Positions 1 through 38,659 of a stretch of DNA of 38,659 nucleotides are shown here, in pieces. Position 1 is the stretch's first letter, and each line of letters starts with the position of its first letter. The DNA is from Aequitasia blattaphilus. Its GTDB lineage: Bacteria; Bacillota; Clostridia; Lachnospirales; Lachnospiraceae. The stretch lies in NCBI RefSeq assembly GCF_024721305.1, contig NZ_JAMXOD010000025.1, forward strand, positions 1 through 38,659. The letters are read 5' to 3'. The notes under the pieces are model-generated. The model was not told the origin of the DNA and ran no database searches. It saw only the letters and a program-made list of their open reading frames with translations. Both the position numbers and the translations under genes were made by a program.

Positions 1-118
1 TGTCTATAATTCGATTTTTCTTTCCATCAACAAGTATACATTGGAACTTCTCACCACCAGTGTTTCCTTTAAACTCATCGATACAGAGCACTTTAGGAAG
101 AGACATAGGCTTAGGGTA
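1..118 (-). pseudogene. ISL3-family transposase fragment, cut by left window edge
   Basis: Reading the minus strand from about 118 down to 1 gives an open frame with YPKPMSLPKVL, then CIDEFKGN, GGEKFQCILVDGKK and RIID. This matches the start of the DDE catalytic domain of ISL3-type transposases, where the first acidic residue sits in an IDEFKGN-like motif. The N-terminal zinc-finger and helix-turn-helix part expected upstream (to the right) is not visible: the frame runs into a perfect hairpin at 141-182. I therefore read it as a 5'-truncated element whose remainder may lie outside the window. ISL3 assignment is from motif memory, not a search. Confidence 0.7.
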
Positions 119-140
119 TAGGAAAAAGATAATTAGAGCA

Positions 141-182
141 AAGAAACGCCAAAATCGACATTCACCGATTTTGGTGTTTCTT
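141..182. terminator. Strong 17-bp hairpin, likely (bidirectional) terminator
   Basis: Arms 141-157 and 166-182 pair over 17 bp with a single G-U/A-C position, around the 8-nt loop ACATTCAC. The arm ends carry A-rich and T-rich runs, as in bidirectional intrinsic terminators. It separates the transposase fragment from the Fic region; a terminus-like structure of a mobile element is an alternative. Confidence 0.55.
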
Positions 183-235
183 AGTAGGGAGTTATTTTAC
201 ATCCCCTTTTTAAAATATTAATAAATGTCTGTGGC

Positions 236-388
236 ATGATATCTGCGCACAGTATCAATGCCTGGAATTATGTTGTTTATTTTGCAAAAGTGATGAAACC
301 AAAAGTTGAATTTTTTGAATCATATGATATAATGAAGCAAGATAACACGCAAGATAACACGCAAGATAATAAGCAAGATAGGAAGTGA
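236..388 (+). CDS. Possible 50-aa small protein or gene remnant with QDNT repeats
   Basis: An open frame runs from codon 188 to a TGA at 386-388, with an ATG at 236. It has a plausible protein composition (INAWNYVVYFAKVMKP) and ends in MKQDNTQDNTQDNKQDRK. The 12-bp DNA repeat at 337-382 is therefore a four-codon QDNT repeat. It stops 4 nt before the Fic start. QDN/TQD-type repeats are, as I recall, common in linkers of AlbA_2 (Schlafen-like) and Fic proteins ahead of a winged helix, so this may be the C-terminal remnant of such a gene. There is no clear ribosome site at 236. I do not recognise the protein and coding status is uncertain. Confidence 0.3.
   Translation: MISAHSINAWNYVVYFAKVMKPKVEFFESYDIMKQDNTQDNTQDNKQDRK
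306..333 (+). promoter_or_regulatory. Candidate sigma-A promoter for the Fic gene
   Basis: TTGAAT at 306-311 and a consensus TATAAT at 328-333 are separated by 16 bp. Transcription would begin near 340, inside the 12-bp repeat tract. The -10 overlaps a possible small reading frame (236-388), so only one of the two readings may be real. Confidence 0.45.
337..382 (+). repeat. 12-bp tandem repeat, about 3.8 copies
   Basis: GCAAGATAACAC occurs at 337-348 and 349-360, a diverged copy GCAAGATAATAA at 361-372 and a partial GCAAGATAGG at 373-382. The tract ends 10 bp before the Fic start. It is in frame with a small open reading frame as QDNT units. Repeat number could vary by slippage. Confidence 0.9.
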
Positions 389-392
389 TTTA

Positions 393-1385
393 ATGAGCGA
401 CAATAACCCGCCTTTTGATATCACACATAAAATGCTCTCTTATGTGAGTAGCATTTCTGAAAAGATAGGCAATATTAATTATCAGCACAACCTTGAATCA
501 AAGCCCCATTTGAGAAGGAATAATAAGATTCGTTCCATTCATTCATCGTTAAAAATCGAAGCCAATTCACTCACATTAAGACAGGTTCGGGATGTAATCA
601 ACGGTCACATAGTAATTGGCGAACAAAAAGAGATTCGTGAGGTGAAAAATGCATACGCAGCATATGGAAAAATTACCTCAATTAATCCATACGACTTAAA
701 CGATTTAAACGAAATGCATGGAGTAATGACAAAATATCTTGTTGATGAATCGGGCTGCTTTAGAAGTGGAGAGGAAGGTGTATTCAATGGTGACGAATGC
801 ATTTTTATGGCACCACCAGCACGGCTTGTTCCAGCGCTTATGAACAACTTATTTCAGTGGATGCAATGTGAGAAGGATAAAATTCATCCACTAATATTGT
901 CAAGTGTATTCCATTATGAATTTGTGTTTATTCACCCGTATGCAGATGGTAACGGTAGAATGGCAAGGCTATGGCACTGCGTATTTCTTACAAAGTGGAA
1001 AAGTGTTTTTGAGTTTATCCCGATTGAAAGCCAGATAGAAAAATTTCAGGATGGATATTATAATGCCATTGCACAGTGTCACAAGGATGGTAAATCAAAC
1101 GTCTTTATCGAATTTATTTTACAACAGATAGATACTGTGCTTTCTGAAATACTAATACAATTGAGCATGAATACAGAAGGCCTGTCAGATTATGTCAAAA
1201 GAATGCTTGCTATTATGGAGTATGATATACCATATTCGTCGAATGAAATAATGGATAAGCTCAAGCTTAAATCAAAAGAAACTTTCAGAAAGAATTATAT
1301 GAATCCTGCGATCAAAAGTAACTTGGTTAAAATGACCATTCCAGACAAGCCAAACAGTAAAAATCAAAAATATGTAAAGTTGTAA
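393..1385 (+). CDS. Fic-domain protein (probable AMP transferase), class II
   Basis: The 330-residue protein carries the Fic catalytic motif HPYADGNGRMAR at residues 181-192, with the catalytic His181 and the phosphate-binding GNGR loop. Fic enzymes usually transfer AMP from ATP onto hydroxyl side chains. Upstream, at about 50-61, HSSLKIEANSLT matches the N-terminal inhibitory helix (S/T-xxx-E-G/N) with Glu56, although Ala replaces the usual Gly after it, so auto-inhibition as in class II Fic proteins is expected. The C-terminal part (about 260-330) looks like a winged helix, typical of Fic proteins that bind DNA near their own gene. AGGAAG at 380-385 precedes the ATG by 7 nt. No antitoxin-like FicA partner lies alongside. 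Target unknown. Confidence 0.85.
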   Translation: MSDNNPPFDITHKMLSYVSSISEKIGNINYQHNLESKPHLRRNNKIRSIHSSLKIEANSLTLRQVRDVINGHIVIGEQKEIREVKNAYAAYGKITSINPYDLNDLNEMHGVMTKYLVDESGCFRSGEEGVFNGDECIFMAPPARLVPALMNNLFQWMQCEKDKIHPLILSSVFHYEFVFIHPYADGNGRMARLWHCVFLTKWKSVFEFIPIESQIEKFQDGYYNAIAQCHKDGKSNVFIEFILQQIDTVLSEILIQLSMNTEGLSDYVKRMLAIMEYDIPYSSNEIMDKLKLKSKETFRKNYMNPAIKSNLVKMTIPDKPNSKNQKYVKL

Positions 1386-1388
1386 TAA

Positions 1389-1415
1389 GAGACTAACCCG
1401 GTTTGGATTAGTCTC
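1389..1415. terminator. Hairpin between Fic and AraC-type genes
   Basis: GAGACTAA (1389-1396) pairs with TTAGTCTC (1408-1415) around an 11-nt loop. It lies between two convergent genes and could terminate both, but no long T-run follows on either side. Confidence 0.5.
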
Positions 1416-1450
1416 AATCTTAATGTTTCCAATGATATCACCGACATTTA

Positions 1451-2347
1451 TCACATCATAATACCAATATGTTTTTTTCGATACTGCATAGGAGAACATT
1501 CCATAATATTATGGAATGTTTTTGCAAAATAATTTGGGTCATTGAAACCAACGCTTTCCGCAATATCACCAATAGTATGTTCTGAATTTATGAGATATTG
1601 CAAGCTCTTTTCAATACGGTATTTTAAAATGAAATTAAAAATAGAGACTTTCATGTGACGTTTGAAAATACGGCAACACTCACTCTTGCACAAATTTAAT
1701 TCTTTCTCAATATCATCAAGGGTGATTTTTTCGCTATAGTGATTTTCGATGTAACTTAGGATTGTCCGAATCCGGGTATAGTTTCTTTTGTCATATAAAG
1801 GAGTATCAAGAGTAGTAAAAGCATTTTGATAAATGATTTTCCAAATGCGGTTTATGATAAAGACCATATCTAACTCATAACCTTCGGCTCTTTCTTGATC
1901 AAGGGAGAGCAGGTCGTGATAGAAATTACAAAGTTCTTGATAGCTTTTATCCTCAGGCTTAAAAAGGACAGAGGATATGCCAGGATTCAGAATGATTGGT
2001 TTGACGTATTTATCATAAAGCAAACTGTCTTCATATCCATAAATAATTTTTGGATCAAAGGTCAGTGAAATATAGTCACATACTTTGTTTTCATGATTTT
2101 TACCAGTGTGAAGGGCAGAAGAATTACAAAAAAGAATGTCTCCTTTCTGCAAATGATGAAGGGAGTCATTTATTTCATAAATCATTTCCCCCTCTGTTAC
2201 AAGAGTTACTTCGATTTCTGTATGCCAATGCCATAAAAAATTCCCTTGTTCATAACGTAAGATACTTTCTGGACTTATGAGTATGGGAAAGGCATCATTA
2301 CCGTGTCTTTTACGTTCCTTTTTTGTTGTATCTACAGCAATCTGCAT
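1451..2347 (-). CDS. AraC-family transcriptional regulator with cupin sensor domain
   Basis: The 298-residue protein has an N-terminal cupin-like ligand domain (about 20-110; HWHTEIEV at the first cupin motif, then HHLQKGDILF) and a C-terminal pair of helix-turn-helix motifs (about 190-295) with ITLDDIEKELNL and the AraC signature region IGDIAESVGFNDPNYFAKTF. The ATG at 2347 is chosen because AAGGAG lies 8 nt upstream; an in-frame GTG at 2356 overlaps that ribosome site. It is divergent from the ECF/kinase/reductase unit starting at 2536, so it probably senses a small molecule and controls that unit. Ligand unknown; sugar-type effectors are common for this architecture. Confidence 0.9.
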   Translation of the reverse strand: MQIAVDTTKKERKRHGNDAFPILISPESILRYEQGNFLWHWHTEIEVTLVTEGEMIYEINDSLHHLQKGDILFCNSSALHTGKNHENKVCDYISLTFDPKIIYGYEDSLLYDKYVKPIILNPGISSVLFKPEDKSYQELCNFYHDLLSLDQERAEGYELDMVFIINRIWKIIYQNAFTTLDTPLYDKRNYTRIRTILSYIENHYSEKITLDDIEKELNLCKSECCRIFKRHMKVSIFNFILKYRIEKSLQYLINSEHTIGDIAESVGFNDPNYFAKTFHNIMECSPMQYRKKHIGIMM

Positions 2348-2392
2348 GATAATCACTCCTTGAAATCAATATAGTTCTATTAATATAGATAT

Positions 2393-2421
2393 ATTCTAGC
2401 AATATAAAGAGAAAAAATCAA
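2393..2421 (-). promoter_or_regulatory. Candidate promoter for the AraC-type gene
   Basis: On the minus strand, TTGATT (2421-2416) and TAGAAT (2398-2393) are spaced by 17 bp, about 45 bp upstream of the start codon. The surrounding 2365-2450 stretch is very AT-rich with repeated ATATAG/CTATAT words, a likely site for autoregulation. Confidence 0.45.
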
Positions 2422-2535
2422 TATAATACTATCTACATTTTGAATAAACACGTTAGAAGATGAAAATATACGTGATACTAAGTTTTACATATGATATAGT
2501 AAAATTATTAGAGAAAATTTCAAGGAGTAATGAGA

Positions 2536-3114
2536 ATGAACAATAAAATCAACAAGATGATTATTTCGGCAATGATGATGGCAGTTGGATTCATATTGCC
2601 TTTTTTCACAGGGCAAATTCCGGAAGTAGGAAGTATGCTTTTACCGATGCACATTCCGGTTTTCCTATGCGGTCTGATATGTGGCTGGAGATATGGACTG
2701 GTAATAGGTGCGGCATTGCCGATTTTAAGATCCATAGTATTTGGGATGCCGATAATGTTTCCCATGGCGATTTCAATGGCTTTTGAACTGGCAGCTTATG
2801 GAATGATTGCAGGATTTTTATACAATCATTCAAAATGGAAGTGTATAAAGAGCCTCTACAAATCATTGATTCTTGCAATGATAGCAGGACGCTTTGTATG
2901 GGGAATCATTCAGGGTATTCTATTAGGGATTGGAGGAAATGCATTTACATGGAAGATGTTTTTATCAGGTACTTTGATGGGTTCAATCCCCGGTATTATT
3001 GTGCAGCTTTTATTCATCCCTGCAATTATGGTTGCCTTAGATAAAACGAAAATAGTGCCATTTAGTAAGATGCATAAGAATAGCGGAGAAAGGAAGGATG
3101 GGGTTGAAAGTTGA
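2536..3114 (+). CDS. ECF transporter substrate-binding (S) component
   Basis: A 192-residue, highly hydrophobic membrane protein with about six predicted membrane segments. LPMHIPVFLCGLICGWRYG near residue 40 and the following LPILRSIVFGMP segment resemble S components of energy-coupling-factor vitamin transporters. It would bind a vitamin or related small metabolite and work with a shared EcfA/A'/T module encoded elsewhere. The ATG at 2536 sits 8 nt after AAGGAG; an ATG at 2530 is too close to it. The C-terminus overlaps the next gene. Substrate cannot be read from sequence; the adjoining kinase suggests a compound phosphorylated after uptake. Confidence 0.8.
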   Translation: MNNKINKMIISAMMMAVGFILPFFTGQIPEVGSMLLPMHIPVFLCGLICGWRYGLVIGAALPILRSIVFGMPIMFPMAISMAFELAAYGMIAGFLYNHSKWKCIKSLYKSLILAMIAGRFVWGIIQGILLGIGGNAFTWKMFLSGTLMGSIPGIIVQLLFIPAIMVALDKTKIVPFSKMHKNSGERKDGVES

Positions 3115-3709
3115 AAGTGCAGTAGATGAGCTTCTGGATTGGATTCAATCCAGAAAGAAGCATAAAAGTCATTTAATGATAGGAATTGATGGGAGGTGTG
3201 CTGCCGGTAAAACAACACTTGCAAAGCGATTGGCACAGGAAATTAGCTGCTCATATAACGTAATCCCAATGGATTCATTCTTTTTACAAATGCACCAAAG
3301 AACAAAAGAACGTCTGAGTGAACCAGGTGGAAATATAGACTATGAAAGAGTGTTAGAAGAAGTAATTACTCCAGGAATTAAAAGGGAAGCATTTTCCTAC
3401 CGCCCTTATGATTGTAAGAAGCAAAGATTGATGGATAAAGTACAGATGGAACAAAGTGTAGTTACAATAATCGAAGGATCTTATAGCTGTCACCCATATT
3501 TTGGAGATCCTTATGATTTAAGTATTTTCCTTGATATACCAAAGGAAGAGCAGAAGGAACGTATTAGAAGGCGGAATCCAGAAGAATATGAGACGTTTAT
3601 TAGTCGCTGGATACCGATGGAAGAAAAATATTTTAATGAATTTAAGATAAAAGACAAATGTGATACAAGTTTTGTCCTGAATGAAGGAAGAAATGGAGGC
3701 AATGTATGA
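3098..3709 (+). CDS. Uridine-kinase-like P-loop kinase
   Basis: The protein of about 200 residues has a Walker A motif GIDGRCAAGKTT at about 29-40, followed by IPMDSFFLQ (substrate-site Asp), YRPYDCKKQ and IIEGSYSCHPYF, the arrangement of uridine kinase / phosphoribulokinase-type enzymes. The C-terminal IFLDIPKEEQKERIRRRNP resembles the lid region. It overlaps the ECF S gene by 17 nt and the aldo/keto reductase gene by 4 nt, so the three are surely co-transcribed. The ATG at 3098 directly abuts AGGAAGG, so a TTG at 3104 (6 nt spacing) may be the true start. A kinase acting on the nucleoside or vitamin imported by the neighbour is inferred; the true substrate is unknown. Confidence 0.75.
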   Translation: MGLKVESAVDELLDWIQSRKKHKSHLMIGIDGRCAAGKTTLAKRLAQEISCSYNVIPMDSFFLQMHQRTKERLSEPGGNIDYERVLEEVITPGIKREAFSYRPYDCKKQRLMDKVQMEQSVVTIIEGSYSCHPYFGDPYDLSIFLDIPKEEQKERIRRRNPEEYETFISRWIPMEEKYFNEFKIKDKCDTSFVLNEGRNGGNV

Positions 3710-4836
3710 TTTATAAAGAATTTCAAGGAATTGAGCTGTCATCATTAGGATTAGGAGCAATGAGACTCCCTGTAATTGATGGTGATGATAGCAGGATTGA
3801 TGAAGTGGCAGTAAAAGAGATGGTCTCCTATGCGTTAAAGGAGGGAATCAACTACTTTGATACTGCATGGGGATATCACGGAGGCAATTCTGAAACCGTG
3901 TTGGGAAGAGCTCTTAAGGATTATGATAGAGAGAGCTTTTATCTTGCTACAAAATTTCCGGGATATGATCTTGAAAATATGGGGAAGGTAGAAGAGATTT
4001 TTGAAAAGCAGTTGGAAAAATGTCAGGTGGACTATTTTGATTTTTATCTGTTTCATAATCTATGTGAAATGAATATTGATGGATATTTAGATGAAAAATA
4101 TGGAATCTACAAGTACTTGTCAGAGCAGAAGGAAAAAGGACGTATTCGATATTTAGGCTTCTCGGTACATGCAAGCTATGATACTTTTGTACGGTTCCTA
4201 AATGCATACGGAGATGCCATGGACTTCTGTCAAATCCAGCTGAATTATTTGGATTGGGATTTTCAAAATGCGAAGGCAAAAGTGGAATTGCTGAAGGAAT
4301 ACAATATTCCAATTTGGGTAATGGAGCCCCTTAGAGGCGGGAGCCTCGCATCATTGAAGGAAGAGGATGAGGCAAGACTAAAGAAACTGCGTCCGGAAGA
4401 AGGGATTCCCGCATGGGCTTTCCGCTACTTACAGACCATTCCCGAAGTAAAGATGATACTGTCTGGCATGTCGAATATGCAGCAGCTAAAAGAGAATATT
4501 AGAACATTTGAGACAGAGAAACCATTAAACGAGAAGGAAAAGGAAGTGCTTTTTGATATTGGCAGTGAAATGATTAAGAAAATAGCACTCCCTTGTACGG
4601 CCTGTCGTTATTGTATTAGCAAATGTCCAATGGAACTTGACATTCCGGGATTAATTGAATTGTATAATGAGCACTGCTTTACGGAAAATGGGTTTATTGC
4701 TCCGATGGCTCTTATAGCAATGCCGGAAGAAAAGCAACCGGGTGCATGTATTGGCTGCCGCCAGTGTGAATCAGTCTGTCCTCAGCAAATAAAAATATCC
4801 GTTGCAATGTCCGATTTTGCTGATAAGATGGCTTGA
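3706..4836 (+). CDS. Aldo/keto reductase with C-terminal 2[4Fe-4S] domain
   Basis: The 376-residue protein begins with an aldo/keto reductase barrel. LGLGAMRLP, NYFDTAWGYHGG (Asp and Tyr of the tetrad), ATKFPG (Lys) and YFDFYLFHNL (His) supply the catalytic residues. The C-terminus adds ferredoxin-like clusters CTACRYCISKCP (about 298-309) and CIGCRQCESVCP (about 348-359). This is the known Fe-S-fused AKR type of anaerobes, probably an NAD(P)H- or ferredoxin-linked oxidoreductase. The start overlaps the kinase stop (ATGA), with GGAGG ahead. Last gene of the AraC-linked unit; physiological substrate unknown. Confidence 0.88.
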   Translation: MIYKEFQGIELSSLGLGAMRLPVIDGDDSRIDEVAVKEMVSYALKEGINYFDTAWGYHGGNSETVLGRALKDYDRESFYLATKFPGYDLENMGKVEEIFEKQLEKCQVDYFDFYLFHNLCEMNIDGYLDEKYGIYKYLSEQKEKGRIRYLGFSVHASYDTFVRFLNAYGDAMDFCQIQLNYLDWDFQNAKAKVELLKEYNIPIWVMEPLRGGSLASLKEEDEARLKKLRPEEGIPAWAFRYLQTIPEVKMILSGMSNMQQLKENIRTFETEKPLNEKEKEVLFDIGSEMIKKIALPCTACRYCISKCPMELDIPGLIELYNEHCFTENGFIAPMALIAMPEEKQPGACIGCRQCESVCPQQIKISVAMSDFADKMA

Positions 4837-4924
4837 GCAGAATGCACAAAAAGAGATATGAAAATGAAAACGAAAATCGGTAATATTTACTACAGATAAA
4901 ATTTATCAATAAGAACAATTTAGT

Positions 4925-4954
4925 TTGACTAATCCTCCTTTGCACAAGTAATAT
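4925..4954 (+). promoter_or_regulatory. Candidate promoter for the DUF6110 / ATPase-remnant unit
   Basis: TTGACT (4925-4930) and TAATAT (4949-4954) with an 18-bp spacer lie just ahead of AAAGGGGG and the ATG at 4979. The -10 match is weak (4 of 6). Confidence 0.35.
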
Positions 4955-4978
4955 CAAAGTATAAAGGGGGATTTATTT

Positions 4979-5215
4979 ATGTGGGATATTTTTAAATTAA
5001 AGAGACTTGGTATTTTTGCTGGAGGTGTACTTTTTGGAACGGCTGGAGTGAAACTATTATCCAGTAAGGATGCCAAAAATGTATATACGAAAACAACAGC
5101 TGCAGTACTTCGTGGAAAAGAGTGTGTAATGAAGACTGCTACTTCTGTACAGGAAAATGCAGAAGATATTTTAGAAGAGGCAAAAGAAATCAATGAGAAA
5201 AGAAAAGTAGAGTGA
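4979..5215 (+). CDS. Small DUF6110-type membrane-anchored protein
   Basis: A 78-residue protein with one hydrophobic stretch near the N-terminus (GIFAGGVLFGTAGVKLL, about 11-27) and a charged helical tail rich in Glu and Lys. I recall this family as DUF6110, typically encoded just before a heavy-metal P-type ATPase with an HMA-like N-terminus. That is the arrangement here, since it ends 4 nt before the ATPase remnant. AAGGGGG precedes the ATG. Function is unknown; a small partner of the ATPase is inferred. It appears intact although the ATPase is not. Confidence 0.65.
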   Translation: MWDIFKLKRLGIFAGGVLFGTAGVKLLSSKDAKNVYTKTTAAVLRGKECVMKTATSVQENAEDILEEAKEINEKRKVE

Positions 5216-5219
5216 GCCT

Positions 5220-6165
5220 ATGAAATTTATAATCAAGCATGAAACAAAGGGAAGAATGAGAATTCACACTTGTAAGGAGTCCCTTAGTTATCGTGAGGCA
5301 GATACTTTACTCTATTACATTTACCGGTTGGTAAACGTGACGAATGTAAAAGTGCATGAGAACACGGGGAATGCAATCATCTATTACACAGGTGAGAGAG
5401 AGGAGATCATAACAGCTCTGAAAGCATATTCTTATGAGGATACCCAAGTAGAAGAAAGTCTGATTAAGTACTCAGGAAGAGCATTAAACACTTCTTATCG
5501 AGATAAGCTGGTATGCAAGGTATTACTTCGCTACATGGGAAAGCTTTTCGTTCCATATGCAGTAAGAGCTGTGTGGTCCAGTTTAAAAGCTTTAAAATAT
5601 GTATACAAAGGTCTGCGCTCTCTGGCAAGAAGGAAACTGGAAGTAGAGGTATTGGATGGAACAGCAATCGACGGTGAGGTTATCAGTGGCGTTGCTATGG
5701 TAAACCAGGCATCTCTGACAGGAGAATCAAATCCGGTAAAGAAATCCGCAGAAGGCTATGCATATGCAGGAACTGTTGTGGAAGAAGGGGAAGTAATTAT
5801 CCGCGTAAAAGAAACGACGGGATCAACCAGATACGAAAAAATCGTTGCCATGATTGAAGAGACACAGGCTCTTAAGTCTGGTGTTGAAAGTAAGAATTGC
5901 GATAAGCGATGGGGCAGAAATCGCAAGGGAGATTGCGGATATTACGATTTCGGCAGACAATCTTTATGAAATTGTAACCCTTAAACTTTTAAGCGATAGC
6001 CTTATGAAACGTATCAAAGGAAACTACAGAAGCATTGTAGGGATTAATACGGGTCTTATTGTACTTGGAGTAGGAGGATTTATTATGCCAACCACGACGG
6101 CCTTATTGCATAATCTTTCTACAATTGGAATAAGTGTTAAAAGTATGGAGAACTTACTATCCTAA
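5220..6165 (+). pseudogene. Heavy-metal P1B-type ATPase, degraded by two large deletions
   Basis: The first frame (5220-5969) encodes an HMA-like N-terminal region (about 1-140). It then jumps from LEVEVLDGTAI straight to DGEVISGVAMVNQASLTGES (end of the actuator domain) and TGSTRYEKIVAMIEE, omitting the first membrane helices and most of the actuator domain. After LKSGVESK the homology resumes in another frame (to 6165) with ISDGAEIAREIADITISAD and the last membrane segments ending SMENLLS. The phosphorylated DKTGT loop, nucleotide-binding domain and the metal-site helices are gone. About 315 residues remain of the roughly 700 usual for this family. It cannot transport ions; a short N-terminal product could still be made. 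Confidence 0.85.
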
Positions 6166-6210
6166 TAATTGTGCATATTTACTATAAAAGCAGTTAAAAA
6201 AATAACAAAA

Positions 6211-6239
6211 TTGTAATCAATTTACTAGGGTGATATAAT
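6211..6239 (+). promoter_or_regulatory. Promoter of the hydrogenase operon
   Basis: TTGTAA (6211-6216) and a perfect TATAAT (6234-6239) with a 17-bp spacer. The -35 overlaps an imperfect inverted repeat (ATAACAA / TTGTAAT), a possible repressor site. The predicted start near 6246 places a hairpin at the very 5' end of the mRNA. Confidence 0.65.
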
Positions 6240-6255
6240 TCTAATATACAAGAAA

Positions 6256-6284
6256 GAAAAAAGAACCATAATGGTTCTTTTTTC
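6256..6284 (+). terminator. Leader hairpin with U-tract ahead of the hydrogenase operon
   Basis: GAAAAAAGAACC (6256-6267) and GGTTCTTTTTTC (6273-6284) form a 12-bp stem with a 5-nt loop; the 3' arm is a T-run, so it reads as an intrinsic terminator. It lies downstream of the promoter at 6211-6239 and upstream of the ribosome site, so it may act as an attenuator or terminate upstream readthrough. Confidence 0.6.
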
Positions 6285-6316
6285 ATATTCAACTTGGATA
6301 AATAAGGAGGAGTTAT

Positions 6317-8152
6317 ATGAGTAGGTTACAAGTAAAAAAATCTGACGCGGTTCAGGCATCTGTTGACCACATGTATCAAGTACTGGAACGCAGAATGATT
6401 GCCGGAGTTGTGGATTCCTGTCCGGCCGATTTTCATTTGGGGTTTCTAAAAATGTGTCATGCCCAGACCTGTGGAAAATGTGCAACGTGTCGAATTGGTT
6501 TGAAACAGCTTCAGTATTTGTTGGAAAGCATACTGGAGAACAAGGCGGATGTGGGGACAATCGACTTGATTATGGACACGGCAAAAAACATCTATGAATC
6601 AGCAGACTGTGCAATTGGTTATGAGGCTGCCAGAATGATTTATCACGGCGTGAAAGAATGCTACGATGAATACGTAAAGTATATTCAACAGAAAGGAAAT
6701 GTAGACGCAACTAAGAATCCAGTACCATGTATTGCTGATTGTCCAGCAAATGTAGACGTTCCAGGATACATGGCTCTTATGTACGAAGGACGATATGAGG
6801 ATGCGGTTCGTTTAATTAAAAGAGACAATCCATTTCCAACTACCTGTGCTTTTGTCTGTGAGCATCCCTGTGAACGAAAGTGTCGTCGAAGAATGATTGA
6901 TACGCCGGTCAATATACGTGGAATTAAAAGAGCCGCTGTTGATTTTGCTAAGAATGTACCAAACGAAAAAATTGCAGAATCTACAGGGAAGAAGATTGCA
7001 ATTGTAGGTGGAGGCCCTAGTGGGCTGAGTGCGGCTTACTACTTAACTTTGATGGGGCATGAAGTAGAAGTCTATGAGGAAAAATCGAAACTGGGAGGAA
7101 TGCTTCGTTATGGTATTCCAAGTTACCGTTTTCCGAGGGAAAGACTTCAAGATGATATTGATGCAATCATCGGTTTGGGGGTAAAGGTTCACACAAATGT
7201 ACGGATTGGACAAGATATTTCCCTTCATGACTTGAGAGCAAAGTTTGATGCGATTTATATTGCAATCGGTGCTCACACAGATAAAAAGATGGGAATTGAA
7301 GGCGAAGATGCAGAAGGTGTTATGTCTGCTGTAGACCTTTTATATCGAATTGGTGAAGAAGAAATGCCAGATTTTACTGGAAAGACTGTTGCAGTTTTAG
7401 GTGGCGGTAATGTGGCAATGGACTGTGCAAGGTCAGCCGTGAGACTTGGAGCGAAAAAAGTTTCAATTGTCTATAGAAGAAGGCAGCAAGATATGCCTGC
7501 CCTTGCAGAAGAAGTAGAAAGTGCTGTTGCAGAAGGTGTTGAAATGGTAACCTTAAAAGTTCCTTTAGCAATTGAAAAGGATGAAAAGGGCAGTGTAAAA
7601 GGACTTCGTGTTCAGCCACAAATTATCAGTTTTAGTGATCGCAAGGGAAGACCAAGCCCGAAAGATGCAGATAAGCCAGTTGAAGTGATTGATTGCGATA
7701 CCGTGTTGGTTGCAATTGGCCAAAACATTGAATTTAAGCATTTTGAGACCTCTGGTATTGATATTAAATATGGGGCAATAGGGGCTTTAGATGATGGGAA
7801 TGTTCCAGAAAACAATGGGGTGTTTGCAGGCGGAGATTGTGTAACAGGGCCGGCTACGGTAATACGTGCGATTGAAGGCGGAAAAGTTGCGGCAGCAAAT
7901 ATTGATGAATATTTGGGTTATCATCATGAAATGGAAGATGAAATTGAAATTCCAATGGTGCATCTGAATAACCGAAGAACCTGTGGCAGAGTTGAAATGA
8001 CAGAGAGAGAAGCAGGAGAAAGAAGTAAGGATTTCGAGGCGGTTGAACTTTGTATGTCAATGGAAGAAATGAAGCAAGAAGCAAATAGGTGCCTTCGTTG
8101 TGATTATTATGGATATGGATCTTTAAGAGGGGGGAGGGCACAAAAATGGTAA
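6317..8152 (+). CDS. NuoF C-terminal / GltD-like fusion flavoprotein (hydrogenase partner)
   Basis: The 611-residue protein has three parts. Residues 45-110 match the C-terminal 4Fe-4S domain of NuoF/HydB (TCGKCATCRIGLKQL; Cys52, 55, 58 and probably 98). Residues 135-195 match the Fe-S N-terminal domain of GltD/DPYD (CIADCPANVDVPGY, CAFVCEHPCERKC). The rest is a GltD/NfnB-like oxidoreductase with an FAD-binding GGGPSGLSAAYY (231-242) and an NAD(P)-binding GGGNVAMDCARSA (362-374). The FMN/NADH-binding core of NuoF is absent. It overlaps the hydrogenase gene by 7 nt, so it most likely shuttles electrons between NAD(P)H and the hydrogenase. GGAGG precedes the ATG. Cofactor preference is not certain. 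Confidence 0.88.
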   Translation: MSRLQVKKSDAVQASVDHMYQVLERRMIAGVVDSCPADFHLGFLKMCHAQTCGKCATCRIGLKQLQYLLESILENKADVGTIDLIMDTAKNIYESADCAIGYEAARMIYHGVKECYDEYVKYIQQKGNVDATKNPVPCIADCPANVDVPGYMALMYEGRYEDAVRLIKRDNPFPTTCAFVCEHPCERKCRRRMIDTPVNIRGIKRAAVDFAKNVPNEKIAESTGKKIAIVGGGPSGLSAAYYLTLMGHEVEVYEEKSKLGGMLRYGIPSYRFPRERLQDDIDAIIGLGVKVHTNVRIGQDISLHDLRAKFDAIYIAIGAHTDKKMGIEGEDAEGVMSAVDLLYRIGEEEMPDFTGKTVAVLGGGNVAMDCARSAVRLGAKKVSIVYRRRQQDMPALAEEVESAVAEGVEMVTLKVPLAIEKDEKGSVKGLRVQPQIISFSDRKGRPSPKDADKPVEVIDCDTVLVAIGQNIEFKHFETSGIDIKYGAIGALDDGNVPENNGVFAGGDCVTGPATVIRAIEGGKVAAANIDEYLGYHHEMEDEIEIPMVHLNNRRTCGRVEMTEREAGERSKDFEAVELCMSMEEMKQEANRCLRCDYYGYGSLRGGRAQKW

Positions 8153-9867
8153 ATATTACAATTGATGGCAAAAAAATTGTCGCAGATGAGAAATCTACGA
8201 TTATGGAAGCTGCAGAAAAGAATGGTATAGAGATTCCGAAATTGTGTTTTTTGAAAGAAATAAATGAAATTGGAGCCTGTCGTGTCTGTATTGTTGAAGT
8301 AGAAGGAATGGATCGGGTTGTATCCTCTTGTAACCATTTGGTAGAGGACGGCATGGTAATTCATACGAATAGCCCACGTGTGCGAGACGTTCGGAAAACA
8401 AACGTACAACTGATTCTTTCGGAACACAATAGCGATTGTCCAACATGTGTAAGAAATGGGAATTGTAGTTTGCAAAGCATTGCTGAAAATATGGGGTTAT
8501 TAAGTGTTCCTTTCCGGAAGGATTGGGAAGAAGGAAGGACAGACACTACTTTTCCGATTATACGAGATTCGACAAAGTGTATTAAATGTATGCGTTGTGT
8601 TAATATCTGTGATAAAGTTCAGAGTCTTGGGGTATGGGACATGATTAACACAGGTGCAAGAACTACTGTAGGAGTGACAGAAAATAAGGAAATGAGAGAC
8701 ACGAATTGTTCCATCTGTGGACAATGCGTAACACATTGTCCAGTAGGAGCGTTGACGGTACGAAGAGATATTCGTTCCGTATATGAGGCTCTTCATGATC
8801 CTGAGGTCGTTACCGTGGTTCAGGTTGCTCCGGCGGTTCGAGCAGGTTTTGCAGAGGCATTAGGCATCACGGAGAAGGAATTAACAACTGGACAAATGGT
8901 TACCGCTTTGAAACAACTTGGATTCGATTATGTGTTTGATACGAACTTCACAGCGGATTTAACGATTATGGAAGAAGGAAGCGAGCTTTTACATAAGCTG
9001 ACCCATAAAGATGAGTATGCGTGGCCAATGTTTACATCATGTTGTCCGGGATGGGTAAGATTTATGAAGAGCGAATTTCCTGAAATGGTAGATCAGCTTT
9101 CAACAGCAAAATCTCCCCAGCAAATGTTTGGTGCAGTAACAAAAACGTGGTTTGCAGATAAAATCGGCGTAGATCCTAGTCGCCTCTGTGTGATTTCTGT
9201 CATGCCATGTAGTGCTAAAAAATATGAATGCAGCGTAGAAGAAGTAAATGCTAACGAAGGAATTAAGGATGTAGATGTGGTTCTCATCACGAGAGAAATG
9301 CTGCAAATCATGCAAATGGATGGCATTCATCTTTCTGATTTGGAGGAAACAGAATTTGACAGTCCTCTTGGAGAAGGAACAGGTGCTGCTGTAATATTCG
9401 GTGCATCAGGAGGTGTTATGGAAGCTGCCCTTCGTTCGGCGTATTTCTTAATCAAAAATGAGAACATTGATCCGGATGCATTTAAAGAAGTGCGAGGATA
9501 TACGGATCGCCGTGAATTAGAAGTAGATATTGATGGAAATATAGTGAAGTGCGCAGTGGTATCCTCACTTAGCGAGGCAAGAAAGCTGATTAAGGACGTA
9601 AAAAAGGGAAAAGCATATTATGATTTTGTAGAAGTTATGGCCTGTCCAGGTGGCTGTTCTGGAGGCGGTGGTCAACCGATTAAAGATGGAGAGGAAAGAG
9701 CTGGAAGAAGAGCAAATATACTTTATCGATTGGATAAAAATGCTCCCATCCGTTATTCCCATGAAAATCCAGAGGTATTAACACTTTACAAAGAATTTCT
9801 TGGTAGTCCATTATCAGAGAAATCTCATCATTTGCTTCACACGGAACAAAGCAAGTGGAGATATTAA
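8146..9867 (+). CDS. [FeFe] hydrogenase catalytic subunit, HydA type
   Basis: The 573-residue protein has a plant-type [2Fe-2S] domain (Cys34, 45, 48, 62), a His-Cys3 [4Fe-4S] site (His94, Cys98, 101, 107) and two ferredoxin clusters (Cys145-155; Cys188-198). The H-cluster domain carries all three signatures: TSCCPGW (298-304), MPCSAKKYE (353-361) and MACPGGCSGGGGQP (498-511). All ligands look intact, so it should reduce protons or oxidise hydrogen. The domain set matches cytosolic modular hydrogenases that usually associate with NuoE/NuoF-like subunits; here the only partner is the GltD-like fusion upstream. Maturases HydE, F and G are not in the window. The C-terminal tail (about 520-573) is of the usual small-domain size. 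Confidence 0.96.
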   Translation: MVNITIDGKKIVADEKSTIMEAAEKNGIEIPKLCFLKEINEIGACRVCIVEVEGMDRVVSSCNHLVEDGMVIHTNSPRVRDVRKTNVQLILSEHNSDCPTCVRNGNCSLQSIAENMGLLSVPFRKDWEEGRTDTTFPIIRDSTKCIKCMRCVNICDKVQSLGVWDMINTGARTTVGVTENKEMRDTNCSICGQCVTHCPVGALTVRRDIRSVYEALHDPEVVTVVQVAPAVRAGFAEALGITEKELTTGQMVTALKQLGFDYVFDTNFTADLTIMEEGSELLHKLTHKDEYAWPMFTSCCPGWVRFMKSEFPEMVDQLSTAKSPQQMFGAVTKTWFADKIGVDPSRLCVISVMPCSAKKYECSVEEVNANEGIKDVDVVLITREMLQIMQMDGIHLSDLEETEFDSPLGEGTGAAVIFGASGGVMEAALRSAYFLIKNENIDPDAFKEVRGYTDRRELEVDIDGNIVKCAVVSSLSEARKLIKDVKKGKAYYDFVEVMACPGGCSGGGGQPIKDGEERAGRRANILYRLDKNAPIRYSHENPEVLTLYKEFLGSPLSEKSHHLLHTEQSKWRY

Positions 9868-9884
9868 AGAAATGAAGACAAGAG

Positions 9885-9907
9885 AGGGAGACGTTGATCG
9901 TCTCCCT
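9885..9907 (+). terminator. Terminator of the hydrogenase operon
   Basis: AGGGAGACG (9885-9893) pairs with CGTCTCCCT (9899-9907) over 9 bp with loop TTGAT, 18 nt after the hydrogenase stop. The T-run is short (TTTA). Confidence 0.75.
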
Positions 9908-9935
9908 TTACTAATGTGTAAGTTTTCGATATAAT
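9907..9935 (+). promoter_or_regulatory. Candidate promoter for murT-gatD
   Basis: A perfect TATAAT (9930-9935) with TTTACT (9907-9912) 17 bp upstream, directly after the preceding terminator and 35 bp before the murT start. Confidence 0.55.
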
Positions 9936-9969
9936 GGGTTAGATAAAAAAATAAAGTTGGGAAAAACAA

Positions 9970-11322
9970 ATGAAACTTAGAAGTAAACTTGCCATTAGGG
10001 CAGCAAAAATAACGAGTTATTTAATCAAAAAATTAAATAAAGGGAATGGAGTTACTTTTCCTGGTAAGGTGGCGCTTCGTATTGATCCGAATATTTTAAG
10101 CGTATTAAGTTCCATGGTAAAGAAGCAGAGAATTGTTACGATGGGAACGAATGGGAAGACAACAACAAATAGTATTATTTACCATGCCCTAAAAGAAGAG
10201 GGTTACAATGTCATCATTAACCGTACCGGTGCAAATATGCTGAATGGGATAATTTCAGCATTTGTTTTAGCGACGGATAAACAGGGAAGGATAAATGCGG
10301 ATTATGCATGTATTGAAGTAGATGAAATGGCATCGGTTGCAGTTTTACCTCAGGTAAATCCTGACGTTGCAATTCTGACAAATATTTCAAGAGATCAACT
10401 AGACCGTTTTGGTGAAGTGGATATTACTTTCAATAAATTAAAGCAAGCCTATAATAGTGTTCCGAAATGCAAGCTTACAATAAATGGAGACGATATTTTA
10501 TCCTATAGTCTGGCCAAAGAATGTCAGAACCCATTTATCACCTATGGAATCAGTGAAGAAATTTTTGATAACATATCAAAATCCGAGATTCGGGAAAGTA
10601 CATTCTGCAGAGTCTGTGAAAGTAAAATTGAATATCGCTTTTTTCACTATGGACAGCTCGGAATTTATAAGTGTCCAAAGTGTGGTTTTGAAAGGCCGGT
10701 TCCGGACTATGAAGCGAAGAGTATTTGCTATCATAATCAGGTATACTCTTTTGAAATGGATGGGATGACAATAGAATCTACGGCTCGAACGCCTTATAAT
10801 ATTTATAATACATTATCAGCATATGCCCTTCTTAAAAATGCAAAGATTCCAATTCCTCATTTTAAAGAAATGGCAGAGAGTTTTGATTATGGAAATGACA
10901 GAGAAGTGTTTTTTGATATAAATGGTACCAGAACGCAGTTACATTTGGCAAAGAACCCAGTGGGATTCCAGCAAAAAGTTTCTCTTGTATTAAAGGACGA
11001 TGCTCCAAAAGATATTATCATTCAAATTAATGATTCTTATCAGGATGGGAGAGATATATCCTGGCTTTGGGATGTGGATTTTCAGTACTTGGCAAAGGCA
11101 AAAGCTAATTCGATTACCCTTCTCGGAACTCGAAAATATGATATGGCTCTTCGGCTGAAGTATGAAGATGTTTCTTTCGAAGTGAAAGAGGATATGGAAG
11201 AGGTTGTGAAGGAACGGTTAAGCCAAGGGGTGAAAAATCTTTATGTAATTGTAAATTACACAGGATTGTATTCTACAAATAAGATATTGAATGACCTAAA
11301 GGATACAGGAGGAGCAAGATGA
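9970..11322 (+). CDS. murT: Lipid II isoglutaminyl synthase, ligase subunit MurT
   Basis: The 450-residue protein has a Mur-ligase ATP-binding loop MGTNGKTTT (58-66). It also has the family's inserted zinc ribbon, with Cys213/216 (CRVC) and Cys235/238 (CPKC). The C-terminal domain (about 320-450, DUF1727 type) contains DGRDISWLWDVDF, which holds the conserved Asp thought to complete the GatD active site. MurT with GatD amidates the D-glutamate of lipid II to D-isoglutamine using glutamine-derived ammonia, in the cytoplasm on membrane-bound lipid II. It overlaps gatD by 4 nt (ATGA), as expected for the obligate complex. Length is typical. Confidence 0.95.
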   Translation: MKLRSKLAIRAAKITSYLIKKLNKGNGVTFPGKVALRIDPNILSVLSSMVKKQRIVTMGTNGKTTTNSIIYHALKEEGYNVIINRTGANMLNGIISAFVLATDKQGRINADYACIEVDEMASVAVLPQVNPDVAILTNISRDQLDRFGEVDITFNKLKQAYNSVPKCKLTINGDDILSYSLAKECQNPFITYGISEEIFDNISKSEIRESTFCRVCESKIEYRFFHYGQLGIYKCPKCGFERPVPDYEAKSICYHNQVYSFEMDGMTIESTARTPYNIYNTLSAYALLKNAKIPIPHFKEMAESFDYGNDREVFFDINGTRTQLHLAKNPVGFQQKVSLVLKDDAPKDIIIQINDSYQDGRDISWLWDVDFQYLAKAKANSITLLGTRKYDMALRLKYEDVSFEVKEDMEEVVKERLSQGVKNLYVIVNYTGLYSTNKILNDLKDTGGAR

Positions 11323-12044
11323 AGCTGGTAATCGGACATTTATATCCGGATCTTTTGAACTTATATGGAGACAGAGGGAATATTCAGTGCTTTGTTAAGC
11401 GTCTGGAATGGAGAGGGATAGAAGCCGAAGTTATTCCCTATCTCTCAGGAGATGAAATAGACTTTTCTGCTCTTGATATTATTCTTCTAGGTGGAGGCTC
11501 GGATCGGGAACAAGAAATTGTTTGTGCATATTTAAAAGAAATAAAAGCGGAGTTTATTGACTATGTAGAACAAGGTGGAGTGGTGCTGGCTGTTTGTGGC
11601 GGATATCAGCTCCTGGGTAAATATTATAAGACGAAAGAAAAGACAATTGAAGGATTGGGAATTGTAGATATTTCCACAAAGTGGGAAGAAAAAAGATTGG
11701 TAGATAATATTGTCTTGAAAAGTGAGTTGTTTGACATGCCGGTTACAGGGTTTGAGAATCATGGCGGGAGGACAGATATTGGCTCTTGCACACCCTTTGG
11801 TAAGGTGCTTTATGGAAATGGGAATGATGAAAAATCTGAATATGAAGGAATTGTCTACAAAAATGTAATTGGAACCTATCTCCATGGACCCTTGCTTCCA
11901 AAGAACCCACAAATATGCGATTATTTGTTGGAAAGAGCGTTGCAAAAGAAGTATGGTGAAGAGGTTCGTTTAAAAGAATTGCCAGATGAGATGGAAAAAA
12001 ATGCCAATGATTATATTGTGAAGACCTACGCAGATATGCTATAA
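11319..12044 (+). CDS. gatD: Lipid II isoglutaminyl synthase, glutaminase subunit GatD
   Basis: The 241-residue class I glutamine amidotransferase has the nucleophile Cys93 in VCGGYQLLG and the catalytic His189 in YLHGPLLPKN, in the CobB/CobQ-like manner. It lacks the third triad residue of classical GATases; in this family MurT is thought to supply an Asp. LYPDLLNLYGDRGN near the start is typical of GatD. Tightly coupled to murT by overlap. It supplies ammonia for amidation of peptidoglycan stems, which affects cross-linking and resistance to lysozyme and beta-lactams in other Firmicutes. Confidence 0.95.
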   Translation: MKLVIGHLYPDLLNLYGDRGNIQCFVKRLEWRGIEAEVIPYLSGDEIDFSALDIILLGGGSDREQEIVCAYLKEIKAEFIDYVEQGGVVLAVCGGYQLLGKYYKTKEKTIEGLGIVDISTKWEEKRLVDNIVLKSELFDMPVTGFENHGGRTDIGSCTPFGKVLYGNGNDEKSEYEGIVYKNVIGTYLHGPLLPKNPQICDYLLERALQKKYGEEVRLKELPDEMEKNANDYIVKTYADML

Positions 12045-12076
12045 TTTGAACAAGTATGTAAAAAAGGAGCCAATCA

Positions 12077-12772
12077 ATGAAAAGAGTATTATTAAAGCTA
12101 AGCGGAGAAGCTTTAGCAGGAGATAAAAAAACAGGTTTTGATGAAGAAACTTGTGTAAAAGTAGCAAATCAGGTAAAGGAATTAGTAGACCAGAATATTC
12201 AAGTGGCTATTGTGACAGGAGGAGGAAATTTCTGGAGAGGCAGAACCAGTGAAACGATTGATCGTGTGAAGGCAGATCAAATTGGAATGCTTGCTACAGT
12301 GATGAATTGTATCTACGTGTCGGATATCTTTCGCTATGTTGGCATGAAGACAGAAGTGTTTACTCCTTTTCAGTGCGGAGCGTTTACCACTTTGTTTTCA
12401 AAAGACAGGGCATTACAATCACTGGAAGAAGGAAAGGTTGTTTTCTTTGCAGGAGGAACAGGGCATCCTTATTTTTCCACCGATACAGGCTCTGTACTAC
12501 GTGCAATTGAAATTGAAGCAGATGCTATGCTTCTAGCGAAAGCTATTGACGGAATTTATGACAGTGATCCAAAGGAAAATCCAGATGCTCAGAAATATGA
12601 AGAGATATCGATTGAAGAGATGATTGATAAAAGACTTATGGCCATTGATTTAGCAGCATCTATTATGTGCATGGAAAACAAAGTTCCTTTGTTAGTGTTT
12701 GGTTTAAATGAAGAGAATAGTATTGCAAATAGTATTACTGATAAATTTACCGGTACAAAGGTTACCGTATAA
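12077..12772 (+). CDS. pyrH: UMP kinase
   Basis: The 231-residue protein starts KRVLLKLSGEAL, the amino-acid-kinase-fold opening of bacterial UMP kinase, and contains IVTGGGNFWRGR and the nucleotide region AIDGIYDSDPKENPDA. It phosphorylates UMP to UDP for RNA, DNA and cell-wall precursor synthesis and is usually a GTP-activated, UTP-inhibited hexamer. AAAAAGGAG precedes the ATG. It is followed 17 nt later by frr, the conserved pairing in bacteria; rpsB-tsf, which often precede it, are not here, with murT-gatD upstream instead. Confidence 0.97.
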   Translation: MKRVLLKLSGEALAGDKKTGFDEETCVKVANQVKELVDQNIQVAIVTGGGNFWRGRTSETIDRVKADQIGMLATVMNCIYVSDIFRYVGMKTEVFTPFQCGAFTTLFSKDRALQSLEEGKVVFFAGGTGHPYFSTDTGSVLRAIEIEADAMLLAKAIDGIYDSDPKENPDAQKYEEISIEEMIDKRLMAIDLAASIMCMENKVPLLVFGLNEENSIANSITDKFTGTKVTV

Positions 12773-12789
12773 AAAGGAGGAAGAATAGA

Positions 12790-13341
12790 ATGAATGAGAG
12801 ACTCAAAGTTTATAGCGACAAAATGGAAAAAACAATGACTAATTTAGATGGAGATTTGGCGACTGTTCGTGCAGGAAGAGCAAATCCAAACGTCTTAAAT
12901 AAAATTATGGTCAATTATTATGGAACACCAACACCGATACAGCAAGTAGCAAATGTATCTGTTCCAGAGCCACGTATGATTCAGATTTCACCATGGGAGA
13001 AAACAATGCTGGGTGAAATCGAAAAAGCAATTCAAATGTCTGATTTAGGGATTAATCCTACCAATGATGGAAGTCTTATTCGATTAAGCTTTCCAGAGCT
13101 GACAGAAGAGCGCAGAAAAGAGTTGGTGAAGGATGTAAAGAAAAAAGGTGAGAATGCGAAAGTTGCTCTTCGTAACATCCGAAGAGATGGAAATGACGCA
13201 ATTAAAAAGTTAAAGGGAACAGATGTATCTGAGGATGAGATGGCAGATTTAGAAGATGAGCTTCAAAAAATGACTGATAAATTTGTGAAAAATGTTGATA
13301 AAGCAGTTGAAGTTAAGTCGGATGAAGTAATGACGGTTTAA
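12790..13341 (+). CDS. frr: Ribosome recycling factor
   Basis: The 183-residue protein has the full family length, with the helical opening region TVRAGRANPNVLNKIMVNYYG and the conserved SVPEPRMIQISPWEK and LTEERRKELVKDVKK segments. Together with EF-G it splits post-termination ribosomes. A strong AAAAGGAGG lies ahead of the ATG. It probably shares the pyrH transcript; a hairpin in the 82-nt gap to uppS could reduce readthrough. Confidence 0.97.
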   Translation: MNERLKVYSDKMEKTMTNLDGDLATVRAGRANPNVLNKIMVNYYGTPTPIQQVANVSVPEPRMIQISPWEKTMLGEIEKAIQMSDLGINPTNDGSLIRLSFPELTEERRKELVKDVKKKGENAKVALRNIRRDGNDAIKKLKGTDVSEDEMADLEDELQKMTDKFVKNVDKAVEVKSDEVMTV

Positions 13342-13358
13342 AAAAATGCAAGGGGGAG

Positions 13359-13385
13359 GTACCCGTTCAGGTATTGAACGAGTAC
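13359..13385 (+). terminator. Hairpin between frr and uppS
   Basis: GTACCC-GTTCA (13359-13369) faces TGAAC-GAGTAC (13375-13385) with a 2-nt mismatch and a GGTAT loop, followed by TTTTCC. It is a weak terminator or processing hairpin in the middle of the probable operon. Confidence 0.5.
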
Positions 13386-13423
13386 TTTTCCTGTGTTAAG
13401 AAGCAAAAGAAAGGACTGTAGAA

Positions 13424-14128
13424 ATGAACGTACCAAAACATGTGGCAATTATCCTGGATGGAAATGGAAGATGGGCGAAGAAGAGAGGCCTTCCTAGAAA
13501 TTTCGGACATAACAAAGGCAGTCAGGCAGTAGAGCAAATTTGTGAAGATGCTTGGAATCTGGGGATAAAATATTTAACAGTATACGCTTTTTCTACAGAA
13601 AACTGGAACCGTCCGGATTCGGAAGTAGAAGCACTTATGAAGCTTTTGAGGAAATACATGAAAACAAGCTTGAAAAGAGCTGCCAAAAACGATATGTGTA
13701 TTCGCGTGATTGGAGATATTACGGGATTGGATCAAGACTTACAGGAGAGTATCCAAGAGCTTGAAAATGAGACGAGAGAGAATCAAGGTCTTTCTTTTAA
13801 CATTGCGATTAATTATGGAAGCCGGGATGAAATGATTCGAGGCGTGAAAACAATGGTAAAGGATTGTATGGAGAATCAATTGTCATTGGGAGAAATTACA
13901 GAAGATGTCTTTTCGAAATATTTGGATACCAAGGGAATTCCGGATCCAGATCTTTTGATTCGAACCAGCGGAGAAATCCGTCTCTCTAATTTCCTGCTTT
14001 GGCAATTAGCATATACAGAATTTTATTTTACAGATGTATTGTGGCCGGATTTTGATAAAAAGGAACTTGAAAAGGCGATTGAATATTATGATGGCAGAAA
14101 CAGACGATACGGAAAGGTAGAAGAGTAG
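13424..14128 (+). CDS. uppS: Undecaprenyl diphosphate synthase (cis-prenyltransferase)
   Basis: The 234-residue protein has the signature HVAIILDGNGRWAKKRG (6-22; catalytic Asp13) and the C-terminal RTSGEIRLSNFLLWQLAYTE, the two diagnostic cis-prenyltransferase motifs. It elongates farnesyl diphosphate with isopentenyl diphosphate to make the C55 carrier lipid for peptidoglycan and other surface polymers. Its stop codon is immediately followed by the cdsA ATG, so translation is probably coupled. Confidence 0.96.
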   Translation: MNVPKHVAIILDGNGRWAKKRGLPRNFGHNKGSQAVEQICEDAWNLGIKYLTVYAFSTENWNRPDSEVEALMKLLRKYMKTSLKRAAKNDMCIRVIGDITGLDQDLQESIQELENETRENQGLSFNIAINYGSRDEMIRGVKTMVKDCMENQLSLGEITEDVFSKYLDTKGIPDPDLLIRTSGEIRLSNFLLWQLAYTEFYFTDVLWPDFDKKELEKAIEYYDGRNRRYGKVEE

Positions 14129-14902
14129 ATGTTTAAATCAAGGTTATTAAGTGGAATTGTGTTGGTGTTAGTACTTGCCCTGGTAATTGGATATGGCAGC
14201 AATGTCCTTCTGTTGTTCTGCGGAATCATAAGTCTGATTGGAATGTGGGAGCTGAACCGGGTAGTTAAAGTCGAAAACAAGCTGCCGGGAATTTTAACTT
14301 ATATATGTGGAGCCATTTACTATTTGTTACTGTTTTTAGAAAAGAAAGAGTTTTTAATGGGAAGTATCATTTTGGCTTTGATTGTACTTATGGCATCCTA
14401 TGTATTTGCATTTCCGAAATATCATGGAAATCAGATTATTACTGCCTTCTTTGGTTTCGTATATGTGGCAGTTATGATTTCATATATTTATCAGGCGAGA
14501 ATGTTAGGGTTATCCTATGCAATCTTGATTTTTCTGGGGTCCTGGGGAAGTGATACCTGCGCATACTGTGTAGGAATGCTTTTGGGAAAACATAAAATGG
14601 CGCCTAAATTAAGTCCCAAAAAGTCAGTAGAAGGTGCAGTTGGCGGTGTGGTTGGAGCAATTGCTCTAGGAGTTGTTTTTGGAAGTATTGTTGGAGAAGA
14701 AGCCGTTGTTTTCGGTGTGATATGTGGAGTCGGAGCCTTGATTTCCATGATAGGAGATTTAGCTGCATCTGCAATAAAAAGAAACTATGAGATTAAGGAC
14801 TATGGTCATTTAATTCCTGGCCACGGCGGGATTTTGGATCGGTTTGACAGTGTGATATTTACAGCACCGGTCATTTATTATATGGCAGTATTGTTATTGT
14901 AG
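14129..14902 (+). CDS. cdsA: Phosphatidate cytidylyltransferase
   Basis: The 257-residue integral membrane protein has about eight predicted helices and ends with the CdsA signature: SAIKRNYEIKDYG then LIPGHGGILDRFDS at about 214-243, containing the catalytic Asp residues. It makes CDP-diacylglycerol from phosphatidate and CTP for phospholipid synthesis. It follows uppS without a gap and precedes dxr by 12 nt, the standard uppS-cdsA-dxr-rseP order. Confidence 0.95.
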   Translation: MFKSRLLSGIVLVLVLALVIGYGSNVLLLFCGIISLIGMWELNRVVKVENKLPGILTYICGAIYYLLLFLEKKEFLMGSIILALIVLMASYVFAFPKYHGNQIITAFFGFVYVAVMISYIYQARMLGLSYAILIFLGSWGSDTCAYCVGMLLGKHKMAPKLSPKKSVEGAVGGVVGAIALGVVFGSIVGEEAVVFGVICGVGALISMIGDLAASAIKRNYEIKDYGHLIPGHGGILDRFDSVIFTAPVIYYMAVLLL

Positions 14903-14914
14903 AGAGGCGAAAAA

Positions 14915-16057
14915 ATGAAAAAAATTGGAATACTCGGCTCTACCGGTTCCATCGGAACACAGACACTTGAAATTGTGAGAGAAAATTCAGATGTAAAGGT
15001 AGTTGCCTTAAGCGGGAATCAAAACATAGAATTATTGGAAAGGCAGATTCGAGAATTTAAACCGAAATTAGTAGCAGTGTATGATGAGGAAAGAGCAGTG
15101 CTGCTAAAAGAAAATGTGAAAGATTTGGATGTTGTAATCCTGGGCGGCATGGATGGATTGGTTCAAGCAGCAACCCATGAAGAGGTAGAAATCCTTGTGA
15201 CAGCAGTTGTTGGAATGATCGGGATTCGTCCGACGATTGAAGGAATTAAGTGTAAAAAAGACATTGCCTTGGCCAATAAAGAGACTTTAGTTTGCGCAGG
15301 TCATATCATCATGCCTCTGGCAAAGGAAATGGGTGTGAAAATATTACCTGTAGATAGTGAACATTCGGCTATATTTCAGGCGTTACAGGGTAATGAAACG
15401 AAAAAGGTTGAAAAGATATGGCTGACAGCATCAGGAGGCCCATTTCGTGGAAAGAATCAGGAAGAACTAATCGGTGTCAGGCCAAAAGATGCTTTAAAAC
15501 ATCCGAACTGGACCATGGGACAGAAAATCACTATTGACTCAGCAACTATGGTTAATAAAGGTTTGGAAGTGATGGAAGCAAAATGGTTGTTTGATATTGG
15601 GATTGATCAGGTTGAAGTAATTGTACAACCCAATAGTATCATTCATTCCATGGTAGAGTATATAGATGGATCGGTGATAGCGCAGATGGGAACCCCGGAT
15701 ATGAAGCTGCCGATACAATATGCACTTTTTTGTCCAGAAAGAAGAGGTTTAGGGGGAGAGCGTCTGGACTTTAAGAAGTTGGGTCAGATTGCTTTTGAAG
15801 CACCAGATATGGACACATTTTTCGCACTGAAATTGGCTTATATTGTGGGGAGAAGAGGGGGGAGTCTTCCAACGGTATTTAATGCAGCCAACGAATTGGC
15901 AGTAGAGTTATTCCTAAAGGGTGAGGCTACTTTCTTGGAGATTATGGAGATTATAGAGGATTGCGTGACGCATCATACTGTAATTGAGAATCCAACATTA
16001 GAAGAAATCCTAAGAGTAGAACAAGAAACATATATACGCATCAATAACAGGAGGTAG
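14915..16057 (+). CDS. dxr: 1-deoxy-D-xylulose 5-phosphate reductoisomerase
   Basis: The 380-residue protein starts with the NADPH-binding GILGSTGSIGTQTLEI. It has ALANKETLVCAG, the metal/substrate residues in VDSEHSAIFQ and TASGGPFRG, and HPNWTMGQKITIDSATMVNKGLE, in the family's order. It catalyses the second step of the MEP isoprenoid pathway, so this organism makes isoprenoids through DOXP, feeding the neighbouring uppS. GAGAGG ribosome site; full length. Confidence 0.97.
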   Translation: MKKIGILGSTGSIGTQTLEIVRENSDVKVVALSGNQNIELLERQIREFKPKLVAVYDEERAVLLKENVKDLDVVILGGMDGLVQAATHEEVEILVTAVVGMIGIRPTIEGIKCKKDIALANKETLVCAGHIIMPLAKEMGVKILPVDSEHSAIFQALQGNETKKVEKIWLTASGGPFRGKNQEELIGVRPKDALKHPNWTMGQKITIDSATMVNKGLEVMEAKWLFDIGIDQVEVIVQPNSIIHSMVEYIDGSVIAQMGTPDMKLPIQYALFCPERRGLGGERLDFKKLGQIAFEAPDMDTFFALKLAYIVGRRGGSLPTVFNAANELAVELFLKGEATFLEIMEIIEDCVTHHTVIENPTLEEILRVEQETYIRINNRR

Positions 16058-16061
16058 AATT

Positions 16062-17096
16062 TTGGGAATCATTTTAGCAATCCTAATTTTTGGATTCATT
16101 GTTTTTTTTCATGAATTAGGACATTTTTTACTGGCAAAAGCAAATGGAATTGAGGTGACAGAATTTGCACTGGGTATGGGGCCGATTCTGTTTTCGAAAG
16201 AAAGAAAAGGAACTGTATATGCTTTGAAGCTGCTCCCTATAGGTGGCTCTTGTACAATGGGAGAGGATGAAGAGGCAACAGATTCACCGAGTAACTTTAA
16301 TAATAAATCTGTTCCGGCAAGAATATCTGTTATTGTGGCAGGAGCAGTTTTCAATTTTATACTTGCTTTTATTTTATCTGTGATCTTAACCGGTATGGTA
16401 GGATATGATGAGCCTGTTCTATCGGAAGTACAGGAAAACTCTGTAGCTGCAGAGGCTGGATTAAAAGCGGGAGATAAAATACTGAAATTTAATAATAAGA
16501 GAATCTATTTGTTTCGTGAGCTGAGCTTTTATACGCAATTGAATCGAGATCAGGAAATTACACTTACCTATGTACGAGATGGAGACAGGCATACAACGGA
16601 GAGCTTTATACCGAAATACAGCGAAGAGACAAAAAGCTATCGTGTAGGTGTTGCCAGCAGCGGGTATCAAAAAGCGAACCTGCTAAAAGCAGTCCAATAT
16701 GGATATTATGAGGTACGTCTTATGATTAATTCCACATTTGAGAGTCTGAAAATGCTTCTCACAGGTCAAGTTGGAATCAATGACTTATCGGGACCGGTTG
16801 GAATTGCAGACATGGTAGATTCAACCTATAAAGAAAGTGTGGACTACGGAGCAAAAGTGGTGATTTCTCAGCTGTTAAGCATGGCAATTTTAATTTCGGC
16901 AAATCTGGGAGTGATGAATCTGTTGCCCTTACCTGCATTAGATGGAGGGCGGCTGATATTTCTAATCATTGAAGGGATCCGAAGAAAAAGAATTCCTCCA
17001 GAAAAAGAGGGTATGGTACATATGGTTGGAATTATGCTGCTGATGCTTTTGATGGTGGTTGTTATGTTTAACGACATTAGAAAGGTGTTTTTTTAG
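16062..17096 (+). CDS. rseP: Site-2 intramembrane zinc metalloprotease, RseP/RasP type
   Basis: The 344-residue membrane protein has the zinc-binding HELGH (residues 18-22) in the first helix. A single PDZ domain (about 125-185: VLSEVQENSVAAEAGLKAGDKIL) follows, then the third metal-ligand motif NLLPLPALDGGR near 286-297. It cleaves membrane-anchored anti-sigma factors and signal-peptide remnants within the membrane. It starts with TTG at 16062, 7 nt after AGGAGG; no ATG fits before the catalytic helix. It lies 4 nt after dxr and abuts the transglutaminase-like gene. Confidence 0.93.
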   Translation: MGIILAILIFGFIVFFHELGHFLLAKANGIEVTEFALGMGPILFSKERKGTVYALKLLPIGGSCTMGEDEEATDSPSNFNNKSVPARISVIVAGAVFNFILAFILSVILTGMVGYDEPVLSEVQENSVAAEAGLKAGDKILKFNNKRIYLFRELSFYTQLNRDQEITLTYVRDGDRHTTESFIPKYSEETKSYRVGVASSGYQKANLLKAVQYGYYEVRLMINSTFESLKMLLTGQVGINDLSGPVGIADMVDSTYKESVDYGAKVVISQLLSMAILISANLGVMNLLPLPALDGGRLIFLIIEGIRRKRIPPEKEGMVHMVGIMLLMLLMVVVMFNDIRKVFF

Positions 17097-18287
17097 ATGA
17101 AAAAGGTGATAGGAGTACTTCTTCTTACGATTATTCTCCTTCTTTGCGGGGGAGCATATTTCTTTTTTACAAAACTGCCCCAGGTATTTAAGGAGCAGCA
17201 GGAAAAGATTGTAGAAGAGGAAATAGAGCAGATACCTTATAAGGAAGTACAAATTGGTGAAGATGGACTTTCTTCAAAGCTATATTATAACACCTACAGT
17301 GATGAGGAAAAACTTGCATATCGGGAAATTCTGCAGGGAGTACTGGATCATGACGAAACAATCACGATTCATACCACCAGTCATGAAAAAGCATTTGATA
17401 TTTTTGAGGATGTAATTAAGGATCATGGAGAAATATTTTGGTGTGATGGAGAAGTGGAGACGGTAACCTATGAAGAGCCGGAAACCTACATAGAAATGGA
17501 AATCTCCTATAATTTTTCCAAGGAAGAAAGAGTAGAGAAGCAAGGTATCATAGACAATGAAATTGATAATATCATCCTCCAGATTGATCCTTATTGGTCG
17601 GAGTATGAGAAGGTATTGTTTGTATACCGTTACCTGGTATTGAATACAGATTACGATATGAGTGCTCCTGACAATCAAAATATCTATAGCGTTTTTGGAA
17701 ATAAAGTGTCGGTGTGTGCAGGATATGCCAAAGCTTTTCAAGTGCTAATGGAGAGATTAGGTATTCCGGCCTCCTATGTCATTGGAATTGCAAGAGAAGA
17801 AAATCATGCATGGAATATTGTGACGTGTGAAGGGCAGAACTACTTTGTTGATGTTACCTGGGGAGATCCAATTTTCACAGGAGAAAGCCCAGCTATTCCC
17901 AATCAGGAATCCTATGTAATCTACGATTACATGTGCACCAGCTATGAACAGATGTCCAAGACTCATACCTTTGAAGAGGTGGAACGATTACCAGCTTGTG
18001 AGAGTATGGCTTGTAACTATTACGTCAGAAATGGACTTTATCATGATGCATATGACCCAGGTTATGCCATGGAAGTATTAAACCAGTCCATCAATAATCG
18101 TATGAATGAATATGTATTTAAATATTCAAATGAAGCAGCCTATCAAGGAGCACAGCCAGACTTGATTAACAACGTGATTCCTACTGTGGCCTCAAATCTG
18201 GCGGCTCAATTAGGGTATTCTCAAGTGGAGTATTACTACATGGATGATACCGAGTTAAATAAAGTTACGATTTTCTGGCAATACTAG
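17097..18287 (+). CDS. Exported/membrane-anchored transglutaminase-like protein
   Basis: The 396-residue protein has an N-terminal signal or anchor helix (GVLLLTIILLLCGGAYFFF, about 6-24) and a transglutaminase/protease-like core at about 175-270. The core has the triad Cys in VSVCAGYAKAFQVLMERLGI, His in EENHAWNIV and Asp in YFVDVTWGDP. Such proteins act outside the membrane as proteases, cross-linkers or amidases; this one may act on wall or surface proteins. Its ATG directly follows the rseP stop, so it is co-transcribed with the lipid/rseP genes. Ends with an apparently unique C-terminal region (about 285-396). Substrate unknown. Confidence 0.8.
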   Translation: MKKVIGVLLLTIILLLCGGAYFFFTKLPQVFKEQQEKIVEEEIEQIPYKEVQIGEDGLSSKLYYNTYSDEEKLAYREILQGVLDHDETITIHTTSHEKAFDIFEDVIKDHGEIFWCDGEVETVTYEEPETYIEMEISYNFSKEERVEKQGIIDNEIDNIILQIDPYWSEYEKVLFVYRYLVLNTDYDMSAPDNQNIYSVFGNKVSVCAGYAKAFQVLMERLGIPASYVIGIAREENHAWNIVTCEGQNYFVDVTWGDPIFTGESPAIPNQESYVIYDYMCTSYEQMSKTHTFEEVERLPACESMACNYYVRNGLYHDAYDPGYAMEVLNQSINNRMNEYVFKYSNEAAYQGAQPDLINNVIPTVASNLAAQLGYSQVEYYYMDDTELNKVTIFWQY

Positions 18288-18288
18288 C

Positions 18289-18317
18289 TTGAAATGTTCG
18301 GAGATTTATAGTATAAT
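18289..18317 (+). promoter_or_regulatory. Promoter of carAB
   Basis: TTGAAA (18289-18294) and TATAAT (18312-18317), 17-bp spacer, a near-consensus vegetative promoter beginning right after the upstream stop codon. It leaves an approximately 98-nt leader before carA. Confidence 0.7.
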
Positions 18318-18356
18318 TTCTACAATTTGTGTAGACATAAGTTTTATTGAATGAAG

Positions 18357-18383
18357 GGCAGTTTTGTGTTTTCACATACTGCC
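18357..18383 (+). other. Leader hairpin upstream of carA
   Basis: GGCAGT (18357-18362) pairs with ACTGCC (18378-18383), and an inner TGTG/CACA pair extends it with a TTTT loop. No U-tract follows and I see no PyrR-type anti-antiterminator sequence, so the role is unclear. Confidence 0.4.
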
Positions 18384-18421
18384 TGTAATTATGTAAGTAA
18401 GTGGAAGGAAAAAGGTGGAAT

Positions 18422-19492
18422 ATGAAAGCATTTCTTATTTTAGAAGATGGCAATGTCTTTAGCGGCAAGAGTATTGGCTCGACAAAAGATGTGATAAGTG
18501 AGGTAGTATTTAATACTTCAATGACAGGTTATTTGGAAGTTCTAACCGATCCATCTTATGCCGGTCAAGCGGTAACTATGACATATCCATTAATTGGGAA
18601 TTATGGAATCACACCGGATATGGAATCAAAAAAAGCGTGGCCTAAAGGCTATATAGTAAGAGAGTTGTCGCGAAATTATAGTAATTTCAGAAGCACAGGA
18701 AGCATTCAGGATTTTTTGAAAGAACAGGATATTCCTGGTATCTGTGGTATAGACACTCGTGCCTTGACAAAGATTTTAAGAGAAAAAGGTACGATGAACG
18801 GAATGATTACCACAAATGAGAATTACGATTTAGATAAAATTCTACCTCAGCTAAAAGCTTATAAAATAGGAGATGTGGTATCTGAAACCACATGTGATGA
18901 AAAATACACCTTAAAAGGTGATGGTCCTAAAGTTGCGCTTATGGATTTTGGTGCGAAGGACAATATTGCCAAGTCTTTAAATCTTAGAGGATGTCAGGTG
19001 ACGGTATATCCTTCTTATACGACTGCAGATGAAATAATTGCAGATAATCCAGAGGGGATTATGCTCAGTAATGGACCAGGAGATCCGGAAACAAACGTAC
19101 AAATCATAGAAGAAATCAAAAAATTATATCAAACAGATATCCCGATTTTTGCCATATGTTTAGGACATCAGCTGATGGCATTGGCAAATGGTGGAAAAAC
19201 ATATAAATTGAAATATGGCCATAGAGGTGGCAATCATCCTGTTAAGGATTTAAGCAACAACAAGGTGTATATTTCTTCTCAGAATCATGGCTATGCAGTT
19301 GATGCAGACAGTATTGACGCTTCCATTGCAAAAGAAGCATTTATCAACGTTAATGATAAAACGAATGAAGGATTATCCTATATCGATAAAAATATTTTTA
19401 CGGTACAGTTTCATCCGGAAGCATGTCCTGGACCTCAGGATTCAAGTTATTTATTTGATCGGTTTATGGATATGATGAAAGGAGGAAAATAA
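18422..19492 (+). CDS. carA: Carbamoyl-phosphate synthase, small (glutaminase) subunit
   Basis: The 356-residue protein starts MKAFLILEDGNVFSG and contains FNTSMTGYLEVLTDPSYAGQ, GICGIDTRALTKILREKG and the class I amidotransferase nucleophile region FAICLGHQLMALANGG. The catalytic His-Glu pair lies in VQFHPEACPGP. It hydrolyses glutamine and passes ammonia to CarB. The ATG at 18422 is preferred over an upstream in-frame GTG at 18401 because of family length and the AAGGTGG ahead. Overlaps carB by 1 nt. Confidence 0.97.
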   Translation: MKAFLILEDGNVFSGKSIGSTKDVISEVVFNTSMTGYLEVLTDPSYAGQAVTMTYPLIGNYGITPDMESKKAWPKGYIVRELSRNYSNFRSTGSIQDFLKEQDIPGICGIDTRALTKILREKGTMNGMITTNENYDLDKILPQLKAYKIGDVVSETTCDEKYTLKGDGPKVALMDFGAKDNIAKSLNLRGCQVTVYPSYTTADEIIADNPEGIMLSNGPGDPETNVQIIEEIKKLYQTDIPIFAICLGHQLMALANGGKTYKLKYGHRGGNHPVKDLSNNKVYISSQNHGYAVDADSIDASIAKEAFINVNDKTNEGLSYIDKNIFTVQFHPEACPGPQDSSYLFDRFMDMMKGGK

Positions 19493-22400
19493 TGCCAAAG
19501 AATAATGATTTAAAGAAAATTTTAGTGATTGGGTCTGGACCAATTGTTATTGGTCAGGCTGCGGAGTTTGATTATGCAGGAACACAGGCATGCCGTTCTT
19601 TGAAAGAAGAGGGGTTGGAAGTTGTTCTCTTGAATTCAAATCCAGCTACGATTATGACCGATAAAGATATTGCAGATAAAGTCTACATTGAACCTCTTAC
19701 GGTAGAGGTGATTGAACAATTGATTTTAAAAGAGAAGCCTGATAGTGTGCTTCCAACTCTTGGAGGACAAGCAGCACTTAATCTGGCGATGGAACTTGAG
19801 GAAAATGGTTTCTTAAAGAGAAACAATGTTCGATTAATTGGAACTACCTCTGAGACGATTAAGAAGGCGGAAGATCGTCTGGAATTTAAGACAACCATGG
19901 AAAAAATCAACGAGCCGGTAGCAGCTTCTTTAGTGGTAGAAACGGTAGAGGATGGTGTGGCTTTTGCAGAGACGATTGGCTATCCTGTTGTACTTAGACC
20001 AGCCTATACGCTAGGAGGAAGTGGTGGTGGAATTGCCCAGAATCAAGGCCAACTCATGGAAATCCTTGAAAATGGTCTTCGTCTGTCACGAGTAGGTCAG
20101 GTATTAGTAGAACGTTGTATTTCAGGCTGGAAAGAAATTGAATACGAAGTAATGCGTGATGGTGCAGGGAATTGTATCACCGTATGTAATATGGAAAATA
20201 TCGATCCGGTTGGTGTTCACACAGGGGACAGTATTGTTGTTGCACCTTCACAGACATTAGGAGATAAAGAATATCAAATGCTTCGTACTTCAGCATTGAA
20301 TATTATCAGTGAGTTAAATATTACAGGTGGATGTAACGTACAGTATGCACTACATCCAGACACCTTTGAATATTGTGTGATTGAGGTAAATCCTCGAGTA
20401 AGCCGGTCTTCAGCCCTTGCATCAAAAGCAACAGGGTATCCTATTGCCAAGGTAGCAGCTAAGATTGCTCTTGGGTACACTCTGGACGAAATTCAGAATG
20501 CAGTGACAAAGAAAACTTTCGCCAGCTTTGAACCAATGCTTGATTACTGTGTGGTTAAGCTTCCAAGGCTTCCATTTGATAAGTTTATCAGTGCAAAAAG
20601 GACTCTTACAACGCAAATGAAGGCAACTGGTGAGGTAATGAGTATCTGTGATAATTTTGAAGGTGCTCTTATGAAAGCAATCCGTTCCCTGGAGCAAAAT
20701 GTGGACAGCTTAATGTCTTATGATTTTACTGATTTAGACCGTGACGCCTTAATGGAAGCTCTGGAAATTGTGGATGATATGAGAATTTGGCGTATTGCAG
20801 AAGCAATCCGCAGAGGGATTTCATATGATGAGATATTTAATGCAACCAAAATAGATCGTTGGTTTATTGATAAGCTTGCTATTTTAGTAGAGATGGAAGA
20901 GAAATTGAAAAAGGAAGAACTAAGTGTGGAGCTTCTCAAGGAAGCAAAACGGATTGAGTTCCCAGACAGTGTTATTGCATCTCTTACTGGAAAAACAAAA
21001 GATGAAATTGAAACAATGCGCTATGATAACCAGATTGTGGCAGCCTATAAGATGGTTGATACTTGTGCGGCAGAGTTTAAGGCTGAAACTCCTTATTACT
21101 ATTCTGTGTATGGCAGTGAAAATGAGGCAGAGGTTACGAAAGACCGGAAAAAGATTTTGGTTCTGGGATCAGGGCCGATTCGAATTGGACAGGGAATAGA
21201 ATTTGACTTTTGTTCTGTTCATTGTACGTGGGCATTTTCAAAAGAAGGATATGAGACCATTATCGTAAATAACAATCCAGAAACAGTTAGTACGGATTTT
21301 GATATTGCAGATAAACTGTATTTTGAACCACTTACGCCAGAAGATGTCAAGAGTATCGTGGATATTGAAAAGCCGGATGGAGCTGTTGTGCAGTTTGGTG
21401 GACAGACAGCAATTAAACTAACAGAAGCCCTTATGAATATGGGAGTTGAAATTTTCGGAACATCAGCAGAAAGTGTAGATGCGGCCGAAGACAGAGAGCT
21501 TTTTGATAAAATATTGGAAGAGTGTGAGATCCCAAGACCTTCAGGTGGTACAGTATATACTGCTGAGGAAGCAAAGGAAGTTGCAAACCGTTTGGGATAT
21601 CCAGTCCTTGTAAGACCTTCTTATGTGTTAGGTGGACAAGGAATGCAGATTGCAATTAATGATCATGACATTGATGAATTTATTGGAATCATAAACCGAA
21701 TCGCCCAAGACCATCCTATTTTGGTGGACAAGTATTTGCAGGGCAAAGAGATAGAGGTGGATGCTGTCTGTGATGGCACAGATATCATCATTCCTGGAAT
21801 CATGGAGCATATTGAAAAGGCAGGAATTCATTCGGGAGACAGTATTTCCGTATATCCGGCTACCAGTATATCTGAAAATGTAAAGAAAACCATAGAAGAC
21901 TATACATGGAGATTGGCAAAATCGTTAAAAGTAATTGGGTTGATTAACATTCAGTTTATTGTAGTGGATGAAGAGGTTTACGTTATTGAGGTAAATCCAA
22001 GATCGAGCCGAACGGTACCGTATATCAGTAAGGTTACAGGGATTCCAATTGTGCCATTGGCTACAAAGGTTATTATTGGAAACAAAATCAAAGATATGGA
22101 CTATAAGCCAGGGCTTCAGCCAGAGTCAGAGTATTATGCGGTTAAGATGCCAGTATTCTCTTTCGAAAAAATCCGAGGAGCGGATATAAGTCTGGGTCCT
22201 GAGATGAAATCAACAGGTGAGTGCTTAGGCATAGCGAAAACCTTTGATGAAGCCTTGTATAAAGCTTTTCTGGGGGCAGGGATTAAGCTTCCGAAGCATA
22301 AGAATATGATTATTACAGTTCGTGAGGATGATAAGGAAGAAGCAGTTAAAATTGGAGCACGTTTTGAAAAAATCGGTTATAAGATTTTTGCGACCAGAGG

Positions 22401-22689
22401 CACAGCAAAGGCAATGAACGATGCAGGAGTGAAAGCAATTTCGGTAAACAAGATTGAGCAGGAATCTCCAAACTTATTAGATTTAATATTAGGACATCAA
22501 ATCGATTTGGTTATCGATACGCCGCCGAAAGGAGCAGATCGATCCAAAGATGGTTTTGTAATCCGAAGAAATGCAATTGAAACAGGGGTAAATGTATTGA
22601 CGTCTATTGATACAGCCAATGCACTTATTACGAGCTTGGAAAATACGAATATTCGTAAATTAACTTTAGTTGATATTGCAGAAATATAA
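19492..22689 (+). CDS. carB: Carbamoyl-phosphate synthase, large subunit
   Basis: The 1065-residue protein has the duplicated ATP-grasp architecture. Each half opens with a matching loop (KILVIGSGPIVIGQAAEFDY near 9 and KKILVLGSGPIRIGQGIEFD near 555) and has the RPAYTLGGSGGG / RPSYVLGGQGMQ pair. A C-terminal MGS-like allosteric domain (about 930-1065) carries FATRGTAKAMNDAG. It makes carbamoyl phosphate for pyrimidines and arginine. Start codon overlaps the carA stop. No other pyr or arg genes flank the pair, so the pathway assignment is open. Confidence 0.97.
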   Translation: MPKNNDLKKILVIGSGPIVIGQAAEFDYAGTQACRSLKEEGLEVVLLNSNPATIMTDKDIADKVYIEPLTVEVIEQLILKEKPDSVLPTLGGQAALNLAMELEENGFLKRNNVRLIGTTSETIKKAEDRLEFKTTMEKINEPVAASLVVETVEDGVAFAETIGYPVVLRPAYTLGGSGGGIAQNQGQLMEILENGLRLSRVGQVLVERCISGWKEIEYEVMRDGAGNCITVCNMENIDPVGVHTGDSIVVAPSQTLGDKEYQMLRTSALNIISELNITGGCNVQYALHPDTFEYCVIEVNPRVSRSSALASKATGYPIAKVAAKIALGYTLDEIQNAVTKKTFASFEPMLDYCVVKLPRLPFDKFISAKRTLTTQMKATGEVMSICDNFEGALMKAIRSLEQNVDSLMSYDFTDLDRDALMEALEIVDDMRIWRIAEAIRRGISYDEIFNATKIDRWFIDKLAILVEMEEKLKKEELSVELLKEAKRIEFPDSVIASLTGKTKDEIETMRYDNQIVAAYKMVDTCAAEFKAETPYYYSVYGSENEAEVTKDRKKILVLGSGPIRIGQGIEFDFCSVHCTWAFSKEGYETIIVNNNPETVSTDFDIADKLYFEPLTPEDVKSIVDIEKPDGAVVQFGGQTAIKLTEALMNMGVEIFGTSAESVDAAEDRELFDKILEECEIPRPSGGTVYTAEEAKEVANRLGYPVLVRPSYVLGGQGMQIAINDHDIDEFIGIINRIAQDHPILVDKYLQGKEIEVDAVCDGTDIIIPGIMEHIEKAGIHSGDSISVYPATSISENVKKTIEDYTWRLAKSLKVIGLINIQFIVVDEEVYVIEVNPRSSRTVPYISKVTGIPIVPLATKVIIGNKIKDMDYKPGLQPESEYYAVKMPVFSFEKIRGADISLGPEMKSTGECLGIAKTFDEALYKAFLGAGIKLPKHKNMIITVREDDKEEAVKIGARFEKIGYKIFATRGTAKAMNDAGVKAISVNKIEQESPNLLDLILGHQIDLVIDTPPKGADRSKDGFVIRRNAIETGVNVLTSIDTANALITSLENTNIRKLTLVDIAEI

Positions 22690-22691
22690 TA

Positions 22692-22729
22692 AAAAACGTA
22701 GTATGGGATACGTTCCATACTACGTTTTT
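22692..22729. terminator. Bidirectional terminator between carB and the convergent PLP-enzyme gene
   Basis: Arms 22692-22706 and 22715-22729 are perfectly complementary over 15 bp around an 8-nt loop, with A5 at one end and T5 at the other, so it terminates both strands. Confidence 0.9.
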
Positions 22730-22738
22730 ATTAGAGTG

Positions 22739-23827
22739 TTACATTTTTTTGAAAAAGGAAAGGAGTTTATCATTTTCTTTAGGACTCCGAATACAAAAAC
22801 GAATAAATTCACCATTTAACCCTTCAATCTTACAACAATTTCTTAGCATAAGCCGGTTTTTAATGGCTTCTTCAAAGACAGAATCGCTGGTTAACCCTTC
22901 TTTTAAAAGCTTCACTAAGAAGAAATTGGAATCCGTGTCAAAGACATGCAAAGAGGAACAACGAGAAAGCTCCTTTTGGATACGGCTTTTTTCTGCCCAA
23001 ATAAGTTCCTTTGTTTCCTGAATATAGGCAATGTCTTTTAACATGATTTCTCCCATAAAAGCACCAATGCTATTTAGACTCCATGGGTTTTGCTCTCTCC
23101 GTAAATAGTGAATGAATTCTTTGCTGCTTGTGATTCCATAACCAAAGCGAAGACCAGGCGAAGAGTAGAACTTTGAAACACCACGGATTACCATGAAGTT
23201 ATCATACTTTTCAACCAAGGACAATGCGCTGATGTTTTTGTGTGCCGGAGAAAACTCGACATAGGTTTCATCAATTAAAAGTGCAATTTTATATTTTTTA
23301 CAGTGGGCGATTATTCTCTCCAAGTCTGTTGTTTCGATTCCTAGGCCGGTAGGGTTATTAGGATTGCAAAGTACAATAAGATTTAATTCGTGATTAAGCT
23401 GGCTTATGAATTTTTCGATATCCAGTTTAAAGTCATTTTTCTCTTCCAGGAAATAGTAAGAAAGCTCAGCACCTGAAAGAGATAGTTCCCTTTCGTATTC
23501 CGAATAAGTAGGGCGGATTACCAAGGCTTTTTTGGGAGCCATAAGTCTTGTGAAAATGGAAATGAGTTCGGTTGAGCCATTTCCCACAGTTACGAATTCT
23601 TTTGGTACATTACAGTAATGGGCAATCTCTCTTTTTAGAGAAGTATAGTTTCTGTCAGGGTATTTTGTTATAATATCAATATTGTCAAGGAGAGCATCTT
23701 TTGCCATAGGTGACAAACCGAGAGGGTTGACATTTGAGGCAAAATCGATAATTTCCTCTGTGGGAATCTGATAAAAGGAAGCGATTTTCTCAATATCACT
23801 TCCATGGAAGTTTTGTTCTTTTTTCAT
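22739..23827 (-). CDS. PLP-dependent aminotransferase, CobD/HisC-like
   Basis: The 362-residue fold-type I enzyme has FHGSDIEKIASFY at the start, IDFASNVNPLGLSP, VGNGSTELI, the PLP-contact CNPNNPTG, LIDETYVEF and the Schiff-base lysine in RGVSKFYSSPGLRFGYG, ending FIRFCIRSPKEN. The N-terminal HG-D-I and ASNVNPLG elements favour threonine-phosphate decarboxylase (CobD) over histidinol-phosphate aminotransferase, but no cobalamin or histidine genes adjoin. The typical HGG is HGS here. Convergent with carB and divergent from the DUF5717 gene. Reaction not certain. Confidence 0.75.
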   Translation of the reverse strand: MKKEQNFHGSDIEKIASFYQIPTEEIIDFASNVNPLGLSPMAKDALLDNIDIITKYPDRNYTSLKREIAHYCNVPKEFVTVGNGSTELISIFTRLMAPKKALVIRPTYSEYERELSLSGAELSYYFLEEKNDFKLDIEKFISQLNHELNLIVLCNPNNPTGLGIETTDLERIIAHCKKYKIALLIDETYVEFSPAHKNISALSLVEKYDNFMVIRGVSKFYSSPGLRFGYGITSSKEFIHYLRREQNPWSLNSIGAFMGEIMLKDIAYIQETKELIWAEKSRIQKELSRCSSLHVFDTDSNFFLVKLLKEGLTSDSVFEEAIKNRLMLRNCCKIEGLNGEFIRFCIRSPKENDKLLSFFKKM

Positions 23828-23850
23828 TTCATATTTCCTTTACTTAATAT

Positions 23851-23878
23851 TTGCATTTTTATACAAAAATGATATAAT
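23851..23878 (+). promoter_or_regulatory. Promoter of the DUF5717/DUF5716/TPR unit
   Basis: TTGCAT (23851-23856) and TATAAT (23873-23878) with a 16-bp spacer in the 75-bp divergent gap. The predicted start lies about 18 nt before the first ATG, leaving a very short leader with no good ribosome site for it. Confidence 0.55.
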
Positions 23879-23902
23879 TCATTATAGTACATTTGTAAAA
23901 AA

Positions 23903-26900
23903 ATGCAACGAAAGAAGCAGGTGCACCTATTGAAGGAGAAAATTCAAAGATTTTCAAAGGGTGACTTTCAATCAACGAAGCCTAAAATCACCTTTGATGA
24001 AACAAATATTGTTATTATCATAGGAGAAGGTGAAGTATATCGGGGGAGTCTGACCATAAAAAGTAATACAAAGGATAGAGTCAGAGGGATAATATATCCC
24101 TCTTCTTTGCGTGTCCATTTAAAAGAACAAGGATTTGATGGAACGGTTTGCAGAATAGAGTATACCTACGATGGAAGAGGATTGGAACCAGGATATGTTG
24201 AAGATGGTTTTTTTGATATCGTCAGTGATACAGGTGAATACCGTCTTGCATTTACAGCCATTACAGAAAAACCTTATATCACCACTCCTTATGGGAAAGT
24301 TCAGAGCACAGAAGATTTTCGGAAACTTGCGGTGAAAGATTATTCTGAAGCGGCACGTTTGTTCCGCTCAAAAGAATTTTATGATATTTTAAAATATGAG
24401 GATGAACGGATTTTATATCTCTATGATAATATGCGTAAATGGTCTCTGGGAGAACAAGCATTAGAGGAATTCTTAGTAGGCATCAAACAGAAGGAATGTA
24501 TCTTTTTGACTTTGCAAGGAGAAGGAATGTTCTTCGAGGATGTGAAAGACGCAACAAAAGGTACTCTGACAATCATGAAAAATACATGGGGATTTATGCC
24601 GATCCGTATCGAAGCAGAAGGTGATTTTGTCCGTTTGAATAAGCAGCAAATCACAACAGATGATTTCGTTGGAAATGCGTATGAATTTGAATACGTTGTA
24701 CGGCCGGAATATCTTCACGGTGGCCGGAATTTTCTGCGTCTGAAATTTATTACTCCTTATGAAATCCTATACTATGTTGTGGAGGTTTTACAGAATGTAG
24801 ATATTGACGAAAATCATAGGGATGAAGATTTGTATATGGCTCAGATTGTAAAGAGCTATATACGACACGTTTCCGGAGTGAAAACTCTCAACGAATGGGT
24901 GGAGGAAACGTTAAAAAGGCTTAAATTGTTGAAGCAGCTGGATTCACAAAATGATATGTACCAGTTACTCACGGCTCATGTAAGTCTTATGGGAAACAAA
25001 GAAGAGGAAGCGAAGTGGATATTAGAAAACTATAATTATAATCGTTTTGCTCTTGTAAAGGATTTTGAGGTAAATAGCTATTATCTGTATTTGACAGCCC
25101 TTATAAGAGGAGAAGGCAGCCATTATGCAAGAGTAATCCAGGATTTGGAAAAAACGCATATTCGACATCAGGAATCATGGATCTTACTTTGGATGCTTTT
25201 AGATTTAGACAATCGTTATAAGAATCCAAATAAAAGACTTTCAATGCTGTCAAGCCATTATGATTTTGGGAATCATCAGGTCACATATTATCTCGAGTGC
25301 TTCTTGTGTTACAAAGAAAAACCAGCGCTTTTGAAAAAACTGGGAGATTTTGAGCTGCAAGTTTTGAATTTTGCAGCAAAGTATCAATTGATTACCAAAG
25401 AATTAGCTCTTTACCTTGCAAATTTTGCCAGTCAGCAGAAATTTTACGAAGAGAAGCTATTTGTGATTTTGGAGAGAACCTATGAAATGTATCCAGAGTC
25501 AATGATTTTAAATGCAATCTGCATCTTGCTAATTAAAGGTGGGAAAATTGCACCTGGCTATTTTAAATGGTATAAACTAGCGGTAGACAATGATTTTCGT
25601 TTGGCTAAGCTTTATGAGTATTATATGCTGACGGTAGATGAGGAACAGATGAAAGAGCCTCTTCCACGGGTGATTTATCTATACTATCTCCACGGAAATA
25701 ACTTAAATTATAAGAAATGTGCATTCCTATATGCGTCTTTGGTGCAGCATGAGGAAGAAGCAGGGGATCTTTACCTGGGATATCGTGAGCAGATGGTTAA
25801 ATTCACATGGAACCAGCTTATGAAAAGACGAGTAACGGACTCTTTGAAGATTCTCTATAAGCGTTTTTGCAGAGAAGATGAGATGGACGCAAAGAGAATC
25901 GAAGCGATGCGGGATATATGTTTCTCCTATTTGGTTACAACGAAGGTTCCCAATATGTCTAGAGTTCTTGTGATTGAAAAAGATGGAACGATTAAACAAA
26001 GGGTACCTTATGAGAGAGACGGAGCAATTATTTATTTGTATGATAAGGAATCCCGAATTATTTGGGAATCAAGAGAAGGCAGATATTATACTGATTCCAT
26101 CGCTTTTGAGACTTCGAGATTATTCTATGAACCAAGATTTTTAGAACTATGTAAGAATTACGGCGATACAACTGGAGCCTGGAAAGAAGAAGAAGTCAAA
26201 AGAGAGTTGGATTTTGATGAACTTTATCATTTGGGAATAGAAGTTTTTCCGGAGAAAGACGTTCTTCGCCTGGTTAGCAGAGAAATTCGGGAAAGCGAAT
26301 ATAAAGAGTCACAAGTTTTAACCTACTACAGTATTATACTTTTTAAAAGAGATATGTACGATAAGGCAACACTCACATATTTAGCAGAGCATTATACAGG
26401 TGGCACCCGAAACATGAAGGAGCTTTATTATGTATTGAAAGACTATAATGTTCCAACTCATGTATTAGGAGAAAAAATTATTACACAAATGATTTTTTCT
26501 GAAACCATTTTAAATGGAGATGAAATTTTTCTTGACTATTATCGTTCGGATGGAGTGTATTTCAGAGTAAAACAGGCATATCTTGCATACGTAACACGTG
26601 AGTATCTATTGCGAAAGAAAGTTTTACGCCGTTCTATTTTTGATATTATTATGTTGGAATGCCACGAGAGAGAAGAGCTTCCAGATGTGTGTAAGATTGC
26701 TTTGTTAGAGTATTTTTCAGATAAAAGCTATAGTCAGGAAGAAGGAGAAGTTCTTCGAAATGTCATGGGTGAACTATGTGAGAAAGGAATTCTTTTTGAA
26801 TTTTATATGGTTTATCCTAAGCAGTGGCTGCGAGAACTTTTGCTTTTTGACAAGGTTTTAGTTTCTTATAAGGCAAAACCCGGGAATCGAGTATGGGTGT

Positions 26901-27220
26901 GCTATAAAATCCGAAGAAATAATAAAGATGAATTAGGATTTCATAAGGAAGCATTACTTCCTACCTTTGAGACTATGTATGTCAAAGACTTTATTCTTTT
27001 TGATGATGAGGAATTGATTTACTATTTCCAAGAAACAGATGGCAATTTGGTAACAGAGAGCAAAAAGAAAAAAATTGATAATAAAAATAATGTTGCAACA
27101 GCGGGACGCTATGCAAGATTAAATGAAATGATAGGTGTTTCTCCAGCTAATTTGAAGGGAATGATGATTGCCTACGAAGAAGAAGAAATTATTTCGGAGA
27201 AAATATATCACAAATACTAG
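23903..27220 (+). CDS. Large DUF5717-type protein: two Ig-like domains plus alpha-solenoid
   Basis: The 1105-residue protein has no signal peptide or membrane helix, so it should be cytoplasmic. Two similar beta-rich blocks are visible. In the first (about 32-125), IIGEGEVYRGSLTIKS leads to IEYTYDGRGLEPG and TGEYRLAF. In the second (about 195-300), LTLQGEGMFFED leads to YEFEYVVRPEYLHGG and RLKF. A long helical region (about 310-950) looks like TPR/HEAT-type repeats, and a final beta-rich segment spans about 975-1060. I recall the family as DUF5717, found with DUF5716 in Lachnospiraceae; no function is known to me. The ATG at 23903 lacks a ribosome site; a TTG at 23930 after AGGTG is an alternative start. 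Confidence 0.75.
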   Translation: MQRKKQVHLLKEKIQRFSKGDFQSTKPKITFDETNIVIIIGEGEVYRGSLTIKSNTKDRVRGIIYPSSLRVHLKEQGFDGTVCRIEYTYDGRGLEPGYVEDGFFDIVSDTGEYRLAFTAITEKPYITTPYGKVQSTEDFRKLAVKDYSEAARLFRSKEFYDILKYEDERILYLYDNMRKWSLGEQALEEFLVGIKQKECIFLTLQGEGMFFEDVKDATKGTLTIMKNTWGFMPIRIEAEGDFVRLNKQQITTDDFVGNAYEFEYVVRPEYLHGGRNFLRLKFITPYEILYYVVEVLQNVDIDENHRDEDLYMAQIVKSYIRHVSGVKTLNEWVEETLKRLKLLKQLDSQNDMYQLLTAHVSLMGNKEEEAKWILENYNYNRFALVKDFEVNSYYLYLTALIRGEGSHYARVIQDLEKTHIRHQESWILLWMLLDLDNRYKNPNKRLSMLSSHYDFGNHQVTYYLECFLCYKEKPALLKKLGDFELQVLNFAAKYQLITKELALYLANFASQQKFYEEKLFVILERTYEMYPESMILNAICILLIKGGKIAPGYFKWYKLAVDNDFRLAKLYEYYMLTVDEEQMKEPLPRVIYLYYLHGNNLNYKKCAFLYASLVQHEEEAGDLYLGYREQMVKFTWNQLMKRRVTDSLKILYKRFCREDEMDAKRIEAMRDICFSYLVTTKVPNMSRVLVIEKDGTIKQRVPYERDGAIIYLYDKESRIIWESREGRYYTDSIAFETSRLFYEPRFLELCKNYGDTTGAWKEEEVKRELDFDELYHLGIEVFPEKDVLRLVSREIRESEYKESQVLTYYSIILFKRDMYDKATLTYLAEHYTGGTRNMKELYYVLKDYNVPTHVLGEKIITQMIFSETILNGDEIFLDYYRSDGVYFRVKQAYLAYVTREYLLRKKVLRRSIFDIIMLECHEREELPDVCKIALLEYFSDKSYSQEEGEVLRNVMGELCEKGILFEFYMVYPKQWLRELLLFDKVLVSYKAKPGNRVWVCYKIRRNNKDELGFHKEALLPTFETMYVKDFILFDDEELIYYFQETDGNLVTESKKKKIDNKNNVATAGRYARLNEMIGVSPANLKGMMIAYEEEEIISEKIYHKY

Positions 27221-27241
27221 TTATATGAGAGGAAAAAACCT

Positions 27242-28528
27242 ATGAAAAAGAGGTATATCCTGGGTTACGATTTAAACAGTAAATACAGTCAAATCAGCTT
27301 TTACAATTTCGAGGATGAAGAGCCAAAAACGTATGAGGAATCAGAGGAAGCAATGCAGATTCCATTGGCACTGGCTTTTTTCAATGATCGTTGGGTGTAT
27401 GGAAAAGAGGCGAAACGTCTTGATACAATTAATCAAGGCGTTGCTTTTACAAATTTTTTCGAGCAGGCGAAAAAGCGGGAAAAAATAGTAGCCAACGGAA
27501 AAACCTATGATGCGGTGTGGCTTTTGGCGAAATATATACGCATGACATTGAGCGAATACGAAAATATTGAATACTTAACCTTTACAGTTTCTGAAACAGA
27601 TATTGATATGTCAAATCTTTTAAAAGGGATAGGGCAACATTTAGGAGTGGAAAAAGAAAATATCAGTGTTCAAGATTATAAAGAGAGTTTTGCTCATTAT
27701 ATGTACAATCAGCCAAAAGAACTCTGGCAGTATGAAGCAGCACTTTTTTATTGTGACATTTACCAAATGAAAGCGTACATGCTGCGCAGGTTAAATCCAG
27801 CCAAGAAAAATGAAAACAATCGATTTATTACAGTTGATGAAGTGGCATCGGCTCATATTAATGAGTTGATGGCTATTTACCCGGTATATGATGAAGATCA
27901 GGCGAGATATGCAGATGAGAAGTTTAAATCCTTTGTCCAAGGGGTTTTCGACAAGAAAGTAGTTTCCAGCGTTTTTTTAACAGGAGAAGGCTTTGAAAAT
28001 GAGTGGTATCCAGACTCTTTAAGAGTTTTATGCAATGGAAGAAGAGCATTTCTTGGAAATAATCTTTACAGCAAGGGTGCATGCTATTACTCGTACAAGA
28101 TGGTAGAATCTCCTAATGAGGGGATTATATACTTAGATGATACCAGGCTTTTACAAAGAGTATGCCTGCATATAAAGAGAGAGGGAAAAGAGCAATGGTA
28201 TCCTATTGTTCCATGGGGAAGCCACTGGTATGAAGCAGATAACCAATGGGAGGTTTTGCTGGATAATACCAGAAATATTGAGGTTCGCGTAGAATCATTA
28301 GCATCAGAAGAGCTCTATACAGAGAGCATATCTCTTGCAGGCTTAGTAGAGAGGAAAGATTATTCATTACGTTTACAAATCAATGTAATGTTTTTAGATG
28401 AAAAGACATGTCGATTTACTGTAAAGGATGTTGGGTTTGGGGATTTCTATCCTGCAACCGATTTTCAGACAGAAAAGATCATCCATTTAGGAGGTATTCA
28501 TGGCCAGTTTAATTCTATGTCATCCTAA
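27242..28528 (+). CDS. DUF5716-type protein, diverged Hsp70/actin-fold (ASKHA)
   Basis: The 428-residue protein parallels Hsp70 along its length. YILGYDLNSKYSQISFY (5-21) corresponds to the phosphate-1 loop (Hsp70 GIDLGTT). PLALAFFNDRWVYGKEAKR (41-59) matches the P-S-x-VAF...x-G-x-x-A region. ALFYCDIYQMKAYML (167-181) sits where phosphate-2 would be, and VFLTGEGFENEWYP with GRRAFLGNNLYSKGA (244-280) matches the adenosine motif and its follow-on. The phosphate loops lack the usual Gly-Thr and DxG residues, so nucleotide hydrolysis may be weak or lost. The C-terminal 290-428 is beta-rich, as in an Hsp70 substrate domain. Lies 21 nt after the DUF5717 gene and overlaps the TPR gene by 29 nt. Confidence 0.75.
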   Translation: MKKRYILGYDLNSKYSQISFYNFEDEEPKTYEESEEAMQIPLALAFFNDRWVYGKEAKRLDTINQGVAFTNFFEQAKKREKIVANGKTYDAVWLLAKYIRMTLSEYENIEYLTFTVSETDIDMSNLLKGIGQHLGVEKENISVQDYKESFAHYMYNQPKELWQYEAALFYCDIYQMKAYMLRRLNPAKKNENNRFITVDEVASAHINELMAIYPVYDEDQARYADEKFKSFVQGVFDKKVVSSVFLTGEGFENEWYPDSLRVLCNGRRAFLGNNLYSKGACYYSYKMVESPNEGIIYLDDTRLLQRVCLHIKREGKEQWYPIVPWGSHWYEADNQWEVLLDNTRNIEVRVESLASEELYTESISLAGLVERKDYSLRLQINVMFLDEKTCRFTVKDVGFGDFYPATDFQTEKIIHLGGIHGQFNSMSS

Positions 28529-29273
28529 AAGGGCCAAACACCCTTATGAGATTACAAGGATACATAAAAAAATTTATACAATTGAGGAACTGTGTTATTA
28601 CTTATGCAATCATCTCTATCTGGTTGATTCAACCATTATGAATCATCAGCTTTGTTCCTGGATTGATCGTGAGTTAGAGCTGAATTCTTTGGCTAGAGGA
28701 CTGAAATTTTATTTGACCAGAAATGCAAGTATTGAGCAGTTTATAATGGAAATACTGGAGAAGTCTAATATCTATTCCGAACGAGAATTGTATCAAATGC
28801 AAGCAACTCTTGAAACATTAAAAAATCAAAAAGATGTGGAGAGAGAGAAATACAAAGGGGATACTCTTTTTGACAGCAAGGAATATGAGGCGGCGATTTT
28901 AGTTTATCAATCCATCTTAAAAAAGGAATGGGATACTACGGTAAAAAAGGAATTCTATGGACATATCCATGCCTCTTTAGGCTCGTGTTTTGGTCGATTA
29001 TTTCTCTATGATGAAGCGGTGAGAAATTATAAAGAAGCAGTGGCACTGACGGATGATGATTTGGGAATTATTAAAGCCTATTTATATAGCTGCAAGCAAG
29101 TATATACCCCCCAGGAATACACGAAAATGCTTTCTAATAACAGTCTGTATCTTAGTATTGATGGAAAGATAAAGGAAGAAACACAGGAGTGGAGGAAACA
29201 AGCAAACTTAGATGTTTCAACAGAGGATGTGCGAAGCTGGAGACAGGTATATCGCAAGATTGACAGTCACTAG
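28500..29273 (+). CDS. TPR-repeat protein, third member of the DUF5717/DUF5716 unit
   Basis: The 257-residue protein has a helical N-terminal domain (about 1-110; HKKIYTIEELCYYLCNHLYLVD) and at least two TPR-like hairpins. One is KGDTLFDSKEYEAAILVYQSIL (about 119-140); the second is around SLGSCFGRLFLYDEAVRNYKEAV (about 159-181). A strong AGGAGG placed 6 nt before the ATG lies inside the DUF5716 gene, which supports the 29-nt overlap and tight coupling. No signal peptide. Likely a cytoplasmic adaptor for the ASKHA protein and/or the DUF5717 scaffold. I do not recognise a named family. Confidence 0.75.
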   Translation: MASLILCHPKRAKHPYEITRIHKKIYTIEELCYYLCNHLYLVDSTIMNHQLCSWIDRELELNSLARGLKFYLTRNASIEQFIMEILEKSNIYSERELYQMQATLETLKNQKDVEREKYKGDTLFDSKEYEAAILVYQSILKKEWDTTVKKEFYGHIHASLGSCFGRLFLYDEAVRNYKEAVALTDDDLGIIKAYLYSCKQVYTPQEYTKMLSNNSLYLSIDGKIKEETQEWRKQANLDVSTEDVRSWRQVYRKIDSH

Positions 29274-29292
29274 AGAGCTATGCTATTATGTT

Positions 29293-29328
29293 TTAGTGTA
29301 GTAAAGTTATCAACTACTAAAACACTAA
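29293..29328 (+). promoter_or_regulatory. Nested inverted repeat upstream of the amino acid ABC importer
   Basis: TTAGTGT (29293-29299) faces AACACTAA (29321-29328), with an inner AGTT/AACT and TAGT/ACTA pairing centred near 29309. It lies 24 bp before the lipoprotein start, in the only gap ahead of the operon, so it is a plausible operator or leader hairpin. The regulator is unknown. Confidence 0.4.
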
Positions 29329-29351
29329 TACGTAAAAGGAAGGATACAAAT

Positions 29352-30158
29352 ATGAAAAAAATTGGTTCATTATTACTCATACTTGTTATGGCTTGTGCTC
29401 TTGTATTAACAGGATGCAAAAAGGAAGAAACGAAGACAAAGGATGAGAATAGTTTTATTGTTGGATTTGATGCGTCTTTTCCGCCTTATGGATATAAAGA
29501 TGACAATGGAGAATATGTAGGATTTGATTTGGATCTTGCAGAAGAAGTGTGCAAAAGAAATGAATGGACATTAGTAAAACAACCAATTGACTGGGATTCT
29601 AAAGATGCGGAGATAAACGCAGGAACCATTAGCTGTATATGGAATGGATTTACAATTAATGGAAGAGAAGATCAGTACACCTGGTCAGAACCATACGTTG
29701 ATAATAAGCAAGTAATCGTGGTTGCAGCTGATTCGGGAATAGAATCTTTTGCTGATTTAGCAGGAAAGCTTGTAGAAACCCAAGCGGATTCATCTGCCCT
29801 TCATGCACTGCAGGAAGATAAGAAAGATTTGGCAGATACTTTTTCGGGTTTAACAGAAGTGCCAGAGTATAATACGGCATTTATGGATTTGGAATCTGGA
29901 GCTTGTGATGGAGTGGCACTTGATATTGGAGTGGCAATGTATCAGATTAATTCCAGAGACAACTCAGACGATTTTAAAATTTTAGAAGAAGAGATTTCTT
30001 CCGAGCAGTACGGAATCGGGTTTAAAAAGGGAAATGAAGAACTTCGAGATCAAGTACAGAAAACATTAGATGAAATGGCAGAAGATGGTACCATTGAGAA
30101 AATAGCAGAAAAATATGCAGATAGTGGAGTTCCGGGAGCTCTGGCTATTCATAAGTAA
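29352..30158 (+). CDS. Polar amino acid ABC transporter, substrate-binding lipoprotein
   Basis: Starting at the ATG at 29352 (AAAAGGAAGGAT upstream), the 268-residue protein has a lipoprotein signal: KKIGSLLLILVMACALVLTGCKK, with lipobox LTGC and Cys20 as the lipidated residue. The mature part is a periplasmic-binding-protein type 2 fold (VGFDASFPPYGYKDDNGEYVGFDLDLAEEV), the pattern of amino acid receptors. An earlier in-frame start at 29280 would place the signal peptide internally and is rejected. First gene of a three-gene importer; the specific amino acid is not readable. Confidence 0.92.
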   Translation: MKKIGSLLLILVMACALVLTGCKKEETKTKDENSFIVGFDASFPPYGYKDDNGEYVGFDLDLAEEVCKRNEWTLVKQPIDWDSKDAEINAGTISCIWNGFTINGREDQYTWSEPYVDNKQVIVVAADSGIESFADLAGKLVETQADSSALHALQEDKKDLADTFSGLTEVPEYNTAFMDLESGACDGVALDIGVAMYQINSRDNSDDFKILEEEISSEQYGIGFKKGNEELRDQVQKTLDEMAEDGTIEKIAEKYADSGVPGALAIHK

Positions 30159-30169
30159 GGACAAAGAAA

Positions 30170-30820
30170 ATGCAGATACAGACAGTAGTGCAGGAACTGG
30201 CAACAGGGATGCTGGTTTCTGCTTCTATCTTTTTAGTTACTCTTTTATTCTCTCTCCCCTTAGGACTTATCATTGCTTTTGGACGTATGTCTAAGACAAA
30301 AGCATTTCAGGGGATTGCAAGAATATATATATCGATTATGAGAGGGACACCTCTTATGCTTCAATTGATGGTCGTGTATTTTGGACCTTATTATCTCTTT
30401 GGAATACGAATTTCCAATAATTATCGATTAATCGCTGTTCTAATAGGATTTGTTATTAATTATGCGGCTTATTTTGCAGAGATATATAGAGGTGGAATTG
30501 AATCGATACCGGTAGGACAATATGAGGCAGCTAAAGTCTTGGGGTATACGAAGGCACAGACCTTTTTTAAGATTATATTTCCACAGGTGATTAAGCGTAT
30601 TATGCCCTCTGTAACCAATGAGGTTATTACCTTGGTAAAGGATACTTCACTCGCTTTTGTTTTGGCTGTAACGGAGATGTTTACTGTGGCAAAGCAGATT
30701 GCTGCATCACAGGCGTCTATGATGCCATTCATTGTAGCAGGGGTATTCTATTACGTTTTTAATCTAATTGTAGCAGTATCTATGGAAGGTATAGAAAAGA
30801 AATTGAGTTATTATCGATAG
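30170..30820 (+). CDS. Polar amino acid ABC transporter, permease (HisM/GlnP type)
   Basis: The 216-residue membrane protein has about five helices and the family signatures [17 protein letters not shown] (near 61-77) and the EAA loop [22 protein letters not shown] (about 118-140), which contacts the ATPase. It probably forms a homodimer. It starts 11 nt after the lipoprotein gene and precedes the ATPase gene by 13 nt. Confidence 0.95.
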
Positions 30821-30833
30821 GTGGGTCAAAGAG

Positions 30834-31517
30834 ATGAAGCTTTTGGAAATTAAAAATTTAGGAAAGAGTTTTGATGGAGTAGAGGTTTTGAAAGACATCT
30901 CGATTTCTGTAAATCGAGGTGAGGTTCTTGGGATTATTGGACCCTCAGGAAGTGGAAAATCTACATTACTTCGATGTGCTACAGGATTAGAGCAGGCGGA
31001 TAAGGGAGTGATTTCTTACGAAGGAAGCTATGGTCTTGTATTTCAGAACTTTAATCTTTTTCCACATTATTCTGTAATGAAGAATATTACTGATGCACCA
31101 ATAAAAGTGCAGAAAAGGGAAAAAGCAGAGGTATATAAGGAAGCTAGAGAGCTTTTGAAAAAGATGGGATTGTCAGATCGGGAAAAAGCATACCCTTTCC
31201 AGTTGTCAGGCGGACAAAAACAAAGGGTATCCATTGCCAGAGCCCTGGCAATGAATCCAGATATTCTTTTTTTTGATGAACCAACCTCTGCGTTGGATCC
31301 TGAACTAACAGGTGAGATATTAAAAGTCATCAAAGAGCTGGCAAATGAGAATATGACCATGGTAATTGTAACTCATGAAATGAGTTTTGCTCAGAATGTA
31401 GCGGATCATATTATTTTCATGGAGGATGGTTATATTTTAGAAGAGGGAAGCCCAGAGGAAGTTTTTGGTTCTTCTAACGAAAGAATGAAGATGTTCTTGG
31501 GTAAATTTTGTGAATAA
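30834..31517 (+). CDS. Polar amino acid ABC transporter, ATP-binding protein
   Basis: The 227-residue ATPase has Walker [10 protein letters not shown] (36-44), Q-loop [10 protein letters not shown], the signature LSGGQKQR (about 124-131), Walker [13 protein letters not shown] and the switch His in VTHEMSFA. It powers the importer encoded immediately upstream. Slightly shorter than the usual 240 residues because the region between Walker A and the Q-loop is compact ([15 protein letters not shown]), but no motif is missing. Confidence 0.95.
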
Positions 31518-31560
31518 TACAAGGTCGGGGGATTATTGCTTTTCCCTTGGCCTTGTATTA
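31515..31560 (+). terminator. Terminator after the ABC importer
   Basis: TAATACAAGG (31515-31524) pairs with CCTTGTATTA (31551-31560), and a GGG/CCC pairing sits inside. It follows directly on the stop codon. The downstream T-run is interrupted (TACTATTTTA), so efficiency is uncertain. Confidence 0.6.
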
Positions 31561-31564
31561 TACT
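31536..31564 (+). promoter_or_regulatory. Candidate promoter for purC-purF-purB
   Basis: TTGCTT (31536-31541) and TATACT (31559-31564) with a 17-bp spacer, about 48 bp before the purC start. It is embedded in the preceding terminator hairpin. No purine riboswitch or clear PurBox was recognised here. Confidence 0.4.
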
Positions 31565-31611
31565 ATTTTATGCAGCAAAAAGATAATAATATAGAAAAGG
31601 TGGGTATCAAA

Positions 31612-32319
31612 GTGCAAAAGCTAGAACAATTGTATGAAGGTAAAGCAAAGAAAGTATTTAAAACAGAAGATCCTGATATCGTTATTGTAGATTACAAAGA
31701 TGATGCAACTGCGTTTAATGGTGAAAAAAAGGGAACGATTGTTGGAAAAGGTGTTGTAAATAACCGAATGACAAACTATATTTTTCAGGTATTGGAGAAA
31801 GAAGGAGTTCCAACACACTTTGTGGAAGAGTTAAGTGATCGTGAGACAGCTGTTAAAAAAGTTGAAATAGTACCTCTTGAAGTTATTGTTCGTAATGTGG
31901 CGGCAGGAAGCTTTTCAAAGAAGCTGGGAATTGAAGAAGGAAAAGCTTTATTAGAGCCCACACTTGAGTTTAGTTATAAAGATGATGATCTTGGAGACCC
32001 GATGATTAATGATTACTATGCAATCGCAATTGGAGCTGCTACAAGAGAAGAAATTGATAAAATCACCCAATATACGTTTAAGGTAAATGATGTATTGAAA
32101 AAGTTTTTTGCAGAAGCAGGAATTGAATTAATTGACTTCAAAATTGAATATGGAAGATTTCATGGAGATATCATTCTTGCAGATGAGATATCACCAGATA
32201 CCTGTAGACTTTGGGACATAAATACAAAAGAAAAATTAGATAAAGATCGTTTCCGAAGAGATATGGGAAATGTTGAAGACGCATACCAAGAGGTATTTAA
32301 AAGAATTGGAATTAAGTAA
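31612..32319 (+). CDS. purC: Phosphoribosylaminoimidazole-succinocarboxamide synthase (SAICAR synthetase)
   Basis: Starting at GTG 31612 (AAGGTGG upstream), the 235-residue protein has the standard length and N-terminus [17 protein letters not shown], then [31 protein letters not shown] and the signature [22 protein letters not shown]. It condenses CAIR with aspartate in purine synthesis. The open frame extends upstream to 31510, but that part is in the terminator/promoter region and does not belong to the family. Followed 13 nt later by purF. Confidence 0.96.
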
Positions 32320-32332
32320 AAGGAGTTATCAC

Positions 32333-33763
32333 ATGACAGACTTTGAAAAAGTAACGACAGGAATGGGCGAAGAGTGTGGTGTATTTGGTGCCTATGATTT
32401 AAAAGGTGAAGACGTTTCAAGTTCAATATATTACGGACTCTTTGCTCTTCAGCACAGAGGGCAGGAAAGCTGTGGAATAGCAGTTACAAACACCTTCGGT
32501 GAAAGAAAATTTAATGCAGTCAAGGGCTTAGGTCTCGTAAATGATGTTTTTGATGAAGAAAGATTATCGGAGCTGGGGGGAAACCTTGGTTTGGGACACG
32601 TTCGCTATTCCACGGCGGGTGGTTCAAGAACAGAAAATGCTATGCCATTGGTAATTAACTATATAAAAGGTGCATTAGCAATTGCCCATAATGGAAATCT
32701 TACCAATGCAATTGAATTAAGACAGGATTTGGAAAGGACAGGAGCCATTTTCCAGACTACTATTGATTCCGAGGTGATTGCATACCATATTGCAAGAGAA
32801 AGATTAAACACAGAGACAGCAGATGAGGCGGTAAGACGTGCAGTTAAAAAAGTAAAGGGAGCCTATGCACTGGTTGTTACATCCCCCAGAAAGATGATTG
32901 GGGTAAGAGATCCCTTTGGACTGAAGCCACTGTGTATCGGGAAAAGAGATGACACTTATTTTCTTGCTTCTGAAAGCTGTGCAATTGCCGCAGTAGGTGG
33001 AGAATTTGTTCGAGATGTAGAACCAGGTGAACTGGTTACAATTTCAAGGCATGGAATTACATCAAATAAAGAGTTACAAATTAACCCTGAAAATGAAGCG
33101 AGATGTATTTTTGAATATATTTATTTTGCACGTACAGATAGTAAAATTGATGGAGTGAATGTGTATCATTCCAGAATTTTAGCAGGAAAAACTTTGGCGG
33201 AATCTTTTCCAGTAGAGGCAGATTTAGTTGTAGGTGTTCCAGATTCTGGATTGGTTGCAGCAAAAGGATATTCAGAAGCAACAGGAATACCCTATGGCAT
33301 GGCTTTCCACAAAAACAGTTACGTGGGAAGAACCTTTATCAAGCCCAAACAAAGTCAGCGGGAAAGTAGTGTTAAAATTAAGCTGAATGTAATAGAAGAG
33401 GTTGTAAAAGATAAGAGGATTGTATTGGTAGACGACTCCATTGTAAGAGGAACTACGTCGGCAAACATTATCAAGATGCTCAAAAAAGCCGGAGCGAAAG
33501 AAGTACATGTCCGCATTAGTTCTCCGCCATTTTTGTATCCTTGTTATTTTGGGACGGATGTGCCTTCTAATGAACAATTAATAGCACATAGCCATACAAC
33601 AGATGAAATCAGGGAAATGATTGGCGCAGACAGTCTAGGCTATATGGAAGTGGACAAACTAAAAAATATGGTGGGTGACTTAGGATTTTGTGATGCCTGT
33701 TTTACAGGGAACTATCCGATGGAAGTTCCCGGTGAAGATATTTCACATGCATTTGAAAAGTAG
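32333..33763 (+). CDS. purF: Amidophosphoribosyltransferase
   Basis: From the ATG at 32333 (AAAGGAG upstream) the 476-residue protein has a short propeptide (about 14 residues) ending before Cys15 in EECGVFGAYD. That Cys becomes the N-terminal nucleophile of the Ntn glutaminase domain. The phosphoribosyltransferase domain has the PRPP loop VLVDDSIVRGTTSANII. Cysteines in ARCIFEY and FCDACFTGNYP are those that bind a [4Fe-4S] cluster in the Bacillus-type enzyme. First committed step of purine synthesis, feedback-inhibited by nucleotides in known homologues. Confidence 0.97.
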   Translation: MTDFEKVTTGMGEECGVFGAYDLKGEDVSSSIYYGLFALQHRGQESCGIAVTNTFGERKFNAVKGLGLVNDVFDEERLSELGGNLGLGHVRYSTAGGSRTENAMPLVINYIKGALAIAHNGNLTNAIELRQDLERTGAIFQTTIDSEVIAYHIARERLNTETADEAVRRAVKKVKGAYALVVTSPRKMIGVRDPFGLKPLCIGKRDDTYFLASESCAIAAVGGEFVRDVEPGELVTISRHGITSNKELQINPENEARCIFEYIYFARTDSKIDGVNVYHSRILAGKTLAESFPVEADLVVGVPDSGLVAAKGYSEATGIPYGMAFHKNSYVGRTFIKPKQSQRESSVKIKLNVIEEVVKDKRIVLVDDSIVRGTTSANIIKMLKKAGAKEVHVRISSPPFLYPCYFGTDVPSNEQLIAHSHTTDEIREMIGADSLGYMEVDKLKNMVGDLGFCDACFTGNYPMEVPGEDISHAFEK

Positions 33764-33778
33764 GAAAGGAAATAAATC

Positions 33779-35212
33779 ATGAGTACAGACAAATACGTAA
33801 GTCCTTTATCAGAAAGATATGCCAGTAAAGAAATGCAGTATGTGTTTTCTCCAGATAAGAAATTCAAAACATGGAGAAAGCTGTGGATTGCTTTGGCTGA
33901 GACGGAAAAAGAATTAGGATTAGATATTTCAGAAGAACAAATTGAAGAGTTAAAGGCTCATGCAGATGATATTAATTATGATGTGGCAAAAGAACGGGAG
34001 AAAATTGTTCGTCATGATGTTATGAGTCACGTATATGCTTACGGAGTTCAATGTCCAAAGGCAAAGGGAATTATTCATTTAGGTGCTACTTCTTGTTATG
34101 TTGGTGATAACACGGATGTGATTGTTATGAAAGAAGCATTGGACATTGTTGAAAAGAAATTGGTTAACATTATTGCTGTATTGGGCAAGTTCGCAGAAGA
34201 ATACAAGGCACTTCCAACTCTTGGATTTACTCACTTTCAGCCAGCACAGCCTACAACAGTAGGAAAACGAGCAACACTTTGGATGCAGGAATTTATGATG
34301 GATCTTGAGGATTTGGACTATGTGAGAAGCACTCTGAAGTTATTAGGTTCAAAAGGAACAACTGGAACCCAGGCGAGTTTTCTTGAGCTTTTCAATGGGG
34401 ATCAGGTGACGATTGATAAAATCGATCCAATGATTGCAAAAAAGATGGGATTTGAATCAAGCTACCCAGTATCAGGACAAACCTATTCCAGAAAGGTAGA
34501 TACAAGAGTGGTAAATGTTTTGGCTGGAATTGCAGCCAGTGCCCATAAATTTTCCAATGATATTCGACTTTTACAGCATCTTAAAGAAGTAGAAGAACCT
34601 TTTGAAAAGAGTCAAATTGGTTCGTCGGCAATGGCTTATAAAAGAAATCCGATGCGGAGTGAAAGAATAGCTTCTCTAAGTAGATATGTGATGGTGGATG
34701 CATTAAATCCGGCAATTACAAGTGCAACTCAGTGGTTCGAAAGAACCTTGGATGATTCGGCAAATAAAAGATTAAGTGTTCCAGAAGGCTTTTTAGCTAT
34801 TGATGGAATTCTGGACTTGTGTTTAAATGTTGCCGATGGACTCGTTGTATATCCCAAGGTGATTGAAAAGAGACTTTTGTCAGAACTTCCATTTATGGCA
34901 ACAGAGAACATTATGATGGATGCTGTAAAGGCGGGTGGTGACAGACAAGAACTTCATGAGAGAATTCGGGAACTTTCTATGGAAGCAGGTAGAAATGTAA
35001 AAGAATTAGGGTTAGACAATAATCTTTTGGATTTAATTGCACAAGACGATGGATTCAATTTAACAAAAGAGGATCTGGAGAAAACGATGGACCCATCAAA
35101 ATATGTTGGAAGAGCAAAAGAACAGGTGGAATCTTTCCTAAAAAATGATGTAGATAAATTGTTAAGAAGCAAGAAAGATTTACTGGGCATTAAGGCGGAA
35201 ATCAACGTCTAA
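33779..35212 (+). CDS. purB: Adenylosuccinate lyase
   Basis: The 477-residue protein of the fumarase/aspartase superfamily has the signature SSAMAYKRNPMRSERI (flexible catalytic Ser loop), HLGATSCYVGDNTD and FTHFQPAQPTTVG. Its length and sequence resemble the longer (eukaryote-like) adenylosuccinate lyases rather than the roughly 430-residue Bacillus form. It acts twice in purine synthesis, after PurC and in AMP formation. Follows purF by 15 nt; no obvious terminator is seen after its stop. Confidence 0.96.
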   Translation: MSTDKYVSPLSERYASKEMQYVFSPDKKFKTWRKLWIALAETEKELGLDISEEQIEELKAHADDINYDVAKEREKIVRHDVMSHVYAYGVQCPKAKGIIHLGATSCYVGDNTDVIVMKEALDIVEKKLVNIIAVLGKFAEEYKALPTLGFTHFQPAQPTTVGKRATLWMQEFMMDLEDLDYVRSTLKLLGSKGTTGTQASFLELFNGDQVTIDKIDPMIAKKMGFESSYPVSGQTYSRKVDTRVVNVLAGIAASAHKFSNDIRLLQHLKEVEEPFEKSQIGSSAMAYKRNPMRSERIASLSRYVMVDALNPAITSATQWFERTLDDSANKRLSVPEGFLAIDGILDLCLNVADGLVVYPKVIEKRLLSELPFMATENIMMDAVKAGGDRQELHERIRELSMEAGRNVKELGLDNNLLDLIAQDDGFNLTKEDLEKTMDPSKYVGRAKEQVESFLKNDVDKLLRSKKDLLGIKAEINV

Positions 35213-35267
35213 TTTTGTGAGATTCTACTAGAAAAAAATTTATTTGTTAAAAAAATTGCAATAGGGG

Positions 35268-35296
35268 TTGAAAAAGAGAAAAAGATGTTCTATGAT
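35268..35296 (+). promoter_or_regulatory. Promoter of the glycine reductase operon
   Basis: TTGAAA (35268-35273) and TATGAT (35291-35296), 17-bp spacer, about 45 bp before the riboswitch aptamer. It explains the 354-bp gap between purB and grdX: promoter, aptamer, terminator, ribosome site. Confidence 0.7.
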
Positions 35297-35344
35297 AGAC
35301 ACATGAAATAAAGTTATAGAAAAATTTTATAGAGATAGGATGAT

Positions 35345-35470
35345 TTTTTTCTCGAGAGAATCTTTTTAGTAAGATCGCCGAAGAGGCAAGCTATTTTCAT
35401 GTGTGATGAAAATAGGTGAAACTTTCAGGCAAAAGGATGGAAAAAAGGACTATATTCTGGATGCAAAGAC
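35345..35470 (+). ncRNA. Glycine riboswitch (single aptamer)
   Basis: The conserved glycine-aptamer core is readable: GAGAGAATC near 35355, GCCGAAGAGGCAAG (35377-35390), a perfect 10-bp P3-type hairpin CTATTTTCAT/ATGAAAATAG (35391-35415), then GAAACTTTCAGGCAAAAGGA (35418-35437). Only one complete core is seen; the following stretch to 35470 may be the short ghost-aptamer stem of singlet riboswitches. It precedes glycine reductase genes, so glycine probably controls their expression through the adjoining terminator. Confidence 0.88.
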
Positions 35471-35472
35471 AG

Positions 35473-35510
35473 AAGGACACAACACGATTTAGTGATGTGT
35501 CCTTTTTTTA
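35473..35510 (+). terminator. Riboswitch expression-platform terminator
   Basis: GGACACA (35475-35481) pairs with TGTGTCC (35496-35502), extended inward after one A-A mismatch by CAC/GTG, and is followed by seven Ts. Located right after the aptamer and 57 nt before the grdX start. Glycine binding is expected to prevent its formation (an on switch), by analogy with catabolic glycine riboswitches. Confidence 0.88.
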
Positions 35511-35566
35511 AAACTTTTTTCACGAAGCATTATAAAATGTTATGAGACTATTTGGAGGTATTCAAT

Positions 35567-35944
35567 ATGGATGACTATATTATTATTACAAATAATCCAA
35601 TGGTTGTAGAAGAATTTGGTACCGAGAAAGAAATTGAGTTTTACGATGTAGATTATGAAAATATTTTAGTAAAAGTAAGAGATAAAATCTACAAAGGTCA
35701 TGAGCTTTTGAGCCATCCCTTATCCGGAAGCGTTAAACCAGGTGAGACACCTTATAAATCAATTATGGTTTCCAAAAGGGTAGGAAGTTTAGAAGAAAAG
35801 TATGTTAAGTTAATAGAGAGTTCGATACAGACGGTAGGAAAATTTTCTTTTAAACCAACCATAAATGATCAAAAAACTCTGAAAGATTTACAGGTTGTTG
35901 ACCGAACCTTATTAAACAGTGCCATAGCATCAGCAGATGCTTAA
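35567..35944 (+). CDS. grdX: GrdX family protein
   Basis: The 125-residue soluble protein (DDYIIITNNPMVVEEF at the start, HPLSGSVKPGETPYKS in the middle) matches GrdX, the small protein typically encoded first in glycine reductase operons. Its function is not established. The ATG at 35567 is chosen because GGAGG lies 8 nt upstream; an in-frame TTG at 35552 overlaps that site. First gene after the riboswitch terminator and 37 nt before grdE. Confidence 0.85.
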   Translation: MDDYIIITNNPMVVEEFGTEKEIEFYDVDYENILVKVRDKIYKGHELLSHPLSGSVKPGETPYKSIMVSKRVGSLEEKYVKLIESSIQTVGKFSFKPTINDQKTLKDLQVVDRTLLNSAIASADA

Positions 35945-35981
35945 TGGATAAATTAATTTCAAAAGAAGGAGGGACTTTATT

Positions 35982-37262
35982 GTGAAATTAGAAATGGGAC
36001 ACATATTCATCAAGGACATCGTTTTTTCTGATACATCGAAGATTGAAGATGGGGTATTGTATGTATCAAAAGCAGAATTGGAAAAAATCGTTCTATCAGA
36101 TGAAAAATTAAAAGAGGTGTCATTTGATGTAGCAAAACCGGGAGAGAGTGTACGTATTACACCGGTTAAGGATGTTATTGAGCCAAGAGTCAAAGTAGAA
36201 GGAGAGGGTGGTATCTTCCCAGGCGTAATTGCAAAAGTAGGTACTGTAGGTAGTGGAAAAACTTATGCCCTTAAAGGAATGGCAGTTGTAACTGCTGGAA
36301 AAATTGTTGGTTTCCAAGAGGGAATCATTGATATGACTGGCCCTGGAGCAGAATACACTCCATTTTCAAAATTAAACAATTTAGTTATGGTATGTGAACC
36401 AATTGAAGATATAAAACCACATCAATATGAAAAAGCAGTTAGACTTGCAGGTTTCAGAGTGGCAACTTATCTTGGAGAGCTTTCAAAAAGCTTGACTCCA
36501 GATGAAACGAAGGTTTATGAGACACAGACAATCATGGAAGGAAAAGAAAAATATCCAGATCTTCCAAGAGTTGCATATGTACAGATGCTTCAAAGCCAAG
36601 GTCTTTTACATGACACATATGTATATGGTGTGGACGCAAAGCAAACCTTATCAACAATTATGAATCCAACAGAAGTGATGGATGGAGCTATTGTATCAGG
36701 TAACTGTGTATCAGCATGTGACAAGAACACAACTTATCACCATTTAAACAACCCGGTTATTCATGATATGTTAGAAGAACATGGTAAAACCTTGAACTTT
36801 GTTTGTCAGATTTTGACGAACGAAAACGTATATTTGGCAGATAAAGAACGTTCTTCAGACTGGACCGCTAAAATGTGTGAAATGTTGGATCTTGATGGAG
36901 TAATCGTATCTCAGGAAGGATTTGGAAATCCAGATACGGACTTAATCATGAACTGTAAAAAGATTGAGGCAAAAGGTGTTAAAACAGTTATTATTACTGA
37001 CGAATATGCAGGAAGAGACGGTAAGAGCCAATCTCTTGCAGATGCAGATGCAGCAGCAGATGCGGTTGTCACAGGAGGTAATGCAAATCAAGTAATTATC
37101 CTTCCAAAACTTGACAAAGTAATTGGAACTTTAGATTACGTGACAAAGATTGCGGGAGCTTCGGATGAAACACTTAGAGAAGATGGATCATTAGAAGTAG
37201 AGTTACAGGTAATTACAGGTGCTACAAACGAAACTGGTTTCAACAAACTTAGCGCTAGATAG
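35982..37262 (+). CDS. grdE: Glycine reductase component B, alpha/beta proprotein (GrdE)
   Basis: The 426-residue proprotein has the self-cleavage site IVSGNCVSACDKNTTYHH. Known GrdE is cut before this Cys (Asn241-Cys242 here) and the Cys becomes a pyruvoyl group that binds glycine as a Schiff base. With selenoprotein GrdB it forms the substrate-specific component B that passes a carboxymethyl group to selenoprotein A. It starts with GTG at 35982 after GGAGGG, giving the family's KLEMGHIFIKDI start. Paralogues act on sarcosine or betaine; the glycine riboswitch favours glycine. Confidence 0.94.
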   Translation: MKLEMGHIFIKDIVFSDTSKIEDGVLYVSKAELEKIVLSDEKLKEVSFDVAKPGESVRITPVKDVIEPRVKVEGEGGIFPGVIAKVGTVGSGKTYALKGMAVVTAGKIVGFQEGIIDMTGPGAEYTPFSKLNNLVMVCEPIEDIKPHQYEKAVRLAGFRVATYLGELSKSLTPDETKVYETQTIMEGKEKYPDLPRVAYVQMLQSQGLLHDTYVYGVDAKQTLSTIMNPTEVMDGAIVSGNCVSACDKNTTYHHLNNPVIHDMLEEHGKTLNFVCQILTNENVYLADKERSSDWTAKMCEMLDLDGVIVSQEGFGNPDTDLIMNCKKIEAKGVKTVIITDEYAGRDGKSQSLADADAAADAVVTGGNANQVIILPKLDKVIGTLDYVTKIAGASDETLREDGSLEVELQVITGATNETGFNKLSAR

Positions 37263-37272
37263 GAGGAGAAAA

Positions 37273-38586
37273 ATGTCTAAAATAAGAGTAGTACATTATA
37301 TTAACCAATTCTTCGCTAATATCGGTGGAGAAGAAAAAGCTGATTTTCCTGCAGAACTTCGTGTAGGTGAGGTTGTTGGACCTGGTATGGCTTTTAAAGC
37401 AAGTTTTAAGGATGAAGCAGAGATTATTGCTACAATAGTATGTGGGGATTCTTACTTTAATGAGAATCTGGACAAAGCGAAAGCAGATATTTTAGCAATG
37501 GTAAAAGAGCAAAATCCAGATGTGTTTATTGCAGGCCCTGCATTTAATGCGGGAAGATATGGAGTTGCTTGTGGTACAATAGCGGATGCAGTACAACAGG
37601 AATTAGGAATTCCAGCTGTTACGGGAATGTATAAAGAAAATCCTGGAGCAGATATGTTTAAGGATAAGGTATACACAGTTGCAACAAAAAATAGTGCAGC
37701 AGGCATGAGAGATGCAGTGGCAAAAATGGCGCCATTAGCGTTGAAACTTGCCAAAAAAGAGGAAATTGGGGTTTCTTCTGAAGAAGGATATATGCCAAAT
37801 GGAATCCGTAAGAATTTCTTTGAAAATGAAAGAGGTTCGAAAAGAGCAATCAATATGTTATTGGCAAAACTGGCAGGCAAGGAGTTTACAACAGAGTATC
37901 CTATGCCAGACTTTGACCGGGTAGATCCTATGCCAGCAGTGAAAGATTTGGCTCATGCCACAATCGCTCTTGTTACTTCTGGTGGTATTGTGCCAAAGGG
38001 AAATCCAGATCATATCGAAAGTTCATCTGCTTCACGTTATGGAGAGTATGATATTACAGGTGTTATGGATTTGACAGAAGATACGTATGAAACTGCCCAT
38101 GGTGGATACGATCCTGTATATGCAAATGAAGATGCAGATAGAGTTTTGCCAGTTGATGTTTTAAGAGATCTTGAAAAAGAGGGCAAAATTGGAAAGCTAC
38201 ATCATCTTTTCTATACCACTACAGGAAATGGTACTGCAGTTGCTTCATCTAAGGCATTTGCAGAGGAATTTTCAAAGAAATTAATAGCAGATGGTGTGGA
38301 TGCTGTTATTTTAACCTCCACTTGAGGTACCTGTACTCGTTGCGGTGCAACGATGGTTAAAGAAATTGAAAGAGCTGGCATACCAGTGGTTCATGTATGT
38401 ACAGTTACACCAATTTCCATGACAGTTGGTGCAAATAGAATCGTACCAGCTATTGCAATTCCACATCCACTGGGAAATCCAGCATTGGATAAAAAAGAAG
38501 AAAAAGAACTTCGCCGCCAAATCGTGGAGAAGGCTTTAGATGCTCTTGCTACAGAGGTTGATGGACAGACAGTTTTTGACAAGTAA
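37273..38586 (+). CDS. grdB: Glycine reductase component B, selenoprotein GrdB (Sec at codon 351)
   Basis: The reading frame from ATG 37273 (AGGAGGAG upstream) is interrupted only by TGA at 38323-38325. It continues in frame with GTCTRCGATMVKEIERAGIP to a TAA at 38584-38586, giving 437 residues, the normal GrdB length. The TGA sits in ILTST-U-GTCTRCG, the known selenocysteine site of GrdB, and a SECIS-like hairpin follows. The protein carries the component B active-site Sec that attacks the pyruvoyl-bound substrate. Cells must have SelA, SelB, SelC and SelD elsewhere. Ordinary callers would split it into a 350-residue and a 77-residue piece. Confidence 0.96.
38323..38352 (+). promoter_or_regulatory. 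Selenocysteine UGA codon with bacterial SECIS-like hairpin
   Basis: The TGA (38323-38325) is followed 12 nt later by CGTTGC (38338-38343), the 3-nt loop GGT and GCAACG (38347-38352), a perfect 6-bp apical stem. A GGU loop and this spacing resemble SelB-recognised bacterial SECIS elements. Confidence 0.85.
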
Positions 38587-38606
38587 ACGTAGAAGGAGAT
38601 AAACAA

Positions 38607-38659
38607 ATGGATAAGATATATGATGTAATCATTCTAGGTGCAGGTCCCGCAGGTTTAGC
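38607..38659 (+). CDS. trxB: Thioredoxin reductase, N-terminal fragment (cut by window end)
   Basis: The ATG at 38607, after AGAAGGAG, opens MDKIYDVIILGAGPAGL, the FAD-binding start of thioredoxin-reductase-like flavoproteins; the rest is outside the window. Position 20 nt after grdB fits the trxB usually embedded in glycine reductase operons, where thioredoxin reduces selenoprotein A after each cycle. Only 17 residues are visible, so other flavoproteins of the family are possible. Confidence 0.75.
   Translation, partial: MDKIYDVIILGAGPAGL

Follow-up and report, generated by a model that had tools for sequence, protein, structure and literature searches.

What could a compact block of three genes, one encoding a DUF5717 protein, one a DUF5716 protein and one a TPR protein, be doing in the genome of Aequitasia blattaphilus, a member of the Lachnospiraceae? 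DUF5716 and DUF5717 are named Pfam families with no assigned function, and their link to Hsp70 and to a seven-gene operon is new here. Within the window, that is, the whole stretch of 38,659 nucleotides analysed (contig NZ_JAMXOD010000025.1), the unit comprises:

23903..27220, + strand: gene A, DUF5717_N plus DUF5717 protein of 1105 aa, a predicted cytosolic scaffold
27242..28528, + strand: gene B, DUF5716 protein of 428 aa, a pseudo-Hsp70
28500..29273, + strand: gene C, TPR protein of 257 aa, sharing 29 nt with B

The open reading frames confirm the co-directional, tightly packed arrangement that had been described in an earlier note on this DNA, with a gap of 21 nt between A and B and an overlap of 29 nt between B and C.

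The relationship of B to Hsp70 is visible in alignments and profiles. In Pfam, DUF5716_C (337 bits) was the only family reported for the B protein of the window, with no match to HSP70 (PF00012) up to E 0.1, and a search of PDB sequences with B as single query gave no match. When an alignment of B was used to search PDB, all of the matches (7/7) were DnaK, and the comparison of the B profile with DnaK by hhalign in local mode gave a probability of 94.8, against values of at most 1.8 for 26 controls and 4.0 for an MreB profile built from one sequence. The architecture of B consists of an Hsp70 (ASKHA) nucleotide-binding domain and the SBD-beta fold:

27251..28114, + strand: B residues 4-291, nucleotide-binding domain of Hsp70 in reduced form, lacking most of subdomain IIB
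28139..28486, + strand: B residues 300-415, substrate-binding beta domain of Hsp70, without lid

Indeed, a mean of only 11 residues falls within the 120-position lid region, and no alpha-helical lid was recognised. The actin/Hsp70 fold anticipated for the DUF5716 protein, whose absence had been named as grounds for abandoning the idea, is therefore there in its Hsp70 form, and the motifs quoted as following the Hsp70 order are present in the B translation. Ranking by fold placed DnaK (20.9) and Ssz1 (20.6) in a tie, and neither actin nor MreB appeared among the 50 matches listed, which leaves room for a relation to either.

The nucleotide site, by contrast with that of Hsp70, has decayed, as seen at two positions of B:

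27263..27292, + strand: degenerate phosphate-1 loop GYDLNSKYSQ
27977..27994, + strand: adenosine-motif position, where LTGEGF replaces the GGS-type motif

The degeneracy of the phosphate loops, already suspected from this single protein, is supported: the phosphate-loop and catalytic motifs of Hsp70 were found in none of 34 B proteins (0/34); a lysine equivalent to K70 is kept in 2/34, and a glutamate equivalent to E171 in 0/34. Regarding the substrate groove, four positions are hydrophobic in 32-34 of 34 B proteins, and the position aligned with V436 of DnaK is a gap in 33/34, which may reflect an alignment error or a genuine loss of a groove residue. Compared with Hsp70/DnaK, B thus shares the fold of the nucleotide-binding domain and SBD-beta, with homology established by profile comparison, and differs in lacking the catalytic and phosphate-binding residues, most of subdomain IIB and the lid. 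Descent from Hsp70 accompanied by loss of the catalytic motifs is almost certain, and it is shown computationally that B lost its ATPase motifs together with the greater part of subdomain IIB and retained the substrate-binding beta domain.

Related families harbour an operon of seven genes encoding three intact Hsp70s, a degenerate Hsp70, a GrpE-like protein, an A protein and a TPR protein. Its Hsp70 paralogues are designated Hsp70-1 to Hsp70-4, Hsp70-2 being the degenerate one, and one paralogue carries a vWA domain where the lid would be. One Hsp70-2 protein satisfies both Pfam cut-offs, and the T199 equivalent is retained in 1/19 Hsp70-2 proteins. Towards the end of the SBD, a D-x-GFG motif occurs in 30/34 B, 13/19 Hsp70-2 and 7/18 Hsp70-3 proteins, and in 0/18 Hsp70-1, 0/16 Hsp70-4 and 0/5 DnaK. 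No J domain was found among the Pfam matches of the seven proteins of one such operon (L057). Computational analysis shows that B descends from an operon paralogue that was already degenerate beside three intact Hsp70s. As the related families still have a bigger unit that includes several intact Hsp70s, the trio resembles the remnant core of a second chaperone machine. No description of the trio or the operon was found in a literature search on DUF5716/DUF5717, Hsp70 combinations and essential genes, most subscription papers lying outside its scope.

Protein A matched DUF5717_N (658 bits) and DUF5717 (267 bits), and its maximum hydropathy over 19 residues is 1.46. The AlphaFold model (mean pLDDT 84.3, pTM 0.47) agrees with the Ig-plus-solenoid partner that had been proposed for the DUF5716 protein, and the following regions are predicted:

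23987..24301, + strand: A residues 29-133, PapD/ASH-like Ig domain 1
24506..24796, + strand: A residues 202-298, PapD/ASH-like Ig domain 2
24815..25921, + strand: A residues 305-673, alpha-helical TPR-like solenoid 1 (AlphaFold model)
25925..26119, + strand: A residues 675-739, small beta region (AlphaFold model)
26132..26836, + strand: A residues 744-978, solenoid 2 (AlphaFold model)
26852..27079, + strand: A residues 984-1059, C-terminal beta region (AlphaFold model)

Foldseek gave weak matches for solenoid 1, such as Naa15, Paf1-complex and PPR10 chains, and the profile search with A yielded weak TPR matches alone (BepA, best E 0.15). The TPR matches of C in Pfam were all sub-threshold, and Pfam reported no J domain for any of the three proteins. 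Such a composition would also suit a purely structural scaffold that organises a cytoplasmic assembly, with the Hsp70 fold of B serving as a docking module that binds no client. The loss of the ATPase motifs, the make-up of A, in which the Ig-type and solenoid folds usual for scaffolds predominate, and the absence of a J-domain from the trio fit this alternative, and the D-x-GFG motif could represent a docking surface; however, the groove positions that are still hydrophobic and the ancestral setting among intact Hsp70s and a GrpE-like protein argue against it, and we consider it unlikely, if a serious contender.

The trio is present as a single copy in 147/150 Lachnospiraceae genomes, which supports a conserved trio in this family. 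Both A and B are missing in two genomes of the family (G022 and G075), indicating that the unit is dispensable in some lineages. A contig scan for relatives recovered 80 loci at 51-61% identity, mostly labelled as Lachnospiraceae or with a genus name (Dorea, Faecalicatena and Mediterraneibacter among others), and in a few cases just as Eubacteriales, Clostridiales or "bacterium". Genomes tend to keep A and B together, C adjoins B in the loci examined, and strong purifying selection acts on each of the three genes; selection and co-retention are compatible with any important function. Regular separation of the genes had been put forward as an observation that would speak against a unit. Within Lachnospiraceae, one genome was found (G030) in which A is truly apart from B and C, but in a related family (f121) A lies on a different contig from Hsp70-2 or about 40 kb away in 7/9 genomes; G459 (f130) and G494 (f131) likewise have A and Hsp70-2 on separate contigs. 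The separations in these related families were read from contigs as assembled and may include contig breaks. When 293 genomes of the class were searched with a profile of the sister A proteins (E <= 0.001), 19 matched, of which 13 were clear and belonged to Lachnospiraceae. The remaining six were short stretches within frames of 225-303 aa, with E values from 8e-5 to 8e-4, and were taken for chance or generic repeats. Outside the order, a single B match was obtained, in G839, under the cut-off (E 2.7e-4). The unit is restricted to one order.

This distribution bears on two further explanations. A tie to sporulation or another family-wide trait, rather than to general proteostasis, would agree with the limitation to one order, many examined members of which have SpoIVA. 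Nevertheless, SpoIVA is absent from the genome of the window and from 10/41 trio-bearing Lachnospiraceae genomes, and it is present in 16/19 genomes of the order without A and B; a sporulation-specific role, judged on this single marker, was rejected as highly improbable. The second possibility is a conflict (defence) function of the trio or of the ancestral operon. GTPase-centred GAP1-N2 conflict systems of actinobacteria and firmicutes include HSP70 and GrpE in about 14% of neighbourhoods, where FNIII proteins carrying a fused DnaJ or TPR part also occur, according to passages of PMC7159879, the main text of which does not contain "DUF571" or "Lachnospir". The likeness, HSP70 and GrpE beside Ig-type and TPR proteins, concerns the sister-family operons and is absent from the window. 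In contrast to these systems, no GAP1 domain was found among the Pfam matches of A, and the trio is a family-wide core gene set, unlike patchy defence systems. PADLOC returned no convincing family, only two partial matches of B, with E values of 0.0015 and 0.0067 and scores no higher than 16.2 bits. A defence role was rejected on the grounds of these unconvincing matches and the near-universal presence of the trio, and its chances are very slim.

The reading that we favour, with a probability of roughly 0.4, is that the unit constitutes the reduced core of an order-specific Hsp70 machine with a putative role in client handling. A, B and C probably form a physical complex. In this complex, B would bind segments of peptides or nascent chains independently of an ATP cycle, A, with its two PapD/ASH-like Ig domains and TPR-like solenoids, would act as the scaffold that positions B, C would be a TPR linker, and clients might be handed over to DnaK, which besides B is the single full-length Hsp70 found in the genome of the window. 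In principle, the complex would work like Ssz1, the non-canonical Hsp70 of the eukaryotic ribosome-associated complex (RAC). As a whole, this client relay is a tentative proposal, with the odds somewhat against it. We are more doubtful still about a broader version, namely that an order-specific, undescribed second Hsp70 machine, independent of DnaK and made up of the four Hsp70 paralogues, the GrpE-like protein as exchange factor, the A-type scaffold and a TPR protein, was reduced in Lachnospiraceae to a dead Hsp70, a scaffold and a TPR protein that may form an ATP-independent, Ssz1-like client-binding complex in core physiology.

RAC (Ssz1-Zuo1) shares with the trio a non-canonical Hsp70 subunit, and differs in its J-protein, since the trio has none and the partners of B are Ig/solenoid and TPR proteins. 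As B derives from a local paralogue, any functional likeness to Ssz1 would be convergent. In RAC, the non-canonical Hsp70 works together with a canonical one, as stated in RAC abstracts, a precedent that would also accommodate a regulatory role towards DnaK or some other Hsp70, in which B is a decoy or pseudo-Hsp70 subunit and A and C control access. DnaK is the sole full-length Hsp70 besides B in 11/16 trio-bearing Lachnospiraceae genomes, which speaks for such a role, but sister families have the same protein alongside three operon Hsp70s, and we regard this role as improbable. With respect to the favoured reduced machine, the absence from the trio of the J-domain that RAC has and the failure of the fold ranking to single out Ssz1 were counted against it, as were the V436 gap, the separations in G030, f121, G459 and G494, and the absence in G022 and G075. 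If it is correct, members of a dominant gut family have a complex of chaperone origin with no described function among their single-copy core genes, and the unit cleanly illustrates how an Hsp70 machine of several genes shed its motors and retained a catalytically dead subunit; the role of an Hsp70 without ATP would become testable in bacteria, and two Pfam families of unknown function would gain a defined origin.

As for expression of the unit, the sequence contains the following candidate signals:

23850..23878, + strand: promoter-like TTTGCA-17-TATAAT 5' of the trio, a consensus match alone (10/12)
27227..27232, + strand: Shine-Dalgarno-like GAGAGG before gene B, read from sequence
28489..28494, + strand: ribosome-binding-site-like AGGAGG for gene C, within gene B, read from sequence

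The single promoter that had been assumed for the three genes has this consensus match in its favour but is unproved, because 26 promoter-like matches were observed across the region and 20.5 were expected from shuffles. The gene after the trio has a separate promoter-like match at 29260-29289. The start codon of A is uncertain, given that ORF starts vary among relatives. The overlap between B and C is not due to chance: of the 75 loci of named relatives in which it was measured, 40 have an overlap of 26 nt and 33 one of 29 nt. Natural fusions of B and C were found in six Lachnospiraceae genomes.

The trio lies on the plus strand as three co-directional, tightly packed genes, and the ORF coordinates bear out the earlier description of a 21-nt gap (A-B) followed by a 29-nt overlap (B-C):

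23850-23878, promoter-like site before the trio (consensus match)
23903-27220, plus strand, gene A, 1105 aa, Pfam DUF5717_N and DUF5717
27242-28528, plus strand, gene B, 428 aa, Pfam DUF5716_C
28500-29273, plus strand, gene C, 257 aa, Pfam TPR matches, all sub-threshold
29260-29289, promoter-like site of the gene after the trio (consensus match)

Ribosome-binding-site-like sequences were found 5' of both B and C, and promoter-like matches occurred at roughly the rate given by shuffled sequence (26 observed vs 20.5). The search of the trio proteins against NCBIfam returned no match above cut-off. Hydropathy profiles of A, B, and C contained no strongly hydrophobic 19-residue stretch (maximum 1.46), and therefore all three proteins are probably cytosolic.

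Computation establishes the fold of B, the loss of its catalytic motifs and its descent, along with co-retention and sequence constraint. The degenerate phosphate loops pointed out in the earlier note were borne out, with the phosphate-1 and phosphate-2 motifs each found in 0/34 B sequences of Lachnospiraceae. At aligned positions, the equivalent of DnaK K70 is K in 2/34, that of E171 is E in 0/34, and that of T199 is T or S in 6/34; the phosphate-1 aspartate is still present in 25/34, and the first adenosine-motif glycine is retained in all 34, the second in none. With region limits set by us, the 80 positions of subdomain IIB hold a mean of 28 B residues (37 in the preceding 55 positions), and B residues occupy a mean of 85/115 positions of the SBD-beta region and 11/120 of the lid. 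At four positions of the groove, a hydrophobic residue is present in 32, 33, 34, and 34 of the 34 sequences, and the V436-aligned position is a gap in 33. Despite the lost ATPase motifs, purifying selection acts strongly on B in the clade to which the window belongs (median dN/dS of 0.037, 204 usable pairs; A, 0.057, 76 pairs; C, 0.064, 177 pairs). B is Hsp70-derived yet no canonical Hsp70, because defining catalytic features were tested and are not retained.

The best-supported reading of these data is that B would be a pseudo-Hsp70 binding clients without ATP, carried by A as a scaffold and joined through C as a TPR linker, the three probably forming a complex, with clients probably handed on to DnaK in an Ssz1/Ssb-like manner. 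In yeast, Ssz1 passes clients to Ssb (PMC7083937). A rival reading is that the trio would serve as a purely structural scaffold.

Regarding descent, a 51-sequence tree places B inside the Hsp70-2 group, with the Hsp70-2 of family f120 (locus L049) as its nearest sister (UFBoot 100), and the group of B, Hsp70-2, and Hsp70-3 also has UFBoot 100. FastTree on 109 sequences gave supports of 0.997, 0.987 (B + Hsp70-2), and 1.0, and of 0.837 for B alone. From this placement we infer that Hsp70-2 and Hsp70-3 arose by duplication, that the ATPase motifs of Hsp70-2 had probably gone before Lachnospiraceae arose, and that the Lachnospiraceae locus would have shed Hsp70-1, -3, and -4 and the GrpE-like gene, while B shed most of IIB. 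In DnaK, IIB is a subdomain that makes contact with GrpE. The HSP70 family search of the window's genome returned only DnaK and MreB, and further full-length Hsp70s were present in 5/16 trio-bearing Lachnospiraceae genomes. A second rival reading is that the trio would regulate DnaK. Outside the window, a second HSP70 match besides DnaK lies in another Lachnospiraceae genome (G130:C19:113509-115155; open frame 1095 aa).

In other families of the order, 16/20 fetched loci carry on one strand the order A - Hsp70-1 - GrpE-like - Hsp70-2 - Hsp70-3 - Hsp70-4 - C, with spacing mostly below 100 nt (gaps up to about 1 kb in L052 and L053). At locus L057, the Pfam matches are:

A: DUF5717
Hsp70-1: HSP70 (256.6 bits)
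GrpE-like, 644 aa: GrpE (50.2 bits, cut-off 25.8)
Hsp70-2: DUF5716_C (93.5) and HSP70 (63.6)
Hsp70-3: HSP70 (213) and DUF5716_C (38.7)
Hsp70-4, 6495-8573: HSP70 (323) and VWA (42)
C: TPR

GrpE was also above cut-off in L049, L059, and L061. Both phosphate motifs are kept in Hsp70-1 (18/18), Hsp70-3 (17/18 and 18/18), and Hsp70-4 (15/16), and are found in 0/19 Hsp70-2 sequences. The L059 Hsp70-2 falls below the DUF5716_C cut-off (24.1 vs 34.7), and neither it nor that of L049 matched HSP70 at E 0.001. Locus L068 follows the order until the contig stops; in L051 and L067 other genes are interposed and some members are absent from the fetched stretch, and L064 shows GrpE and Hsp70-2 only. In family f121, A and Hsp70-2 are about 40 kb apart or on separate contigs in 7/9 genomes, and they are on separate contigs in G459 (f130) and G494 (f131), so that operon linkage is not universal. 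In Hsp70-4 of L057 and 15 other Hsp70-4 sequences from these loci, a C-terminal vWA domain (Pfam, on L057) occupies the expected place of the lid, and 12/16 carry a MIDAS-like D[TS][TS][GS]S motif. A is split in L049, L053, L058, L065, and L066 (upstream ORF 247-396 aa, downstream ORF 885-907 aa), and is a single ORF in L056 (1207 aa) and L057 (1128 aa).

A and B co-occur. A was found in 40/40 Lachnospiraceae genomes with B and in 17/18 genomes of the order that have a B-type match (the remaining one, G492, has an A fragment on L068); among order genomes without B, it was found in 0/19. According to the match lists, both are on one contig in 36/40 Lachnospiraceae genomes; contig ends interrupt in G007 and G044, an A fragment adjoins B in G041, and G030 is the only real separation of A from B-C. 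A, B, and C are neighbours in all 41 Lachnospiraceae loci examined (in L102, where an antisense ORF masked B, it was counted from its Pfam match). The trio is conserved in this family; separation of A from B or Hsp70-2, which the earlier note named as refuting its proposal if regular, was seen in G030, in 7/9 genomes of f121 and in G459 and G494. Both neighbours lie within 200 nt of B in 73/78 named loci with B called; in three of the others an antisense ORF hid C, and the A-B gap is 261 nt in L146 and 220 nt in L150. Two more named loci have no called B (L131, antisense ORF; L151, contig end). B frames of 690-727 aa in 6/147 genomes are B-C fusions.

DUF5716_C has a single match in each of 147/150 Lachnospiraceae genomes; three genomes have no match, and A is likewise absent from two of them (G022 and G075), whereas in G081 it lies at the edge of a contig. 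Across the order, 66/147 genomes match at E <= 0.001 (61 above cut-off). Of these, 19 are Lachnospiraceae, and the other 47 belong to different families; two matches were found in 36 of those 47. In the class-level draw it was above cut-off in 13/293 genomes, every one Lachnospiraceae, and the phylum-level draws yielded B in 4/299 and A in 4/298, again exclusively Lachnospiraceae. A role as a sporulation system is a much less likely reading. The literature search for DUF5716 and DUF5717 returned nothing on these families beyond one mention, unrelated by title. The nearest published theme found was those GAP1-N2 conflict systems that carry HSP70 and GrpE (PMC7159879), and the text of that paper names neither family; a conflict system is likewise a much less likely reading.

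Elsewhere in the window, 393-2356 encodes a protein with a Fic domain and, at its C-terminus, a Fic-like domain; it adjoins an AraC-type regulator on the opposite strand. From 37219-38325 onwards lies glycine reductase component B (GRDB, 577 bits), whose frame runs on through an in-frame TGA at 38323-38325 (ORF residue 369), consistent with the selenocysteine for which the family is named.
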